From: Kitasatospora sp. NBC_01287
Lineage (GTDB): Bacteria; Actinomycetota; Actinomycetes; Streptomycetales; Streptomycetaceae
DNA: 64,000 nucleotides
NCBI RefSeq assembly: GCF_026340565.1
Contig: NZ_JAPEPB010000001.1
Span: 5,556,501-5,620,500, forward strand
Reading direction: 5' to 3'
The notes under the pieces were generated by a model that did no database searches, had not been told where the DNA came from, and saw only the letters and a program-made list of their open reading frames with translations. Of the stretch, positions 1-64,000 are shown one piece after another. The position numbers and the translations under genes are program-made. The first letter of the stretch is position 1, and each line of letters opens with the position of its first letter.

Positions 1-1052
1 TGCTCTGGGCGGGGGTGCTGAACCTGCTGGGCCGGGTGCCCGAGCGCGGGCCGCTGCCGCGCTCGCTCGCCTTCCGGATCCCGGCGCACCTGACCCTCGG
101 CGTGGTGCTCTTCGCGATCGTGCTGTCGCACCCGTTCACCGGCATCGTGGTCTGCCTCGGCCTGGCCGCGATCATGCTCGGCTCGCTGCGCGACCTCACC
201 CGGCGCGACTGGCTGCTCTGGGGCGGGTCCGCCGCCGTCCTGCTGGCCGGCGTGCTCGCCTGGCCGTACTGGAGCGTGTGGCACCTCGGCGACTCGGCCG
301 CGCTGGACAGCGTGCACCAGAACCTCTTCCACCACCCGCTGGACTGGTTCGGCTTCGCGCTGCTGCTCGGCGTACCCGCGCTGGTGGCGCGCGTCCGGCG
401 GGACCGGCGGGACCCGCTGGTGTGGACGTTCCTGCTGGTGGCGCCGGCCGTGGGCTACGGATGGTTCAGTGGTGACTTCAGCTGGGGCCGGGCCTACCCG
501 GGGCTGATCCTGATGCTGCAGCTGGCGGTGGCGCTGGAGGCGGCGCGGATCCCCTGGTCGCAGTGGTTCAAGCGGGAGTTCTCGCTCCTCCTGACCCTCT
601 CGCTGGCCTTCGGCATCTGGGTCCAGGCGGGCGCGATGTTCTACCTCTTCCCCAAGTCGGACTTCCCCCGGGGCGTCACCGACAACGTCCAGGCCTGGGA
701 GCCGTGGCCCGGCTTCCAGTGGACCACCGAGTACCTCGGCTACGGCGATGTGGTGATGACCACCGGGACCCGGCCGCTGGACATGCTGCCGGCGTACGGC
801 TACTACACCGTGGCGGCCGGCTACCCGGACCCGGCCATCGCGCAGTCGGTGCTCGATCAGCGCGCCCACGACACCTGGGTCTTCTTCTCGAAGGAGGCGA
901 CGAACGGGGAGAAGTTCCAACTGCTGAGGGAGTACCACGCCGGCTGGGTGCTGATCCGGCCGGAGGACGGCGTGGTGCCCCGCGGGCCGGGCTTCCAGGT
1001 GGTCGCGAAGAGTCCGCAGGGCGAGTACCTGATCAAGGTCACGGCGCCCTGA
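1..1052 (+). CDS. Polytopic membrane protein, GT-C glycosyltransferase-like (5' end outside window)
   Basis: The frame is already open at the left edge, so the true start lies outside; a GTG at 15 is in frame but is not a convincing start. About 350 residues are visible. The first ~210 hold several hydrophobic segments separated by short basic loops. The last ~130 residues are soluble and look like an extracytoplasmic tail. A multi-helix body with an exported C-terminal domain is the usual plan of GT-C glycosyltransferases that use polyprenyl-phosphate sugars, but the catalytic N-terminal loop is missing here, so this is inference. The stop lies 77 bp before an acyltransferase gene and two genes before a PIG-V-like mannosyltransferase, which fits a role in surface glycan assembly. 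It could also be a non-catalytic membrane protein of the same cluster. Confidence 0.6.
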   Translation, partial: LWAGVLNLLGRVPERGPLPRSLAFRIPAHLTLGVVLFAIVLSHPFTGIVVCLGLAAIMLGSLRDLTRRDWLLWGGSAAVLLAGVLAWPYWSVWHLGDSAALDSVHQNLFHHPLDWFGFALLLGVPALVARVRRDRRDPLVWTFLLVAPAVGYGWFSGDFSWGRAYPGLILMLQLAVALEAARIPWSQWFKREFSLLLTLSLAFGIWVQAGAMFYLFPKSDFPRGVTDNVQAWEPWPGFQWTTEYLGYGDVVMTTGTRPLDMLPAYGYYTVAAGYPDPAIAQSVLDQRAHDTWVFFSKEATNGEKFQLLREYHAGWVLIRPEDGVVPRGPGFQVVAKSPQGEYLIKVTAP

Positions 1053-1129
1053 CCAGCCCCCGGCGTCCCAGCCCTCGTCCGCGCCGCCCGTCCGCCAGGT
1101 CGGGCGGCGCCCGTCCGGAAAGCGCCGCC

Positions 1130-2458
1130 ATGCCACTCTCCGTGCTCCCAGGCCGCCTGCGACCCGCGCCCGCCGCCAGGGGCCTGCCCGACGAGGGCGG
1201 CCCCGCGGGATCCCGGGCCAAGCGCCCCCGGCTCCACGTGCTCGACGGCATGCGGCTGATGGCGGCCCTGGCCGTCATGTCCTTCCACTTCATCGGCAAG
1301 CCCGTCGGCTACGACGACACCTGGCGCGAGACCCCGGCCCAGGCGCTGCCGACTCTGCACCGGATGGCGCTCTACGGCTGGACCGGCGTCGAGCTGTTCT
1401 TCCTGATCAGCGGCTTCGTGATCTGCATGTCCTGCTGGGGCAAGCGGTCCCAGGACTTCTTCGTCTCCCGGGTGGTCCGGCTCTACCCGGCGTACTGGAT
1501 CTCGGTCCTGCTGACCAGCGCGGTGGTACTGACGTTCCGCTACGACTTCAGCACCGTCAAGGACATCACCCCGCGGACCGTGATCGTCAATCTGACGATG
1601 CTCCAGACGCCGGTCGGGGCACCGCTGGTCGACCCTAGCTACTGGACGCTCTGGACCGAGCTGGTCTTCTACGTGGTCTTCGGCGCGGTCATGGCGGGCG
1701 GCCCGACCTACCGCCGGGTGGTGGCCTTCTGCGGCGGCTGGACCTTCGCCGCCGCGATCGCGCCCTCGGTGAACCTCCCGCTGCTGACCACGCTGACCCT
1801 CCCGGACTACGCCCCGTTCTTCACGGCCGGCATCACCATGTACCTGATGTACCGCTTCGGCCCCAACCTGCTGCTCTGGGGGATGCTCGGCCTCTCCTGG
1901 ATGATCGCGCTGTGGCGGCTGGAGGGCACGGTGCAGATGTACCAGATGTACCTGCCGGCCCACTCCATCTCCTGGAGCGTCGCGGCCACCCTGGTCACCC
2001 TGTGCTTCCTGCTGGTGCTCGCGGCGGCCCTGGGCCTCCTGAACCGGATCAGGTGGCGCCGGCTCACGGTCGCCGGCGCGCTCACCTACCCGCTCTACCT
2101 GCTGCACCAGGAGATCGGCACCACCGGCATCCACCTGTTGCGCCGGTGGCTGGCCCCGCTGCCCACGCTCGTGGTGGTGGTGGTCGGGTTGCTGCTGCTG
2201 GCCTGGCTGGTTCACCGCCTGGTGGAGCGGCCGCTCTCGGGCGCCATGAAGAAGCGCCTCGACCTGGCCTTCGCCACGCTGAGCACGGCCGACGCGCAGG
2301 CGGGCACACAGGCGGGAGTGCGGGCGAGCACACAGACCGGGGTCCAAGCGGGCGCGCAGAGCGGGGTCCAGGCGGGCGCGCAGAGCGGGGCGCAGGCCGG
2401 CGCGGAGCGCGCGTCGGCCGCCGCGAGCCCGGAGCAGGCCGAAGGGGGCCTGCGGTGA
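1130..2458 (+). CDS. Acyltransferase 3 (OafA/YrhL-like) membrane protein
   Basis: Predicted integral-membrane O-acyltransferase of 442 residues that would move acyl groups from the cytoplasmic side onto surface or secreted glycans. The family signature is clear: LDGMRLMAALAVMSFHF near residue 37 (the conserved His of the first helix), GVELFFLISGFVI, SRVVRLYPAYW, and a late TYPLYLLHQEIG motif, spread over about ten hydrophobic helices. The ATG at 1130 is the first in-frame start just before the basic N-terminus; no strong ribosome site is visible, so a later start is possible. The C-terminal ~55 residues are an Ala/Gln/Gly-rich tail made by a 24-bp tandem repeat. The stop overlaps the next gene by 4 bp (GTGA), so the two are probably translated together. 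Substrate unknown. Confidence 0.85.
   Translation: MPLSVLPGRLRPAPAARGLPDEGGPAGSRAKRPRLHVLDGMRLMAALAVMSFHFIGKPVGYDDTWRETPAQALPTLHRMALYGWTGVELFFLISGFVICMSCWGKRSQDFFVSRVVRLYPAYWISVLLTSAVVLTFRYDFSTVKDITPRTVIVNLTMLQTPVGAPLVDPSYWTLWTELVFYVVFGAVMAGGPTYRRVVAFCGGWTFAAAIAPSVNLPLLTTLTLPDYAPFFTAGITMYLMYRFGPNLLLWGMLGLSWMIALWRLEGTVQMYQMYLPAHSISWSVAATLVTLCFLLVLAAALGLLNRIRWRRLTVAGALTYPLYLLHQEIGTTGIHLLRRWLAPLPTLVVVVVGLLLLAWLVHRLVERPLSGAMKKRLDLAFATLSTADAQAGTQAGVRASTQTGVQAGAQSGVQAGAQSGAQAGAERASAAASPEQAEGGLR
2340..2405 (+). repeat. 24-bp in-frame tandem repeat in acyltransferase tail
   Basis: Two near-identical 24-bp units (2340-2363 and 2364-2387) are followed by a degenerate partial copy. Looser versions of the same motif reach back to about 2294. 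The unit length is a multiple of three, so copy-number change would lengthen or shorten the protein tail without a frameshift. The repeat encodes units of the type GVQAGAQS. Confidence 0.85.
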
Positions 2459-3702
2459 CCGCCCAGATCACGGCCGCCCCGACGGCCGGCGCCCGCCGCT
2501 CGGGCGCCGGACCCGCCGGTCGGCCCCGCGAGCTGCTGGAGCGGGTGCTCCGTGACCTGCGGTACGCGGGACCGGCGCTGCTGGGCTACGCGGTGGTGCG
2601 GGCCGTGGGCCTGCTGATGATGGTGCTCAGTCCGCACCCGCAGGCGGTCCTGGGCCGCCTCGGCTCGCTCTGGGACGCGCGCTGGTACGCCGACATCGCG
2701 ACGCGCGGCTACACGGACGACCTCGGCTGGTCCGGCGCGAACGGCACGCCGTACTCGACCAGGGCCTTCTTCCCGCTCTACCCGATGCTGATCGGAGCCG
2801 TGCACGCGGTCCTGCCGGTCACCGTGGGCAGCGCGTCGCTGCTCGTCGCGTGGACGGCCTCGCTGGTCGCCGCCGCCGGGATCTTCGCGGTCGTCGCCGA
2901 GCGCTACGGGCGCCGGGTCGGCACGCTCACCGCGGTGCTCTGGGGCGTGCTGCCGCACGCGGCCGTGCAGAGCATGGCCTACTCCGAGTCGCTGTTCACC
3001 GCGTTGGCGGCCTGGACACTGTTCGCGCTGCTGCGCCGCCACTGGCTCCGGGCCGGCACGCTGAGCCTGCTGGCGGGCCTGGTGCGGCCCACGGCCGCGG
3101 CCGTGGCCGCCGCCGTGGGTGCCGCGGCGTTGGTCGAGCTGGTCGGGCGGTTCCGTGGCCGGCGGGCGCCGGCGCCCGTGGACCGGCCCGGGTGGTGGCG
3201 GGTGGTGCTGGGCGCGCTGCTGTCCCCGCTGGGGTTCCTGGGCTACATCGGCTACGTGGACCACGCCCGAGGCACGCTCAGCGGCTATTCGGACGTCCAG
3301 TCCGCCTGGGGCACCCAGTTCGACGCCGGGGCCGGCACCTGGCACTGGCTGGAGGCGATGTTCCTGCGCGGCGGCGGCTCCCGGACCACGCTGAACCAGG
3401 TGGTGATCGCCGCCGTGGTGGTGGCGTTCGTGACGCTCTTCCTGATCACGGTCGTCCAGCGGCAGCCGCTGCCCTGGCTGGTCCACAGCGCGACGATGCT
3501 CGCCGTCGCGCTGGGCAGCAGCGCCACCGACGCGGCCCGGGCCCGGTTCCTGCTGCCGGCCTTCGTCCTGCTGGTGCCGCCGGCCGCGGGCCTGGCCCGG
3601 CTGCGCTCGACGGCCTCGCGCTGGTTGGTGATCGGCTCGGCCGCGCTCTGCTCGGGTGCCTACGGGGTCTTCCTGGTCTTCGGGAACATCTACTCGCCCT
3701 GA
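2455..3702 (+). CDS. PIG-V-like mannosyltransferase family membrane protein
   Basis: Predicted GT-C mannosyltransferase-like membrane protein of 415 residues. Family-like features are an acidic and aromatic loop after the first helix (LWDARWYADIATRGY, near residue 75), FFPLYPMLIGAVHAV, and AYSESLF followed by a helix-rich half. These match the bacterial relatives of PIG-V, which transfer mannose from polyprenyl-phosphate mannose. The GTG start at 2455 overlaps the stop of the acyltransferase gene by 4 bp, which argues for translational coupling and a shared pathway. The acceptor cannot be told from sequence. A non-mannose donor is possible. Confidence 0.75.
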   Translation: MTAQITAAPTAGARRSGAGPAGRPRELLERVLRDLRYAGPALLGYAVVRAVGLLMMVLSPHPQAVLGRLGSLWDARWYADIATRGYTDDLGWSGANGTPYSTRAFFPLYPMLIGAVHAVLPVTVGSASLLVAWTASLVAAAGIFAVVAERYGRRVGTLTAVLWGVLPHAAVQSMAYSESLFTALAAWTLFALLRRHWLRAGTLSLLAGLVRPTAAAVAAAVGAAALVELVGRFRGRRAPAPVDRPGWWRVVLGALLSPLGFLGYIGYVDHARGTLSGYSDVQSAWGTQFDAGAGTWHWLEAMFLRGGGSRTTLNQVVIAAVVVAFVTLFLITVVQRQPLPWLVHSATMLAVALGSSATDAARARFLLPAFVLLVPPAAGLARLRSTASRWLVIGSAALCSGAYGVFLVFGNIYSP

Positions 3703-3783
3703 CCAGGTCGTTCCCGATCGGGGCCGCCGGGTTCTCCCGGACCCGCCGGGACTGTCGGTGCCGGGTCATAGACTCGGAGGGCC

Positions 3784-6408
3784 ATGAGTAGCCTCTTTGA
3801 CGACCTCCCGCTGCCCGGCTTCGAGCCCTTCGAGGCCAAGCCCGCCGCCGACGCGCCGCCCGTCGCCTTCGCCGAGGAGCCTCCGCCGGAGGACTACTAC
3901 GGCCACGAGGGCGGCATCCCGGACGACGAGATCCCGGGCGACCTCTTCGCCACCGACTACGCCGCGCAGGCCGAGCGCGACGCCCACTACCGCAACGGCG
4001 CGCACCGGCCGGTGATCGACCCGGTCCAGCTGCTGGAGGGCATGAACGACCCGCAGCGCGAGGCCGTGCTGCACGCCGGCTCGCCGCTGCTGATCGTGGC
4101 CGGCGCCGGCTCCGGCAAGACCCGGGTGCTGACCCACCGGATCGCCTACCTGCTCGGCGCCCGCGGCGTGCAGCCCGGCGAGATCCTGGCCATCACCTTC
4201 ACCAACAAGGCGGCCGGCGAGATGCGCGAGCGCGTCGAGCAGCTGGTCGGCCCGCGCGCGCGGGCCATGTGGGTCTCCACCTTCCACAGCGCCTGCGTGC
4301 GGATCCTGCGCCGGGAGAGCAAGCGGCTCGGCTTCACCTCCAGCTTCTCGATCTACGACTCGGCGGACTCGCAGCGCCTGATGGCCCTGGTCTGCCGGGA
4401 CCTGGACCTGGATCCCAAGCAGTTCCCGCCGAAGTCCTTCACCGCCAAGGTCTCCAACCTCAAGAACGAGCTGATCGACGAGGAGACCTACGCCGCGCAG
4501 GCCGCCAACCCGATGGAGCGCAAGCTCGCCGAGGCCTACGCGCTCTACCAGGCCCGGCTGCGCGAGGCCAACGCACTGGACTTCGACGACATCATCATGA
4601 CCACGGTCAACCTGCTGCAGGCCTTCCCGGACGCGGCCGAGCACTACCGGCGGCGGTTCCGCCACATCCTGGTGGACGAGTACCAGGACACCAACCACGC
4701 CCAGTACACGCTGGTGCGCGAGCTGACCGGCGGGGCCGCGGGCGCGGCGCCCAAGCGGACGGTGGACGGCGACCTGGTCAACCCGGCAGCCGCCGGCCTC
4801 GCCGACCTGCCGGCCGCCGAGCTCTGCGTGGTCGGTGACGCCGACCAGTCGATCTACGCCTTCCGCGGCGCCACCATCCGCAACATCCTCCAGTTCGAGG
4901 AGGACTACCCGAGCGCCACCACGATCCTGCTGGAGCAGAACTACCGCTCCACCCAGACCATCCTGAGCGCGGCGAACGCGGTGATCGAGCGCAACGCCAA
5001 CCGCCGCGAGAAGAAGCTCTGGACGGCCGGCGAGCATGGCGAGAAGGTGGTCGGCTACGTCGCCGACGACGAGCACGGCGAGGCGCAGTTCATCGCCGAG
5101 GAGATCGACCGGCTCACCGACGCGGGCGACGCCCGCCCCGGCGACGTGGCGATCTTCTACCGGACCAACGCGCAGTCCCGCGTCTTCGAGGAGGTGTTCA
5201 TCCGGGTCGGCCTGCCCTACAAGGTGGTCGGCGGGGTGCGCTTCTACGAGCGCAAGGAGGTCCGCGACGTGCTGGCCTACCTGCGGGTGCTCTCCAACCC
5301 CGAGGACACCGTGCCGCTGCGCCGGATCCTCAACGTGCCCAAGCGCGGCATCGGCGACCGCGCCGAGGCGATGATCGAGGCGCTGGCCGCCCGCGAGCGG
5401 ATCTCCTTCGCCCAGGCGTTGCTGCGCGTCGACGAGGCCTACGGGATGGCGGCGCGCTCGGCCAACGCGGTGCGCAAGTTCAACGAACTGCTGGCCGGGC
5501 TGCGGCAGGTCGTCGAGTCCGGGGCCGGCCCGGCCGCCGTGCTGGAGGCCGTGCTGGAGGAGACCGGCTACCTGGCCGAGCTGCAGTCCTCCACCGATCC
5601 GCAGGACGAGACCCGGGTGGAGAACCTCCAGGAGCTCGCCTCGGTCGCGCTGGAGTACGAGCAGGATCCGGGCGAGCGGCCGGACGGAGACGGCGAGGGC
5701 ACGCCGCCGGTCGGCTCGCTGGCCGACTTCCTGGAGCGGGTCGCGCTGGTCGCCGACTCGGATCAGATCCCGGATGCGAATCAGTCCGGGACAGAAGGAG
5801 GAAGTCCGGACGAGGAGGACGGCGGCGGCGTCATCACCATGATGACCCTGCACACCGCCAAGGGCCTGGAGTTCCCGGTGGTCTTCCTGACCGGCATGGA
5901 GGACGGGATCTTCCCGCACATGCGGGCGCTCGGCCAGGTCAAGGAGCTGGAGGAGGAGCGCCGCCTCGCCTACGTCGGCCTCACCCGGGCCCGGCAGCGG
6001 CTCTACCTGACCCGCAGCACGCTGCGCAGCGCGTGGGGGCAGCCCTCCTACAACCCGGCCTCCCGATTCCTGGAGGAGATCCCGGGCGAACTGGTCGAGT
6101 GGAAGCGGACCGGCGCCATCGCCGCGCCGCCCTCCCGCGGGTTGTCGACCAGCGGCTCGCGCGGTGGCGGTGGCGGCGGGCTCAGCTCGCAGGGGCCCAA
6201 GGCCGGCTGGGGCAAGTCGGCGCGGACGGTGGCCGAGCGCGAGGTGGTCGCGCTCGCGGTGGGCGACCGGGTCAGCCACGACAAGTTCGGCCTCGGCACC
6301 GTGGCCGGCACCGAGGGCGTGGGCGACCGGGCGAAGGCGACCATCGACTTCGGCACCGCGGGCCGCAAGCAGCTGCTGCTGCGATACGCGCCGGTGGAGA
6401 AGCTGTAG
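3784..6408 (+). CDS. pcrA: ATP-dependent DNA helicase PcrA/UvrD
   Basis: Superfamily 1 3'-5' DNA helicase for repair and clearing of replication obstacles, 874 residues. Walker A AGAGSGKT lies at 106-113. Walker B DEYQDTN starts near 298, followed by GDADQSIYAFRG, QNYRS, MTLHTAKGLE near 687 and VGLTRARQRLYL. The last ~50 residues carry the basic Tudor-like PcrA tail (GDRVSHDKFGLGTV) that in this family contacts RNA polymerase. The ATG at 3784 has GGAGGG ending 2 bp upstream; the poor spacing may mean a weak site. An acidic, Pro-rich N-terminal extension of ~85 residues precedes the helicase core, as is common in actinobacteria. It is a housekeeping gene with no sign of disruption. Confidence 0.97.
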   Translation: MSSLFDDLPLPGFEPFEAKPAADAPPVAFAEEPPPEDYYGHEGGIPDDEIPGDLFATDYAAQAERDAHYRNGAHRPVIDPVQLLEGMNDPQREAVLHAGSPLLIVAGAGSGKTRVLTHRIAYLLGARGVQPGEILAITFTNKAAGEMRERVEQLVGPRARAMWVSTFHSACVRILRRESKRLGFTSSFSIYDSADSQRLMALVCRDLDLDPKQFPPKSFTAKVSNLKNELIDEETYAAQAANPMERKLAEAYALYQARLREANALDFDDIIMTTVNLLQAFPDAAEHYRRRFRHILVDEYQDTNHAQYTLVRELTGGAAGAAPKRTVDGDLVNPAAAGLADLPAAELCVVGDADQSIYAFRGATIRNILQFEEDYPSATTILLEQNYRSTQTILSAANAVIERNANRREKKLWTAGEHGEKVVGYVADDEHGEAQFIAEEIDRLTDAGDARPGDVAIFYRTNAQSRVFEEVFIRVGLPYKVVGGVRFYERKEVRDVLAYLRVLSNPEDTVPLRRILNVPKRGIGDRAEAMIEALAARERISFAQALLRVDEAYGMAARSANAVRKFNELLAGLRQVVESGAGPAAVLEAVLEETGYLAELQSSTDPQDETRVENLQELASVALEYEQDPGERPDGDGEGTPPVGSLADFLERVALVADSDQIPDANQSGTEGGSPDEEDGGGVITMMTLHTAKGLEFPVVFLTGMEDGIFPHMRALGQVKELEEERRLAYVGLTRARQRLYLTRSTLRSAWGQPSYNPASRFLEEIPGELVEWKRTGAIAAPPSRGLSTSGSRGGGGGGLSSQGPKAGWGKSARTVAEREVVALAVGDRVSHDKFGLGTVAGTEGVGDRAKATIDFGTAGRKQLLLRYAPVEKL

Positions 6409-6454
6409 CCCCGCACCTGCGGTGGTGGTGGCGCGGCGGCCGGAAGCTGTAGCC
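6399..6454 (+). repeat. 12-bp direct repeat at the pcrA stop
   Basis: GAAGCTGTAGCC occurs at 6399-6410, where it spans the pcrA stop codon, and again at 6443-6454. This looks like a small local duplication; no function is evident. Confidence 0.7.
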
Positions 6455-6518
6455 GGTCGAACGGCTGTCGCGCTAACCTCCCCTCAGGCAGTTAGTGCTG
6501 GTTAACGTGGAGGCAGTG

Positions 6519-6926
6519 ATGGGTGTGTCAGGCCCGATCCGGGTGGTGGTCGCCAAGCCGGGGCTCGACGGCCACGACCGCGGCGCCAAGGTGATCGCGC
6601 GTGCGCTGCGCGACGCCGGCATGGAGGTGATCTACACCGGCCTGCACCAGACCCCCGAGCAGGTCGTGGACACCGCGATCCAGGAGGACGCGGACGGCAT
6701 CGGCCTGTCGATCCTCTCCGGCGCGCACATGACGCTCTGCGCCCGGGTGATGGAGCTGCTCAAGGAGCGGGACGCGGCGGACATCAAGGTGTTCTGCGGC
6801 GGCATCATCCCGGACGAGGACATCACCGAGCTGAAGGCGATGGGGGTGGCCGACATCTTCACCCCGGGTACCTCCACCCGGGACGTGGTGGCCTGGGTCG
6901 AGGCCAACCTGCGCACGGCGAGCTGA
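6519..6926 (+). CDS. Cobalamin-binding small subunit of a split acyl-CoA mutase (IcmB-like)
   Basis: Stand-alone B12-binding domain of 135 residues, the usual length of the IcmB/MutB-like small subunit. It carries the base-off cobalamin signature: LDGHDRG (D17-x-H19-x-x-G22, where H19 is the lower cobalt ligand), SILSGAHM, and CGGIIP. In this family it pairs with a separate TIM-barrel large subunit to isomerise isobutyryl-CoA or methylmalonyl-CoA. The only large subunit in the window is at 48996-50570, about 42 kb away, so pairing is an inference. The ATG at 6519 has GGAGG at 6509-6513 with 5-bp spacing, which is why it is preferred over the TTG or CTG codons upstream. It converges on the DUF5691 gene with only 10 bp between stops. 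I recall S. coelicolor having icmB at this position. Confidence 0.9.
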
Positions 6927-6936
6927 GCGCGCTCGG

Positions 6937-8586
6937 TCAGCAGGCCGTCTCGCCGAGGCCCTCGGGGGCGAGCTCGGCCAGCATCGCCGCGCGGAAGCGC
7001 AGGGTGCCGGCCAGCCGGCCGAAGGTCTCGGCCCAGGCGGTGTCCGGCGTGGCGTCGGCCGCCAGCGCCTCGACCGCCGGGGCGGTGGCGGGTGCCAGCG
7101 AGCGCTCCGTCAGCCCCAGGACACCGCTGTGGTTCCACGGGTAGGACCCGGCCGAGGCCGCCCGCTCCAGGGCGGCCACCACGGCGGTGCTGAGCGGCGG
7201 GGTCCATGGTGTGGCGCAGGCGCCGAGCAGTTGGAAGGCCTCGCCGGGGCCGTTGACCCGCAGGAAGGCGGCCGTCCAGGCGGCCCGCTCGGCCGGCGGC
7301 AGCACCGCCAGCAGCTTGGCCGGCGCCCCGGCGCGGCCGGCCGCCCCCGCCCGGCGCGGGGGCGGACCGAGCAGGACCCGGGCCCACGCGGCATCGCGCT
7401 GGCGCACGGCGGCCCGGGCCCAGGCCTCGTGCAGCTCCTCCCGCCAGGGGCCGGGCGCCGCGGGCGCCTCGGTGGCGCCGGTGAGGTCAGCGGCGTCAGT
7501 GCTGTCGGCAGTGCTGTCGGCAGTGCCGGCGGCGTCGACGGCATCGAGCACCGGCAGCGCGAGCAGTTGGGCGGGGGTCAGCCCGAAGGCCGCGGTCCAG
7601 GTGGCCAGTGGGGTGGCGGCCAGCACCTCGCCCAGCCACCAGGCCCGCTCGTCGCGCCCGGTGGGCGAGACGAGCGGTATCCCGTCCCGCCGCATCCCCG
7701 GATCGCAGGCGGCGGGTGGCGTCACCAGCAGCGCGCCGGTGGTGCCGAGGCGGACCGCGGCCAGTGCCCGCCCGGCCATCCGCCGGCCGAGCGCCGAGCC
7801 GGGCAGGGCGGAGAGCAGTTCGGCGGCGGTGGCCCTGACGTTCCTGCCCCGGTCGCCGAGGGCGGCCTCCAGGAACGGTTCGTCGGCCGGGCCGAGCCCC
7901 TCCTGAAGGGCGTCCAGGAAGAGCAGGCGGTCCTCGGCCCGTTCGCTCGGCCAGCTGCCGGCCAGCAGTGCCAGGGCGGCGGCCGGGTCACGTCGGCGCA
8001 GCCGGGTCAGGTGGGTGACCCGCTCGGCGAAGAGCCCCTCCTGCCAGATGAGGCCCTCATCGGTCGGCGCGTCGGCGTTCACCGTGCGCAGCAGGTAGCG
8101 CCACTCCGGGTTCCGCTCGGCCAGCCACCGCCCGAGCGGGCCGACCAGGGCCGCCACCTCCCCGCGCAGCTCGCCGCGGGCCCGAGCGGCCTCCAGCAGG
8201 GCCGGGACCTGCGCGGCGGGCGGGCGGTAGCCGTGCCGGTGGGCGGCCGCCAGCCACTGCGGGAGCAGCTCGGTGAGGTTCGCCGCCGCGCCGCCGCCGC
8301 GTCCGGCCAGCAGCACGGTGAGTCGCCGCGCGGCGGCCGCGGGCAGCTCGGGGCGGTGATCGGCCGGCGGCGGTTCCTCGGGCGGTACGGCGGGCAGCGG
8401 CAGCAGCCCGGCCCGGTGCGTGGCGGTGGCCAGCGCGGCCAGCTCCAGCAGCGCCACCGCCGGATCGGCGCGGTCGACGGCGGTGGCCGCCGCCACCGCG
8501 GCGGGTGAGCCGCTCGGCGGGGGCAGCGCGCGCCGGTCGGTGCCGAGCAGGGCGGTGGTGGTCAGCTCGGACCAGTAGTCGTTCAT
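6937..8586 (-). CDS. DUF5691 family protein
   Basis: Uncharacterised 549-residue protein of the DUF5691 type, recognised from its N-terminus (WSELTTTALLGTDRR) and an Ala/Leu-rich, all-helical body with HEAT-like helix pairs (FLEAALGDRGRNVRATAAELL near the middle). No catalytic motif, signal peptide or membrane span is evident, so it should be a cytoplasmic scaffold or adaptor. The ATG at 8586 overlaps the stop of the SWIM-like gene by 4 bp (ATGA), so the two form a coupled minus-strand operon. The opposite arm holds MoxR, DUF5682 and VWA genes; these families recur together in actinobacteria, which suggests one machine. A small direct repeat (GTGCTGTCGGCA twice, near 7500-7523) lies in a low-complexity linker. 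Confidence 0.8.
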   Translation of the reverse strand: MNDYWSELTTTALLGTDRRALPPPSGSPAAVAAATAVDRADPAVALLELAALATATHRAGLLPLPAVPPEEPPPADHRPELPAAAARRLTVLLAGRGGGAAANLTELLPQWLAAAHRHGYRPPAAQVPALLEAARARGELRGEVAALVGPLGRWLAERNPEWRYLLRTVNADAPTDEGLIWQEGLFAERVTHLTRLRRRDPAAALALLAGSWPSERAEDRLLFLDALQEGLGPADEPFLEAALGDRGRNVRATAAELLSALPGSALGRRMAGRALAAVRLGTTGALLVTPPAACDPGMRRDGIPLVSPTGRDERAWWLGEVLAATPLATWTAAFGLTPAQLLALPVLDAVDAAGTADSTADSTDAADLTGATEAPAAPGPWREELHEAWARAAVRQRDAAWARVLLGPPPRRAGAAGRAGAPAKLLAVLPPAERAAWTAAFLRVNGPGEAFQLLGACATPWTPPLSTAVVAALERAASAGSYPWNHSGVLGLTERSLAPATAPAVEALAADATPDTAWAETFGRLAGTLRFRAAMLAELAPEGLGETAC

Positions 8587-9605
8587 CGGGCCGCTCCTGT
8601 ACCGGTCAGCGTGATGGCCCGGCCGGTTTCGTCCCAGACCGCGACCGGGGCGAACCCGCGGTGCCCGCACTCGCCGAAGACCGCCACCGGTCGGCCCCGG
8701 GCGACGGCGGCCAGCCGCCAGAGCGCGCCGCCGGCGGCACCGTGCACCGGCAGCGCGCCCTGATCGTCCGTCAGCAGCCAGCCACCGGGCCCGCGCACCA
8801 GGGCCACCGCGGCCAGTAGGACGGGCCAGGACTCCGTCCACGGGTCGTCGGCGACCGCCTCGCCGTAGGCGGCCGCCGCCGCCGCGACGCTCAGCCCGGC
8901 CGCCGGGGCCGGGGCCGGGGCCGGCGGGCCGTGGTGGGGGGCGAGCGCGGCGCGCAGCGGGCGGACGCCGGGGTGGAAGGCCAACTCGGCCTCCAGCCGG
9001 TGGCCCAGGGGCAGCGCGAGCTCGATCGCCCGGCCGGGGCGGCCGTAGGCGAGCAGCAGGGCGTCGCGCCCGCTCCCGGCGCCGCGCAGCCAGACCCGGC
9101 GGGTGGTCAGTGGCTCCTCGGCGCTGTCCCGGCAGCCGAGCACCAGCCAACTGTCCCGCACGGTCGGGCCGGCCAGCAGCTCGGCGCTGTCGATGCTGAA
9201 GCCGACCCTGGCCCGCACGGTGGCGGCCAGCGGCGCCGGCAGCTCGCCGACCCGCAGGTAGGCGGCCGCGAGCAGGTCGAGCAGGCCGCAGGCGGCAAGC
9301 TGCTCCTCGGCCGGCAGGGTGGCCAACTCCCTGACCCGCGCGGCGAGTCCTGGCGCCTGGGCGTCCACCATCCGGGCCGCCAGCTGTGCCCGGTCGGCCG
9401 CCGCGCCGGCCTGCTCGGCCAGCCCGGCGCGCACCCGGTCGGCCAGCCGCAGCCGCAGCTCCGTGGCCCCCTGCGCGACCCGCGCCGCCCGCCGCTCGGC
9501 CCGCCGGCGCGCGGCCGCCGGATCGGCCGGGCCGCCCGCCGCCGCGGTCGGGGCGGCGTGCGGCGCGAGGGAGGGGGCGTGCTCGGTGCTCCAGCGTTCG
9601 GCCAT
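8583..9605 (-). CDS. SWIM zinc-finger family protein lacking the SWIM motif
   Basis: A 340-residue protein whose beginning (ERWSTEHAPSLAPHAA) and body (basic helix RRRAERRAARVAQGATEL, then RVRELATLPAEEQL and a C-terminal beta-rich part) match the proteins that normally carry a SWIM zinc finger. The finger itself, CxC...CxH, is absent: the few cysteines are scattered as ACGLL, LGCRD and GECGH. The sequence jumps from residue ~25 straight to the basic helix, as if roughly 90-110 residues were deleted in frame. It heads the two-gene minus-strand operon with DUF5691. Possible explanations are a degenerate but still structural subunit, or a start of decay; the open frame and good codon use favour the first. 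Confidence 0.7.
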   Translation of the reverse strand: MAERWSTEHAPSLAPHAAPTAAAGGPADPAAARRRAERRAARVAQGATELRLRLADRVRAGLAEQAGAAADRAQLAARMVDAQAPGLAARVRELATLPAEEQLAACGLLDLLAAAYLRVGELPAPLAATVRARVGFSIDSAELLAGPTVRDSWLVLGCRDSAEEPLTTRRVWLRGAGSGRDALLLAYGRPGRAIELALPLGHRLEAELAFHPGVRPLRAALAPHHGPPAPAPAPAAGLSVAAAAAAYGEAVADDPWTESWPVLLAAVALVRGPGGWLLTDDQGALPVHGAAGGALWRLAAVARGRPVAVFGECGHRGFAPVAVWDETGRAITLTGTGAAR

Positions 9606-9645
9606 GCCCCGAACGTAGAGCGGCGCACTGACAGACCCTCAGGAG

Positions 9646-10206
9646 TCACCTCCTGGGCGGGTAGACCTTGAACGTCTCGGTGCCGACCGCGAAGGAGAAG
9701 GGCTCGGGGAGCTCGACGTCCTCGCCGAACCTGCCGTGCGCGACCACCCGGTAGCCACCGTCGCGGGGGTCGGAGTGCAGCTCCCAGATTCCCTCGTTCG
9801 GGTCAACGATGAGGTAGAGCGGGATGCCGCTCAGGGCGTACCAGGCGCGCTTCTTCGCGTAGTCGCTGTCCCGGTCGGTGGAGACGATCTCGACCGTTAT
9901 GGCCACCCGGTGGGCGGGGAAGGGGTTGGCGTTGTCGGCGGCCTCATCGTGACTGGTGACCACGACGTCGGGCTTGGGTTCGAAGGCTCGCTCCGGGGAG
10001 ACCAGGGCCTGCTCGACCATCGACCACCAGCCCTGCTGGAAGAACTGTGACGTGATGGCGGTCTGGATGAAGTTGTGGAACGGCGCGGCGGACGGGAGCA
10101 TCACGATCTTTCCGTCGATGAGCTCGATCCGGTAGGCGTCGAGCTCAGGGAGCTGTTCGAGCAGGCGCACCAGGTCGTGTGCGGTCTCGGGCACGGTCGC
10201 GGTCAT
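9646..10206 (-). CDS. Uma2 family (PD-(D/E)XK nuclease-fold) protein
   Basis: 186-residue Uma2/DUF820 protein. The nuclease-fold motifs are visible: an early conserved Glu (YRIELIDG), PKPDVVV, VEIVS, DYAKKRAWY with the lysine, and the closing YLIVDPNEGIWEL. Members are predicted endonucleases, often in several copies in actinobacteria; no target is known. The ATG at 10206 is chosen because an unusually strong AGGAGGAGG site sits just upstream (10215-10224); a GTG at 10215 would overlap that site. It lies between the two divergent arms of the MoxR/DUF5691 module and ends about 40 bp before the SWIM-like gene start, in the same direction. It may be an independent insertion rather than a part of the module. 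Confidence 0.85.
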   Translation of the reverse strand: MTATVPETAHDLVRLLEQLPELDAYRIELIDGKIVMLPSAAPFHNFIQTAITSQFFQQGWWSMVEQALVSPERAFEPKPDVVVTSHDEAADNANPFPAHRVAITVEIVSTDRDSDYAKKRAWYALSGIPLYLIVDPNEGIWELHSDPRDGGYRVVAHGRFGEDVELPEPFSFAVGTETFKVYPPRR

Positions 10207-10406
10207 CGTCAGCACCTCCTCCTTCCCATGCTAGCCACCGTGGCCGTCCGGTCGCCGCCGAGTTGTCAGTGGCGGGGTGCAGAGTGGTCTGTGCGGGCCG
10301 GACGGGCAGAGCTTCCGGGCCTGCCGACCGTGCCGGTTCTTCCCGATCACCCCAGCCTCCCGGGCATCGCTGTGCCCACCGACGGCCGATCAGCAGGGAG
10401 CCCCCG

Positions 10407-11573
10407 ATGACCACCGCACCCACTGCGTCCACCGCACCCACTGCGTCCACCGCACCCACTGCACCCGTCGTGCCCACCGCGCCCGCCGCGCCCGCCGCCG
10501 AGGTGCTGCGGGCGCACGCCGAGGACGCCTTCGCCGAGGAGCTGGCGGCGCTGGCCCGGTGCGACGACCGGCCGCGGCCGGCCCGGTGGCGGCTGTCGCC
10601 GTGGGCGGTTGCGACCTACCTGCTCGGCGGCGAACTGCCGGACGGCACGGTGGTCACGCCCAAGTACGTGGGGCCGCGGCGGATCGTCGAGGTGGCGGTC
10701 AGCACGCTGGCCACCGACCGGGCGCTGCTGCTGCTCGGGGTGCCGGGTACGGCCAAGACCTGGGTGTCGGAGCACCTGGCGGCGGCGGTCAGCGGCGACT
10801 CCACGCTGCTGGTGCAGGGCACCGCGGGCACGGCGGAGGAGGCCGTGCGGTACGGCTGGAACTACGCCGAACTGCTCGCCAACGGGCCGAGCCTGGCGGC
10901 CCTGGTGCCCTCGCCGGTGCTGCGGGCGATGGCCGACGGCAAGATCGTCCGGGTCGAGGAGCTGACCCGGATCCCGGCCGACGTGCAGGACGCCCTGATC
11001 ACCGTGCTCTCGGAAAAGACGTTGCCGGTACCGGAGTTGGGCTGGGAAAATCAAGCTGTCCGCGGGTTCAACCTGATCGCCACCGCCAACGATCGCGACC
11101 GCGGGGTCAACGAACTCTCCAGTGCGCTGCGCCGCCGTTTCAACACGGTCGTCCTGCCGCTGCCGGCGACCCTCGACGAGGAGGTCGAGATCGTCGCGCG
11201 TCGGGTCGCCCAACTGGGCCGCGCGCTGGAACTGCCCGAGCCGCCGAGCGGCACGCAGGAGATCCGACGAGTGGTCACGATCTTCCGCGAGCTGCGCGAC
11301 GGCGTCACCGCTGACGGTCGGACCAAGGTCAAGAGCCCGACCGGCACGCTCTCCACCGCCGAGGCGATCTCGGTCCTCACCCATGGTCTCGCGCTCGCCG
11401 CGCACTTCGGCGACGGTGTGCTGCGCGCGGGGGACCTGGCGGGCGGGGTGCTCGGGGCGGTGGTCCGCGATCCCGTGGCCGACCAGGCGGTGTGGTGCGA
11501 GTACGTGGAGGGCGTGCTGCGCGGGCGGGACGGGTGGAAGGACTTCTACCGGGCTGCCCGGGAGCTCTCCTGA
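10407..11573 (+). CDS. MoxR-type AAA+ ATPase
   Basis: 388-residue AAA+ ATPase of the MoxR group. Walker A GVPGTAKT is at 111-118. The Walker B region is IVRVEELTRIPADVQ near 181, with VEE in place of the usual DE. Sensor 1 is IATANDRDRG, with the arginine finger in SALRRRFN. MoxR ATPases work with VWA-domain partners as chaperone-like machines for complex maturation or metal insertion; a VWA gene lies two genes downstream. The ATG at 10407 follows AGGGAG at 10395-10400. The N-terminus is a low-complexity TAPTAS stretch made by an 18-bp tandem repeat. It is the first gene of the plus-strand arm. Confidence 0.9.
   Translation: MTTAPTASTAPTASTAPTAPVVPTAPAAPAAEVLRAHAEDAFAEELAALARCDDRPRPARWRLSPWAVATYLLGGELPDGTVVTPKYVGPRRIVEVAVSTLATDRALLLLGVPGTAKTWVSEHLAAAVSGDSTLLVQGTAGTAEEAVRYGWNYAELLANGPSLAALVPSPVLRAMADGKIVRVEELTRIPADVQDALITVLSEKTLPVPELGWENQAVRGFNLIATANDRDRGVNELSSALRRRFNTVVLPLPATLDEEVEIVARRVAQLGRALELPEPPSGTQEIRRVVTIFRELRDGVTADGRTKVKSPTGTLSTAEAISVLTHGLALAAHFGDGVLRAGDLAGGVLGAVVRDPVADQAVWCEYVEGVLRGRDGWKDFYRAARELS
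10413..10466 (+). repeat. 18-bp in-frame tandem repeat at MoxR N-terminus
   Basis: Three consecutive 18-bp units (10413-10430, 10431-10448, 10449-10466) begin ACCGCACCCACTGC; the first two are identical and the third differs near its end. They encode TAPTAS units at the start of the MoxR protein, so copy number can vary without frameshift. Confidence 0.9.
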
Positions 11574-11664
11574 GCAGCTGAACAGCTTGTGGTGAAAAGG
11601 AGTTGAAGGAACTGAGCAATCCGCGGGACCGGCAAGTGACACCAGGAAGGACAAGGGGGAGGAC

Positions 11665-14136
11665 ATGACTGGTGAGGTGGCCCTGTTGGGCGTACGACAC
11701 CACGGACCGGGCTCGGCGCGCGCGGTGGGGGCCGCACTGGCCCAGCTGCGACCGGACGCGGTGCTGATCGAGGGCCCGCCGGAGGCGGACCCGATCATCG
11801 GCCTGGCGGCGGACCAGGAGATGGTGCCGCCCGTCGCCCTGCTCGCGCACGTGGTGGACGACCCGGCCCGGGCGGCCTTCTGGCCGTTCGCCGCGTTCTC
11901 ACCCGAGTGGGTGGCGATCCGGCACGGGCTGGCGGCCGGCGTGCCGGTGCGGTTCATCGACCTGCCGGCCGGCACGGCCTTCGCGCTGTCGGCGGCGGCG
12001 GAGGCCGGCGGTCAGGAGGGCGGTCAGGAGGAGGGCCCGGCGCTCGACCCGATCGCCCGGCTCGCCGCGGCCGCCGGTCAGGCGGACCCGGAGGCCTGGT
12101 GGGAGGACGTGGTCGAGCACCGGCTGCCCGGTGACGACCCGCTCGCGCCGTTCGCGGCCGTGGCCGAGGCGATGGCCGTGCTGCGCGACGATCCGGTGGG
12201 CACCCCGGGCTCGCCGAGCGCGGCACCGGTGGGACCGGCGGGCGCCGGGGAGGCCACGGCCTCCCCGGCGCCCGCCGCCGGGCGGCGCGAGGAGCTGCGC
12301 GAGGCGTACATGCGCCAGCAGATCCGCGCCGCCCGGCGGGCCGGCCACCGCCGGATCGCCGTGGTCTGCGGTGCCTGGCACGTACCGGCGCTCGCCGCCC
12401 GCACGGCGGCGGGCGCCGACCGCGCGCTGCTCACCGGACTGCCGCGCAGAGCGCGGACCGAGATCACCTGGGTGCCCTGGACCCACCGCCGGCTCGCCCA
12501 GCGGACCGGCTACGGGGCCGGTATCGAGTCGCCCGGCTGGTACCAGCACCTGTTCGAGCGTCCGGCCGGCGCCGCCCCGGGGGAGGGCGGCACCGGCCTG
12601 GCCCGGTTCCTGACCCGGGCCGCCGAGCTGCTGCGCGGCGCGGACCGCCCGGTCTCCGCCGCGCACGTCATCGAGGCGGTCCGGCTCGCCGAGACGCTGG
12701 CCGCCGTGCGCGGGCGGCCGGCCCCCGGGCTGGCCGAGGCGCTGGACGCGGTGCGTTCGGTGTACTGCGAGGGCTCGGAGGTCGCGCTCGCGCTGGTCCG
12801 CGAGCGCCTGGTGATCGGTGACGCGCTGGGCCGGGTGCCGGCCGCCGCCCCGGCCGTGCCGCTGCAGCGCGACCTGACCCGGCTGCAGCGCACCCTGCGG
12901 CTGCGCCCCGAGGCGCCGCCCACCGGCGCCGCCGGCCAGGAGCTGACGCTGGACCTGCGCGGCGAGCTGGACGCGGGCCGCTCGGTGCTGCTGCACCGGC
13001 TGCGCCTGCTCGGCATCGACTGGGGCACCGAGGCCGGCACCCCCGGCGGCGCCACCGGCACCTTCAAGGAGCGCTGGCGGCTGCGCTGGGACCCGGAGTT
13101 CGCCGTCCGGGTGGTGGCGGCGGCGCCGTGGGGCACCACCGTCGAGCGGGCCGCCGCGGCCAAGGCGGCGGCCTCGGCCGCCCGGGCCGGCGAACTCGCC
13201 GAGCTCACCGGGCTGGCCGAAACCTGCCTGGTCGCCCGGCTGCCGGGCGCGCTGCCCGCGGTGCTGCGCGCGCTGGCCGACCGGGCCACGCTGCACACCG
13301 ACGCCGCCGAGCTCGCCGACGCGCTGCCCGCCCTGGTCCGCGCGCTGCGTTACGGGGATGTCCGCGGCACCGACAGCGGCGCGCTGGCGGAGGTCGCGCA
13401 CGGCCTGGCCGGCCGGCTCTGCGTCGCCCTGCCGACCGCCTGCGCCGGGCTGGACGCCGAGCGCGCCACCGCGATGCGGTCCCGACTGGAGGCGGTGCAC
13501 GGCGCGATCGGCCTGCTCCGTCGAGCGGAGCGGGAGCCGGGCGGCCCGCCCGGGGCCGGCCTCGCCGACCGCTGGGCCGCCGCCCTGCACGAGCTGGCCA
13601 GGCGCGGGCCGACCGGCGGCGCGGCCACCGGGGTGCCCGGACTGCTGCGCGGCCGGGCGGTGCGGCTGCTGCTGGACGAGGGCTGGATCGAGGCGGCCGA
13701 GGCCGGGCGCCGACTGGGCCTGGTGCTCTCCAGGGCGGCCGCGCCCGCCGACGCGGCCGGCTGGATCGAGGGCTTCCTCGCGGGCGGCGGCGCCCTGCTG
13801 CTGCACGACCCGCGACTGCTCGCGCTGCTCGACAGCTGGCTGACCGAGGTGCCGGAGCAGACCTTCATCGACCTGCTGCCGCTGCTGCGGCGCACCTTCG
13901 CGGCGCTGGAGGCGGGGGTGCGCCGCGGCGTGGGCGCCAAGGTGGCGGCCGGTCGGCCGGTGCTGATGGGTCGGCCCGCCGACGCCGCCGACGCCGCCGA
14001 GGAGCTGGACCAGGAGCGCGCCGACGCCGCGCTGCCCACCGTGCTGCGGCTGCTCGGCCGGGCCGGCCCGCCGCCACCGCTCGCGCCCACGATCGGCCAA
14101 ATCCTCCGTCAGTCGACGCACCGGAGCGCCGCATGA
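11665..14136 (+). CDS. DUF5682 family protein
   Basis: Large 823-residue cytoplasmic protein of the DUF5682 family. The N-terminus LLGVRHHGPGSA (residues 8-19), then VLIEGPPE and CGAWHVPAL near 235, give the His/Glu pattern of the EreA/ChaN/TraB-like hydrolase fold, so an enzymatic N-terminal domain is plausible though unproven. The rest is Ala/Leu/Arg-rich and helical. The ATG at 11665 lies only 2-3 bp after GGGGGAGG; a GTG at 11677 has better spacing (about 14 bp is too long, however), so the start is uncertain by four codons. The stop overlaps the VWA gene by 4 bp. Its fixed place between MoxR and VWA genes suggests it is the effector or client-specific subunit of the complex. Confidence 0.85.
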   Translation: MTGEVALLGVRHHGPGSARAVGAALAQLRPDAVLIEGPPEADPIIGLAADQEMVPPVALLAHVVDDPARAAFWPFAAFSPEWVAIRHGLAAGVPVRFIDLPAGTAFALSAAAEAGGQEGGQEEGPALDPIARLAAAAGQADPEAWWEDVVEHRLPGDDPLAPFAAVAEAMAVLRDDPVGTPGSPSAAPVGPAGAGEATASPAPAAGRREELREAYMRQQIRAARRAGHRRIAVVCGAWHVPALAARTAAGADRALLTGLPRRARTEITWVPWTHRRLAQRTGYGAGIESPGWYQHLFERPAGAAPGEGGTGLARFLTRAAELLRGADRPVSAAHVIEAVRLAETLAAVRGRPAPGLAEALDAVRSVYCEGSEVALALVRERLVIGDALGRVPAAAPAVPLQRDLTRLQRTLRLRPEAPPTGAAGQELTLDLRGELDAGRSVLLHRLRLLGIDWGTEAGTPGGATGTFKERWRLRWDPEFAVRVVAAAPWGTTVERAAAAKAAASAARAGELAELTGLAETCLVARLPGALPAVLRALADRATLHTDAAELADALPALVRALRYGDVRGTDSGALAEVAHGLAGRLCVALPTACAGLDAERATAMRSRLEAVHGAIGLLRRAEREPGGPPGAGLADRWAAALHELARRGPTGGAATGVPGLLRGRAVRLLLDEGWIEAAEAGRRLGLVLSRAAAPADAAGWIEGFLAGGGALLLHDPRLLALLDSWLTEVPEQTFIDLLPLLRRTFAALEAGVRRGVGAKVAAGRPVLMGRPADAADAAEELDQERADAALPTVLRLLGRAGPPPPLAPTIGQILRQSTHRSAA

Positions 14137-15437
14137 CGAGCAGTGACCTCACCGGCCCCGACCGCACGCCGCCCGGCTCCGCCGCCGTCGCCCCTGACCT
14201 TGACGCCCCCGCCGCCCCCGCCGCTCCAGACGCCCCCGACCAGGAGCGGCTGCGCCGCTGGCGCCTGGTGCTGGGCGGCGAGGCGGGGGAGTCCCCCCTG
14301 ACGGGGTCCGCGGCAGGCGCCGGCCACCGGCTGACCGGCCGGGACGCGGGCATCGACCGCGCGCTGGCCGCCCTCTACCGCAGCGAGCCGGCGCCCGCCG
14401 ACGCCGCCCGCGGCCGGAGCCGCGCCGCGGGCCTGGGTGCCGGCGCCCCGCAGGTGGCCCGCTGGCTGGGCGACATCCGGGGCTACTTCCCGACCCCGGT
14501 GGTCCAGCTGCTGCAGCAGGACGCGATCACCCGGCTCGGCCTGGCCCGGCTGCTGCTCGAACCGGAGATGCTGGCCGCCGTCGAGCCGGACGTGCACCTG
14601 GTGGGCACCCTGCTCGCGCTGGGGGACGCGCTGCCCGAGACCACCCGCGCCACGGCCCGCCTGGTGGTCGGCAAGGTGGTGGCGGACCTGGAGCGCCGGT
14701 TGGCGACGCGGACCAGGGCCACCCTGACCGGGGCGCTGGACCGCGGCGCCCGGGCCGGCCGGCCGCGCCACCGCGACATCGACTGGGACCGCACGGTGCG
14801 GGCCAACCTGAGGAACTACCTGCCCGGCACCGGCCCGGCCGGGCGCGGCACGGTGGTCCCCGAGCGCCTGGTCGGCCACGCCCGGGCCCGCCGCGCGGTG
14901 GCGCGCGAGGTGGTCCTCTGCGTCGACCAGTCCGGCTCGATGGCGTCCTCGGTGGTGCACGCGGCCGTCCTCGGCGCGGCGCTCGCCTCGATCCGCACCC
15001 TGGCCACCCGACTGGTGCTCTTCGACACCTCCGTCGTCGACCTGACGGGGCAACTGGCCGACCCGGTGGACGTGCTGTTCGCCGCCCGGCTGGGCGGCGG
15101 CACCGACATCGATCGCGCGCTGGCCTACTGCCAGTCGCGGATCACCCGTCCGGCCGACACCGTGGTCGTCCTGATCAGTGATCTCCACGAGGGCGGGATC
15201 CGGGGCGGGATGCTGCGCCGGGTGGCCGCGCTGACGGCGGCCGGGGTGCGCTTCGTCGCGCTGCTCGCGCTCAGCGACGACGGCGCTCCCGACCACGACC
15301 ACGCGCACGCCGCGGCGCTGGCCGCGCTCGGCTGCCCGGCCTTCGCCTGCACCCCGGACGCCTTCCCCGAGGTGATGGCGGCTGCCCTGGCGAACCGCCC
15401 GCTGCCGCTGCCGGAAGGCGGCTGGACCACGGGGTGA
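14133..15437 (+). CDS. VWA (CoxE-like) domain protein
   Basis: 434-residue protein with a C-terminal von Willebrand A domain. The metal-ion-dependent adhesion site is intact: D265-Q-S-G-S269, the later threonine and the Asp of GGGTDIDRAL. The N-terminal ~130 residues are acidic and Pro/Ala-rich, followed by a helical segment (PTPVVQLLQQDAITRLGL). CoxE-type VWA proteins bind MoxR ATPases and recruit substrates. The ATG overlaps the DUF5682 stop by 4 bp, so the two are coupled. No signal peptide or membrane anchor is seen, so it acts in the cytoplasm, unlike the batA/yfbK-type membrane VWA proteins. Confidence 0.9.
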   Translation: MTSSDLTGPDRTPPGSAAVAPDLDAPAAPAAPDAPDQERLRRWRLVLGGEAGESPLTGSAAGAGHRLTGRDAGIDRALAALYRSEPAPADAARGRSRAAGLGAGAPQVARWLGDIRGYFPTPVVQLLQQDAITRLGLARLLLEPEMLAAVEPDVHLVGTLLALGDALPETTRATARLVVGKVVADLERRLATRTRATLTGALDRGARAGRPRHRDIDWDRTVRANLRNYLPGTGPAGRGTVVPERLVGHARARRAVAREVVLCVDQSGSMASSVVHAAVLGAALASIRTLATRLVLFDTSVVDLTGQLADPVDVLFAARLGGGTDIDRALAYCQSRITRPADTVVVLISDLHEGGIRGGMLRRVAALTAAGVRFVALLALSDDGAPDHDHAHAAALAALGCPAFACTPDAFPEVMAAALANRPLPLPEGGWTTG

Positions 15438-15705
15438 ACAGCGGGCGCGCGGCAGGGCGTGACGCACCGGTTGTGACGGTTCTCACCCGGTCCGGGCGGC
15501 CGACCGGCGAATGGGGCCCGCCCTGCGGGGATACCCTGCCAGACGGACGTGACGCGCGTGTTGATTGACGTGTGCGCCCGTGGCTGTGTGGGCCGCAAGG
15601 CCACAACTCTGCGTACCCGCACGGCCCCGACGACCCGCAGCGAAGATCCTGCCGTGGCACGCTCGTAGAGACACAATCCGCGACCACGAACAAGGACGAA
15701 CACAC

Positions 15706-16881
15706 GTGGACCTGTTCGAGTACCAGGCGAGGGACCTCTTCGCCAAGCACGGTGTACCCGTGCTCGATGGCGAGGTCATCGAGAACGCTGAGGACGCTCG
15801 CGCGATCGCCGAGCGCTTCGGCGGACGCGCCGTCGTCAAGGCTCAGGTGAAGGTCGGTGGCCGAGGCAAGGCCGGCGGCGTCAAGCTGGCCGCCGACCCG
15901 GCCGACGCTGTCGCCAAGGCCGACGCGATCCTCGGCATGGACATCAAGGGCCACACCGTGCACAAGGTGATGCTGGCCGAGACCGCGGACATCAAGGAGG
16001 AGTACTACGTCTCCTTCCTGCTGGACCGCGCCAACCGCACCTTCCTGGCGATGGCCAGCAAGGAGGGCGGCGTGGAGATCGAGGTCGTCGCCGAGGAGAA
16101 CCCCGAGGCGCTGGCCAAGGTCGCCGTCGACGCCAACGAGGGCTGCACCGCGGAGAAGGCCGCCGAGATCGTCGCCGCCGCGAAGTTCCCGGCCGAGATC
16201 GCCGACCAGGTCGTCGAGGTCCTGCAGAAGCTCTGGGTCGTCTTCATCAAGGAAGACGCCCTGCTGGTCGAGGTCAACCCGCTGGTCAAGACCGGTGACG
16301 GCAAGATCATCGCGCTCGACGGCAAGGTCTCGCTGGACGAGAACGCCGACTTCCGCCAGGCGGAGCACGAGGCGCTGGTCGACCACGCCGCGGCCAACCC
16401 GCTGGAGGCCGCCGCCAAGGCCAAGAACCTCAACTACGTCAAGCTCGACGGTGAGGTCGGCATCATCGGCAACGGCGCGGGTCTCGTGATGAGCACCCTG
16501 GATGTCGTCGCCTACGCCGGTGAGAACCACGGTGGCGTCAAGCCCGCCAACTTCCTCGACATCGGCGGCGGCGCCTCCGCCGAGGTGATGGCGAACGGCC
16601 TGGAGATCATCCTGGGCGACACCGACGTCAAGTCGGTCTTCGTCAACGTCTTCGGCGGCATCACCGCGTGCGACGCGGTCGCCAACGGCATCGTCCAGGC
16701 CCTGGAGCTCCTTGAGAGCAAGGGCGAGGCGGTCACCAAGCCGCTGGTCGTCCGTCTGGACGGCAACAACGCGGAGCTGGGTCGCAAGATCCTGACCGAC
16801 CGCAACCACCCGCTGGTCGAGCAGGTGGACACCATGGACGGCGCCGCTGACCGCGCCGCCGAGCTGGCCAACGCGAAGTAA
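15706..16881 (+). CDS. sucC: Succinyl-CoA synthetase (ADP-forming) subunit beta
   Basis: Beta subunit of succinyl-CoA ligase, 391 residues, the normal length. It interconverts succinyl-CoA and succinate with nucleotide phosphorylation in the TCA cycle. An N-terminal ATP-grasp domain starts [19 protein letters not shown] and contains [16 protein letters not shown]. The C-terminal CoA-ligase domain has [13 protein letters not shown] and [11 protein letters not shown]. The start is GTG at 15706, with AAGGAC 8 bp upstream (15692-15697); this matches the usual N-terminus of the family. sucD follows after 17 bp, so one operon is expected. The 268-bp upstream gap has no clear promoter match. Confidence 0.98.
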
Positions 16882-16898
16882 GGAAGGGGACTCTCACC

Positions 16899-17783
16899 AT
16901 GGCTATCTTCCTTACCGAGGACAGCAAGGTCATCGTTCAGGGCATGACCGGCTCCGAGGGCATGAAGCACACCCGTCGGATGCTCGCCTCCGGCACCAAG
17001 ATCGTCGGCGGCGTGAACCCGCGCAAGGCCGGCACCAGCGTTGACGTCGACGGCGTCGACGTGCCCGTCTTCGGCTCGGTGGCCGAGGCCATCGAGAAGA
17101 CCGGCGCCGACGTCTCCGTCATCTTCGTGCCGCCGGCCTTCACCAAGAGCGCCGTCGTCGAGGCGATCGACGCCGAGATCCCGCTCGCGGTCGTCATCAC
17201 CGAGGGCGTCCCGGTGCACGACAGCGCCTCGTTCTGGGCCTACGCCGGCGAGAAGGGCAACAAGACCCAGATCATCGGCCCGAACTGCCCCGGCCTGATC
17301 TCCCCCGGGAAGTCCAACGCGGGCATCATCCCGGCGGACATCACCAAGGCGGGCAAGATCGGCCTGGTCTCCAAGTCCGGCACGCTGACCTACCAGCTCA
17401 TGTACGAGCTGCGCGACCTCGGCTTCTCCTCGGCCGTCGGCATCGGTGGCGACCCGGTCATCGGCACCACCCACATCGACGCGCTGCGCGCGTTCGAGGC
17501 CGACCCGGAGACCGAGATCATCGTGATGATCGGTGAGATCGGTGGCGACGCCGAGGAGCGCGCCGCGGCCTTCATCAAGGAGAACGTGACCAAGCCGGTC
17601 GTCGGCTACGTCGCGGGCTTCACCGCCCCGGAGGGCAAGACCATGGGCCACGCCGGCGCCATCGTCTCGGGCTCCTCGGGCACCGCTCAGGCGAAGAAGG
17701 AGGCCCTGGAGGCCGCCGGTGTCAAGGTCGGCAAGACGCCGTCCGAGACCGCCCGCCTGGCGCGTGAGCTGATCAAGGGCTGA
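16899..17783 (+). CDS. sucD: Succinyl-CoA synthetase (ADP-forming) subunit alpha
   Basis: Alpha subunit of succinyl-CoA ligase, 294 residues. The CoA-binding Rossmann domain is at the N-terminus (VQGMTGSEG). The phosphohistidine loop is [14 protein letters not shown] with the catalytic histidine at about residue 251. The ATG at 16899 follows GGAAGGGGA immediately after the sucC stop. A strong 12-bp-stem terminator with a T-tract starts 19 bp after the stop. The last ~97 bp are overlapped in antisense by the end of the convergent sigma-like gene. Confidence 0.98.
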
Positions 17784-18751
17784 CGCTCGCCCGGCAGCGC
17801 CCGCCGCACCCCGGACCGGTTCACCGGTGCGGGGTGCGGCGTTTTTCCGGCCCCGCACCAGAGGCTGCGGATACCGGGTGCGGCGCCCGGCCGGGCCGGT
17901 CCCGCGCTGCCGTTGGCGACGGTGCTGCAGAGCGGCGCGGGAACCGGCCGGGGATCGAAGTAGGCCGACGGGCCGTGGCCGGCCAGCGTGCCGGTGATCG
18001 AGGCCGCCGTGCCCAGCACCAGCAGGCCGCAGGCCGCGGGCAGCGCGGCCGCCTGCAACCGGGCGCCGGCCCGGCGCCGCCGGTCGGCCCGTGGGGGCGC
18101 CGCCGGATCGGCGGGGCAGGCGCGCACCGCGGCCCGGTAGAGCAGCCCGCCGAGCCGCTCCGAGAAGCCGGGCACGGCCGGGTCGGACCCGAGGACGGTC
18201 GGCAGCGCACGGGCCAGTTCGACGTGCGCGGCGTGCAGCCGGCGGCTGACGGCGGCGGTGCTGGCCTCGGCCTCGACGGCGATCGCGGTGGGCGCCAGGC
18301 CCAGCGCGTCGTGTAGCACCACCACCCGGCGGCGCGCCCGGCTCAGCCCCCGCAGCGCGGTGAGCAGGGCCAGGTCGGCTTCGGCGCCCTGGCCGGGCGC
18401 CGGGCCGGTGGCTGTGTCGGCGGCGGTGGTGGCCGTGTCGGCGGCCGTGTCGGGCGCCGCGCCGGTGGCCGTCCGGTGAGGCCGCGGTCCGACCGGGCGC
18501 CAGGGTGCGAGTGCGGCCTCGAAGGCGCGCAACCGCAGCCAGGTCGCGGGATCGGGCTCCTCGGCCAGCTCGGCCCACCGGTTCCAGGCGGAGCCCAGCG
18601 CCCGCCGGGTGGCGCGCTCGGCGCTGCGGCGGTGGCCGGCCGTGAGCAGGAAGGTCTGCTGGAGCAGCTCGTCGTATGAACGTTCGTATAACGCTTGGTA
18701 ACCTGCCACGGGAGAGGGTGACTCCGTCGCGGCCGAAGCTTCTTGACGCAT
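17687..18751 (-). CDS. Sigma-70-like protein with C-terminal membrane segment
   Basis: 354-residue protein. Residues ~15-85 resemble sigma region 2 ([19 protein letters not shown]). A linker rich in TAAD/TATT follows, then a clear region-4-like helix-turn-helix ([19 protein letters not shown] and [14 protein letters not shown]). A single hydrophobic stretch ([18 protein letters not shown]) near residue 245 suggests a membrane anchor, unusual for an active sigma factor but seen in streptomycete sigma-like regulators. The ATG at 18751 has no good ribosome site; GTG 18709 is an alternative. The last ~45 codons run through the sucD terminator and antisense to sucD, so the true C-terminus is doubtful. 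It is divergent from the DUF6350 gene. Confidence 0.6.
17802..17846 (+). terminator. Rho-independent terminator after sucD
   Basis: A perfect 12-bp stem (17802-17813 with 17830-17841) has an inner ACCGGT/ACCGGT pairing (17815-17820 with 17823-17828) and is followed by TTTTT. It is one of the best terminators in the window for plus-strand transcription, and lies inside the 3' part of the convergent minus-strand gene. Confidence 0.92.
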
Positions 18752-18764
18752 GATCAGATGATCA
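18751..18764. promoter_or_regulatory. Paired TGATCA boxes in the 67-bp divergent region
   Basis: TGATCA occurs at 18751-18756 and 18759-18764, two bases apart, right at the start of the sigma-like gene and 55 bp before the DUF6350 gene. Two identical palindromic hexamers in a short divergent promoter look like an operator; the binding protein is unknown. Confidence 0.35.
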
Positions 18765-18818
18765 GGGACACGGCGACGGCTCGCTCCTGCACGGGGCAGG
18801 ACGAGTGACGGCGGCACC

Positions 18819-20282
18819 ATGAGGCACATGACGCACCACCTGATGGGCCGTCCGCTCCCGCGCGGGTACGGCTCGCTCGCGTCCGGGCCGGTCCTCGCCG
18901 GTGCCGCCGCCGCGCTGCTCGGGCTCGCCGCGGTCGGCGCCCCGGTACTGGTCCTCTGGGTGCTGACGGCCGCACCGCAGGACAGCGCCGCCGACGCCGC
19001 CCGGCTGGTAGGCGCGCTCTGGCTGCTGGGCCACGGCGGGCCGCTGACCCGGGGCGGCGGGATCCCGCTCGCGCTCACCCCGCTGCTGCTCACGCTGCTC
19101 GCCGTGCTGCTGCTGCGGCGCACCGCCGCCCGGGTCGCGGCCAGGGCCGGCACCCCGGCGCGCTCCGTGCCCGCCGCGCTCTGTGCCGGGTACCTGGCGG
19201 TGGCGCTACCGGTGGCGCTCGCCTGCGCCGGGGCGGGCGCGCTGCGCGCCAGGCCGCTGCCCGACCTGCTGGCGGTCCTCGCCGTGGCCTACCCGTCCGC
19301 GCTGCTGGGCGCGCGCTCCGCCCCGGCCTGGTGGTCGGCGCTACGGACCAGGGCGGGGAGCTGGATCGCGCCGCGCTCGCGCGCCTGGCCGCCGCGGTGG
19401 CTGCCGGCCGGGCTCGCCCCGTCCGCCCTGTCCGCTTCGCTCGACCCGCTCGACCCGCTCGACCCGCTCGACCCGCTCGACCGGCCCGGCCGGTCCGCGC
19501 CGCCGGGGGCCGCCGCCGCGGCGATCTGCCGGGCCGCGGCCGCCGCGCTGCTGACCCTGCTGGCAGGCGGCGCGCTGCTGCTCGGCGCGGTGCTGGCGCT
19601 GCGCACCGGCAGCACCGCGCCGACGCTGCGCGCACTGGTCGGCGGCAGCGTGCCGGGCGCCCTCGGCCTGCTGCTCTGCTGCCTGCTGCTGGTGCCCAAC
19701 GCGGTGCTCTGGAGCGCCGGTTACGCGCTCGGCCCGGGGTTCCTGCTGGGCGCGGGCGCGGTGGTGACGCCCGGCCGGCTGACGGCAGGCCCCAGTCTCG
19801 ACTTCCCGCTGCTGGCACTGGCCCCGACCACTGCCTCGGGCTGGCAGCGGCTGGTGCTGGCGGTTCCGCTGCTGGCGGGCCTGGCCGCAGCCGGGCTGCT
19901 CGCCCGGTTCGCGGCGGCGCCTGCTGATGAGCGGCCCGGGGCCGGGGCGGTCGGGACCGCGCCGGCCGGGGCCGGGGAGCCTCGGGCCGACCGGCCGCGC
20001 CTGCGGACGGTCGGCACGGCGCTCGCCGCCGGCGCCAGCGCACTGCTGGTCGGTGCGGCGGTGGCGGTCGGTGCCCGGTTGGCCGGGGGAGCGGTCGGCG
20101 CCGGGCGGATGGCCGAGCTGGGGCCCTCGGCGCTCTGCGGGCCGGTGGCGGCGGCCTGGGTCGCGGCGGTCGCGGTACCCGGGGCACCGGCGCTGCGCTG
20201 GTGGCTGCTCCGCCGGACCCGGGCATCCCGTGGCGACACCGGTGCGGCGGCCGGCAGTGGGCTCGACGGGGCGGGTGGTTAG
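18819..20282 (+). CDS. DUF6350 family polytopic membrane protein
   Basis: 487-residue integral membrane protein with about ten hydrophobic helices, of the actinobacterial DUF6350 family (sometimes labelled cell division protein PerM-like). No catalytic motif is visible and the function is unknown; the family sits next to purN in streptomycetes, as here. The start at ATG 18819 is not supported by a ribosome site; ATG 18828 is an alternative. A cytoplasmic loop near residue 210 holds a DPL repeat from a 9-bp tandem repeat. The final ~20 residues are a polar tail. Confidence 0.8.
   Translation: MRHMTHHLMGRPLPRGYGSLASGPVLAGAAAALLGLAAVGAPVLVLWVLTAAPQDSAADAARLVGALWLLGHGGPLTRGGGIPLALTPLLLTLLAVLLLRRTAARVAARAGTPARSVPAALCAGYLAVALPVALACAGAGALRARPLPDLLAVLAVAYPSALLGARSAPAWWSALRTRAGSWIAPRSRAWPPRWLPAGLAPSALSASLDPLDPLDPLDPLDRPGRSAPPGAAAAAICRAAAAALLTLLAGGALLLGAVLALRTGSTAPTLRALVGGSVPGALGLLLCCLLLVPNAVLWSAGYALGPGFLLGAGAVVTPGRLTAGPSLDFPLLALAPTTASGWQRLVLAVPLLAGLAAAGLLARFAAAPADERPGAGAVGTAPAGAGEPRADRPRLRTVGTALAAGASALLVGAAVAVGARLAGGAVGAGRMAELGPSALCGPVAAAWVAAVAVPGAPALRWWLLRRTRASRGDTGAAAGSGLDGAGG
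19440..19484 (+). repeat. 9-bp tandem repeat encoding DPL units
   Basis: CTCGACCCG is repeated four times perfectly (19440-19475) and once degenerately. It encodes LDP/DPL repeats in a loop of the DUF6350 protein. The unit is in frame. Confidence 0.9.
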
Positions 20283-20389
20283 CCAGGAGGACGGTCGGGC
20301 GGCGGCCGGGGACCGTGCGCGCGGCGCGGTGTGGCGCCCGGTCGGACCGCCCCGGACCACGGGACGTCCGAGGTGGCGGGGCGGCGGGA

Positions 20390-20421
20390 TTGAGGGATCA
20401 GGGCCCCGCTGTTGTTAAGAT
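20390..20421 (+). promoter_or_regulatory. Possible promoter for the GT2 gene
   Basis: TAAGAT at 20416-20421 is a good -10 match in a GC-rich context; TTGAGG at 20390-20395 could be the -35, but the 20-bp spacing is long. The leader to the next start would be about 130 bp. Confidence 0.3.
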
Positions 20422-20556
20422 GCGGCGCCGGCACCTGACGGGGTGGGGCAGCGGTGTGTACATCATGTGTCGCCGGTGGAGAGGGCCCGGCCCGTCGGGC
20501 GCACCGAGGGCACCGTCGGCCGTTGAACGATCTCCTCAGGGTGGGAACGGGATCTG

Positions 20557-21537
20557 ATGGCTCCTTCGCCGGGCAGCCGGACCGAGTTGTCCGTGGTCAT
20601 ACCGATGTACAACGAGGAGGAAGTCCTCCCGGCGCTGGTCGCGCGGCTCCGCCCGGCCTTGGCCGCGACCGGCGTCCCCTACGAGGTCGTCGCGGTGAAC
20701 GACGGCAGCACCGACCGTACCTCGGCCCTGCTGCACGAGCTGCTCGCGGACTGGCGCGAGCTGCGGGTGGTCGAGCTGCGCCGCAACTCGGGTCACCAGG
20801 CCGCACTGACGGCGGGTCTGCACAGCGCCGTCGGCGCGTACGTGGCGAGCATCGACGCGGACCTGCAGGACCCGCCGGAGAAGATCGCCGAGATGCTCGA
20901 ACTCGCCGAGCGCGACAAGCTCGACATCGTCTACGGCGTGCGCGCGGACCGCAGCACCGACACCGGCTTCAAGCGCCGCACCGCGGGCCTCTACTACTGG
21001 CTGATCCGTCGGATGGTCGGCGAGCGGGTGCCCTCCCAGGCGGGCGACTTCCGGCTGCTGAGCCGCGAGGCGGTCGAGGCGCTCAAGGCCCTGCCGGACC
21101 AGCAGCAGGTCTACCGCCTGCTGGTGCCGTGGCTGGGCTTCCCCAGCGGCCAGGTCGCCTACCACCGCGACGAGCGGGTGGCGGGCCGGACCAAGTACCC
21201 GCTGAGCAAGATGATCCGGCTCGCGGTGGACAGCATCACCAATTTCTCCGCGGCCCCGCTGCGGATCGCGACCTGGCTGGGGGTGGCGAGCTTCTTCGGC
21301 TGCTTCGCGATGGTGGCCGCGACCCTGACGATCTACGTGACGGGCCACACGGTGCCCGGGTGGACCTCGCTCTTCGTCGCGATGCTCTTCCTCGGCGGCA
21401 TCCAGTTGATCTGCGTGGGTCTGCTGGGTGAGTACATCGGGCGGATATACACCGCGGTGCAGCGTCGTCCCACCTACTTCATCGGCTACGACTCGTCCCA
21501 GGAGAGCCGACCGACGGCGGACGCGGCGCCCGAGTAG
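20557..21537 (+). CDS. GtrB/DPM1-like polyprenyl-phosphate glycosyltransferase (GT2)
   Basis: 326-residue family 2 glycosyltransferase that would load a sugar from a nucleotide donor onto polyprenyl phosphate at the cytoplasmic membrane face. The GT-A domain is complete: VVIPMYNEEEVLP near the start, VNDGSTDRTS, and IDADLQDPPEKI (the DxD-type metal site). RRNSGHQAALTAG and FRLLSREAVEAL follow. Two C-terminal membrane helices (residues ~235-295) and the EYIGRIYTAVQRRP end are typical of GtrB/ArnC proteins. The ATG at 20557 has only a weak purine-rich site upstream. The lipid-linked sugar could supply the GT-C enzymes at the left end of the window, but that is inference. Confidence 0.92.
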   Translation: MAPSPGSRTELSVVIPMYNEEEVLPALVARLRPALAATGVPYEVVAVNDGSTDRTSALLHELLADWRELRVVELRRNSGHQAALTAGLHSAVGAYVASIDADLQDPPEKIAEMLELAERDKLDIVYGVRADRSTDTGFKRRTAGLYYWLIRRMVGERVPSQAGDFRLLSREAVEALKALPDQQQVYRLLVPWLGFPSGQVAYHRDERVAGRTKYPLSKMIRLAVDSITNFSAAPLRIATWLGVASFFGCFAMVAATLTIYVTGHTVPGWTSLFVAMLFLGGIQLICVGLLGEYIGRIYTAVQRRPTYFIGYDSSQESRPTADAAPE

Positions 21538-21585
21538 CTCTGCCACGAGGGCGCCCCGCCGCCTCGCGACGCCCCGCACCGGACG

Positions 21586-21619
21586 CCGCGGTCCGATCCG
21601 ACGCGGGATCGGACCGCGG
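21586..21619. terminator. Bidirectional hairpin between convergent genes
   Basis: A perfect 14-bp stem (21586-21599 with 21606-21619) with a 6-base loop lies between the GT2 stop and the stop of the minus-strand membrane gene at 21623. There is no T-tract, as is usual for high-GC actinobacteria. Confidence 0.7.
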
Positions 21620-21622
21620 CTC

Positions 21623-22345
21623 TCAGTTCTGCGGGTCGGAGTAGCTGACCAGCCAGTGCGGGGCCAGGTCGGCGCAGCTCTGCTCGCCCGCCGAGGTCAG
21701 CGCGTCGTTCACGCAGGTGAAGTACGGACGGTAGGCGACGTCGAGCGCGAAGGAGCCGAGCACCAGGGCCAGCGCCACCCCGCCGGTGAGCAGGCCGCCC
21801 AGCGCGGCCGGCAGCTGCGGGCGGCTCCGCTGGGTGTACGGCCAGCCGGTCGGGGCGCCGGGCTGCTGGTCGGCGGCCTGCTCGGGGCCCCGCTCCGCGC
21901 CGGGCGCGGCGTCCCGACCGCCGGAGCGCAGCGCGCCGACCCCCCAGTACATGGCGAGGACGCTGAACAGCAGGGCGAGCGAGAGGATGCCCCAGAGCCC
22001 GCAGAAGAGCGCGGCCATCCCGCTCATCAGGGCGTAGCGCGAGCGGCGGTGCTGCGGGTCGTTGGGGTCGAATCTCGGCTGCTGCGGGCCGGGCTGGCGG
22101 TCCGGCCAGCCGGGACCGCCGCCGCCCTGCCAGTTCGGGCTCCACGGGTGCGGCGGTGGCACCGGCGGGCGGCCCGCGGGCGAGGCCGGCGGCCGGCCCT
22201 CGCCGGCCGGCCGGCTGCCGTCCTCGCCGTCGTGCCCGGCGTCCGAGTGCCCCTGCGGGAGGCGCGGCCGCCACGGCTGGTCCGGGGCATCCTCCGGCGG
22301 CGGCGCGAAGGGGTTGCGCTCGTCGCTGCTGTTCCCGCTGCTCAT
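21623..22345 (-). CDS. Small membrane protein with Pro-rich cytoplasmic N-terminus
   Basis: 240-residue protein of unknown function. The first ~105 residues are polar and Pro/Gly/Gln-rich (NPFAPPPEDAPDQPW). Then come a helical pair (ALMSGMAALFCGLWGILSL) and a second hydrophobic segment near residue 190, ending in a short extracytoplasmic tail with two cysteines. The layout resembles streptomycete DUF4190-like membrane proteins found next to purN. The ATG at 22345 is chosen because GAGGA lies about 11 bp upstream and homologues begin close to the NPFAPPPE motif; ATG 22363 is possible. Confidence 0.75.
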   Translation of the reverse strand: MSSGNSSDERNPFAPPPEDAPDQPWRPRLPQGHSDAGHDGEDGSRPAGEGRPPASPAGRPPVPPPHPWSPNWQGGGGPGWPDRQPGPQQPRFDPNDPQHRRSRYALMSGMAALFCGLWGILSLALLFSVLAMYWGVGALRSGGRDAAPGAERGPEQAADQQPGAPTGWPYTQRSRPQLPAALGGLLTGGVALALVLGSFALDVAYRPYFTCVNDALTSAGEQSCADLAPHWLVSYSDPQN

Positions 22346-22716
22346 GTCGGTCGAGGTCCTCATCGTCGTCGGGCGTCCGGACCCATGATCCCGCAGGCCG
22401 ATGAGGAGTCGCCTCCGGCCTGCCGTTGAACGGCGAAACGGCGAAACGGCGCCACCGCACGCCGCCGGCCGACCCGTCACCGGGCGGGAGATCCCGCTCT
22501 CATCTACGCGCGTCAAGGAGATTCCCTGGTCGGCTCGCGTTCAACCAGCCGTTATCGTGGTGACGGTCAGCAGCTCTCCCGGGTTCCCGGGCCCCGCCGC
22601 GCGGCGGGCGCACCCGGCGCACCCCATCGACCGCCGACCTGCCGCCTGTCCGTAGTGGCCCCACCGCCCGGTGGACGTACCAGCGGGCGGGCACCCGACG
22701 TACGGAGACCCGCGCA
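22346..22716. other. Intergenic region upstream of purN
   Basis: 371 bp between divergent genes must hold the promoter of purNH and of the small membrane gene. An 8-bp tandem repeat ACGGCGAA (22430-22451, 2.75 copies) is present. I see no convincing riboswitch and no gene with coding-type third-position bias. Confidence 0.5.
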
Positions 22717-23376
22717 GTGGCCGCCGCTCACCCGCTCGCCTTCCCGCCCCCGTCCGGCCGCCCGGCGCGGTTGGTGGTCCTGGTGTCCGGCTCCGGCACC
22801 AACCTCCAGGCCCTGATCGATGCCGCCGCCGACCCGGCCTTCGGCGCCGAGATCGTCGCGGTCGGCGCGGACCGCGACGGCATCGCCGCTCTGGAGCGCG
22901 CCGAGCGCGCCGGCATCCCCACCTTCGTGCACCGGGTGAAGGACCACCCCGACCGCACCGCCTGGGACGCCGCGCTGACCGGCTCGGTCCGGCAGCGGCA
23001 GCCCGACCTGGTGGTCTCGGCGGGCTTCATGAAGATCCTCGGCGCCGGCTTCATCGACGCCTTCGCCGGCCGGATCGTGAACACCCACCCGGCTCTGCTG
23101 CCGGCCTTCCCCGGTGCGCACGGGGTCACCGACGCGCTCGCGCACGGGGTCAAGGTCACCGGCTGCACCGTCCACCTGGTCGACGCCGGGGTGGACACCG
23201 GTCCGATCATCGAGCAGGGCGTCGTGCGGGTCACCGACGCCGACCATGCCGATGGCGGCGAAGCGCTGCACGAGCGCATCAAGACTGTCGAGCGTCAGCT
23301 GCTCGTCGAGGTCGTGGGCCGCCTCGCCCGCGAAGGACACCGCATCGAAGACCGAAAGGTTTGGATCCCGGCATGA
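22717..23376 (+). CDS. purN: Phosphoribosylglycinamide formyltransferase (GART)
   Basis: Third step of de novo purine synthesis: transfers the formyl group of 10-formyl-tetrahydrofolate to GAR. 219 residues, normal length. Key motifs are [11 protein letters not shown] near 24, the catalytic N122-T-H124 in [12 protein letters not shown], and [13 protein letters not shown] with the conserved Asp. The start is GTG at 22717 with GGAGAC at 22704-22709 (7-bp spacing). It overlaps purH by 4 bp, so the two are co-translated. folD, 3 kb away, helps supply the folate cofactor. Confidence 0.97.
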
Positions 23377-24971
23377 GTTCCGCCTCCACCTCTCCCGCCG
23401 CCCCCGAGAACAGCCGGTCGGAGAACGTCCGCCCGATCCGTCGCGCGCTGGTCAGCGTGTACGACAAGACCGGCCTGGAGGAGCTGGCCCAGGGCCTGCA
23501 CGCCGCCGGGGTCGAGCTGGTCTCCACCGGCTCCACCGCCGGCCGGATCGCCGCCGCCGGCGTCCCGGTCACCGAGGTCTCCGCGCTGACCGGCTTCCCG
23601 GAGTGCCTGGACGGCCGGGTGAAGACCCTGCACCCGCGGGTGCACGCCGGTGTGCTCGCCGACCTGCGGCTGGAGTCGCACCGCGCGCAGCTGGCCGAGC
23701 TGGGCATCGAGCCCTTCGACCTGGTCGTGGTGAACCTCTACCCGTTCGCCGCCACCGTCGCCTCCGGCGCCACCCCGGACGAGTGCGTCGAGCAGATCGA
23801 CATCGGCGGCCCCTCGATGGTGCGCGCCGCCGCCAAGAACCACCCCTCGGTCGCGGTCGTGGTCGACCCGGCCCGCTACGGCGACGTGCTGGCCGCCGTC
23901 CAGGCCGGCGGCTTCGACCTGCTGACCCGCAAGCGCCTGGCCGGCGCGGCCTTCGCGCACACCGCCGCCTACGACGTCGCGGTCGCCCGGTGGTTCGAGG
24001 CCTCGGGCTACACCGAGGCCGCCGAGGACGCGTTCCCGGCCTTCCTCGGCGCCACCTGGGAGCGCTCGAACGTGCTGCGGTACGGCGAGAACCCGCACCA
24101 GCAGGCCGCGCTCTACACCGACGGCACAGGAGGCCTGGCGGCCGCCGAGCAGCTGCACGGCAAGGAGATGTCGTACAACAACTTCGTCGACACCGACGCC
24201 GCGCGCCGGGCCGCCTACGACCACGCCGGCCCGGCCGTCGCGATCATCAAGCACGCCAACCCGTGCGGCATCGCGGTCGGCGCCGACGTCGCCGAGGCGC
24301 ACCGCAAGGCGCACGCCTGCGACCCGCTCTCCGCCTTCGGCGGTGTGATCGCGGTCAACCGCCCGGTCACCGTCGAGCTGGCCGAGCAGATCGCGCCGAT
24401 CTTCACCGAGGTCGTCGTCGCCCCGGCGTACGAGGAGGGTGCCGTCGAGGTGCTCGCCCGCAAGAAGAACATCCGGGTGCTCCGGGCCCCCGAAGCTCCG
24501 GCCGAGCCGCTGGAGGCCCGCCGGATCAGCGGCGGCCTGCTGCTGCAGCAGGTCGACCGGATCCACGCCGACGGTGACGACCCGGCGAACTGGACGCTGG
24601 CCACCGGTGAGGCGCTCACCCCGGCCGAGCTGGCCGACCTCGCCTTCGCCTGGAAGGCCTGCCGCGCCGTCAAGTCCAACGCGATCCTGCTGGCCAAGGA
24701 CGGCGCCTCGGTGGGCGTGGGCATGGGCCAGGTCAACCGGGTCGACTCCGCCAAGCTGGCGGTGGCCCGCGCGGGCGAGCGCGCCACCGGCTCCTTCGCG
24801 GCCTCCGACGCCTTCTTCCCGTTCGCGGACGGCCTGCAGATCCTGCTCGACGCCGGCGTGCGGGCCGTGGTCCAGCCGGGCGGCTCGGTGCGTGACGAGG
24901 AGGTCGTGGCGGCCGCCGCGGCCGCCGGGGTGACCATGTACTTCACCGGGACCCGGCACTTCTTCCACTGA
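23373..24971 (+). CDS. purH: Bifunctional AICAR transformylase / IMP cyclohydrolase
   Basis: Final two steps of purine synthesis, from AICAR to IMP; 532 residues. The N-terminal IMP cyclohydrolase (MGS-like) domain shows [15 protein letters not shown] and [10 protein letters not shown] (near 84). The C-terminal transformylase domain covers about 205-532, with [22 protein letters not shown] and the closing [15 protein letters not shown]. The ATG at 23373 overlaps the purN stop (ATGA). A 16-bp perfect hairpin follows the stop. Confidence 0.98.
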
Positions 24972-24981
24972 CCCGGATGCG

Positions 24982-25017
24982 CTGAGGGGCCGCAGGAATC
25001 CTCCTGCGGCCCCTCAG
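24982..25017. terminator. Hairpin terminator after purH
   Basis: A perfect 16-bp stem (24982-24997 with 25002-25017) with a 4-base loop lies between purH and the convergent RDD gene. No T-tract; it probably serves both strands. Confidence 0.8.
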
Positions 25018-25059
25018 TGCTGTGCCGTGCCGTGGGTGCCGCGAACGGCCGCCCGGCGG

Positions 25060-25806
25060 CTACTTCTTGATGACCAGGGTGCCCGCGGCCCGGTCGTGCC
25101 AGCCCTGCAGCTTCCCGGAGTTGTCGAAGAAGGGCGAGACGTAGACCAGGATCGCCCCGATGTAGCAGAGGAAGGCGCCGACCACCGGGATGATGAAGCG
25201 GATGAAGCTGGCACCCAGGCTGGGCTGGCCGGTGTTCTCCTTGACGACCCGCAGACCCATCGCCATCTTGCCCAGGGTCGCGCCGGCCAGACCGACCATC
25301 AGCCACTCGTAGAGCAGGTTGAAGGCCATCAGCAGGCCCATCACCATCAGCATCGTCACCAGGGCGCTGGTGGCGGCGTGCTGCTGCTGGTTGAGGCAGT
25401 CGGTGTAGTCGCTCGACCCGTAGTCGAGGTTGCTGCAGTCCTTGGTGGTCTTCGCGATGCCCACCACGCTCGCCAGGCCGAGCGCGAGCCCGATGCCGAG
25501 GATGAGGCTGACCACGACGGCGTCGATCAGCCGGGCCAGGAAGCGCTGGCCCATCGAGGCGACCCTGACCGTGCCCAGGTACGGGACGTTGATGTACCCG
25601 CTGTTGGCCTGGAGCGTGCCGGGCGGGGCGTAGCCCTGCTGGGGCGGCACGCCGTACCCGGGCTGCTGCGGCGGGTAGGCGTAGCCGGGGGCCTGCTGCT
25701 GGGGGTACGCGTAGCCGGGGGCCTGCTGCGGGGCCTGGGGGTAGCCGTAGCCGGGCGGCGGCGCGGGCTGGCCGTAGGGGTTGTTCGGGTCGGGCGGGTA
25801 GGACAC
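25060..25806 (-). CDS. RDD family membrane protein
   Basis: 248-residue protein. The N-terminal ~95 residues are a Pro/Gln/Gly/Tyr-rich cytoplasmic segment with repeats of the type APGYAYPQQ. The RDD domain follows (RFLARLIDAVVVSLILG, with Arg-Asp positions), then two more membrane helices and the characteristic LGKMAMGLRVVKENTG. RDD proteins are small membrane proteins, some of them Na+/H+ antiporters; the role here is unknown. The GTG at 25806 is chosen for its GGAGG site with 6-bp spacing. Cysteines in the extracytoplasmic loop (DCSNLDYG...DCLNQ) may pair. Confidence 0.85.
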   Translation of the reverse strand: MSYPPDPNNPYGQPAPPPGYGYPQAPQQAPGYAYPQQQAPGYAYPPQQPGYGVPPQQGYAPPGTLQANSGYINVPYLGTVRVASMGQRFLARLIDAVVVSLILGIGLALGLASVVGIAKTTKDCSNLDYGSSDYTDCLNQQQHAATSALVTMLMVMGLLMAFNLLYEWLMVGLAGATLGKMAMGLRVVKENTGQPSLGASFIRFIIPVVGAFLCYIGAILVYVSPFFDNSGKLQGWHDRAAGTLVIKK

Positions 25807-25879
25807 GGAAGGCCTCCGGGCGGGACGGGCTCTACGGGCAGGTGGGACGGGTGGGACAGCGGGTGAGACTAGTGGAGCG

Positions 25880-26334
25880 CTATGACGGTGCGACACCCAG
25901 GCGGAAGGGCTGCCGGACCCGGGCGAGGGCCGGTGCGCCGCCGAGCAGCGAGGCCTGCCGACGCGGCGTCAGTGACCGCCACCGGCGCGCGCGGTCGAGC
26001 GGGGCGGTCAGCAGACCCGGCACCGCGAGCGCGGTGACGGATCGGCCGTCAGGGCGGCCGCCCGGTTCCGGTGCCCGGCCTCGACGCGGACGGTGGTGCT
26101 GCCGCGGACCGGTCAGGGCCCAGAGGTGAGGCGGCGCCCGGCGGGCAGAGCGCCCCGGGATCGTGCGCGTCGTGCGGCGCGGCCACCAGGCAGGCCGCGC
26201 CGGCCGCGAAGGCGCGGCGTGGTGCCGGCCAGCGGGACGGGCAGCGCGACGGGCGCCCGGACCAGCCGGGCGGCCCGGGCCGGGGCGGTCACCGACGGCC
26301 GTACGCCGAAGGATGGCCCGGAGGTTGATGGCAT
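25880..26334 (-). pseudogene. Probable frameshifted small membrane-protein gene
   Basis: No intact gene occupies this stretch, but on the minus strand three successive frames look coding in turn. They run from ATG 26334 to about 26240 (frame stop at 26113), then a second frame beginning AFAAGAACLVAAPHDAHD (stop at 26049), then a third from about 26045 to the TAG at 25880 (ending RQPFRLGVAPS). Each part has high GC at third positions and the parts join head to tail, as expected for one gene broken by two frameshifts. The joined product would be about 150 residues. I cannot name the family. Sequencing error is an alternative. Confidence 0.4.
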
Positions 26335-26519
26335 GCAGTGGTCACGGAAACTCTCCCCCGATCACCCGTGGTCCGCGGTCGCGCGGACACGGGCTGTGTG
26401 ACTGGTACTCAGGGCCCATGGTCGACGGCGGCGGGCCGAGCTGTCCAGCGCGTTGCCGCGGGTGGCCACAACTGTGGCGCAACTGCAATCGGATCCACAC
26501 GTTCCGTTAAGGCGCGCCC

Positions 26520-26555
26520 GGTGCGTGGGCCGGTGCGTGGGCCGGTCCGGGGGCC
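26520..26555 (+). repeat. 12-bp tandem repeat upstream of folD
   Basis: Two perfect copies of GGTGCGTGGGCC and a third degenerate copy, inside the folD leader or promoter region. Confidence 0.85.
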
Positions 26556-26607
26556 GGTTCGGAGCCCGGCGTGCCGAGCAGTGCCCGCGATCCGGGAGGA
26601 TAGGAGC

Positions 26608-27462
26608 ATGACTGCCCAGATTCTCGATGGCAAGGCCACCGCGGCCGCGATCAAGTCCGAACTCGCCGTCCGCGTGGCGGCCCTCAAGGAGCGGGGTATC
26701 ACGCCCGGTCTCGGTACCGTCCTGGTCGGCGACGACCCGGGCAGCCACTCCTACGTCCGCGGCAAGCACCGCGACTGCGCCCAGGTCGGCATCGCCTCGA
26801 TCCAGCGCGAACTGCCGGCCACCGCCACCCAGGCCGACGTCGAGGCCGTGGTCCGCGAGCTCAACGAGGACCCGGCCTGCACCGGCTACATCGTCCAGCT
26901 GCCGCTGCCCAAGGGCCTGGACGCCAACCCGGTGCTGGAGCTGATGGACCCGGACAAGGACGCCGACGGCCTGCACCCCACCTCGCTGGGCCGCCTGGCG
27001 CTCGGCATCGAGGGCCCGCTGCCCTGCACCCCCTACGGCATCGTCGAACTGCTGCGCCGCCACGACGTGGAGATCAACGGCGCGGACGTGGTCGTGGTCG
27101 GCCGCGGAGTCACGGTGGGCCGCTCGATCGGCCTGCTGCTCACCCGCAGGAGCGAGAACGCGACCGTGACGCTCTGCCACACCGGCACCCGCGACCTCTC
27201 CGCGCACCTGCGCCGGGCCGACATCATCGTCGCCGCCGCGGGCGTCCCCTACCTGGTCAAGGCGGAGGACGTGCGCCCGGGCGCCGCCGTGCTGGACGTC
27301 GGCGTCAGCCGCACCGAGGCCGGCCTGGTCGGCGACGTGCACCCGGCCGTCGCCGAGGTGGCCGGCTGGCTGTCACCGAACCCGGGTGGTGTCGGCCCGA
27401 TGACCCGCGCCATGCTGCTCAACAACATCGTCGAGGCGGCCGAGCGTCAGACCGCCCTCTAG
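26608..27462 (+). CDS. folD: Bifunctional methylene-THF dehydrogenase / methenyl-THF cyclohydrolase
   Basis: 284-residue FolD, which interconverts 5,10-methylene- and 10-formyl-tetrahydrofolate with NADP, feeding purine synthesis (purN, purH nearby) and other one-carbon steps. The catalytic Tyr/Lys pair is Y49 and K53 in YVRGKHRDC. The substrate motif [13 protein letters not shown], the Asp-rich [11 protein letters not shown], and the nucleotide loop GRGVTVGRS near 166 are present, as is [13 protein letters not shown] at the end. The ATG at 26608 follows a purine-rich GGGAGGATAGGAG site. The DUF3017 gene follows after 25 bp. Confidence 0.97.
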
Positions 27463-27487
27463 TCGCCACCCCTGGGGATAACCGGAA

Positions 27488-27961
27488 ATGAGCGCGGTAC
27501 GAACGGGTCGGTCCGCACGCGGGCGAGCGGCCCAGAACCGATCGGCCCAGAACCGATCGACGCGGAACCGATCGACCCGGAACACGGGGGCGCCGGCCCC
27601 GGGGACCCTGCCGCCGGAGGGCTCGAAGGCGGCCCTGGACCACGGCCACGCGCTGCCGGTGCGGCAGTGGCCGATAACCGTGGTCCTGGCGGTGGCCGGC
27701 CTCGGGCTGCTGGACGCCTGGCTCGACGACTTCCGCTACGGCCTGCTGACCATCGGCGGCGGCATGCTCCTGGGCGCGCTGCTGCGGCTGCTGCTGCCCG
27801 AGGTCGGGCTGCTCGCGGTGCGCAGCCGGTTCACCGACGTGCTGGTGCTGCTCTTCTTCGCGACCGTGATCGTGCTGCTCGCCCTGGTCGTCCAGCCGGA
27901 CCCGTGGCTGCGACTGCCCGCGGTGGAGGACATCGGCAGCTACATCGGCCAGCGGCACTGA
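27488..27961 (+). CDS. DUF3017 domain membrane protein
   Basis: 157-residue membrane protein. The N-terminal ~55 residues are basic and hydrophilic, with RSTRN/RSAQN repeats from a 15-bp tandem repeat. Then come three hydrophobic helices (WPITVVLAVAGLGLLDA; LLTIGGGMLLGALLRLL; VLVLLFFATVIVLLALVV). DUF3017 genes are habitual neighbours of folD in actinobacteria; their role is unknown. The ATG at 27488 has GGGGA about 9 bp upstream. A 15-bp hairpin follows the stop. Confidence 0.85.
   Translation: MSAVRTGRSARGRAAQNRSAQNRSTRNRSTRNTGAPAPGTLPPEGSKAALDHGHALPVRQWPITVVLAVAGLGLLDAWLDDFRYGLLTIGGGMLLGALLRLLLPEVGLLAVRSRFTDVLVLLFFATVIVLLALVVQPDPWLRLPAVEDIGSYIGQRH
27531..27590 (+). repeat. 15-bp in-frame tandem repeat in DUF3017 gene
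   Basis: Units at 27531-27545, 27546-27560, 27561-27575 and a partial unit to 27590 share AACCGATCG. They encode NRSAQ/NRSTR repeats in the cytoplasmic N-terminus. Confidence 0.9.
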
Positions 27962-29215
<1,254 letters not shown>

Positions 29216-29232
29216 GCCCTGCCCCACCCCGT

Positions 29233-29278
29233 CGGCGCCGGCCGGCCGCTCCCGCTCGGGGGCGGCCGGCCGGCGCCG
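29233..29278 (+). terminator. Hairpin terminator after mdh
   Basis: A perfect 17-bp stem (29233-29249 with 29262-29278) begins 18 bp after the mdh stop; TT only follows. Confidence 0.75.
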
Positions 29279-29312
29279 TTCCGACCGCCGTACCGGGCCT
29301 CGCCCAGGTCCG

Positions 29313-29344
29313 TTCAGGAACGGCCCGCCGATGCCCTTTACACT
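29313..29344 (+). promoter_or_regulatory. Possible promoter for a leaderless CNNM-type mRNA
   Basis: TACACT at 29339-29344 fits the TANNNT -10 pattern and lies 8 bases before the GTG at 29353, which has no ribosome site; TTCAGG at 29313-29318 is a weak -35. The spacing predicts transcription starting at or near the start codon. Confidence 0.35.
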
Positions 29345-29352
29345 GGCCGACC

Positions 29353-30687
29353 GTGAACGAAACCCTGCAGGACGCGGCCCTCGTCCTGCTCTTCATCATC
29401 CTCGGCGGGGTGTTCAACATCGCCGAGATCTCGCTGATCTCGCTGCGCGAGGGACAGATCAGGGCGCTGGCCGAGCGCGGCACCAAGCGGGCCGCCCGGG
29501 CCGCGCACCTGGCCGCCGACCCCAACCGGTTCCTGGCCGCGGTCCAGGTCGGGGTCACCTGCATGGGCTTCCTGTCGGCCGCCTTCGGCGCCGACACGCT
29601 GGCCGGCAAGCTCTCCCCGGTCTTCGTCCGGCTCGGCCTCTCCAGCGGGGTCGCGGACGCGGTCGCCCTGGTCGGGCTGACCCTGCTGATCTCCTACCTC
29701 TCACTGGTGCTGGGCGAGCTGACGCCCAAGCGGATCGGCCTGCAGCGGGCCGAGTCGATCGCCCTGCTGGCCGCGCCGGTGGTGGACGTGATGTCGGTGG
29801 CGCTGCGCCCGGTCATCTGGCTGCTCGGCCGGTCCACCAACCTGATGGTCCGACTGCTCGGCGGCGACCCCAAGGCCGGTCGCGGCTCGATGAGTTCGGA
29901 GGAGCTGCGCGGCCTGGTGGCCGCCAACACCGAGCTGGGCAGCGATGAGCGGGCGCTGATCGCCGACGTCTTCGCGGCCGGCGAGCGCCAGTTGCGCGAG
30001 GTGATGGTGCCGCGCACCGAGGTCACCTTCCTGGACGCCGACCAGCCGCTCACCGAGGTGCGCGAGGAGACCAGCACCTCGCCGCACTCGCGCTACCCGG
30101 TGGTCGAGGGCTCCTACGACGCGGTGGTCGGTTTCGTGCACGTCCGCGACCTCTACCGGGCCCGCGGCGAGCAGGCGCTGCGGGTGCGCGAGATCGCCCG
30201 TCCGGTCAAGCTGCTGCCGGCCACCAAGAAGGTGCTGGAGGCGATGAGCGAGATGCGTCGCGAGGGCCACCACCTGGCGATGGTGGTGGACGAGTACGGC
30301 GGCACGGCCGGCATCGTCACGCTGGAGGACCTGGTCGAGGAGGTGATCGGCGAGATCCGCGACGAGTACGACTCCCAGGAGACCACCGCGACCCGCCGGC
30401 TGGTCGGCGGCGGGGTCGAGGTGAACGGGCTGCTCAACCTGCCGGACTTCGCCGAGGAGACCGGGGTGGCGCTGCCCGAGGGGCCCTACGAGACGGTGGC
30501 CGGCTACGTGGTGGCCGAACTGGGCGAGCTGCCCGCGGTCGGCGACCGGGTGGTGACCGGGGACGGGGTGGGGCTGACCGTGGCGGCGCTGGACGGGCGC
30601 CGGATCGACCGGATCCTGGTGCGGGCGGCCGCCGTGCCCGAGGCGGCGGAACGATCGTCCGAACCTCCAAACGAAGCGGGGTCCTGA
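29353..30687 (+). CDS. CNNM/CorC-HlyC family protein (hemolysin family)
   Basis: 444-residue protein with an N-terminal CNNM/DUF21 membrane domain (NIAEISLISLREGQI, SLVLGELTPKRIGL), two CBS domains (about 205-330, with VPRTEVTFLD and VVDEYGGTAGIVTLEDL) and a CorC_HlyC C-terminal domain. Such proteins are linked to Mg2+/Co2+ export or resistance; actual transport here is unproven. The start is GTG 29353, directly before the first helix, with no ribosome site but a -10-like box 8 bp upstream, so the mRNA may be leaderless. trpS follows 30 bp after the stop. Confidence 0.9.
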   Translation: MNETLQDAALVLLFIILGGVFNIAEISLISLREGQIRALAERGTKRAARAAHLAADPNRFLAAVQVGVTCMGFLSAAFGADTLAGKLSPVFVRLGLSSGVADAVALVGLTLLISYLSLVLGELTPKRIGLQRAESIALLAAPVVDVMSVALRPVIWLLGRSTNLMVRLLGGDPKAGRGSMSSEELRGLVAANTELGSDERALIADVFAAGERQLREVMVPRTEVTFLDADQPLTEVREETSTSPHSRYPVVEGSYDAVVGFVHVRDLYRARGEQALRVREIARPVKLLPATKKVLEAMSEMRREGHHLAMVVDEYGGTAGIVTLEDLVEEVIGEIRDEYDSQETTATRRLVGGGVEVNGLLNLPDFAEETGVALPEGPYETVAGYVVAELGELPAVGDRVVTGDGVGLTVAALDGRRIDRILVRAAAVPEAAERSSEPPNEAGS

Positions 30688-31757
<1,070 letters not shown>

Positions 31758-31758
<1 letters not shown>

Positions 31759-32333
31759 TGCCCGCGCCCGTGCCCGCCGATGGTGGCGATCTCACCGAGG
31801 TCGCCACCATCGGCGCGTCGTTGACCATCGGCGTGGCGGTCACGGTGCCGGAGCCGTTCGGCTCGGCGATCCAGGACGCCCGCGCCGCGCTCGGCGATCC
31901 GCTGGCCCGGGCGATACCCACGCACGTCACGCTGCTGCCGCCGACCGAGATCGCGGCCGAGCGGCTGCCCGAGGTGCGGGCTCACCTGGCGGCGGTGGCG
32001 GCCCGGCACCGGCCGTTCCGGATGCTGCTGCACGGAAGCGGCACCTTCCGCCCGGTCTCCCCGGTGGTCTTCGTCCGGGTCGAGGAGGGCGCGCAGGAGT
32101 GCCGTGAGCTGGAGGCCGCGATCCGCTCCGGGCCGCTCGCCCGTGAGCTGGCCTTTCCCTACCACCCGCACGTCACGGTCGCGCACGGCCTGGCCGAACG
32201 GGTGCTGGACGCGGCGGCCGGCCAGGCCCGGGCCTTCCACGCGGCCTTCGCGGTGCCCGCTTTCACCCTCTCCTGGTTCGGCGCGGACGCGGTCTGGCGA
32301 CCCTGGCGTGGTTATGCGCTCGGCGGGCGATAA
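31758..32333 (+). CDS. 2'-5' RNA ligase superfamily protein
   Basis: 191-residue protein of the two-histidine phosphoesterase (LigT) fold. The two HxT motifs are present, THVTLLPP and HPHVTVAHG, about 80 residues apart. Members ligate or hydrolyse 2'-5' or cyclic phosphate bonds in RNA; the in vivo substrate here is unknown. The ATG overlaps the trpS stop (TGATG), so it is likely co-translated with trpS, a suggestive tRNA-related context. Confidence 0.9.
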
Positions 32334-32388
32334 CAGCCGCGCGAATAGTTGCGTCGAATGCAGAATGTAATCTCTTATTATATTCTCA

Positions 32389-32418
32389 TTCACCCCACGA
32401 TCTGCTGAGCGCTATACT
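32389..32418 (+). promoter_or_regulatory. Sigma-70-type promoter upstream of the Stealth gene
   Basis: TTCACC (32389-32394), an 18-bp spacer and TATACT (32413-32418, 5 of 6 to TATAAT) lie next to an AT-rich block (about 32361-32390) that is very unusual in this genome. Transcription should start near 32425. Confidence 0.6.
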
Positions 32419-32427
32419 CGGCGAGCA

Positions 32428-34488
32428 ATGGCCATGGGGGGCTTGGAAGGGCCGGAACGCTCACCGTCTGGAGAGTTGATGCGCTGCCCCCGCACGGTTC
32501 GGCGAATCATTCGAGCCGTGGCTCGCAGGGCCCGCCGGGTCGGCGTCAGGTCCGGTCAGGTGCCCGCCCAGCGGGTGGCCGAGCAGCCTGCCGAGAGCGT
32601 GGCGGTCACGGTGGAGCCGGAGCCCGAGGTCGAACCGGCCCCGCCCAGCGCGGAGGAGCTCCGCCGCGAGCGCGAGGACCGGCTGCTGGAGGGCTCATCC
32701 GAGCTGGTGCGGCACCAGGGCCTGGTGACCGAGGTGCGCGACGACCTGCTCTCCGCCGACGCCTACCTGCGCAGCTTCACCGAGGTGACCGACCTGCTCG
32801 CACGCGGTGGCGTTGAGTTCGCCCCGATCCGGGGCCAGGAGTTCCGGTACTGGGTGATGATCGCTCCCGGGCAGCGGGCCGAGGTGCTGGCCGCGTTCGC
32901 CGCGGGCTTCGCCGGTCAGCCGGTCTACGCGGACCTGCTCGGCCATGACGTGGTGATCCGCACGGTGCTCGCGGACGAGCTGCCGCAGGCCGTGGCGGCA
33001 GTGGAGGGGACTGCTGAGGCGGGTGGCGCGGACGCTGCCGGGGCGGACGCTGCTCCCGAGGTGCTCGACGGTGTGCGGGTCAAGGGCGTGCGGATCTACC
33101 GTCCGGTGGTCACCCCGGGGCGGACCCTGACCTACGGCTCCGAGCACGGCTGCGACCTCGATTTCTGGGATTCCGCGGCGCCTTCCGAGGGGGCGATAGC
33201 CGCGATCCACGAACCGCCCTTCGGCTGGTGGGTGCCCTCCCTGGAGGCGGACTCGATCATGCGGATCGGAGGCCGCGACCACCCCGCGCCGGCCGCCTTC
33301 ACCCGGCCGCTGCTCGACGACGTCACCTTTCCGATCGACGCGGTGATCACCTGGGTCGACGACGGTGATCCGGTCTGGCGCGGGCGCCGAGCGGCGGTGC
33401 TGGCCGGTCTGCCGGTGCCGCCTGCCACCGGCACGGGCGATGAGCGCTTCCACAACCGCGACGAGCTGCGCTATTGTCTGCGCTCGATCGCCATGTACGC
33501 GCCGTGGATCCGGCACGTCTTCCTGGTCACCGACGGCCAGCAGCCCGACTGGCTGATGGCCGAGCACCCTGACCTGACGCTGGTTCCGCACCGCGAACTT
33601 TTCGCCGATCCGAGTGTGCTGCCGGTATTCAATTCGCGGGCGATCGAATCCCAGCTGCACCGCATCCCGAACCTCGCCGAGCACTTCCTGTATTTCAACG
33701 ACGACATGTTCTTGGGGCGGCCGGTCCGCCCCGAGCAGTTCTTCCAGGGAAATGGCGCACCGCTGGTCAACCTGGACTCCCGGGTGATCCCGCCGGGGCC
33801 GGTCGCGGCGGACGAGGACGAGTACGTCGCGGGGCAGAAGAACACCCGAGCGCTGATCCGGCGCGAGTTCGGCCGGGACACCACCCACACCCTCAGCCAC
33901 GTGCCCTACCCGCTGACCAGGACGCTGCTCACCGAGAGCACCGAGGTCTTCGCCGCCGAGCTGTCCAGCACCGCCCGCTCGGTCTTCCGCTCGCGCTCGG
34001 ACGTTGCGCCCATCACCCTGGCCGTCAGCCGCGGCTACCTCACCGGCCGGGTCGCCTGGGGGCGGATCGGCCACCGCTACGTCGATGTCGACCGGCAGGC
34101 CGCCCTGGAGCAGTTGCCGGGCCTGGTCAGGGACCGCGGCATCGAGAGCTTCTGCCTGAACGACGGAGCCCTGGACCACGTGCCCAGGCAGGAGCAGGAC
34201 CGGCTCGTCACGCTCTTCCTGCAGGACTTCTTCCCGGTGGCGGGTCCCTTCGAGGACTCCCCGCCGGTGCCGGCCGCCCGTACCGCCCCCGCCCAGGCCC
34301 AGGAGACGGATGCGGCCGGGCCGACGGAAGGCGGTGCGGACCCGTGGGGCCCCGAGCAGCTCGAAGCCACCAGGCCGGCGGCCGAACCCCGGTCGGCAGA
34401 ATCCCAGCCTGTCGAATCCGGTCCGGCTGAATCCCGTCCGGCTGAATCCCGTCCGGCTGAATCCCGCCTGGCCGAGCAGCACGGCTGA
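32428..34488 (+). CDS. Stealth-family sugar-phosphate transferase
   Basis: 686-residue Stealth protein, related to hexose-1-phosphoryltransferases that build phosphodiester-linked capsules and to the catalytic subunit of GlcNAc-phosphotransferase. Conserved region 1 is IDAVITWVDDGDPVW from about residue 303. Region 2 contains RDELRYCLRSIAMY and YFNDDMFLG. Region 3 has HTLSHVPYPLT; region 4 follows near 560. The first ~75 residues are basic then acidic; the last ~25 are a repeated AESRP tail. The start may be ATG 32428 (leaderless from the promoter just upstream) or ATG 32479, which has GGAGAG nearby. It converges on a GT2/CDP-glycerol transferase, so both likely make one wall polymer. Confidence 0.9.
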   Translation: MAMGGLEGPERSPSGELMRCPRTVRRIIRAVARRARRVGVRSGQVPAQRVAEQPAESVAVTVEPEPEVEPAPPSAEELRREREDRLLEGSSELVRHQGLVTEVRDDLLSADAYLRSFTEVTDLLARGGVEFAPIRGQEFRYWVMIAPGQRAEVLAAFAAGFAGQPVYADLLGHDVVIRTVLADELPQAVAAVEGTAEAGGADAAGADAAPEVLDGVRVKGVRIYRPVVTPGRTLTYGSEHGCDLDFWDSAAPSEGAIAAIHEPPFGWWVPSLEADSIMRIGGRDHPAPAAFTRPLLDDVTFPIDAVITWVDDGDPVWRGRRAAVLAGLPVPPATGTGDERFHNRDELRYCLRSIAMYAPWIRHVFLVTDGQQPDWLMAEHPDLTLVPHRELFADPSVLPVFNSRAIESQLHRIPNLAEHFLYFNDDMFLGRPVRPEQFFQGNGAPLVNLDSRVIPPGPVAADEDEYVAGQKNTRALIRREFGRDTTHTLSHVPYPLTRTLLTESTEVFAAELSSTARSVFRSRSDVAPITLAVSRGYLTGRVAWGRIGHRYVDVDRQAALEQLPGLVRDRGIESFCLNDGALDHVPRQEQDRLVTLFLQDFFPVAGPFEDSPPVPAARTAPAQAQETDAAGPTEGGADPWGPEQLEATRPAAEPRSAESQPVESGPAESRPAESRPAESRLAEQHG
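34396..34470 (+). repeat. 15-bp in-frame tandem repeat in Stealth C-terminus
   Basis: Five 15-bp units (34396-34410, 34411-34425, 34426-34440, 34441-34455, 34456-34470), the third and fourth identical (GCTGAATCCCGTCCG). They encode AESRP units at the protein end. Confidence 0.92.
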
Positions 34489-34510
34489 CGCCGCGTCGCA
34501 CCGGCGGGAG

Positions 34511-34556
34511 GAGCACGTCGGCCCCGAGACCGACCGGTCTCGGGGCCGACGTGCTC
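34511..34556. terminator. 22-bp bidirectional hairpin
   Basis: A perfect 22-bp inverted repeat (34511-34532 with 34535-34556), the longest in the window, lies between the convergent Stealth and glycerophosphotransferase genes. Confidence 0.85.
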
Positions 34557-34567
34557 TCCGGCCCCGC

Positions 34568-37500
34568 TCAGCCCAGCAGGCCGTCGACCACCCGGGCGGC
34601 GGCGTGGCCGTCGTCCAGGTCGCAGTAGGTCGACCGGAACGCCGCGTAGGCCTCCCGGTGCTCGGCCGCGACCTGGTCCAGCCCGCTCAGCGCCCCGACC
34701 AGCTCCGCCGAGGTCCGCAGCAGCGGGCCGGGAGCTTCCTGCTCGAAGTCGAAGGTGAACCCGCACAGGTTGTCGCGGTAGTGCTCCAGGTCGTGGGTGA
34801 AGAAGAGGATCGGCCGGCCGGTGTTGGCGAAGTCGAACATCGACGCCGAGTAGTCGGTCACCAGCACGTCGGCGAGCACCAGCAGGTCGGACATGTCCGG
34901 GTAGAGCGAGACGTCCCAGACGTAGCCGTTGCCGGCCTCGGCGATCGGCTCGTGGCAGTTCGCGTGCGGGCGCACCAGCAGCACCTGGTCATCGCCCAGG
35001 GCGGCGCGGGCCGCCTCCAGGTCGATCCGCAGGTCGACCTGGTAGCCGCCGTGCGGGCGCTTGCGGTCCTCCCGGAAGGTCGGCGCGTACAGCACCACCT
35101 TCTTGTCCTCGGGCAGACCAAGCCGGCGGCGCACCTCGGCGGCCCGCTTCTCCCGCTCGGGGGAGAAGAGGATGTCGTTGTGCGGGTAACCGGTCTCCAG
35201 CATCTCGCCCTGGAACTTGAAGGCCCGGCGCAGCACCGGGGTGGCGAAGCTGCTCCCGGAGATCAGCTTGCCCCAGTGCGGCACCTCGCGGTCGAGGTGC
35301 TTGAGGTAGTTGCTGTCGATGAACCAGATCTTCTCGAAGTCGTGGCCGATCCGCTTGAGCGGGCTGCCGACCCAGGTCTGCAGGACCACCTGATCCGGGC
35401 GCGGCACCACGAAGTCGGGCAGGTGAGCGCTGGTGACTATGTACTTGGCGGTAGCCATCGCCTCGTACCACTCGGGGCTCCACTGGCGCAGCCCGCGGGT
35501 GCTCTGGGGCAGCTCCGTCTGCTGGTCGTCGACCGTCCACAGGTGCTCCAGCGGCAGGCCGCGGCGGACCAGCTCCTCGTGGATGGCGCGCGGCGAGCCG
35601 GCGTACTGGCCGCCGTGGGCCACGTTGTAGAGCACCGCCTCGCGCAGCGGCTTCAGCTTGGCGGCCGGGTAGACCTCCTTGCGCAGCTGCCGCTGCCGGT
35701 AGCCGCTGCGCTCGTGCGGGCCGAGGTCGGAGAGCGCCTCCAGCGAGAGCGTGTCGTAGTAGCGGCGCTCCAGCACCACCTGCTTGCCGCGTACCCGGAT
35801 CTCGTTGGGCAGCGAGGCGTGCGCCGACAGCGCGACCTGGACCTTGGGCCAGGCGAACTCGGGGTCGCCGCCCTCGGGCCGGAAGGAGACCTCCCAGGTG
35901 CCCTTGTGCAGCGGCACCTGGCCCGCGTAGGAGCCGATCGGCGCGGCGGGCAGCCGGACCTCGAACCGGCCGTCGCGCACGACCAGCGGGTGCAGGTAGT
36001 CCTCCTCGCGCCAGCTGTGGCGGATCACCAGGTCGTAGCGGTGCTCGCCGGGCAGCGGGAAGTCACCGCTGAGGGTGAAGCCCTCCTCGTCGGCGCCGGT
36101 GATCCTGTCCACCACCGGCTGGACCAGCTGGTCGGTGAACTGCAGGTGCCCGGTGTCGGTCGGCTTGGAGGTCAGCACCCGGGCGGTGCCCACCGGGGTC
36201 GCGGGGTCCAGCGGCTGGACCAGGTGCCGCAGCGCCACCCGGTCGTCGACCACGAGCTGCAGCGTGGTCCCGTCCGTCAGCAGCAGCTTGGCGTACCAGT
36301 GGTCGGTGGTGCGTGAGTCGGCGCCCGGGTCCAGGGCGTTCCACTTGTCGCGTACCTCGGTCAGCCGCTCGATCGGGATCCGAGCGGTGAACGGCACCGG
36401 CCGGCCGGCCGGGACGCCGAACTCGATCGGGAAGTCGATCTTCGTACCGGATTCGGAGTGGTGCAGCTGCAGCCGCACACCCGCCAGGTCGGCGGTGTTG
36501 CGCACCGTTCCGCTGAGCTCGACCGCTCCGTCCACCGAGCGCAGCTCGGTGACCGCGGCTCGCAGCTTCTCGACGATGATGTGCAGGAAGCTGTCCCGCA
36601 GTATCGGGACGATCCGGGTGGTGGCGTCCACCCAGTGGGTCGGGTAGCTCTGGGCGGTGTCGGCCCAGCCGCCGGACACCCGGCCCTTGTAGACCCCGGA
36701 CTTGCCGATTCCGCCCATCAGCACCCGCCAGGTGCCCTCCTGCCACTGGCCGCGCTTCTTCAGCTTCACCGGGTCGATGAGGGTCGTGAACCCGGCCCAG
36801 TCGCAGCTGTAGAGGTCGTGCGGGGAACTGGCGGTCGCCTCGGGCGCGTACTGCGCCTTGGCCGAGAACGTGACGATCCGCTTGCCGTTCGCCTCGCGCA
36901 GCACGACCTTGCGCACCAGGTCGTGCTTGTTCTCCACCCCCACGTGCTCGGGGAAGGCGTGGCCGGTCAGTCGCAGCCCGCCGTCCTCCCAGGCCGACTC
37001 GTAGACCCGGGTGCGCATCACCAGGGCGTTGTCCAGCCGCAGCACGTCGGCGGGCACGCTCTTGCGGCCGCCGCGCAGGAACGGGTAGTCGGCGTAGGGG
37101 CGGAGCACACCGCGGGCCGGCGCGGCCCCGTTGCTCTCGGCCTCGAAGCGCATCTGCTCGATGAACTCGTCGATCCGGCCCTGCAGGGTCAGGTGGTACT
37201 TCAGCCGCAGCGGTGCCCGCTGCTTGCGGACCAGGTCGGGGCCGATCGCGCGCAGCAGGCGGCCCACGCACTCCAGGTACGCGTCGCGGTAGTCCTGCTC
37301 GCCGTCGACCACCGACCAGAAGAACATCGGGATCTCCTCGACGAGGTTGTTCTCGTCGTAGGCGCGCAGGTACTCCTTGTACTTCGGCGCGGTCTGCTTC
37401 AGCAGCCAGGAGCGGACCAGCTCCATCGAGGTGACCCGGTCGATCAGGCCCTTGGGGTTGGTGCGCATCTGGGTGATCGACATCTCGCCGACCTCGCGCT

Positions 37501-38131
37501 CGCGCCAGTGGTAGATCGGCTCGCCGAGCACGTCCACGCTCTTGGCCAGGTAGTGGTGCGGCACGCTGACCGGGGCGTCCTCGTAGAGGATGCCCTCCGG
37601 GTAGAGCAGGCCGGCCGCGTCCCAGAAGCTGCGCCGGTACACCTTGTTCCACGCGGTGCGGTCGGTGACCAGCGCCGGGATCTCGGTGATGTGGGTCTTG
37701 AGCTTGGTCTGCCGGAACGGCTTGCTGTGGCCGCCCGACTGGTAGTGGCCCACCGCGCGGAAGCGCAGCACGTTGCCGGTCGCGAAGTCGGAGCCGGTCT
37801 CGTCGAGCGTGGAGATCATCAGCTCGTACGCGCTCGGCGGCAGGGTGTCGTCGCTGTCCACGAAGGCGAGGAACTCGGTGCCCTCGGTCAGGTGCAGCAG
37901 ACCGGTGTTGCGGGCGGCGCCGAGACCGGCGTTCTTCTTGCGGACCAGTCTGAACCGGGAGTCCTTGGCGGCGAACGCCTCGGCGAGCGCGGCACTCCCG
38001 TCCTTGGAGCCGTCGTCCACCATGACGCATTCGAGGTCGCTCATGGTCTGGGCGGCGATGGATTCCAGGCACTCCTCCAAGTACCGCTCGACGTTGTAGA
38101 TCGGAACAACGACGGAGAGACGGGGGGCCAT
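34568..38131 (-). CDS. GT2 glycosyltransferase / CDP-glycerol glycerophosphotransferase fusion
   Basis: Very large (1187 residues) teichoic-acid-type enzyme. The N-terminal GT2 domain (about 1-230) shows VVVPIYNVERYLEECL, VMVDDGSKDGS and FVDSDDTLPPS. A long beta-rich middle part (about 400-800) follows. The C-terminal CDP-glycerol:poly(glycerophosphate) transferase domain (about 830-1180, TagF/TarL type) has YAPTFREDRKR, VRPHANCHEPI, SDLLVLADVLVTDYSAS and GRPILFFTHDLE. It should polymerise glycerol- or ribitol-phosphate units on the inner membrane face. The ATG at 38131 begins right at the GT2 domain; AAAGG upstream is a weak site. Confidence 0.9.
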   Translation of the reverse strand: MAPRLSVVVPIYNVERYLEECLESIAAQTMSDLECVMVDDGSKDGSAALAEAFAAKDSRFRLVRKKNAGLGAARNTGLLHLTEGTEFLAFVDSDDTLPPSAYELMISTLDETGSDFATGNVLRFRAVGHYQSGGHSKPFRQTKLKTHITEIPALVTDRTAWNKVYRRSFWDAAGLLYPEGILYEDAPVSVPHHYLAKSVDVLGEPIYHWREREVGEMSITQMRTNPKGLIDRVTSMELVRSWLLKQTAPKYKEYLRAYDENNLVEEIPMFFWSVVDGEQDYRDAYLECVGRLLRAIGPDLVRKQRAPLRLKYHLTLQGRIDEFIEQMRFEAESNGAAPARGVLRPYADYPFLRGGRKSVPADVLRLDNALVMRTRVYESAWEDGGLRLTGHAFPEHVGVENKHDLVRKVVLREANGKRIVTFSAKAQYAPEATASSPHDLYSCDWAGFTTLIDPVKLKKRGQWQEGTWRVLMGGIGKSGVYKGRVSGGWADTAQSYPTHWVDATTRIVPILRDSFLHIIVEKLRAAVTELRSVDGAVELSGTVRNTADLAGVRLQLHHSESGTKIDFPIEFGVPAGRPVPFTARIPIERLTEVRDKWNALDPGADSRTTDHWYAKLLLTDGTTLQLVVDDRVALRHLVQPLDPATPVGTARVLTSKPTDTGHLQFTDQLVQPVVDRITGADEEGFTLSGDFPLPGEHRYDLVIRHSWREEDYLHPLVVRDGRFEVRLPAAPIGSYAGQVPLHKGTWEVSFRPEGGDPEFAWPKVQVALSAHASLPNEIRVRGKQVVLERRYYDTLSLEALSDLGPHERSGYRQRQLRKEVYPAAKLKPLREAVLYNVAHGGQYAGSPRAIHEELVRRGLPLEHLWTVDDQQTELPQSTRGLRQWSPEWYEAMATAKYIVTSAHLPDFVVPRPDQVVLQTWVGSPLKRIGHDFEKIWFIDSNYLKHLDREVPHWGKLISGSSFATPVLRRAFKFQGEMLETGYPHNDILFSPEREKRAAEVRRRLGLPEDKKVVLYAPTFREDRKRPHGGYQVDLRIDLEAARAALGDDQVLLVRPHANCHEPIAEAGNGYVWDVSLYPDMSDLLVLADVLVTDYSASMFDFANTGRPILFFTHDLEHYRDNLCGFTFDFEQEAPGPLLRTSAELVGALSGLDQVAAEHREAYAAFRSTYCDLDDGHAAARVVDGLLG

Positions 38132-38312
38132 CTTCGAGGCGGGCCTTTCATCAGGGGCGGGACGAACGGCCTGGAGCGGGGCCCGCGGTTTCGGGGGGCA
38201 CCGGACAGGCGGTACGGGGCGAATCCTACCGTCCGGCACCGCGGGCCTCCCGGGGGCGCCGGTCCGGCGGGGCTCGGCCGCCACCGGGCGCGGACCTGTC
38301 AGGCTGAACCGC

Positions 38313-39254
38313 ATGGGATTCCTCACCAGGCTGCCGGTGATCGGTCCACTCGCCGCCGTCGTGCTGCGCAGCCGTCCGTACCGGGTCTACGAGCACTTCA
38401 CGGCGGCGAAGGCCAACCGGCTGGCGGGTGCCGTCACCTTCTTCGGCTTCCTGGCGCTCTTCCCGCTGCTCACGGTGGCACTGGCGATCGCGGTGGCGAC
38501 CCTCACCCCGGCCCGGGTGGACACCCTGAAGAACAAGATCGCCGACCAGGTCCCGGGGCTGGCCCACTCGCTCGACCTGGACTCGCTGGTCGCCAACGCC
38601 GCCACGGTCGGGGCGCTCAGCGGGCTGCTGCTGCTGATCTCGGGACTGGGCTGGGTGGACACCATGCGCGGCGCGATCCGGGACGTCTGGCAGCTGCCCG
38701 AGGAGGACGGCAACGTGGTGCTGCGCAAGGCCTGGGACTGCCTGGTGCTGGTCGGCCTCGGCGCGGTCGCGCTGGTCTCGCTGGGCGCCTCCGCGGTGAC
38801 CACCCGGTTGGCCGGGCGGCTGGCCACCGCGCTCGGCCTCTCCGACCACGGCCCGGCGCACTACCTGCTGGCGGCGGTCGGCTTCGTCATCGCGGTCGGC
38901 GCCGACCTGCTGCTCTTCCTCTACCTGCTGGCGCCGTTCCCGCGGATCGCCGACCAGCGCCGGCGCGACCTGCTGACCGCCGCGCTGATCGGGGCGGTCG
39001 GCTTCGAGTTGCTCAAACTGCTGCTCTCCTCCTACCTGGGCTCGGTGGCGGGCAAGAGCCTGTACGGCGCCTTCGGGGTCCCGGTCGCCCTGCTGCTCTG
39101 GATCGACTTCGTCAACCGGCTGCTGATGTACTGCGCCTCCTGGACGGCCCTGGCCGACCCCGAGGGTGCCCGGGCACGCGCCCGCGCGAGCGCCGAGGCC
39201 GCCTACCGGGCAGCCGGGGAGCTCGGCGCGGGCGGGGCGCCGGCGCGAGGCTGA
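38313..39254 (+). CDS. YihY/BrkB-family inner-membrane protein
   Basis: 313-residue integral membrane protein with six hydrophobic helices and the family hallmarks AKANRLAGAVTFFGFLALFPLL, SGLGWVDTMRGAIRDVWQL and a late LYGAFGVPVALLLWIDFVNRLL. The function is not established; it was once misannotated as ribonuclease BN, and some members are linked to serum resistance or lipid transport. The ATG at 38313 lacks a ribosome site. It stops 6 bp before the stop of the convergent carboxypeptidase gene. Confidence 0.88.
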   Translation: MGFLTRLPVIGPLAAVVLRSRPYRVYEHFTAAKANRLAGAVTFFGFLALFPLLTVALAIAVATLTPARVDTLKNKIADQVPGLAHSLDLDSLVANAATVGALSGLLLLISGLGWVDTMRGAIRDVWQLPEEDGNVVLRKAWDCLVLVGLGAVALVSLGASAVTTRLAGRLATALGLSDHGPAHYLLAAVGFVIAVGADLLLFLYLLAPFPRIADQRRRDLLTAALIGAVGFELLKLLLSSYLGSVAGKSLYGAFGVPVALLLWIDFVNRLLMYCASWTALADPEGARARARASAEAAYRAAGELGAGGAPARG

Positions 39255-39260
39255 GGCGCC

Positions 39261-40595
39261 TCAGGTGCGCGGCGGCCGGCGGCGGCGCAGGCGCGGCACG
39301 ATGGCGCCGCGCCCGACCCGGGAGGCGCTCGCGCCGCCCGAGCCGTCCGGCCCGGCCGTCCCGGTGGCGGCCGCGGCGGCCGGGTGCGGTCCGCGGCGGC
39401 GCCGGTTCAGCACCCAGCCGGCCGCGGTGGCGCACAGGGTGACCACCGCGACCACCGTCCAGCCCTCCGGGCTCAGCACCTTCGCGCGGTGCCGGGGCGG
39501 CCCGGCCAGCAGTCCGTGGGCCGCCGCGGGCGCGGGCGCCCGCGGCACGGCGAGGCCGGGCAGCGGGGCGGGCGCGGCACCCTGCGGGCCGGCCGCCGGC
39601 GCGGCAGCCGCCGCCGCGGCTGCCCCGGCGGCCGGCGTGGCGGAGACCAGCCGGCCGACCGGGGTCAGCCGGCCGCCCACCGCGAAGCCCCAGTCCAGCA
39701 GGGCGGCGGTCTCGTCGTAGACCTTCATGTAGGTCTCCGGGTGCATCACCGCCACCAGCAGGGTGCGCCCGTCCCGCTGGGCGGCCCCGACGAAGGTGCT
39801 GCCCGCGTTGGTGGTGTAGCCGTTCTTGACGCCGATCAGGCCCGGGTACTTGCCGAGCAGCCGGTCGGTGTTCTGGATGCCGAAGGTGCCGCGCTGCCCG
39901 GTGCGGCTGTCGACCGCGCCGGGGAACTGGGCGTCCTTGGTGCCGCAGTAGGAGCGGAAGTCCGGGTTGCGCAGCCCCTCGCGGGCGAAGAGCGTCAGGT
40001 CGTAGGCCGAGGTGAGCTGCCCGTCCTCGTCGTAGCCGTCCGGCGAGACCACGTGCGTGTCGGCGGCGCCCAGCTCGACGGCCTTCTGCTGCATCTGGCC
40101 GACCGTCTGCTCGACCCCGCCGTTCATGTGCGCGAGCACGTGCACCGCGTCGTTGCCCGAGCTCAGGAAGACCCCGCGCCAGAGGTCCTCGACCCGGTAG
40201 TCCAGGTCCTCCTTGACCCCGACCAGGCTGCTGCCGGCCCCCAGCCCGGCAAGTTCCTCCGGCGCGACCCGGTGCACGGCCTTGCGGTCGAACTTGGGCA
40301 GCACGGTGTCGGCGAAGAGCATCTTCAAGGTGCTGGCCGGTGGCAGCCGCAGGTGCGGGTTGAAGGCGGCCAGCACCGCGCCCGAGTCGGCGTCCGCCAC
40401 CAGCCAGGACATCCCGGTCAGCCCTTCCGGAGGGCGGGGCGCCCCGGGCGCCAGGGCGACCTGCACTCCGGGTAGCCCGAGCCGCTCGCCGCCGACCGCG
40501 GTGGCGACCGGTGGCGGTTCGGCGGCGGCGACGGGGGCGGTCGCCAGGAGGAGCGCGGCGGCCAGCGCGGCGGCTCGGCGAGCGGTACGACACAT
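39261..40595 (-). CDS. D-alanyl-D-alanine carboxypeptidase, membrane anchored
   Basis: 444-residue low-molecular-mass penicillin-binding protein (S11 family) that trims D-Ala from peptidoglycan stem peptides outside the cell. A signal peptide (residues 1-25, cut near VAAA) is followed by the catalytic S88-T-L-K91, then S146-G-N148 and K257-N-G259 (a KNG variant of the KTG box). After an Ala/Pro-rich stalk there is a C-terminal membrane helix (WTVVAVVTLCATAAGWVL) and an Arg-rich tail. The ATG at 40595 is chosen as the start of the signal peptide; no clear ribosome site is seen. It is divergent from the SCO4848-family gene. Confidence 0.95.
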   Translation of the reverse strand: MCRTARRAAALAAALLLATAPVAAAEPPPVATAVGGERLGLPGVQVALAPGAPRPPEGLTGMSWLVADADSGAVLAAFNPHLRLPPASTLKMLFADTVLPKFDRKAVHRVAPEELAGLGAGSSLVGVKEDLDYRVEDLWRGVFLSSGNDAVHVLAHMNGGVEQTVGQMQQKAVELGAADTHVVSPDGYDEDGQLTSAYDLTLFAREGLRNPDFRSYCGTKDAQFPGAVDSRTGQRGTFGIQNTDRLLGKYPGLIGVKNGYTTNAGSTFVGAAQRDGRTLLVAVMHPETYMKVYDETAALLDWGFAVGGRLTPVGRLVSATPAAGAAAAAAAAPAAGPQGAAPAPLPGLAVPRAPAPAAAHGLLAGPPRHRAKVLSPEGWTVVAVVTLCATAAGWVLNRRRRGPHPAAAAATGTAGPDGSGGASASRVGRGAIVPRLRRRRPPRT

Positions 40596-40759
40596 CAGGT
40601 AAGCATCCAAATGCACTCGGTGTCCGTACCCAGCCCAACGCCCCACCGTCCCGTCGGGCCGCAGGTCCTCGCCCCAACGGGGGACCGCCGCCTGGGCCGA
40701 TCGGCCCTTTGCCCATACTGGGGAGGCTGCTCCGCCCCGCACCGCTAAGGACCGCCCTG

Positions 40760-41008
40760 ATGAAGCTCAGCCGCCGCACCTCCTGGTTCCTCGCCGCCTT
40801 CGGCGTATGGTCCGTGATCATCTGGACCACCTTTGTGAAGAACTTGTGGCAGGACTCGGCCCACCAGGCCTTCGCCAACGGCGATCACAGCCGCCCCACC
40901 GCCTTCTTCTGGATCCACCTCGCGCTGGCCATCACCTCCTTCGTCCTGGGCGTCCTGGTGGGGCTGGTGGGGGTGCGGGGGCTGCGGAACGGAAAGTCGG
41001 TGGCCTGA
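40760..41008 (+). CDS. SCO4848-family small membrane protein
   Basis: 82-residue protein with two membrane helices (SWFLAAFGVWSVIIWTTFV and ALAITSFVLGVLVGLVGV) joined by a short hydrophilic loop. It matches the streptomycete SCO4848 family, which lies beside the same carboxypeptidase gene; no function is known. The ATG at 40760 has AAGGA at 40747-40751, 8 bp upstream. The gene is too short to show codon bias strongly, but its position and helices support it. Confidence 0.85.
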   Translation: MKLSRRTSWFLAAFGVWSVIIWTTFVKNLWQDSAHQAFANGDHSRPTAFFWIHLALAITSFVLGVLVGLVGVRGLRNGKSVA

Positions 41009-41076
41009 CGGGTCGGCAGCTGGAAGAGTCCCGGGTGCTTCACCAGCTGACCGGATTTTCCCGAGGGGGACTCTTC

Positions 41077-42756
41077 TTGCGTACATCCCGTGTGCTCGCC
41101 GTCACCGGCGTGCTCACCGTGGCCGTCGGCCTGGCCGCGGCCCCGAACGCCGTCGCCGCCACCGGCCCGGCCTTCAGCAACCCGCGCGTCACACCGGCCC
41201 CGGTGCTCGCTCCCGGCGGCACCGCGACCGAGGACTGCGCGCCGAACGGCACCCCGGGCTGGGTCGGGCTGAGCACCGCACTGCCGACGCTCAGCGCCGA
41301 TGTCCAGCTCCCGGCCGGTGCCACCGTCCTGCCGGACATCGCGGTCACCGACACCACCGTCGTGCCGCACACCTCGGTCCTGCGGGCCACCGAGCTGCCG
41401 GTCCAGAACGGCACCGTGAGCGTCCAGGTGCCGAACCTGCGGGACGGTCACAGCTATGTCTGGCACGCCTACACGGCGGGCGCCGGGGTCGACGCCTCCA
41501 CACCCGAGTGTCACTTCCGCCTCGACCTGACGGCGCCGGCGGTCAACGTGAACTCCACCGACTTCCCGGCCTTGGGCTCGGGGCAGACGGCGACCAAGTA
41601 CGCCGGCCAGTCGGGCACCTTCACCTTCACCGGCAGTGACCCGGTGCCCGCCGGTGGTGCGGCCTCGGGAGTGGCCTGCTACCAGTACGCGCTCGCACCC
41701 GCCTCGCTGGGCGTCTTCACCGGCTGCGGAGGCGCCGACACCGTGGTGCCCGCCGCCGACGGCACCGCGAGCGTGCAGCTGACGCCCGCCGACTGGGGCG
41801 CGAACACGCTGCTCGTCCAGGCGATCGACAACGCGGGCAATGTCTCGCAGTCGTTCTCGTACGGCTTCTACGCGCCGAGCAACCCGACCCCGCCGGCAAC
41901 GCTGGGCGATGTCGACAACAACGGCACCCCCGACATCGTGCTGCCGGACTCGGCGGGCAACCTCCAGGTGATCAGTGGCAACACGGGCAGCGTCCTGCCC
42001 AGTGAGACCGTCCCGGCCGTCGACGCACCTGACGGTTCGGGCAACTGGACCGGTTTCGAGGTCAGCCACCGCGGTTGGATGCCCAACACCGCCACCTCCG
42101 ACACGGTCTTCGCGCGCGACCTGAACTCGTCGGTCGGCAAGGCCAACCTCTACGAGTACAAGAACCAGGGGTCGCTGCCGCTCGGCTCGCAGAGCGCCAC
42201 CCTGGTCTCCCGTCCCACGACCTGCCAGGACGCCACCGGAGCGACGATCAGCTGCCCGGTGGGCTACGGCAGCGACTGGTCCGGCGTGGACCAGCTCCTC
42301 GCGCTCGGCTCGACGGACCCGGGCCAGCCGGACGACCCGTCGCTGCTCACCGTCGAGGGTGGCAACCTGTGGCTCTTCGACAATGTCGGCTTCCGCGGCT
42401 TCCGGGACGCCCAGCAGCTGACCACCACGGGCAACTGGAGTGGCTACGACCTGATCGCTCCCGGCGCCGACGCCCAGGGCAACCTGGCGCTGTGGGCCCG
42501 CGACCGGGCCACCGGTGAGCTGCACGCCTACCCGCTGCCGAAGAAGGCCGACGGCACCTTCGACTTCTCCGCCCTGGGCGACCCCACCGCGCACGTGGTG
42601 GCGTCCGGGTTCACCACCGCCGCCTACCCGACCCTGGGCAGCTCCGGTGACCTGGACGGCGACGGCGCCCCCGACCTGTGGACCGTCACCGCTGACCGGC
42701 ACCTGGTCATCTTCAGCGGCTGGACCAGCCCTGAGGACATCGGTGCGCTGAAGTAG
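41077..42756 (+). CDS. Secreted FG-GAP/VCBS-like repeat protein
   Basis: 559-residue secreted protein. The start is TTG at 41077, with GAGGGGGA at 41063-41070 (6-bp spacing), which gives a clean signal peptide RTSRVLAVTGVLTVAVGL ending in AVAA. Residues 30-260 are beta-rich with Ig/fibronectin-like character and paired cysteines. The C-terminal half has repeat units with Asp-rich loops (GDVDNNGTPDIV, GDLDGDGAPDLW) of the FG-GAP/VCBS beta-propeller type, which bind calcium. No catalytic residues are evident; likely an extracellular binding or structural protein. A strong hairpin follows. Confidence 0.85.
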   Translation: MRTSRVLAVTGVLTVAVGLAAAPNAVAATGPAFSNPRVTPAPVLAPGGTATEDCAPNGTPGWVGLSTALPTLSADVQLPAGATVLPDIAVTDTTVVPHTSVLRATELPVQNGTVSVQVPNLRDGHSYVWHAYTAGAGVDASTPECHFRLDLTAPAVNVNSTDFPALGSGQTATKYAGQSGTFTFTGSDPVPAGGAASGVACYQYALAPASLGVFTGCGGADTVVPAADGTASVQLTPADWGANTLLVQAIDNAGNVSQSFSYGFYAPSNPTPPATLGDVDNNGTPDIVLPDSAGNLQVISGNTGSVLPSETVPAVDAPDGSGNWTGFEVSHRGWMPNTATSDTVFARDLNSSVGKANLYEYKNQGSLPLGSQSATLVSRPTTCQDATGATISCPVGYGSDWSGVDQLLALGSTDPGQPDDPSLLTVEGGNLWLFDNVGFRGFRDAQQLTTTGNWSGYDLIAPGADAQGNLALWARDRATGELHAYPLPKKADGTFDFSALGDPTAHVVASGFTTAAYPTLGSSGDLDGDGAPDLWTVTADRHLVIFSGWTSPEDIGALK

Positions 42757-42762
42757 CCGACC

Positions 42763-42808
42763 ACGGCCGAGGGCCCGCCCGGTGCGTACCGGACGGGCCC
42801 TCGGCCGT
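42763..42808. terminator. Bidirectional hairpin between secreted protein and sdhB
   Basis: A perfect 15-bp stem (42763-42777 with 42794-42808) has additional pairing inside the loop and is followed by TT. It lies between convergent genes. Confidence 0.8.
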
Positions 42809-42820
42809 TGCTCGCTCGAC

Positions 42821-42848
42821 GGAGCGTCAGAAGCGGAGCGTCAGAAGC
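42821..42848. repeat. 14-bp tandem duplication at the sdhB stop
   Basis: GGAGCGTCAGAAGC occurs twice in a row (42821-42834 and 42835-42848). The second copy contains the sdhB stop codon on the minus strand. Confidence 0.85.
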
Positions 42849-43635
42849 GGCGCGTCACCAGGGCGCGCTTGACTTCCTGGATCGCCTTGGTGACCTCGAT
42901 GCCGCGGGGGCAGGCCTCCGAGCAGTTGAAGGTGGTGCGGCAACGCCACACACCCTCGCGGTCGTTGAGGATCTCGAGCCGCTGCTCGGCGCCCTCGTCA
43001 CGCGAGTCGAAGATGAAGCGGTGCGCGTTGACGATGGCGGCCGGGCCGAAGTACTGGCCGTCGTTCCAGAAGACCGGGCAGGACGAGGTGCACGCGGCGC
43101 ACAGGATGCACTTGGTGGTGTCGTCGAAGCGCTCGCGGTCCTCGGCGGACTGCAGCCGCTCGCGGGTCGGCTCGTTCCCCGAGGTGATCAGGAACGGCAT
43201 GACGTCCTTGTACGCCTGGAAGAACGGGTCCATGTCGACCACCAGGTCCTTGAGGACCGTCAGGCCCTTGATGGCCTCGATGGTGATCGGCTGCACGCCG
43301 CCCTTGCCGTCGGGCGAGGTGACGTCCTTCAGCAGGGTCTTGCAGGCCAGCCGGTTGCGGCCGTTGATCCGCATGGCGTCCGACCCGCAGATGCCGTGCG
43401 CGCAGGAGCGGCGGTAGGTCAGGGTGCCGTCCTGCTCCCACTTGACCTTGTTGAGGGCGTCCAGGACGCGCTCCTTGGGGTCCATGGTGAGCTGGTAGTC
43501 CACCCACACCGGGTCCGGGTGCTCCTCCGGGTTGAACCGGCGGATCCGCAGGGTGAAGGTGATCATCTGCACGCCGCCGGCCTCGGCCGCGTCCAGCGCC
43601 GCGGAGTGCGGGGCGTCGATCGTGGGGGCGCTCAT
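42841..43635 (-). CDS. sdhB: Succinate dehydrogenase iron-sulfur subunit
   Basis: 264-residue electron-transfer subunit of complex II. The 2Fe-2S site is C78..C83..D86..C98 (CAHGICGSD...LAC), with Asp as the fourth ligand. The other clusters are in CILCAACTSSCP and CRTTFNCSEACPRGI. The ATG at 43635 shares one base with the sdhA stop (TGATG). It is the last gene of the sdhCDAB operon and ends before a bidirectional hairpin. It passes electrons from FAD in SdhA to quinone at SdhCD. Confidence 0.97.
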   Translation of the reverse strand: MSAPTIDAPHSAALDAAEAGGVQMITFTLRIRRFNPEEHPDPVWVDYQLTMDPKERVLDALNKVKWEQDGTLTYRRSCAHGICGSDAMRINGRNRLACKTLLKDVTSPDGKGGVQPITIEAIKGLTVLKDLVVDMDPFFQAYKDVMPFLITSGNEPTRERLQSAEDRERFDDTTKCILCAACTSSCPVFWNDGQYFGPAAIVNAHRFIFDSRDEGAEQRLEILNDREGVWRCRTTFNCSEACPRGIEVTKAIQEVKRALVTRRF

Positions 43636-45377
43636 CAGTACTTACGCTCCATCGGCTGGTAGCGGGTCGTGACGACCGGCTTGTAGTCAAGGCGGATCGA
43701 GGTGCTGCCGTCCTCGGCCACCTCCTGGTACGCCATGGTGTGCTGCATGAACTTCACGTCGTCACGGGTCGGGAAGTCCTCGCGGAAGTGGCCGCCGCGC
43801 GACTCCTCGCGGGCCAGCGCGGAGACGACCAGCACCTCGGCCAGGTCGAGCAGGTTGCCCAGCTCCACGGCCTCCAGCAGGTCGGTGTTGTAGCGGTAGC
43901 CCTTGTCCTGGATCGCCACGTGCTTGTAGCGCTCGCGCAGCGCCGCGATGTCCTCGCTGGCCTGCTTCAGGGTGGCGCCGGTGCGGTAGACCATGGCGTT
44001 GACGTCCATGGTCTCCTGGAGCTCCTTGCGGATCTCCGCCACGGACTCGGTGCCGGTGGACTCGCGCAGGCCGTCGACCAGCGCCTGCACCTTCTCGGCC
44101 GGGTTCGCCGGCAGCGGGGTGAAGCCGACCGTCGAGGAGTAGTTCGCCGCGGCGATGCCGGCCCGCTTGCCGAAGACGTTGATGTCCAGCAGCGAGTTGG
44201 TGCCCAGTCGGTTGGCGCCGTGCACCGAGACGCAGGCGACCTCGCCGGCCGCGTACAGGCCCGGGACGACGTCGGTGTTGTTGCGCAGCACCTCACCCTC
44301 GACGTTGGTCGGGATGCCGCCCATCGCGTAGTGCGCGGTGGGCTGGATCGGGATCGGGTCCGTGTAGGGCTCGATGCCGAGGTAGGTGCGGGCGAACTCG
44401 GTGATGTCCGGGAGCTTGGCGTCCAGCTGCTCCGGCGGAAGGTGCGTCAGGTCCAGGTAGACGTGGTCGCCCTCGGGACCGCAGCCGCGGCCCTCGCGGA
44501 TCTCGGTGTAGATCGCGCGCGAGCAGACGTCACGGGACGCGAGGTCCTTCATGACCGGGGCGTAGCGCTCCATGAAGCGCTCGCCGTCCTTGTTGCGCAG
44601 GATGCCGCCCTCGCCACGGGCGCCCTCGGTGAGCAGGATGCCCATCCGCCAGATGCCGGTCGGGTGGAACTGGAAGAACTCCATGTCCTCCAGCGGCAGG
44701 CCGCGGCGGTAGACCAGGGCCTGGCCGTCACCGGTGAGGGTGTGGGCGTTGGAGGTCACCTTGAAGAACTTGCCGGTGCCGCCGGAGGCGAAGACGACCG
44801 CCTTCGCCTGGAAGACGTGGATCTCACCGGTGGCCAGCTCGTAGGCGACCACGCCGGAGGTCTTGCCGTCGTTGATCAGCAGATCGAGGACGTAGAACTC
44901 GTTGAAGAACTCGACGCCGTGCTTGACGCAGTTCTGGAACAGCGTCTGCAGGATCATGTGACCGGTGCGGTCGGCCGCGTAGCAGGAGCGGCGCACGGCC
45001 GCCTCGCCGTGGTTGCGGGTGTGGCCGCCGAAGCGGCGCTGGTCGATCCGGCCGGCCTCGGTGCGGGAGAAGGGCAGGCCCATCTTCTCCAGGTCGAGGA
45101 CCGCGTCGATGGCCTCCTTGCACATGATCTCGGCGGCGTCCTGGTCGACCAGGTAGTCACCGCCCTTGACCGTGTCGAAGGTGTGCCACTCCCAGTTGTC
45201 CTCCTCGACGTTGGCCAGGGCGGCGCACATGCCGCCCTGGGCCGCGCCGGTGTGGGACCGGGTCGGGTAGAGCTTGGTCAGCACCGCGGTGCGGCTGCGC
45301 TGGGTCGACTCGATGGCCGCCCGCATGCCGGCGCCGCCGGCGCCGACGATGACGGTGTCGTACTGGTGAATCTGCAT
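43635..45377 (-). CDS. sdhA: Succinate dehydrogenase flavoprotein subunit
   Basis: 580-residue catalytic subunit of complex II. The FAD-binding Rossmann loop VIVGAGGAGMRAAI is at residues ~9-22. The covalent-FAD histidine H42 is in SHTGAAQGG. The substrate and capping motifs HTRNHGEAAVRRSCYA, HPTGIWRMGILLTEGARGEG and GANRLGTNSLLD are present. It oxidises succinate to fumarate at the cytoplasmic face. The ATG at 45377 is 45 bp after sdhD. It belongs with sucCD and mdh to the TCA enzymes in this window. Confidence 0.98.
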   Translation of the reverse strand: MQIHQYDTVIVGAGGAGMRAAIESTQRSRTAVLTKLYPTRSHTGAAQGGMCAALANVEEDNWEWHTFDTVKGGDYLVDQDAAEIMCKEAIDAVLDLEKMGLPFSRTEAGRIDQRRFGGHTRNHGEAAVRRSCYAADRTGHMILQTLFQNCVKHGVEFFNEFYVLDLLINDGKTSGVVAYELATGEIHVFQAKAVVFASGGTGKFFKVTSNAHTLTGDGQALVYRRGLPLEDMEFFQFHPTGIWRMGILLTEGARGEGGILRNKDGERFMERYAPVMKDLASRDVCSRAIYTEIREGRGCGPEGDHVYLDLTHLPPEQLDAKLPDITEFARTYLGIEPYTDPIPIQPTAHYAMGGIPTNVEGEVLRNNTDVVPGLYAAGEVACVSVHGANRLGTNSLLDINVFGKRAGIAAANYSSTVGFTPLPANPAEKVQALVDGLRESTGTESVAEIRKELQETMDVNAMVYRTGATLKQASEDIAALRERYKHVAIQDKGYRYNTDLLEAVELGNLLDLAEVLVVSALAREESRGGHFREDFPTRDDVKFMQHTMAYQEVAEDGSTSIRLDYKPVVTTRYQPMERKY

Positions 45378-45422
45378 AGGGGTTAGCTCGCCTCTGGCTC
45401 TGCTGGCTCTGCGATGGCCGAG

Positions 45423-45914
45423 TTAGATGTTCGGGTCGAAGGTGAAGATGACCAGGGTGCCGAGCAGCACGGTGAAGACCGTGGCGACGCCCATGAGGCC
45501 CTTCAGCCAGAGCCGGGTGGAGTCCTTCTCGGCGTAGTCGTTGATCACGGTGCGCATGCCGTTGGCGCCGTGCAGCATGGCGAGCCAGAGCATCAGCAGG
45601 TCCCAGCCCTGCCAGAACGGCGAGGCCCAGCGGCCGGCCACGAAGGCGAAGTTGATCTTCGACACGCCGTGGTCCAGGAACAGCATGATCAGCAGGTGAC
45701 CCAGGATCAGCACCACCAGCACGACGCCCGACAGGCGCATGAAGAGCCAGGCGAGCATCTCGAAGTTGGTCCGGGTGCGCCGCGGGGTCTTCTTGGTGCG
45801 GGTGCGCGGCGGCTCGACCACGAAGGCGTCGGCGGGGTTGCCGGTGCCCAGGCCCTTGCCGGTGTGCGCCTGCGAGGAGGAGACCAGCTCGATGTCAGGA
45901 GTCTCAGTCGACAT
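45423..45914 (-). CDS. sdhD: Succinate dehydrogenase membrane anchor subunit
   Basis: 163-residue anchor with a ~50-residue hydrophilic N-terminus and three membrane helices (RLSGVVLVVLILGHLLIML; LLMLWLAMLHGANGMRTVI; MGVATVFTVLLGTLVIFTF). Conserved histidines in GHLLIM and LHGANG probably ligate heme b and line the quinone site with SdhC. It lies 6 bp after the sdhC stop in the sdhCDAB operon. Confidence 0.93.
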   Translation of the reverse strand: MSTETPDIELVSSSQAHTGKGLGTGNPADAFVVEPPRTRTKKTPRRTRTNFEMLAWLFMRLSGVVLVVLILGHLLIMLFLDHGVSKINFAFVAGRWASPFWQGWDLLMLWLAMLHGANGMRTVINDYAEKDSTRLWLKGLMGVATVFTVLLGTLVIFTFDPNI

Positions 45915-45920
45915 GCCGGA

Positions 45921-46301
45921 TCACTTCCCGAACCAGGTGAGCAGGGTGTGCTGCAGAATCGGGTAGAAGGCCCCGGCCATCAGGACGACCCAGAGGCCGA
46001 CGACGCTCCAGAGCATCTGCTTCTGGTACTTCGGGCCCTGCGACCAGAAGTCCACCGCGATGACCCGCAGGCCGTTCAGGGCGTGGAACAGGATGGCGGC
46101 GGTGAGGCCGTACTCCATCAGGTTCACCAGCGGAGTCTTGTACGTCTGGATGACCGAGTCGTACGCCTGGGGCGAGACGCGGACCAGGGCGGTGTCAAGG
46201 ACGTGGACGAGAAGGAAGAAGAAGATGAGGACGCCAGTGACTCGATGAGCCACCCAGGACCACATGCCTTCGCGGCCGCGGTACAGCGTTCCAGCCGGCA
46301 C
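45921..46301 (-). CDS. sdhC: Succinate dehydrogenase cytochrome b556 subunit
   Basis: 126-residue first gene of the operon with three helices and the SdhC signature WSWVAHRVTGVLIFFFLLVH and ILFHALNGLRVI (heme and quinone-site residues). The GTG at 46301 has a GGAGG site close upstream; it starts the family-typical PAGTLYRGREGMWSW. The operon promoter should lie in the 252-bp divergent gap shared with the lipoprotein gene, but I could not pick it out with confidence. Confidence 0.95.
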   Translation of the reverse strand: MPAGTLYRGREGMWSWVAHRVTGVLIFFFLLVHVLDTALVRVSPQAYDSVIQTYKTPLVNLMEYGLTAAILFHALNGLRVIAVDFWSQGPKYQKQMLWSVVGLWVVLMAGAFYPILQHTLLTWFGK

Positions 46302-46553
46302 GGAAAACCCTCCGGAAGCGGTTGAAGGGCTCGGCCGGCGTCGGTGTCGGTAAGCCCGGCCGGGTACGGTCCACCGGCCGCGGTCATCCTATCGACGCCT
46401 CGTCGGGAACCGCCTCCGGGGGGTTTGAGTGTGATCAATCAGGCACGGGCGGGCTAATGGGGCGACTTTCGGTGACCCTGGGTCGCCCTGCGGCAGCGGT
46501 ACGGTGACGGATCTTCCGATTTCGCCCGTTGTCAATCGCCATTGAGGACATCG

Positions 46554-47267
46554 ATGACCGTTCGACCCGCCGTCCTGTTGCTGCTGCCCGTGCTCGCGGC
46601 CGGCGGGTGCGCGACGGTGAAGCCGACCGCCGCCGACCAGGCGCCGCCCGCGCGGGTGCTGACCGCCGCCGAGCTGCGGGCCGCCGCCGTCGGGCCGGCG
46701 GATCTCGGCGCCGGCTACACCGTCACGGTGCTGAACCCCGGTCAGGCCGTCCAGCCGCAGGGCGCCGAGCGGCAGCTCGCCGATGTCCCGGCCTGCCAGC
46801 CGGTGCTGGACGCGATCGGCCCCGCCGACCCGGCCGCCCAGCCGCAGGCCGAGACCGACCTGACCGCCATCGGGCCCGGCACGGCGAAGGTCCCCCTCTA
46901 CACGGCGCTCCTCGGCTATCCGGCGGGCCGCTCGGCGGTGCTGCAGTCGGCGCTGGAGGCGGTGCTCGCGCAGTGCGCCGACTTCACCTCCGGGGTGGCG
47001 GGTGGCGCGGCGGCGGCGCGCACCCGGCACCAGTTGGTGCGCGCCGACACGCCCACCCCCGGGGGAGCGGACGGGGCGACCGCGTTCACTCTGACGAGTG
47101 GTCCGCAGGCGGGCGGGCCGGTGCTCTCCCAGCGGGCCGCGGTGGTCCGGGTCGGCACGGCGCTGGCCGTCTTCTCCACCGTGGGGACGGCGAAGGAGGC
47201 GGCCGCCGTGCCGGACCCGGCGGTGGTCCTGGCGCAGACCCGCAAGCTGCGGGCCGCGCAGGGGTGA
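46554..47267 (+). CDS. Putative lipoprotein
   Basis: 237-residue lipoprotein of unknown function. A signal peptide with the lipobox LAAGGC (modified C19) is followed by a short Pro/Ala linker and a ~190-residue domain with two cysteines (PACQPV and AQCADF) that may pair. The layout recalls PknH-sensor-like or LpqN-like extracytoplasmic domains, but no motif proves it. ATG 46554 is preferred because GAGGA (46544-46548) has 5-bp spacing; the in-frame TTG at 46542 overlaps that site. It is divergent from the sdh operon. Confidence 0.8.
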   Translation: MTVRPAVLLLLPVLAAGGCATVKPTAADQAPPARVLTAAELRAAAVGPADLGAGYTVTVLNPGQAVQPQGAERQLADVPACQPVLDAIGPADPAAQPQAETDLTAIGPGTAKVPLYTALLGYPAGRSAVLQSALEAVLAQCADFTSGVAGGAAAARTRHQLVRADTPTPGGADGATAFTLTSGPQAGGPVLSQRAAVVRVGTALAVFSTVGTAKEAAAVPDPAVVLAQTRKLRAAQG

Positions 47268-47337
47268 GTGCCCAGGGCTGACTGCCCGAGGCCGAGTGCC
47301 CGGGGCTGGGTACCCGGGGCGGGTACTCGGGGCTGGG
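47267..47337 (+). repeat. Imperfect 14-15-bp tandem repeat array
   Basis: Five degenerate copies of a unit like GTGCCCGGGGCTG run from the lipoprotein stop to just before the stop of the OHCU decarboxylase gene at 47350. No coding role; it may be a replication-slippage product. Confidence 0.6.
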
Positions 47338-47349
47338 CGGGGCCGGTCG

Positions 47350-47958
47350 TCAGCCGGTGGTGCTGCTGGCGACCAGGTGCTCCAGCCGGTTCAGGGCGAT
47401 CCGGCGCAGTTCCTCGGCGGCGATGAGCCGCTCCTCGTCCGGCTCGTTGGCCAGCCGGGTGCGGATCGAGGTGAGCACGGTGTCGAGCATCTCCTCCGGC
47501 TCCACGCCGTCCAGGCAGACCACGAAGACGTGTCCGAACCGGGACTCGTAGGCGGCGTGCGCGGCGCGCAGCGCGGTGTGCGCCGCCTGGCTGCCGGGAG
47601 CCCGCATGCCCAGCAGCGGCTGCGGCATCCAGCTCTCGTCGGCCAGCGCCTCGGCCAGGTCGCTCGGCCGCAGGTCGTAGGAGGCCTCGCTGGCCGCGGC
47701 CAGCAGGGACTCCAGGTCGGGATAGGGGCGGTGGGCGGTCAGCCGCAGGGCCCAGCGGTGACTGCCGCAGCAGGCGAGCAGGGCTTCCTCGGCGGCGCCG
47801 GGGTCGGCCTCGTTGAACCGGTGCAGTCCGACCGCGGGGCTGGGCGGGAGTGTCGGCCGCGGAGCGGGAATGTCGGCCGGGATGTCGCTGGCCAGCGGGT
47901 CCTCCTCGGGAGGGCGGAAAGGGGGCTCGTGGGGTCGGACGTAACCAGCATGGATCAC
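47350..47958 (-). CDS. OHCU decarboxylase (ureidoimidazoline decarboxylase)
   Basis: Enzyme of urate breakdown that decarboxylates 2-oxo-4-hydroxy-4-carboxy-5-ureidoimidazoline to S-allantoin. The family core is clear: GLHRFNEADPGAAEEAL, CCGSHRWA (catalytic His region), DLAEALADESW and ESRFGHVFVVCLDG. From the GTG at 47958 it is 202 residues. A better-supported start may be CTG 47895, which has GAGGAGG with ~5-bp spacing; it would give 181 residues and lose only a non-conserved Pro-rich stretch. No other urate genes are in the window. Confidence 0.85.
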   Translation of the reverse strand: MIHAGYVRPHEPPFRPPEEDPLASDIPADIPAPRPTLPPSPAVGLHRFNEADPGAAEEALLACCGSHRWALRLTAHRPYPDLESLLAAASEASYDLRPSDLAEALADESWMPQPLLGMRAPGSQAAHTALRAAHAAYESRFGHVFVVCLDGVEPEEMLDTVLTSIRTRLANEPDEERLIAAEELRRIALNRLEHLVASSTTG

Positions 47959-48125
47959 AGCAGACCGCGAGCGGGGTCGCCCACGCGGTGCCGCGGTCCT
48001 CCCGGGCAGCGGCACCACGGTAGTTGAGCACTCATCAGTTGGGGAGAGTGCTCGCGGAATTCACCCTGACGAGCTATCAAGTTGTGACCCGTGCGCTACC
48101 GGACCATCCATGGGCCCCGTCCGGG

Positions 48126-48887
48126 TCAGTCCCGGTGCACCTTGTAGTTGGAGGCCTGGGCCCGCGGCCGGACCACCAGCAGGTCGATGTTGACGTGCGA
48201 GGGCCGGGTGACCGCCCAGGCCACCGTGTCGGCGATGTCCTCGGAGGTCAGCGGGTGCGAGACGCCCTGGTAGACGGCGGCCGCCTTGGCCTCGTCGCCG
48301 CGGAACCGGGTCACCGCGAAGCCCTCCGACTTGACCATGCCCGGCGCGATCTCGATCACCCGGATCGGCTCGCCGACCAGCTCCAGGCGGAGCGTGGCGG
48401 CGATGGTGTGCGCGGCGTGCTTGGCGGCCACGTACCCGCCGCCGCCCTCGTAGGCGGCCAGCGCGGCGGTGGAGGAGAGGATCAGCACGGTGCCGTCGCC
48501 GCTCTCGCGCAGCCGCGGCAGCAGCGCCTGGGTCATGTGCAGCACGCCCAGGACGTTCACCTGGTACATCGCCAGCCAGTCGGCCGGGTCGCCCCGCTCG
48601 ACCGACTCGGAGCCGAAGGCCCCGCCGGCGTTGTTGACCAGGACGTCGATGGGGCCCACCGCCTCGGCGAAGGCGTCCACCGCGGCCCGGTCGGTTACGT
48701 CCAGCGTGACGGCCCGCGCGCTGCCGCCCCGGCTCTCGACCTCCTTGGCGAGCTGCTCGATCCGCTCGGTGCGACGCGCGGTCAGCACCACCTCGAAGCC
48801 CTCGTCCGCCAGCCGCCGCGCCGTCGCGGCGCCGATGCCGCTGCTCGCGCCCGTGACCACTGCGACCCTGCGCTGACCGGTACTCAT
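48126..48887 (-). CDS. Short-chain dehydrogenase/reductase
   Basis: 253-residue classical SDR oxidoreductase. The NAD(P)-binding loop TGASSGIG is at 12-19. D63-V is in LDVTD, NNAG is at 85-88, and the catalytic S138/S139, Y152 and K156 (YVAAK) are all present. It most resembles YdfG/serine 3-dehydrogenase-type SDRs acting on 3-hydroxy acids or sugars; the substrate is not predictable. Basic residues after the first strand (ARRTER) suggest NADP preference. It is divergent from the B12 mutase gene, 108 bp apart. Confidence 0.92.
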   Translation of the reverse strand: MSTGQRRVAVVTGASSGIGAATARRLADEGFEVVLTARRTERIEQLAKEVESRGGSARAVTLDVTDRAAVDAFAEAVGPIDVLVNNAGGAFGSESVERGDPADWLAMYQVNVLGVLHMTQALLPRLRESGDGTVLILSSTAALAAYEGGGGYVAAKHAAHTIAATLRLELVGEPIRVIEIAPGMVKSEGFAVTRFRGDEAKAAAVYQGVSHPLTSEDIADTVAWAVTRPSHVNIDLLVVRPRAQASNYKVHRD

Positions 48888-48995
48888 TGCCGTGTCCTTT
48901 GCCTGCGTTCCCGTCGTGCCTGACAGCCTGCGGTGCCATCATCGCAGCAAGCCGCGAACCGCCGGCCGGCACCCGTTCCCGTGCGGAGGACCCCC

Positions 48996-50570
<1,575 letters not shown>

Positions 50571-50610
50571 GTGGCCCAGTGGCCCAGTGGTCCGGCGGCC
50601 CAGTGGCCGG
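50571..50610 (+). repeat. GTGGCCCA short tandem repeat after mutase stop
   Basis: GTGGCCCA is repeated directly (50571-50586) and again, degenerately, up to 50610, immediately after the mutase stop codon. Confidence 0.6.
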
Positions 50611-50620
50611 AGCGCGACGA

Positions 50621-50658
50621 AGCGGGGCCCGGGGTCGGTGCGACTCCGGGGCCCCGCT
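50621..50658. terminator. Hairpin between mutase and S53 peptidase genes
   Basis: AGCGGGGCCC pairs with GGGGCCCCGCT, with further pairing around the loop and one bulge. It sits between convergent genes and probably ends both transcripts. Confidence 0.65.
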
Positions 50659-50684
50659 CAGCTGCCGGCCGGCAGCGGACTACG

Positions 50685-52742
50685 TCAGTTCTTGGTGGCG
50701 AAGGACTTCAGGAAGTCCTTGCCCGGGCTGCCGAGACCGGTGGCGGTGTCGTAGCCCTCGGTCGCCTTCAGGCCGAAGTCCGAGCCGATCTTGTACAGGC
50801 GGACCTTCAGCGCGCCGCCGACCATGCCCAGGTCCACCACGTTGCCGAGCTTGCCGTGGTCGGGGGCGTCGTCGACGTCGTTGAAGATGCTGTCGTTGTT
50901 GGCGCGGTCGTACAGCTCCGGGTTGGCGAAGCCGATCGGACGGCCGCCGCGCTCCTGGATGGCGTCGGCCAGCATGCCCGCGACCTCCGGGGAGGAGACC
51001 GAGGTGCCGCCGTAGCCGCCCTCGCTGTAGGCGCCGCCGGTCGGGGTGTAGCCGACCAGGGTGGCGGCCACCAGGTCACCGCTCATCGCGATGTCCGGGG
51101 TGGCGCGCAGCGGGGTCGCCGACTTGGTGCCGTCCGCGGCCGTCTTGGCGATGGAGTCCGGGACGACGTCCTTCTGGTACCACGGCTGCGGGGTGTCCTT
51201 GGAGACGCCGCCGCCACCGCCGAAGTAGAACTTGCCCGGCATCGGGCTCCAGGACTTGCCGTCGGTCGACAGCACCGAGCGCAGGTCGCCCATGCTGACC
51301 TCGTCGGCGTAGTCGCCCTTCTTGTTGTTCAGCTCCAGGGCGGTGCCGCCGACCGAGGTCACCCACGGCGAGGAGGACGGCCACTGGGTCTGCGCCTGGT
51401 CGGTGTCGGCCTGGCAGTTCGCACCGCTCGCCGCGGCGGCCGGGGAGTTGTCGCCGCAGTCGCCGGCGGAGACGGTGAAGCCGATGCCCTCGGCCGTGCC
51501 CAGCTCGAAGATCTGGTTGTCGGCCGCGATCACGGCCGGGTCCAGGTCGCCGTCCGAGGCGTGGGTGATCTCGCCCCAGGAGTTGGAGACGATGTCGGCC
51601 AGGTGGTTGTCGACGATGTTCGCCAGCGCGTCGCCGAGGTCGGCGTCCATGCAGGAGTTGGCACCGACGTAGACGACGTTGGCGTCCGGCGCGAGGCCGT
51701 GCACCATCTCGACGTCCAGCGCCTCCTCGCCCGACCAGTCGCCGCAGGCGGCCTGGCTGTTCCACTTGGCGGGGGTGAGGACCTCCTTGTACTGCCCCGG
51801 GGCGAACGGCTTGTCACCGTGCGCGAGGGAGAAGGTGTTGGCGTCCTGCTGCATGGTGCCCAGGCCGTACGCGTCGACGATCGCGACGGTGGCGCCCTTG
51901 CCGGTCACCTTGGACTTGGTGACGCCGTAGGCCTGGCGCAGCTGCGAGGGGACGTACGAGCAGGGAGCGAACGGGTCGTTCTTCTCGTAGCCCTGCGGGG
52001 CGCCCTTGGCGACGTCCGAGTCGTAGCCGTCGGCCGAGCAGGTCGCGACGGTGGGCAGGGTGGCCTGCTTCTTGTCGGTGCCGGCGGTCGGCGCCTGGGC
52101 GTCGGCCGTGGCCTCGGCGGTGGCGGCCGAGACCGCGTTCGAGGAGGACTTGGCGACGGTGTCGTTCAGGCCCGTCACGTCCAGCACCGCGTTGGCGACC
52201 GAGGCCGGCACGATGGCGTCGGAGGTCGGCGCCTTGTGAGTGCCGTCCGTCGTACGGAAGTTGTGCACCTGGACGCTGAACGCCTTGGCCAGTGCGCCGG
52301 TGTCCCCGGACACCTGGACGTAGTGGTTGGTGACGGAGTCCACCTTGAGCCCGGCGCCGGTCAGCCAGTCGGTGACCGCCTTGACCTGCTCGGGGGTGGC
52401 GCCGAACCGGGCCTTGGCCTGGTCGGTGGAGAGGAACTGCCCGTACACCGGGGAGCCCTTGGTGGAGACGGCCTGCGCGTAGGCGGCCAGGCCCTGGGGG
52501 TCCTTGCCGGCCAGGTAGACGCGCGCGGTGCCCGGGGTGCCGTTCGGCACCGCACCGGCGTCGGCCTCGGGGGTCGCCCAGTCGGGGTGGCTGCCGGCCA
52601 GGTCCTTCGCGGCGTTGGCCGCGGTGCCCGACGGGGTGTCAGCGAGCGCCGGGTTGGCGATCGCGAGCGTTCCCAGGACGAGGGCGGCGGCCGGGGCCAC
52701 CACTGCTATCCGGGTGAGCCGGCTGCGCTTGGCTGCGGGCAC
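50685..52742 (-). CDS. Secreted S53 (sedolisin/kumamolisin-like) serine-carboxyl peptidase
   Basis: 685-residue secreted protease. The signal peptide ends near residue 34 (NPALA). The pro-kumamolisin activation domain covers about 60-200. A low-complexity linker and the catalytic domain follow. The serine-carboxyl triad is present: E339 and D343 in SGEEALDVEM, S581 in GGTSVSSPE, and the oxyanion Asp D428 in SAGDCGD. The C-terminal GYDTATGLGSP calcium-site motif is also present. These enzymes usually work at low pH after self-cleavage. The GTG at 52742 begins the signal peptide (PAAKRSRLTRIAVV) with GGGGAA about 7 bp upstream; a longer form from 52826 would bury the signal. Confidence 0.93.
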   Translation of the reverse strand: MPAAKRSRLTRIAVVAPAAALVLGTLAIANPALADTPSGTAANAAKDLAGSHPDWATPEADAGAVPNGTPGTARVYLAGKDPQGLAAYAQAVSTKGSPVYGQFLSTDQAKARFGATPEQVKAVTDWLTGAGLKVDSVTNHYVQVSGDTGALAKAFSVQVHNFRTTDGTHKAPTSDAIVPASVANAVLDVTGLNDTVAKSSSNAVSAATAEATADAQAPTAGTDKKQATLPTVATCSADGYDSDVAKGAPQGYEKNDPFAPCSYVPSQLRQAYGVTKSKVTGKGATVAIVDAYGLGTMQQDANTFSLAHGDKPFAPGQYKEVLTPAKWNSQAACGDWSGEEALDVEMVHGLAPDANVVYVGANSCMDADLGDALANIVDNHLADIVSNSWGEITHASDGDLDPAVIAADNQIFELGTAEGIGFTVSAGDCGDNSPAAAASGANCQADTDQAQTQWPSSSPWVTSVGGTALELNNKKGDYADEVSMGDLRSVLSTDGKSWSPMPGKFYFGGGGGVSKDTPQPWYQKDVVPDSIAKTAADGTKSATPLRATPDIAMSGDLVAATLVGYTPTGGAYSEGGYGGTSVSSPEVAGMLADAIQERGGRPIGFANPELYDRANNDSIFNDVDDAPDHGKLGNVVDLGMVGGALKVRLYKIGSDFGLKATEGYDTATGLGSPGKDFLKSFATKN

Positions 52743-52881
52743 GAGGGTTCCCCACTCTCTGGTGAGTGCGTCTCGGGCCCGCCTTGTGGGCGTGCTCCGG
52801 GACGCGGGCGTGACGGACCGCGCCACCGGACCGGGCTCCTGACGGAGGATCGGTGGAGCGGAAGTTTGACTGTGCGGTCGT

Positions 52882-52911
52882 TGTCTATTCGCTCAGATGG
52901 CCGATCTTCAA
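52882..52911 (-). promoter_or_regulatory. Possible promoter of the S53 peptidase gene
   Basis: On the minus strand TTGAAG (52911-52906) and TAGACA (52887-52882) are 18 bp apart. The resulting leader would be about 130 bases. Confidence 0.3.
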
Positions 52912-52930
52912 GACTTCGTCTGAATTTTTT
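52907..52930 (+). terminator. Orphan intrinsic terminator-like hairpin with T6
   Basis: TTC(A)AGAC, loop TTC, GTCTGAA (52907-52924) are followed directly by TTTTTT (52925-52930). It has the longest T-tract seen after a hairpin in the window, but no plus-strand gene lies upstream within the gap. Confidence 0.4.
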
Positions 52931-53229
52931 GCCAGCGCATGACCAGAACGTCCGGATCCTGATACGCGGCGGCCATCCAGCTGTGATCGGACGGGGTCGG
53001 CCCCGCTCTTCGCCCGTCTTCGCCTGTCCGCGCTGGTCGCAGCGGCCGACAGAACGTCACGTCCGGTCGTGACCCCCTGGGGTGCCTGGTCGTTGCACAG
53101 GTTCATCGCTCAGGGCGGTGCCACCGGGGAAGGCGGCTGAAACGAGATGTCATACCCACCCGCGGGCCGTGCATGCGCCAAACCGGGGAGTTATTCGGCC
53201 GAAGTCAAGCCAAACTCCGCCCGCCCCGA

Positions 53230-53235
53230 TATTCT
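53230..53235 (+). promoter_or_regulatory. -10 box placing the M20 gene start as leaderless
   Basis: TATTCT lies 7 bases before the GTG at 53243, which lacks a ribosome site. This is the usual geometry of leaderless actinobacterial mRNAs. No clear -35 is seen. Confidence 0.4.
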
Positions 53236-53242
53236 TGTTGGG

Positions 53243-54529
53243 GTGAACCGTCCTCAGACCGCCAAGCAGCCAAGCCCGCAGGTCACGGCGCCCGCCGCCG
53301 CCCAGCAGCCCTCCGCCGCCGGAAGGGGGCCGCGGCCGCCGCGCGCGGAGGTCCGGCGGTACGAGGCCGAGCTGATCGCCTTCCGCCGCGATCTGCACCG
53401 TCACCCCGAGCTGGGCCGCCAGGAGTTCCGCACCACCTCGCTGCTGCGCGAGCGGCTCACCGCGGCGGGCCTGGCGCCGCGGGTGCTGCCCGGCGGCACC
53501 GGCCTGATCGTCGACCTGGTCCCGTCCGGCACCAAGTCCGGCACCCCGCTGCTCGCGTTCCGCGCGGACATCGACGCGCTGCCCATCGCGGATGCCAAGA
53601 CCGAGGCGCCGTACCGCTCCACGGTGCCCGGCTGCGCCCACGCCTGCGGCCACGACGTGCACACCTCGGTCGTGCTCGGCACCGCGCTGGTGCTGGCCGA
53701 CGCGCTGCGCGAGGGGCGGCTGCGGCAGCCGGTCCGGCTGCTCTTCCAGCCCGCCGAGGAGGTGATGCCCGGTGGTGCGCTGGACGTGATCGCGGCCGGC
53801 GGGATGGACGGGGTGGGCCGGATCTTCGCGGTGCACTGCGATCCCAAGGTGGTGGTGGGCCGGATCGGCCTGCGCACCGGCGCGATCACCTCGGCCTGCG
53901 ACGCCCTGACGCTCAGTCTGGACGGCCCCGGCGGGCACACCGCCCGCCCGCACCTGACCACGGATCTGGTCACCGCGATCGGGCGGCTGGCGGCCGACCT
54001 GCCGGGGGCGCTCGCCCGGCGGATGGACCCGCGCTGGGGCGTCAGCCTGGTCTGGGGCCGGATCGAGGCGGGCTCGGCACCGAACGTGATCCCGCAGCAC
54101 GCCGAGCTGGAGGGCACCGTCCGCTGCCTGGAGCTGGCCGGCTGGCGCGAGGCGCCGGACGCGCTGCACGAGCTGATCGACTCGATGGCCGAGACTCATC
54201 GGGCCAAGTGGAGCCTGGACTACAAGCGGGGGGTCCCGCCGGTGGTGAACGAGGCGGAGTCGATCGCCCAGTTCGAGATGGCGATGACGAGCTTCTTCGG
54301 TGCCGAAGGTGAAGAGGTCGTGGAGCCGACGGAACAGTCCCTGGGAGGCGAGGACTTCTCCTGGTACCTGGAGCACGCGCCGGGGGCGCTGGCCCGACTC
54401 GGTGTGCGCGCGCCGCACGAGACCGCGGTGCGGGACCTGCACCAGGGCCGGTTCGACGTGGACGAGCGGGCGATCGCGGTCGGCGTCGAGCTCTTCAGCT
54501 CGCTGGCGCTGGAGCACGGCCGGGTCTGA
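53243..54529 (+). CDS. M20 family amidohydrolase / aminoacylase
   Basis: 428-residue zinc hydrolase of the M20D (amidohydrolase, IAA-amino-acid hydrolase/hippuricase) type, which cleaves N-acyl amino acids. Motifs are LHRHPELGRQEF, FRADIDALPI (catalytic Asp), the metal site C135-G-H137-D-V-H140, QPAEEVMPGGA (E172/E173), GPGGHTARP in the dimerisation domain and LGGEDFSWYLE near the end. The GTG at 53243 is chosen because a -10-like TATTCT ends 7 bp upstream; an ATG at 53147 would add 32 poorly conserved residues. The first ~35 residues are Pro/Ala/Gln-rich. Substrate unknown. Confidence 0.92.
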   Translation: MNRPQTAKQPSPQVTAPAAAQQPSAAGRGPRPPRAEVRRYEAELIAFRRDLHRHPELGRQEFRTTSLLRERLTAAGLAPRVLPGGTGLIVDLVPSGTKSGTPLLAFRADIDALPIADAKTEAPYRSTVPGCAHACGHDVHTSVVLGTALVLADALREGRLRQPVRLLFQPAEEVMPGGALDVIAAGGMDGVGRIFAVHCDPKVVVGRIGLRTGAITSACDALTLSLDGPGGHTARPHLTTDLVTAIGRLAADLPGALARRMDPRWGVSLVWGRIEAGSAPNVIPQHAELEGTVRCLELAGWREAPDALHELIDSMAETHRAKWSLDYKRGVPPVVNEAESIAQFEMAMTSFFGAEGEEVVEPTEQSLGGEDFSWYLEHAPGALARLGVRAPHETAVRDLHQGRFDVDERAIAVGVELFSSLALEHGRV

Positions 54530-54765
54530 GGGCCGCCGGGAGCAGGGACCGCGCCGGATCGACCAAGATCGAACATGGTTGCGGTCCTTCGGCGCGACCA
54601 TGGGACACTGGGGTACTCATCGAGGTTTAAATGACCCGATGTGCCTCAGTGCCACGGTTTGATAACAACCCGAATGGCCGGGCGACCCGTAACACAACCG
54701 TGTTCTACGCGCGTTACGGTGGCGCTCGACCACGCCAAACGGGTGTGTGAGAAGGAGATACTCCC

Positions 54766-55833
54766 TTGCGCCGTTCAGTAAAGCTCGCCGCGGTTGTGCT
54801 CTCGGGTTCCCTGGGCATCGCCTCGCTCGCCGCTTGCGGCGCAAAGAGCACCACCACCTCGTCCTCCTCCGGCGGCTCGGGTCTCAAGGTCGGCATGGCC
54901 TACGACGTCGGCGGCCGTGGTGACCAGGGCTTCAACGACATGGCCGCCGCGGGTCTGGACAAGGCCAAGGCCGACTTCGGCATCCAGGCCACCGAGGCCG
55001 AGGCCAAGACCGGTGAGGCGGACTCCGACAAGCAGACCCGCCTGGAGAACCTGGTCTCGGCCGGTTACAACCCGATCATCGCGGTCGGCTTCGTGTACCA
55101 GGCGACCGTCGAGAAGGTCGCCAAGGAGCACCCGAACGTCAAGTTCGCGATCATCGACTCCGACTCGGCGACCCAGCCCAGCAACGTCACCTCGCTGGAG
55201 TTCACCGAGCAGCAGAGCTCCTACCTGGCCGGTATCGCCGCCGCGAGCAAGACCCGGTCCAACGAGGTCGGCTTCATCGGTGGCGTGCAGTCCGAGCTGA
55301 TCAAGAAGTTCGAGGCCGGTTACCGCGCTGGCGTCGCCTCGGTCAACCCGAACATCAAGGTCGACGTGACCTACCTGACCACCCCGCCGGACTTCAGCGG
55401 CTTCAGCGACCCGGCCAAGGGCAAGGCCGCCGCGCAGGGCATGATCGACAAGGGTGACGACGTCATCTACGCCGCCGCCGGCGCCTCCGGCACCGGTGCG
55501 ATCCAGGCCGTCGCCACCACCACCGGCAAGGGCCAGCTCTGGGCCATCGGCGTGGACAGTGACCAGGCCGCCCAGAGCGCGCTGGCGCAGTACAAGGACC
55601 ACATCCTGACCTCGGCGCTGAAGAACGTGAACACCGCGGTCTACAACTACATCCAGAGCGTCAAGAACGGTCAGCCGCTGACCGGTGTCCAGCGCTTCGA
55701 CCTGAAGTCGGGCGGTGTCGGCCTCGCCACCACCGGTGGCCACATCGACGACATCGCGCCGAAGATCAAGCAGGCGACCCAGGACATCATCTCGGGTGCG
55801 GTCACCCCGCCGACCGCGCCGCCGGCCGGCTGA
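54766..55833 (+). CDS. BMP-family nucleoside-binding lipoprotein
   Basis: 355-residue periplasmic-type binding lipoprotein (PnrA/Med/BmpA family) that captures nucleosides for the ABC importer encoded next to it. Lipobox SLAAC with C24; a Ser/Thr/Gly linker; then the BMP domain with VGMAYDVGGRGDQGFNDMA, PIIAVGFVYQATVEKVA and YAAAGASGTGAIQA. The start is TTG at 54766, with GAAGGAGAT at 54751-54759; a TTG start is supported because the signal peptide begins there (RRSVKLAAVV). It is followed by a partial terminator, which would make this message more abundant than the importer genes. Confidence 0.95.
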   Translation: MRRSVKLAAVVLSGSLGIASLAACGAKSTTTSSSSGGSGLKVGMAYDVGGRGDQGFNDMAAAGLDKAKADFGIQATEAEAKTGEADSDKQTRLENLVSAGYNPIIAVGFVYQATVEKVAKEHPNVKFAIIDSDSATQPSNVTSLEFTEQQSSYLAGIAAASKTRSNEVGFIGGVQSELIKKFEAGYRAGVASVNPNIKVDVTYLTTPPDFSGFSDPAKGKAAAQGMIDKGDDVIYAAAGASGTGAIQAVATTTGKGQLWAIGVDSDQAAQSALAQYKDHILTSALKNVNTAVYNYIQSVKNGQPLTGVQRFDLKSGGVGLATTGGHIDDIAPKIKQATQDIISGAVTPPTAPPAG

Positions 55834-55889
55834 ACCGCCAGCACCGCCAGGTAGTGCCGCAGTACGTCATCCAGTACGTCTGAGACAGG

Positions 55890-55935
55890 GAGGGGCCCGG
55901 TGGGTCGCGCGAGAGCGCACTCCGCCGGGCCCCTC
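55890..55935 (+). terminator. Terminator/attenuator between BMP lipoprotein and ABC genes
   Basis: An 11-bp perfect stem (55890-55900 with 55925-55935) has a long loop and is followed by a CT-rich stretch. It probably ends most transcripts after the binding protein. Confidence 0.6.
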
Positions 55936-56065
55936 TCGTTCCCTCCCCACGCCGTCAAGCAGCACGGCAGGCCTCCCCTCCCCAGCGCAACGACGCGCCT
56001 GTCACCATCAGGAGATCGCCATCACCGCTTCCAAGCCCTCCCTCAGCAAGGGAGGTAACTCCTCC

Positions 56066-57805
56066 ATGGGATCGGCGACCGTGGCCGTCGAACTGCGCGG
56101 CATCACCAAGCGCTTTCCCGGCGTCGTGGCCAACCACGACATCAACCTCACCGTGCGCACCGGTACCGTGCACGCCCTGATGGGTGAGAACGGCGCGGGC
56201 AAGTCCACGCTGATGAAGATCCTCTACGGCATGCAGCGGCCGGACGAGGGCACCATCGCGATCAACGGCGAGCGGTGCGAGTTCGCCACCCCGGGGGACG
56301 CGATCGCCCGTGGCATCGGCATGGTCCACCAGCACTTCATGCTGGCCGACAACCTCACCGTGATCGAGAACGTCGTCCTCGGCGGCGAGAAGCTGCACGG
56401 CATCGGTGGCAGGGCCCGGGCGAGGATCCAGGAGATCTCCGACCAGTACGGCCTGAACGTGCGCCCCGACGCCCTGGTCGAGGACCTCGGCGTGGCCGAC
56501 CGCCAGCGGGTCGAGATCCTCAAGGTGCTCTACCGCGGCGCCCGGATCCTGATCCTGGACGAGCCCACCGCGGTGCTGGTCCCGCAGGAGGTCGACGCGC
56601 TCTTCGCCAACCTGCGCGAGCTCAAGGCCGAGGGCGTCACCGTCATCTTCATCTCGCACAAGCTGCACGAGGTGCTCTCGGTGGCCGACGCGATCAGCGT
56701 GATCCGCCGCGGCACCACGGTCGGCGACGCCGACCCCGCGCAGGTGACCGCGCGTGAACTCGCCGAGCTGATGGTCGGCAGCGAGCTGCCCTCGCCGCAG
56801 AGCCGCGAGTCCACCGTGACCGACGTGGTGATGCTCCAGGCCGAGAAGCTGCGGATCGCCAAGGCGGACGCCGAGGGCATCGAACGCGTGGTGCTCGACG
56901 ACGTCACGCTGACCATCCGCAAGGGCGAGATCCTCGGCCTCGCGGGGGTCGAGGGCAACGGCCAGGCCGAGCTGGTCGAGGCCATCGTCGGCATGCTCCC
57001 GGTGGACGCCGGCCGGGTCGTGCTGGACGGCGAGGACCTGACGGCGAAGCAGACCCGGGCCCGCCGCGAGGCCGGCATCGGCTACATCCCCGAGGACCGG
57101 CACCGGCACGGCCTGCTGCTGGAGGCCCCGCTCTGGGAGAACCGGATCCTGGGCCACGTGACCGAGGAGCCGAACTCCAAGGGCTTCCGGCTGGAGCCCG
57201 CCGCCGCGCGGCGCGACACCAAGCGGATCGTCGAGCAGTACGACGTCCGCACCCCGGGCATCGAGGTCACCGCGGCCTCGCTCTCCGGCGGCAACCAGCA
57301 GAAGCTGATCGTCGGCCGCGAGATGAGCCACCGGCCCAAGCTGCTGATCGCCGCCCACCCGACCCGCGGGGTCGACGTCGGCGCGCAGGCGCAGATCTGG
57401 GAGCACATCCGGGTCGCCCAGCGCGAGGGCCTGGCGGTGCTGCTGATCTCCGCCGACCTGGACGAGCTGATCGGGCTCTCCGACACCATCAAGGTGATCT
57501 ACCGCGGCCGCCTGGTCGCCGACGCCGACCCGGCCACCGTCACCGCGGAGGACCTGGGCACCGCGATGACCGGCGCCGCCTCCGGCCGGATCGAGTCGGA
57601 CGAGGCCGCGCTGGCCCAGGCCGCGCTGGTCACCGACGAGGAGCACGGCCGCCTGGACGTCCCGCTCGAGGACGCCGCCGCCGAGGCCGCTGCCGAGGAG
57701 ACCGCCGCCGAGGCCACCACCACCGAGGCCACCACCACCGAGGACGCCGCGGACGAGGCGACCGCCACCGACGCCGCTGCCTCTGACGAGCAGGCGGGGG
57801 AGTGA
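56066..57805 (+). CDS. Nucleoside ABC importer, dual ATP-binding protein
   Basis: 579-residue fused ABC ATPase of the sugar/nucleoside (CUT2-like) type. The first domain has Walker A GENGAGKST (40-48), Q-loop HQHFMLADNLTV, LGVADRQRVEIL as a degenerate signature and LILDEPTAVL. The second has the usual degenerate Walker A (GVEGNGQAEL), LSGGNQQKLIVGRE and AHPTRGVDVGAQ. The C-terminal ~45 residues are an acidic Ala/Glu/Thr-rich repeat tail with no family counterpart that I know. The ATG at 56066 has GGGAGG 10 bp upstream. It is the first gene of an importer-catabolic run. Confidence 0.95.
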   Translation: MGSATVAVELRGITKRFPGVVANHDINLTVRTGTVHALMGENGAGKSTLMKILYGMQRPDEGTIAINGERCEFATPGDAIARGIGMVHQHFMLADNLTVIENVVLGGEKLHGIGGRARARIQEISDQYGLNVRPDALVEDLGVADRQRVEILKVLYRGARILILDEPTAVLVPQEVDALFANLRELKAEGVTVIFISHKLHEVLSVADAISVIRRGTTVGDADPAQVTARELAELMVGSELPSPQSRESTVTDVVMLQAEKLRIAKADAEGIERVVLDDVTLTIRKGEILGLAGVEGNGQAELVEAIVGMLPVDAGRVVLDGEDLTAKQTRARREAGIGYIPEDRHRHGLLLEAPLWENRILGHVTEEPNSKGFRLEPAAARRDTKRIVEQYDVRTPGIEVTAASLSGGNQQKLIVGREMSHRPKLLIAAHPTRGVDVGAQAQIWEHIRVAQREGLAVLLISADLDELIGLSDTIKVIYRGRLVADADPATVTAEDLGTAMTGAASGRIESDEAALAQAALVTDEEHGRLDVPLEDAAAEAAAEETAAEATTTEATTTEDAADEATATDAAASDEQAGE

Positions 57806-57810
57806 CCCAC

Positions 57811-58968
57811 ATGAGCACCACCACCCAGACCGCCGACAAGCGCGGCCTGCTGCAGCGGATCGACCGCGAGCGCCTGGTCCTGGCCATCGCCGCACCCGTG
57901 CTGGCCATCGCCGCCGCCGCGGTGATCTGCGCGGCCCTGCTGGCCGTCGCGGGCTTCAACCCGTTCCAGGCCTTCCAGCTGATGACCCACTACGGGTTCG
58001 CCTCCGACGGGCAGGTGGCGGTCATCAACAAGGCCACCACCTACTACCTCGCCGGTGTCGCGGTGGCCTTCGGCTTCCGGATGAACCTGTTCAACATCGG
58101 CGCCGACGGCCAGTACCAGCTGGCCGCGCTCTTCACCGCCTACGTCGGCGGTGTGGTGAACCTGCCCTCGTTCATCGAGATCCCGCTGCTGCTGATCGTC
58201 GCCATGCTGGTCGGCGGTCTGTGGGCCTCGGTCGCCGGCATCCTGCGGGTCACCCGCGGGGTCAGCGAGGTCATCTCGACCATCATGCTGAACGCCATCA
58301 CCACCGCGATCATCGGTGTGCTGCTGGTGCCCGGCATCTTCGCGCCGAGCAACGGCGGCGGGACCAGCAACTCCATCCAGACCAAGATGATGGCCACCTC
58401 CAGCAACTTCTTCACGCTGAGCACCGCGGGCGGTTCGGTCTACGGCTTCGCCATCCTGGCGGTGGTCATCGGGGTGCTGTTCCAGCTGGTGCTGACCCGC
58501 ACCCGGTTCGGCTTCGACCTGCGCGCCACCGGCCGCTCCGAGTCGGCCGCCGCCGCCAGCGGGGTCAACGTCAAGCGGATGATCCTGACCAGCATGTGCG
58601 TCTCCGGCGCGCTGGCCGGTCTGATCGGCATGCCCGACCTGCTGACCTACTCGCACTACTTCGGCCAGAACTTCCAGGCGGGCGTCGGCTTCACCGGCAT
58701 CGCGATCGCGCTGCTGGGCCGCAACACCCCGCTCGGCATCGGTTTCGCCGCGCTGCTCTGGTCCTTCCTGGATGTCACCGCCGACAAGCTCTCGGTGAAC
58801 AACTACCCGCCGGAGATCATCAAGGTCATGCAGGGCACCATCGTCATCTGCGTGGTCGTCGCCTACGAGCTGGTGCGCCGCTACGGCCTCAAGCGCCAGC
58901 AGCAGCGCGTCGGTGCCCAGCTTGCCGCTCAGGCCGAGTCGGCCGCCAAGAAGGAGGTGGCGGCATGA
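57811..58968 (+). CDS. Nucleoside ABC importer permease 1
   Basis: 385-residue permease (BPD_transp_2 family) with about nine membrane helices. It has the N-terminal MNLFNIGADGQYQLAALF motif and the conserved cytoplasmic loop LRATGRSESAAAASGVNVKRM that couples to the ATPase. ATG 57811 is chosen over GTG 57802 because GGGGGAG (57796-57802) is correctly spaced only for the ATG. It overlaps the next permease gene by 4 bp. Confidence 0.95.
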   Translation: MSTTTQTADKRGLLQRIDRERLVLAIAAPVLAIAAAAVICAALLAVAGFNPFQAFQLMTHYGFASDGQVAVINKATTYYLAGVAVAFGFRMNLFNIGADGQYQLAALFTAYVGGVVNLPSFIEIPLLLIVAMLVGGLWASVAGILRVTRGVSEVISTIMLNAITTAIIGVLLVPGIFAPSNGGGTSNSIQTKMMATSSNFFTLSTAGGSVYGFAILAVVIGVLFQLVLTRTRFGFDLRATGRSESAAAASGVNVKRMILTSMCVSGALAGLIGMPDLLTYSHYFGQNFQAGVGFTGIAIALLGRNTPLGIGFAALLWSFLDVTADKLSVNNYPPEIIKVMQGTIVICVVVAYELVRRYGLKRQQQRVGAQLAAQAESAAKKEVAA

Positions 58969-60233
58969 GCACCGCGACTGAGCCCCGTACCAAGCCGTCC
59001 GTCAAGGCCCCCGGGCAGCGGGCCAGGCTCTCGCTGCCGGTCATCCTGCTGCTGGTCTCCGGCGCGATCCTGCTGTTCGCCTTCGTCGGCGCCGTCACCG
59101 GCAACCACGAGCTGACCTCCTCCGGCCAGGTGACCGCCGCGCTGGGCGCCGCGGTGCCGATCGGCATGGCGGGTCTGGGCGGTCTGTGGGCCGAGCGGGC
59201 CGGTGTGGTCAACATCGGCCTCGAAGGCATGATGGTGGCCGGCACCTTCGCCGGCGCCTGGGTCGGCTACCTGGTCAACCCCTGGGTCGGCCTGCTGGCC
59301 GCGATCGCGGCCGGCGCCGCGGGCGGCCTGCTGCACGCGGTGCTCACGGTCGGGGTCGGGGTGGACCACATCGTCTCCGGTGTCGGCATCAACCTGCTGA
59401 TCCCCGGCATCTGCCTCTACGTCAACCGGATCTACTACCCGGACTACGTCTCGGCCGGTGCCGGTGCCTCGCAGTCGCCGCCCACCCCGGGGCTGCCGAC
59501 CATCACCATCGGCGGCCTCTCGACCTGGCTGGACAAGATCGAGGGCCACCACTGGTTCTTCGTCTCCGACGTCGCGGGTCTGCTCGGCGGCCTGGTCACC
59601 GACCTGTCGGTGGTCACCGTGCTGGCGGTCGCGCTGCTGGTCGGCACCTACTTCGTGCTCTGGCGCACCACCTTCGGGCTGCGGCTGCGCTCCTGCGGCG
59701 AGAACCCGACCGCGGCCGAGTCGCTGGGCGTGAACGTCTACAAGTACAAGTACATCGCGGTGATCGCCTCCGGCGGCTTCGCGGGCCTGGGCGGGGCCTA
59801 CCTCTCGATGGTCGCCGCCAGCGTCTACCGCGACGGCCAGACCGGCAACCGCGGTTACATCGGTCTCGCCTCGATGATCTTCGGCAACTGGCTGCCGGGC
59901 GGCCTGGCCACCGGCGCGGGCCTGTTCGGCTTCACCGACAGCCTCCAGCTGCGCGACCCGGACTCGGTGCACGTGCTGCTGCTCGCGCTGGCGATCATCA
60001 TGGCGCTGCTCGCGGCCTGGCAGGGCTACCGGCGCAAGCTGGTGCCGGCCGTGGTCAGCCTGGTCGCCGCCGGCGGCCTGGCGCTCTGGTACGCGACCAC
60101 CGACGTCGTGCAGCGCCCGCTGATCGTGGCGACGCCGTACGTGATCACCCTGGTGGTGCTGGCCCTCTCGGCGCAGCGGTTGCGGCCGCCGAAGGCCGAC
60201 GGGCAGATCTACCGCAAGGGGCAGGGCAAGTGA
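58965..60233 (+). CDS. Nucleoside ABC importer permease 2
   Basis: 422-residue BPD_transp_2 permease, partner of the preceding one. Motifs are GGLWAERAGVVNIGLEGMM near residue 70 and the coupling loop LRSCGENPTAAESLGVN. A long helical C-terminus extends past the family core (residues ~345-422). The ATG overlaps the previous stop (ATGA) and follows AAGGAGG; its own stop overlaps cdd by 4 bp. The tight coupling shows that the importer and cytidine deaminase are one unit. Confidence 0.95.
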   Translation: MSTATEPRTKPSVKAPGQRARLSLPVILLLVSGAILLFAFVGAVTGNHELTSSGQVTAALGAAVPIGMAGLGGLWAERAGVVNIGLEGMMVAGTFAGAWVGYLVNPWVGLLAAIAAGAAGGLLHAVLTVGVGVDHIVSGVGINLLIPGICLYVNRIYYPDYVSAGAGASQSPPTPGLPTITIGGLSTWLDKIEGHHWFFVSDVAGLLGGLVTDLSVVTVLAVALLVGTYFVLWRTTFGLRLRSCGENPTAAESLGVNVYKYKYIAVIASGGFAGLGGAYLSMVAASVYRDGQTGNRGYIGLASMIFGNWLPGGLATGAGLFGFTDSLQLRDPDSVHVLLLALAIIMALLAAWQGYRRKLVPAVVSLVAAGGLALWYATTDVVQRPLIVATPYVITLVVLALSAQRLRPPKADGQIYRKGQGK

Positions 60234-60634
60234 CGGCCGCCCAGCGGTCGGTCGAGGTGGACTGGGCGGCGCTGCGCACGGCCGCCCGGGACGCGATGAC
60301 CCGGGCGTACGCCCCGTACAGCAAGTACCCGGTCGGGGCGGCCGCGCTGGTCGACGACGGGCGGGTGGTCACCGGCTGCAACGTGGAGAACGCCTCCTAC
60401 GGCCTGGGCCTGTGCGCCGAGTGCGGGCTGGTCTCGGCGCTCTTCGCGAGCGGTGGCGGCCGGCTGGTCGCCTTCGCCTGCGTGGACGGTGCCGGGCAGG
60501 CGCTGATGCCGTGCGGGCGCTGCCGCCAGCTGCTCTACGAGCACGGCGGCCCCGACCTGCTGGTCGACCTGCCCTCGGGGATCAAGCCGATGACCGAGGT
60601 GCTGCCGGACGCGTTCGGGCCCGAGCGGCTGTAG
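60230..60634 (+). CDS. cdd: Cytidine deaminase
   Basis: 134-residue small tetrameric-type enzyme that deaminates cytidine and deoxycytidine to uridine and deoxyuridine. The zinc site is complete: C62-A-E64 (NASYGLGLCAECG) with the proton-shuttling Glu, and C95-G-R-C98. The substrate motif NVENASYG is present. The GTG start at 60230 overlaps the permease stop by 4 bp. It follows the importer, so incoming pyrimidine nucleosides can be deaminated at once. Confidence 0.97.
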   Translation: MTAAQRSVEVDWAALRTAARDAMTRAYAPYSKYPVGAAALVDDGRVVTGCNVENASYGLGLCAECGLVSALFASGGGRLVAFACVDGAGQALMPCGRCRQLLYEHGGPDLLVDLPSGIKPMTEVLPDAFGPERL

Positions 60635-60667
60635 CCGGCAGGGATCAGCGGTCAGGGATCGGTAGTA

Positions 60668-60684
60668 GTCACACGCGGTGTGAC
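60668..60684. promoter_or_regulatory. Operator-like palindrome in the deoA promoter
   Basis: GTCACAC (60668-60674), GCG, and GTGTGAC (60678-60684) form a perfect 7-bp inverted repeat just upstream of the -10 box. It would cover the -35/spacer region, a standard place for a repressor. Confidence 0.55.
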
Positions 60685-60689
60685 GCGCG

Positions 60690-60695
60690 TAGAGT
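60690..60695 (+). promoter_or_regulatory. -10 box of deoA
   Basis: TAGAGT fits the actinobacterial TANNNT -10 consensus. Transcription would start near 60702, giving a leader of about 70 bases; the -35 is not obvious because the palindrome occupies that place. Confidence 0.5.
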
Positions 60696-60700
60696 GGCGG

Positions 60701-60727
60701 GGGGGCGACTGAGCAGCAGTCGCCCCC
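60701..60727 (+). other. Hairpin at the predicted 5' end of the deoA mRNA
   Basis: A perfect 11-bp stem (60701-60711 with 60717-60727) has a 5-base loop. It lies at or just after the predicted transcription start and 45 bp before deoA. It could be a 5' stabilising stem-loop or, alternatively, the terminator of the cdd operon; there is no T-tract. Confidence 0.6.
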
Positions 60728-60771
60728 GCGCCACTTCCGTTCTTCTGCCGGTTCCCCGTTGGAGAAATGCC

Positions 60772-62049
60772 ATGGACGTCATCTCCGTCATCACTGCCAA
60801 GCGCGATCGCCGCGAGCTGACCGATGATCAGATCGACTGGGTCATCGATGCCTACACCCGCGGTGTGGTGGCCGACGAGCAGATGTCGGCGCTGGCCATG
60901 GCCATCCTGCTGAACGGGATGAACCTGCGCGAGATCGGGCGCTGGACCGACGCGATGATCCGCTCGGGCGTCCGGATGGACTTCGCCGCCCTGGGCGTCC
61001 CGACCGCCGACAAGCACTCCACCGGGGGCGTCGGCGACAAGATCACCCTGCCGCTGGCCCCGCTGGTCGCCGCCTGCGGCGCGGCCGTCCCGCAGCTGTC
61101 GGGCCGCGGCCTGGGCCACACCGGCGGCACCCTGGACAAGCTGGAGTCCATCCCCGGCTGGCGCGCGCTGCTCTCCAACGACGAGATGATGCACGTGCTG
61201 CGCGAGTCCGGCGCGGTGATCTGCGCGGCCGGTGACGGCCTGGCCCCCGCCGACAAGAAGCTCTACGCGCTGCGCGACGTCACCGGCACGGTCGAGGCCA
61301 TCCCGCTGATCGCCTCCTCGATCATGTCCAAGAAGATCGCCGAGGGCACCGGCTCCCTGGTCCTGGACGTGAAGGTCGGCTCCGGCGCCTTCATGAAGAA
61401 CCTGGCCGACGCCCAGGAGCTGGCCCGCACCATGGTCGGCCTGGGCCGCGGCGCGGGCGTCAACACCGTCGCGCTGCTGACCGACATGTCCACCCCGCTC
61501 GGCCTCACCGCGGGCAACGCGCTGGAGGTGCGCGAGTCCGTCGAGGTGCTGGCCGGCGGCGGCCCGGCCGACGTGGTCGAGCTGACCGTGGCGCTGGCCC
61601 GCGAGATGCTCAAGGCCGCGGGCGTGCACGGCAAGGACCCGGCCGACGCGCTCAGGGACGGCTCCGCGATGGACCACTGGCGCCGGCTGATCTCCGCCCA
61701 GGGCGGCGACGTGGACGCCCCGCTGCCCGTCGCCAAGGAGCAGCACGTGATCCCCGCCCCCGCGAGCGGCGTGCTCACCGCGCTGGACGCCTACGCGGTG
61801 GGCGTCTGCGCCTGGCGCCTGGGCGCCGGCCGCGCGCGCAAGGAGGACCCGGTGCAGGCGGGCGCGGGCGTGGAGATGCACGCCAAGCCCGGCGACGTGG
61901 TGACGGCCGGCCAGCCCCTGCTGACCCTGCACACGGACACCCCGGAGCGGTTCGACTACGCGATCGAGGCGCTGGCCGGCGGCGTCGAGGTCGCGCCGCT
62001 GGGCACGGAGTACACCCGCACGCCGCTGGTGCTGGACCGCATCGGCTGA
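60772..62049 (+). CDS. deoA: Thymidine (pyrimidine-nucleoside) phosphorylase
   Basis: 425-residue phosphorylase that splits thymidine (and possibly uridine) into base and (deoxy)ribose-1-phosphate. The family signature lies in ADKHSTGGVGDKITLPL (KHSTGGVGDK at 81-90). The phosphate- and substrate-binding motifs SGRGLGHTGGTLDKLE and VGSGAFMKN follow, as does the C-terminal alpha/beta domain (PAPASGVLTALDAYAVG). The ATG at 60772 has GGAGAAA at 60761-60767. It lies 137 bp after cdd, with its own promoter and palindrome, and completes the salvage route begun by the importer and cdd. Confidence 0.97.
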   Translation: MDVISVITAKRDRRELTDDQIDWVIDAYTRGVVADEQMSALAMAILLNGMNLREIGRWTDAMIRSGVRMDFAALGVPTADKHSTGGVGDKITLPLAPLVAACGAAVPQLSGRGLGHTGGTLDKLESIPGWRALLSNDEMMHVLRESGAVICAAGDGLAPADKKLYALRDVTGTVEAIPLIASSIMSKKIAEGTGSLVLDVKVGSGAFMKNLADAQELARTMVGLGRGAGVNTVALLTDMSTPLGLTAGNALEVRESVEVLAGGGPADVVELTVALAREMLKAAGVHGKDPADALRDGSAMDHWRRLISAQGGDVDAPLPVAKEQHVIPAPASGVLTALDAYAVGVCAWRLGAGRARKEDPVQAGAGVEMHAKPGDVVTAGQPLLTLHTDTPERFDYAIEALAGGVEVAPLGTEYTRTPLVLDRIG

Positions 62050-62064
62050 GGCGGCGGGCAGGTT

Positions 62065-62101
62065 CCGGTGGGCGGCTCGCGGGGTGCGGGCCGCCCACCG
62101 G
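62065..62101 (+). terminator. Hairpin terminator after deoA
   Basis: A perfect 12-bp stem (62065-62076 with 62090-62101) with a 13-base loop begins 16 bp after the deoA stop. Confidence 0.65.
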
Positions 62102-62123
62102 CGTGTTCGGGACCGCCTCGCTC

Positions 62124-62150
62124 CAGATGTACATCTGCTACATTCGCTAC
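62124..62150 (+). promoter_or_regulatory. Promoter/operator of the toxin-antitoxin pair
   Basis: Three TACAT boxes, one within a TGTACA palindrome, are spaced across an AT-richer stretch directly before the antitoxin ATG. TACATT (62139-62144) serves as a -10 six bases before the ATG, so the message may be leaderless. The boxes may bind the antitoxin for autorepression. Confidence 0.5.
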
Positions 62151-62432
62151 ATGAGTGAGCCAGTGGTCGAATCCATGGCAGAGGTCCGCAGCCACCTCGC
62201 GGACGTCATCGATCGGGCCCGTCGTGACGAGACCCCGACGATCATCACGCGTCGCGGCAAGCAGGAGGCCGTGGTCCTCGACATAGGGGAGTACCAGCGG
62301 CTGCGGCAGCTCGCCGACCAGGCGGAGGACGCCTGGCTGGGCGTGCTGGCCGACGAAGCGGAAGCCGAAGGCCGGGAAGGGTCCGTCTCGCTCGATGAGA
62401 TGGCCGCCATGGTCCGCGCGCACCACGCCTGA
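62151..62432 (+). CDS. Phd/YefM-type antitoxin
   Basis: 93-residue type II antitoxin. The N-terminal DNA-binding domain has SMAEVRSHLADVIDRAR and TIITRRGKQEAVVLDIGEYQRL, the Phd/YefM signature. The acidic C-terminal part (DQAEDAWLGVLADEAEAE) would wrap the toxin. The start is ATG 62151, six bases after a -10-like TACATT, probably leaderless. The toxin gene follows 5 bp after the stop. The pair may regulate its own promoter through the TACAT boxes. Confidence 0.92.
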   Translation: MSEPVVESMAEVRSHLADVIDRARRDETPTIITRRGKQEAVVLDIGEYQRLRQLADQAEDAWLGVLADEAEAEGREGSVSLDEMAAMVRAHHA

Positions 62433-62437
62433 CCGGC

Positions 62438-62716
62438 ATGGGTCACGTCACGAGGTTCACCCCGCATGCCCAGCGGGACATGCTGAAGATCCCGCGGGCC
62501 GACGCGATCCGGATCCTGCACCGCCTCGCCGAGTTCCAGCAGGCGTTGGACAGCGGGGAGACGGCGGCCTTCGACATCAAGGCCCTGCGAGGGCGCGCCG
62601 ACCAGTGGCGGCTCAGGGTCGGCGACTACCGGGTGGTGTACACGGTCGAGCAGGGCCGGTTGATCGTCTGGGTCCTGGCCGCCGGAAACCGCCGCGAGGT
62701 CTACCGCGACCGGTAG
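62438..62716 (+). CDS. RelE/ParE-family toxin
   Basis: 92-residue toxin of the RelE superfamily; members cut mRNA on the ribosome or poison gyrase. The characteristic end DQWRLRVGDYRVVYTVEQG and VWVLAAGNRREVYR carries the basic and aromatic residues typical of RelE-type RNases (R, Y, R). The ATG at 62438 lies 5 bp after the antitoxin stop, the standard order. It converges on the GH16-like gene, with 13 bp between the stops. Confidence 0.92.
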   Translation: MGHVTRFTPHAQRDMLKIPRADAIRILHRLAEFQQALDSGETAAFDIKALRGRADQWRLRVGDYRVVYTVEQGRLIVWVLAAGNRREVYRDR

Positions 62717-62729
62717 CCGTCGCGGCGGC

Positions 62730-63380
62730 TCACCGCTCCACTCGCAGGCTCAGGCAGCGCCAGCTCAGCCGGCGGGGGCCGAAGAACGAAGGGGCGGGGT
62801 GGTAGGTGCCGTCGGAGACCGAGAGGTTGACGATCAGGTAGGCGGACCAGTCGGCCCCGACGCCCTGGCCGTCGGAGTGGAAGAGGGTGTCGCCCGCGTA
62901 CCAGTCGACGGAGTCGGCGCCGATGGTGGTGCTGAGGTCGACGGTGGCCCCGGGGGCGACGCCGGCGGAGGCGCCGTGCCAGTAGAAGGAGTCACCGCTG
63001 AGGTGGTTGCTGACCTCCAGCAGGTCGGGGTGGTCGGGGTGGTACTCGAAGACGTCGACCTCGTTGCCGCCGTCGCGCCAGGTCCAGATCGCCGGCCAGG
63101 CGCCGATCCCGGTGGGCAGCGTGACCTGGGCGTGCAGGGTGTCGCCGGCCTTGAGCTGGAAGGCCTGCGGGCTGCCCTCAGTGGTGAGCAGGTTGCAGCT
63201 CCACTGGCGGCTGAACCAGCCGCGGGTGGCGGTGAAGGTGCCGTCCGGGCAGTAGGCGTGGTTGAGGTTGTCGAGCTTGTGGTCGGCCCGGTTGGTCGGG
63301 CCCATGTTCGGATAGGCGCTGGTGCGGCCGGCCACCCACTGGGTGGCCGAGCCGAAGTCCGCGTCGAAGACGATCGCCAT
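62730..63380 (-). CDS. GH16-like concanavalin-fold protein without signal peptide
   Basis: 216-residue beta-rich protein. NEVDVFEYH places E107, D109 and E112 in the E-x-D-x-x-E catalytic pattern of family 16 glycosidases (beta-glucanases, agarases), preceded by GIGAWPAIWTWRDGG, the usual strand before it. The ATG at 63380 has GGGGAGAG just upstream and the sequence starts directly with the fold (AIVFDADFGSATQW), so no signal peptide is present. This is odd for an enzyme acting on polysaccharides. It could be a cytoplasmic lectin-like or intracellular glycan enzyme, or be exported without a classical signal. Beside it lies a PhyH-type gene. Confidence 0.75.
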   Translation of the reverse strand: MAIVFDADFGSATQWVAGRTSAYPNMGPTNRADHKLDNLNHAYCPDGTFTATRGWFSRQWSCNLLTTEGSPQAFQLKAGDTLHAQVTLPTGIGAWPAIWTWRDGGNEVDVFEYHPDHPDLLEVSNHLSGDSFYWHGASAGVAPGATVDLSTTIGADSVDWYAGDTLFHSDGQGVGADWSAYLIVNLSVSDGTYHPAPSFFGPRRLSWRCLSLRVER

Positions 63381-63448
63381 GGTTCTCTCCCCTGATTTCT
63401 CAGGGTGATATGCCCTTCACGCACGGCGATAACCGCTGGTTGGTCGGG

Positions 63449-64000
63449 TCAGTGGCGACCGAGCCCGAGGCGCACGGCGCGCTCCACGGGCGAGTGGTCG
63501 CCGTCGGCGCGGTCCAGGTCGAGCAGGCCGGTCGGCACCAGCGGGGGCTGGGCCAGGAAGCGTGGGACGGTGCCGTGGTGCGGCTGGGCGGAGTGGATGA
63601 GGAACGGGTGGCAGAGGTAGACGTCGCCGGCCAGGCCGGTGGCGAGGGCCTCCGGGCGCTCGGGGGCGTCGAGGCGGCCGGCCTCGGCCATCTCGCCACA
63701 GAGCGCGAAGCCGTCCACCCCGCGCTCGCCGTGGGGCTGGAGGAAGGCCGGCACGTCCAGGTGCGAGCCGACCTTGATCCGGGTCGGCGCGTTGTCGGCG
63801 TCGGTGTCCGAGAAGAGGAAGAGCATCAGCAGGGCCCGGCCCTCGGAGCGCAGGTTGAGCCAGTAGCCCTGCTCGCCGGGCGGCGTGAAGCTGGCGTCCA
63901 TGTGCCAGCCGGCGTCGCCCGGGTCGGCGGGGTGCGGGAAGCGGATCGGGAAGGTGCCCAGGCCGGTGCGCGGCACCCAGCGCCGCGGGCCGACCAGTTG
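63449..64000 (-). CDS. Phytanoyl-CoA dioxygenase (PhyH)-like protein, N-terminus beyond window
   Basis: The frame stays open to the right edge, so the start is outside the window; the GTG at 63976 is internal. The 184 visible residues contain the iron-binding facial triad of 2-oxoglutarate-dependent PhyH-type oxygenases: H and D in GWHMDASF and the distal H in LCHPFLIHSAQPHHG. A conserved Arg (VPRFLAQPP) for 2-oxoglutarate follows. Substrate unknown; members hydroxylate fatty acyl-CoA, amino acids or antibiotic scaffolds. It lies 69 bp from the GH16-like gene start, in the same direction, so the two could be one transcript. Confidence 0.75.
   Translation of the reverse strand, partial: QLVGPRRWVPRTGLGTFPIRFPHPADPGDAGWHMDASFTPPGEQGYWLNLRSEGRALLMLFLFSDTDADNAPTRIKVGSHLDVPAFLQPHGERGVDGFALCGEMAEAGRLDAPERPEALATGLAGDVYLCHPFLIHSAQPHHGTVPRFLAQPPLVPTGLLDLDRADGDHSPVERAVRLGLGRH

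Follow-up and report, generated by a model that had tools for sequence, protein, structure and literature searches.

The closest described relatives of the locus analysed here are the MoxR-vWA ternary systems of multicellular actinobacteria, which combine a MoxR ATPase and a vWA protein with further conserved partners (Kaur et al. 2020, PMC7159879), and the MoxR-vWA chaperone pairs CoxD-CoxE and RavA-ViaA. For its promoters, the nearest models are those of the RecA-NDp / PafBC class (PMC5087735, PMC8223512, PMC6789036, PMC2375139). The RecA-NDp consensus, as it appears in the available text of its source, is TTGTCAGTGGCN6TAGggT (PMC2375139), and conservation of the M. smegmatis PafBC motif does not extend to S. 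venezuelae according to the accessible part of one report (PMC9380542). In S. coelicolor, transcription of sco4803-4805 rises upon TopA depletion, and SCO4804, an apparent DUF5682 member, has been linked to topoisomerase expression; the RNA-seq panel in the accessible text covers sco4803-sco4808, and the SWIM gene is not discussed there (“swim” has 0 occurrences) (PMC8120823). This was the single paper on the SCO480x genes found in our literature search, which returned no paper on DUF5691 or DUF5682. SWIM came up in passing only, and “SWIM zinc finger” appeared in the available text of none of the papers among the matches listed.

The present module lies in a 64,000-nt window (the whole stretch of DNA analysed) from Kitasatospora sp. 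NBC_01287. It has two arms: a SWIM-finger protein and DUF5691 on one, and MoxR, DUF5682 and vWA on the divergent one (Table 1). sucC is the next gene beyond the module. The MoxR ORF is listed as opening at 10179; its start was placed at the first in-frame Met past the promoter element. When the core proteins were compared with PADLOC, the body of the SWIM protein, DUF5691, DUF5682 and vWA had 0 matches at E <= 0.01, MoxR matched weakly (15.6 bits) and Uma2 matched the candidate PDC-S03.

Table 1. Features of the module, in window coordinates.
Feature	Position	Strand	Basis and remarks
DUF5691 protein, overlapping downstream partner	6937..8586	-	PF18944, 530 bits
Finger-less ortholog of the module's SWIM-finger protein, 340 aa, ATG start	8583..9605	-	Open ORF; homologue comparison
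Predicted second OB-like barrel, residues about 235-328	8622..8903	-	AlphaFold2; structure rows, middling Z
Predicted first OB-like barrel, residues about 146-232	8910..9170	-	AlphaFold2; PriB/SSB/RecO rows, Z about 6-7, middling
Predicted helical part, residues 29-144, contains RMVDAQAPGL	9174..9521	-	AlphaFold2 model; conservation
Deletion junction, 91 SWIM-finger codons missing	9533..9534	-	Versus GAS204B (L070)
Residual N-terminus, residues 1-24, MAERWSTEHAPSLAPHAAPTAAAG	9534..9605	-	Aligns with residues 1-24 of finger-bearing orthologs
RecA-NDp-like element CTGTCAGTGCGCCGCTCTACGTT, 6 nt ahead of the ATG of the finger-less gene	9612..9634	-	5/17 consensus positions differ
Uma2 nuclease-like gene, between the two promoter elements, outside the conserved module	9646..10215	-	PF05685
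Divergent RecA-NDp-like element TTGTCAGTGGCGGGGTGCAGAGT, toward the MoxR gene	10263..10285	+	2/17 consensus positions differ
MoxR-type AAA ATPase	10407..11573	+	PF07728; Walker A/B kept; start inferred
DUF5682 protein, 823 aa	11665..14136	+	PF18934, 860 bits
vWA_CoxE protein	14136..15437	+	PF05762; MIDAS DxSxS kept

The initial annotation described the SWIM-arm gene as a SWIM-family protein, recognisable by its N-terminus and body, that had lost its CxC...CxH motif by an in-frame deletion of about 90-110 residues. Orthology to the module's SWIM-finger proteins was borne out, since the body motifs RMVDAQAPGL and LAATVR are present and the locus lies between the divergent promoter and DUF5691. 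The body and gene neighbourhood are held in common with the finger-bearing orthologs of Kitasatospora sp. GAS204B (L070) and Streptomyces griseocarneus JCM 4580 (L099), and the start codon and promoter element with L070 as well. The finger is present in L070 and absent from the window's protein: 91 codons (273 nt) are gone in frame between residues 24 and 25, taking the entire CxC...CxH site; the breakpoint falls in GC-rich sequence and is uncertain by about 10 nt. The body is 74% identical to that of L070. L070 scores 25.0 bits against PF04434 SWIM (cut-off 19.6), and a Pfam search of the 340-aa protein found no family at E up to 1. Judged by its sequence, the protein in its present form falls outside the SWIM family (PF04434) to which its orthologs belong. 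Only three scattered cysteines remain, at residues 106, 158 and 313; therefore, the CxC...CxH site cannot form, and an alternative zinc site built from other body residues was ruled out on the same ground. A search of the three forward frames over the 800 nt before the body found no CxC...CxH motif, strict or loose, in any of 15 finger-less rows.

The gene had also been described as open, coupled to DUF5691 and normal in codon use, and it is. Its TGA overlaps the ATG of DUF5691 (ATGA at 8586-8583), so the coupling is real. GC by codon position is 0.85/0.64/0.94, and dN/dS of the body is 0.55 to L070 and 0.54 to the finger-less relative G088. The gene reads as genuine coding sequence and is most likely a working ortholog after in-frame loss of its 91-codon N-terminal SWIM finger.

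Structure prediction had been proposed as a check on whether the remaining domains stay folded. In an AlphaFold2 model of the finger-less protein (pLDDT 91.0, pTM 0.83), the body is still folded, as a helical part and two OB-like barrels. The VIA-align rows for the barrels fall in two registers, with Z up to 7.8. Those for the second barrel include the yeast replisome chain 8xgc_9 (Z 7.8, the best), RPA and RMI1, a middling resemblance, and HIN-200 and RPA70 rows cover both barrels. The matches are mostly known OB-fold proteins. A Foldseek search with the body model gave no match at E <= 0.001. Invariant body columns in the alignment are common to finger-less and finger-bearing rows, and body dN/dS is 0.26-0.60 across 14 pairs with a finger-less member. 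If nucleic-acid contact persists, the two modelled barrels are a more likely seat for it than Uma2.

The SWIM protein was matched in 240 of 249 Streptomycetaceae genomes. In 15 of the 240, each checked at the DNA level, the body is present without the finger; the finger is also absent in the named strain L122. Finger state must have changed at least 12 times on each of two trees, one of 112 rows built without the SWIM gene and one of 77 rows. Finger-less G088 is sister to finger-bearing GAS204B, and the tight sister pairs L060/L109 and L053/L114 also differ in finger state (support 100 in each case). A loss peculiar to one genome is ruled out by the other finger-less relatives, of which G088, G008 and G093 are close homologues. 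Close homologues that never had the finger had been named as a finding that would undo the idea of a loss. Finger-less ones do exist, but they cannot be said never to have had it because finger-bearing relatives are interspersed among them on the tree. A single shared loss in the genus is not favoured either, because G088 pairs with GAS204B and the residual N-termini differ among the losses, which fall in several genera. The frame is open from a start codon in 14 of the 15 finger-less genomes. G104 has a frame break ahead of the body, and that copy may therefore be broken or misread. G190 was considered as a split gene, with the finger apart from the body, and was set aside: both pieces stop at contig ends. 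DUF5691 is found in 242 of the 249 genomes; the 7 exceptions all belong to the 9 genomes in which the SWIM protein was not matched. Lineages repeatedly lack the finger and retain the body, the start codon, the promoter element and the partner DUF5691. Since about a dozen losses have left the rest of the protein and the promoter in place, the finger seems to be detachable rather than essential. Zinc fingers are commonly regarded as a protein's working end; here, about a dozen natural finger deletions have occurred in one family with the remaining protein retained.

Tested against the RecA-NDp class pattern, TTGTCAGTGGC-N6-TAGggT, the window's two promoter elements depart from it at the numbers of positions given in Table 1. 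TGTCAGT, a 9-nt gap and then TA (SWIM side) or [TC]A (MoxR side) was found at 76 of 77 loci on each side. Both elements are kept in 13 of the 15 finger-less loci; in L034 and L164, one element each was unmatched. Such back-to-back promoters, if they work as their sequence suggests, would tie the uncharacterised module to the DNA-damage response. We found no expression data for the module under DNA damage in the literature. The table of 67 S. coelicolor genes in PMC2375139, a source available in part, may already include the module.

Evolutionary rates were compared as ratios on terminal branches, with third positions as a proxy for dS. The comparison shows faster evolution of vWA and MoxR where the finger is missing, and a weak speed-up of the body there. 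In a paired test of 12 finger-less clades, which are partly non-independent (L070 is the sister row of four, and another two have the same 16 sister rows), vWA was faster in 11 (median 2.0-fold, p 0.0005), MoxR in 10 (1.4-fold, p 0.005) and the body, weakly, in 9 (1.3-fold, p 0.026). DUF5682, DUF5691 and the neighbour SucC showed no speed-up in this test (5 each). An independent-pairs sign test on binary rates gave a median p of 0.125 for MoxR, 0.125 for vWA, 0.25 for the body and 0.375 for DUF5682. In an unpaired test DUF5682 was also faster in finger-less rows (p 0.0006), an effect absent from the paired test; therefore, restriction of the change to MoxR and vWA depends on the pairing. An earlier comparison, in which most intact rows had been drawn from a similarity ranking against the query, had the same direction (MoxR p 5e-6, vWA p 3e-6, SucC p 0.24). 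The comparison was then repeated with 40 additional genomes taken from among the matches listed, which is not a strict random draw; 5 of the 40 carried altered fingers and were left out of the intact set. Within the window's own clade no clear finger effect was seen: the four clades with sister L070 have ratios of 0.73-1.40 for MoxR and 0.91-1.19 for vWA, and GAS204B, with its finger intact, is equally fast (MoxR 1.46, vWA 1.92). The change in this clade therefore preceded finger loss or occurred without it. The change of pace in MoxR and vWA alongside the losses hints that these are the finger's working partners. The initial annotation had offered dispensability of the finger as one explanation. 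Retention of the body in 15 genomes, its modelled fold and its constraint agree with this, but “dispensable” is too mild a word with MoxR and vWA evolving faster.

The explanation that we favour, with slightly better than even confidence as a whole, is that the finger serves a DNA-damage-type MoxR-vWA machine as a detachable contact domain and is shed under relaxed constraint. The protein would be an adaptor of a MoxR-vWA remodelling machine, putatively induced from a DNA-damage promoter of the RecA-NDp (PafBC) type. The modelled helical part and OB-like barrels would hold the complex together and would probably touch nucleic acid. The finger would add an extra contact to DNA or to a client, one that matters at full MoxR-vWA demand. 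As that demand falls, the finger would drift from its CxCPSRKFPCKH consensus and then be deleted in frame, and the finger-less protein would go on with its remaining role alongside DUF5691. GAS204B, in which MoxR and vWA are already fast while the finger is intact, was counted in favour of this order.

The strongest competitor, which we consider possible and clearly the less probable of the two, is that the entire module is decaying in these lineages, with the finger the earliest part to show it and the remainder to be lost later. The faster MoxR and vWA of finger-less lineages, the frame breaks in G061 and G104, the joint absence of the SWIM protein and DUF5691 from 7 of 249 genomes and the gapped or fragmentary Uma2 of GAS204B, G088 and G061 are in keeping with decay. 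The MoxR Walker and vWA MIDAS motifs, however, are intact in 15 of 15 finger-less rows, and the open frames, the retained promoter pairs and the unaccelerated DUF5691 and DUF5682 of the paired test likewise count against decay. Less probable again, and in our judgement unlikely, is a functional switch, in which the finger-less machine takes other clients and MoxR and vWA speed up as they adapt. The paired-test acceleration is limited to MoxR, vWA and, weakly, the body, which are the parts that would meet clients, and the body and DUF5691 are retained, but the equal pace of finger-bearing GAS204B in its own clade counts against this reading.

The initial annotation's other proposal was that nucleic-acid binding has moved elsewhere, possibly to the neighbouring Uma2 protein. 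A handover to another gene, be it Uma2 or a further SWIM protein of the genome, is very improbable. Uma2 was matched in 2 of 20 loci compared, G000 and G093, where it is intact and adjoins the finger-less gene. Yet finger-less G008 has no Uma2 match, finger-less G088 has only a C-terminal scrap and GAS204B has the finger together with an internally gapped Uma2. Uma2 does not track finger state, and replacement by Uma2 was therefore rejected. Two other SWIM proteins occur in G000, but takeover by such a protein is not supported: L002-type relatives are found in 47 of 70 genus genomes and not in finger-less G008, G088 or G093. An artefact, with assembly collapse or a wrong start codon concealing the finger, has next to no probability even though GC-rich DNA is error-prone in assembly and each species is represented by one genome, given the 4 contigs and 100% completeness of the window's genome, the lack of any upstream motif in the 15 rows and the unlike residual N-termini of losses in several genera.

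Starting from the favoured reading of a shed contact domain, we put forward only tentatively a broader proposal that goes well beyond it. The module would be an undescribed, damage-switched MoxR-vWA machine of Streptomycetaceae with the finger as an evolvable coupling part; the dozen or so sheddings would unhook MoxR-vWA from DNA or client while the OB adaptor and DUF5691 keep a second, finger-independent job. The role of the module is directly testable in the standard laboratory strain S. coelicolor. There, SCO4804 (815 aa, against 823 aa for the window's DUF5682 protein) is the apparent equivalent, judging from length and gene order in the available text (PMC8120823).

Like the MoxR-vWA ternary systems, the module has a MoxR and vWA pair with intact active-site motifs and further conserved partners. 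By Pfam, its DUF5682, SWIM/OB and DUF5691 partners (the latter two on the divergent arm) are none of the four third components, VMAP, iSTAND, FtsH or beta-propeller, given in the accessible text of PMC7159879, in which “zinc finger” does not occur; the bpMoxR model reached 21.0 bits, below its cut-off of 27. As in the CoxD-CoxE and RavA-ViaA pairs, the vWA protein is of the CoxE class (PF05762), with a weak ViaA match. The MoxR protein matches the MadB and GvpN models only far under cut-off, and inspection of the module revealed no Cox genes. Compared with the RecA-NDp / PafBC promoters, as far as the available text of those reports goes, the MoxR-side box reads CA.gGT against TAGggT in the consensus, and the TTGTCAGTGG core and its spacing to the -10-like box are alike.

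Compared with its relatives, the gene has lost the CxC...CxH motif in a deletion close to the 90-110 residues that the initial annotation had put forward. The closest named copy, from Kitasatospora sp. GAS204B (L070), is 427 aa long, carries CSCPSRKSPCKH and matches the SWIM zinc finger family PF04434. Against this copy, 91 codons are missing between residues 24 and 25, with an exact breakpoint that is ambiguous across ~10 nt of GC-rich sequence. Since only three cysteines remain (106, 158 and 313), the SWIM site is absent and there is no obvious substitute. A finger-bearing query detected the gene in 68 of 70 genomes of the same genus, which includes Kitasatospora, and in 58 rows of this search the alignment started at residue 1 and reached at least residue 422. 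The proposed coupling to DUF5691 is confirmed by an ATGA overlap between the TGA of the gene and the ATG of DUF5691. On the other side, in opposite orientation, are the MoxR, DUF5682 and vWA_CoxE genes (Pfam), followed by an ORF that matches, in the relatives, what we read as SucC. The 340-aa protein itself matched no Pfam, NCBIfam or PADLOC family at the thresholds applied. Elsewhere, this genome encodes a different kind of SWIM protein with a C-terminal finger, in two paralogous copies (L001 and L002), and relatives of these were seen in 47 of the 70 genomes of the genus.

Coordinates of the module, its promoter elements and related features
Feature	Position	Strand	Remark
Finger-less gene	8583-9605	-	340-aa ORF
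SWIM-side RecA-NDp-like element	9612-9634	-	6 nt ahead of the ATG of the finger-less gene
Uma2 gene	9646-10215	-	in this clade, flanked by both promoter elements
MoxR-side RecA-NDp-like element	10263-10285	+	back-to-back with SWIM-side element
UvrD/PcrA-type helicase	3784-6408	+	near the module; by eye
L158 (G104)	11140-11352		finger-less copy; frame broken between start (MSVTSDDGRR...) and body
L036 (G061)	4308-4504	-	finger CGCPGRQRPCQH out of frame with start MDERWSSEQ
L209			DEAD-box helicase (Pfam), DinG-like by our impression; start 6-9 nt after element
L210			SprT/YgjP-like metallopeptidase (Pfam); start 6-9 nt after element
L208			glyoxalase/bleomycin-resistance protein (Pfam); start 6-9 nt after element
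L213			AraC-type regulator (Pfam); start 6-9 nt after element
L214 (contig C2)			pPIWI_RE-associated nuclease (Pfam); start 6-9 nt after element

Absence of the finger recurs across the Streptomycetaceae. The full-length query matched 240 of 249 family genomes, including G113 and G241, where only the finger piece is present at a contig end. A finger-only query gave no match in 23 of the 249, among which G252, G261 and G265 were placed by elimination. Nine of the 23 also have no full-length match, leaving 14; with NBC_01287 added (weak finger match only, E 0.002), 15 of 240 are finger-less. Read at the DNA level, a finger-less body is present in G000 (this genome), G008, G088, G093, G096, G104, G154, G164, G218, G230, G245, G249, G250, G252 and G265. 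No CxC...CxH motif, even a loose one, was found in the forward frames of the 800 nt before the body in any of the 15. All 15 retain the body, and 14 have a start codon and an open frame; the exception, G104, has a frame break ahead of the body. Among 80 named loci, the finger is missing in Streptomyces tateyamensis (G008), Streptacidiphilus sp. ASG 303 (G104) and S. griseocarneus strain 132, while L112 has a frame shift with the finger in another frame and L129 lies at a contig end. In further genomes the finger is altered, for example to CACAAAEPPCGH, CGCASSQPPCPH or CGCPSRQLPCEH; the four ligands survive there by construction because the search pattern required them. The frame break in G061 falls in a G-rich stretch and is either real or a sequencing error. 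A tree made without the SWIM gene (112 rows) requires a minimum of 12 changes in finger state, and a second tree (77 rows, body included) again requires 12. Sister pairs of finger-less and finger-bearing copies on the 112-row tree are G088/GAS204B, L060/L109 and L053/L114.

The remaining domains are predicted with confidence to stay folded (AlphaFold2 mean pLDDT 91.0, pTM 0.83), with helices at residues 29-144 and then strands at 149-332. A full-length finger-bearing relative, modeled from a smaller alignment, gave 81.7 and 0.60. Structural comparison covered residues 140-327 in two registers (146-232 and 235-328), and the matched structures are mostly what we take to be OB folds. The HIN-200 and RPA70 rows extend over both registers; Z was 5.9-7.8 among the 50 rows listed, middling by the tool's own grading. 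Finger-less and finger-bearing rows have invariant body columns in common, and body dN/dS was 0.26-0.60 in the 14 pairs that include a finger-less member. DUF5691 was found in 242 of the 249 genomes; the seven without it all fall within the nine without a SWIM-protein match, and G103 and G128 have DUF5691 and no such match. This co-occurrence indicates that the body and DUF5691 largely travel together and that the finger is the loose part.

It had also been proposed that nucleic-acid binding might have moved to the neighboring Uma2 protein, a suggestion that did not hold. Uma2 was matched in just two of 20 compared loci (G000 and G093), its gene has an internal gap in GAS204B (L070:6219-6625), and by eye it reads as a C-terminal scrap in G088 and as a shortened remnant in G061 (loci L035 and L036). 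We therefore regard Uma2 as a passenger, not a part of the module.

Two divergent elements lie between the SWIM and MoxR starts. In 76 of 77 loci the SWIM side has TGTCAGT, a 9-nt gap and TA, and in 76 of 77 the MoxR side has TGTCAGT, a 9-nt gap and [TC]A. TGTCAGT alone is found on the SWIM side of 76 loci and the MoxR side of 77; across the 2.35 million positions of the 77 loci it has 166 occurrences. The column consensus is tTGTCAGTgg.g.g.ccTAccgT on the SWIM side and TTGTCAGTGgcgtGGTGCA.gGT on the MoxR side. The UV-inducible recA promoter of Streptomyces rimosus, as quoted in PMC2375139, is TTGTCAGTGGCN6TAGggT; this promoter type is named RecA-NDp and is used by PafBC in mycobacteria (PMC8223512, PMC6789036). 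These back-to-back RecA-NDp-like elements suggest a place for the whole module in the DNA-damage response. Counting against such a damage switch, one study reported a lack of conservation of the M. smegmatis PafBC motif in S. venezuelae (PMC9380542). The SWIM-side pattern occurs eight times in the 9.49-Mb NBC_01287 genome (reversed control, 0), and a start codon follows 6-9 nt past it in six of the eight, one being that of the finger-less gene.

The pace of the partner genes was measured as protein change versus third-position change on terminal branches of 77 loci (15 finger-less, 10 altered, 52 intact). Median ratios for finger-less versus intact loci were 0.65 versus 0.24 for MoxR (p 1e-6), 1.59 versus 0.76 for vWA (p 6e-7), 0.87 versus 0.55 for the body (p 0.0004), 1.00 versus 0.69 for DUF5682 (p 0.0006), 0.79 versus 0.75 for DUF5691 (p 0.22) and 0.26 versus 0.40 for SucC (p 0.98; 11 and 47 rows only). 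When each of 12 finger-less clades was paired with its nearest intact rows, vWA was faster in 11 (p 0.0005), MoxR in 10 (p 0.005), the body in nine (p 0.026), and DUF5682, DUF5691 and SucC in five each; these clades are not fully independent, because L070 serves as the sister for four of them and a single 16-row set for two. A binary version of the rate test gave a median p of 0.125 for MoxR and vWA alike. All 15 finger-less rows retain intact Walker motifs in MoxR and an intact MIDAS motif in vWA. GAS204B, with its finger present, already has ratios of 1.46 for MoxR and 1.92 for vWA. Relative to GAS204B, no clear acceleration is seen in the genus's four finger-less clades (0.73-1.40 of its value for MoxR, 0.91-1.19 for vWA). 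Therefore, the speed-up in this clade preceded or ran beside finger loss and was not caused by it. High MoxR and vWA ratios were seen in all seven members of the clade (L033, L034, L035, L036, L037, L070 and L087).

We lean slightly towards reading the finger as a detachable contact domain on the adaptor of a DNA-damage-type MoxR-vWA machine, shed under weaker MoxR/vWA constraint while the OB-like body and DUF5691 stay. Its contacts might be MoxR/vWA clients, or DNA. Our confidence is a little better than even; two findings lowered it slightly, namely that the SWIM-side element of this genome departs from the consensus at 5 of its 17 positions and that the body evolves faster too.

A possible parallel is known from S. 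coelicolor, where SCO4804 (815 aa) increases topA transcription and sco4803-4805 go up on TopA depletion. In the cited account, the DNA binding of SCO4804 is non-specific only, and its authors conclude in favor of an indirect action (PMC8120823). Judged by its length and its place in the gene order, SCO4804 probably corresponds to the module's DUF5682 protein.
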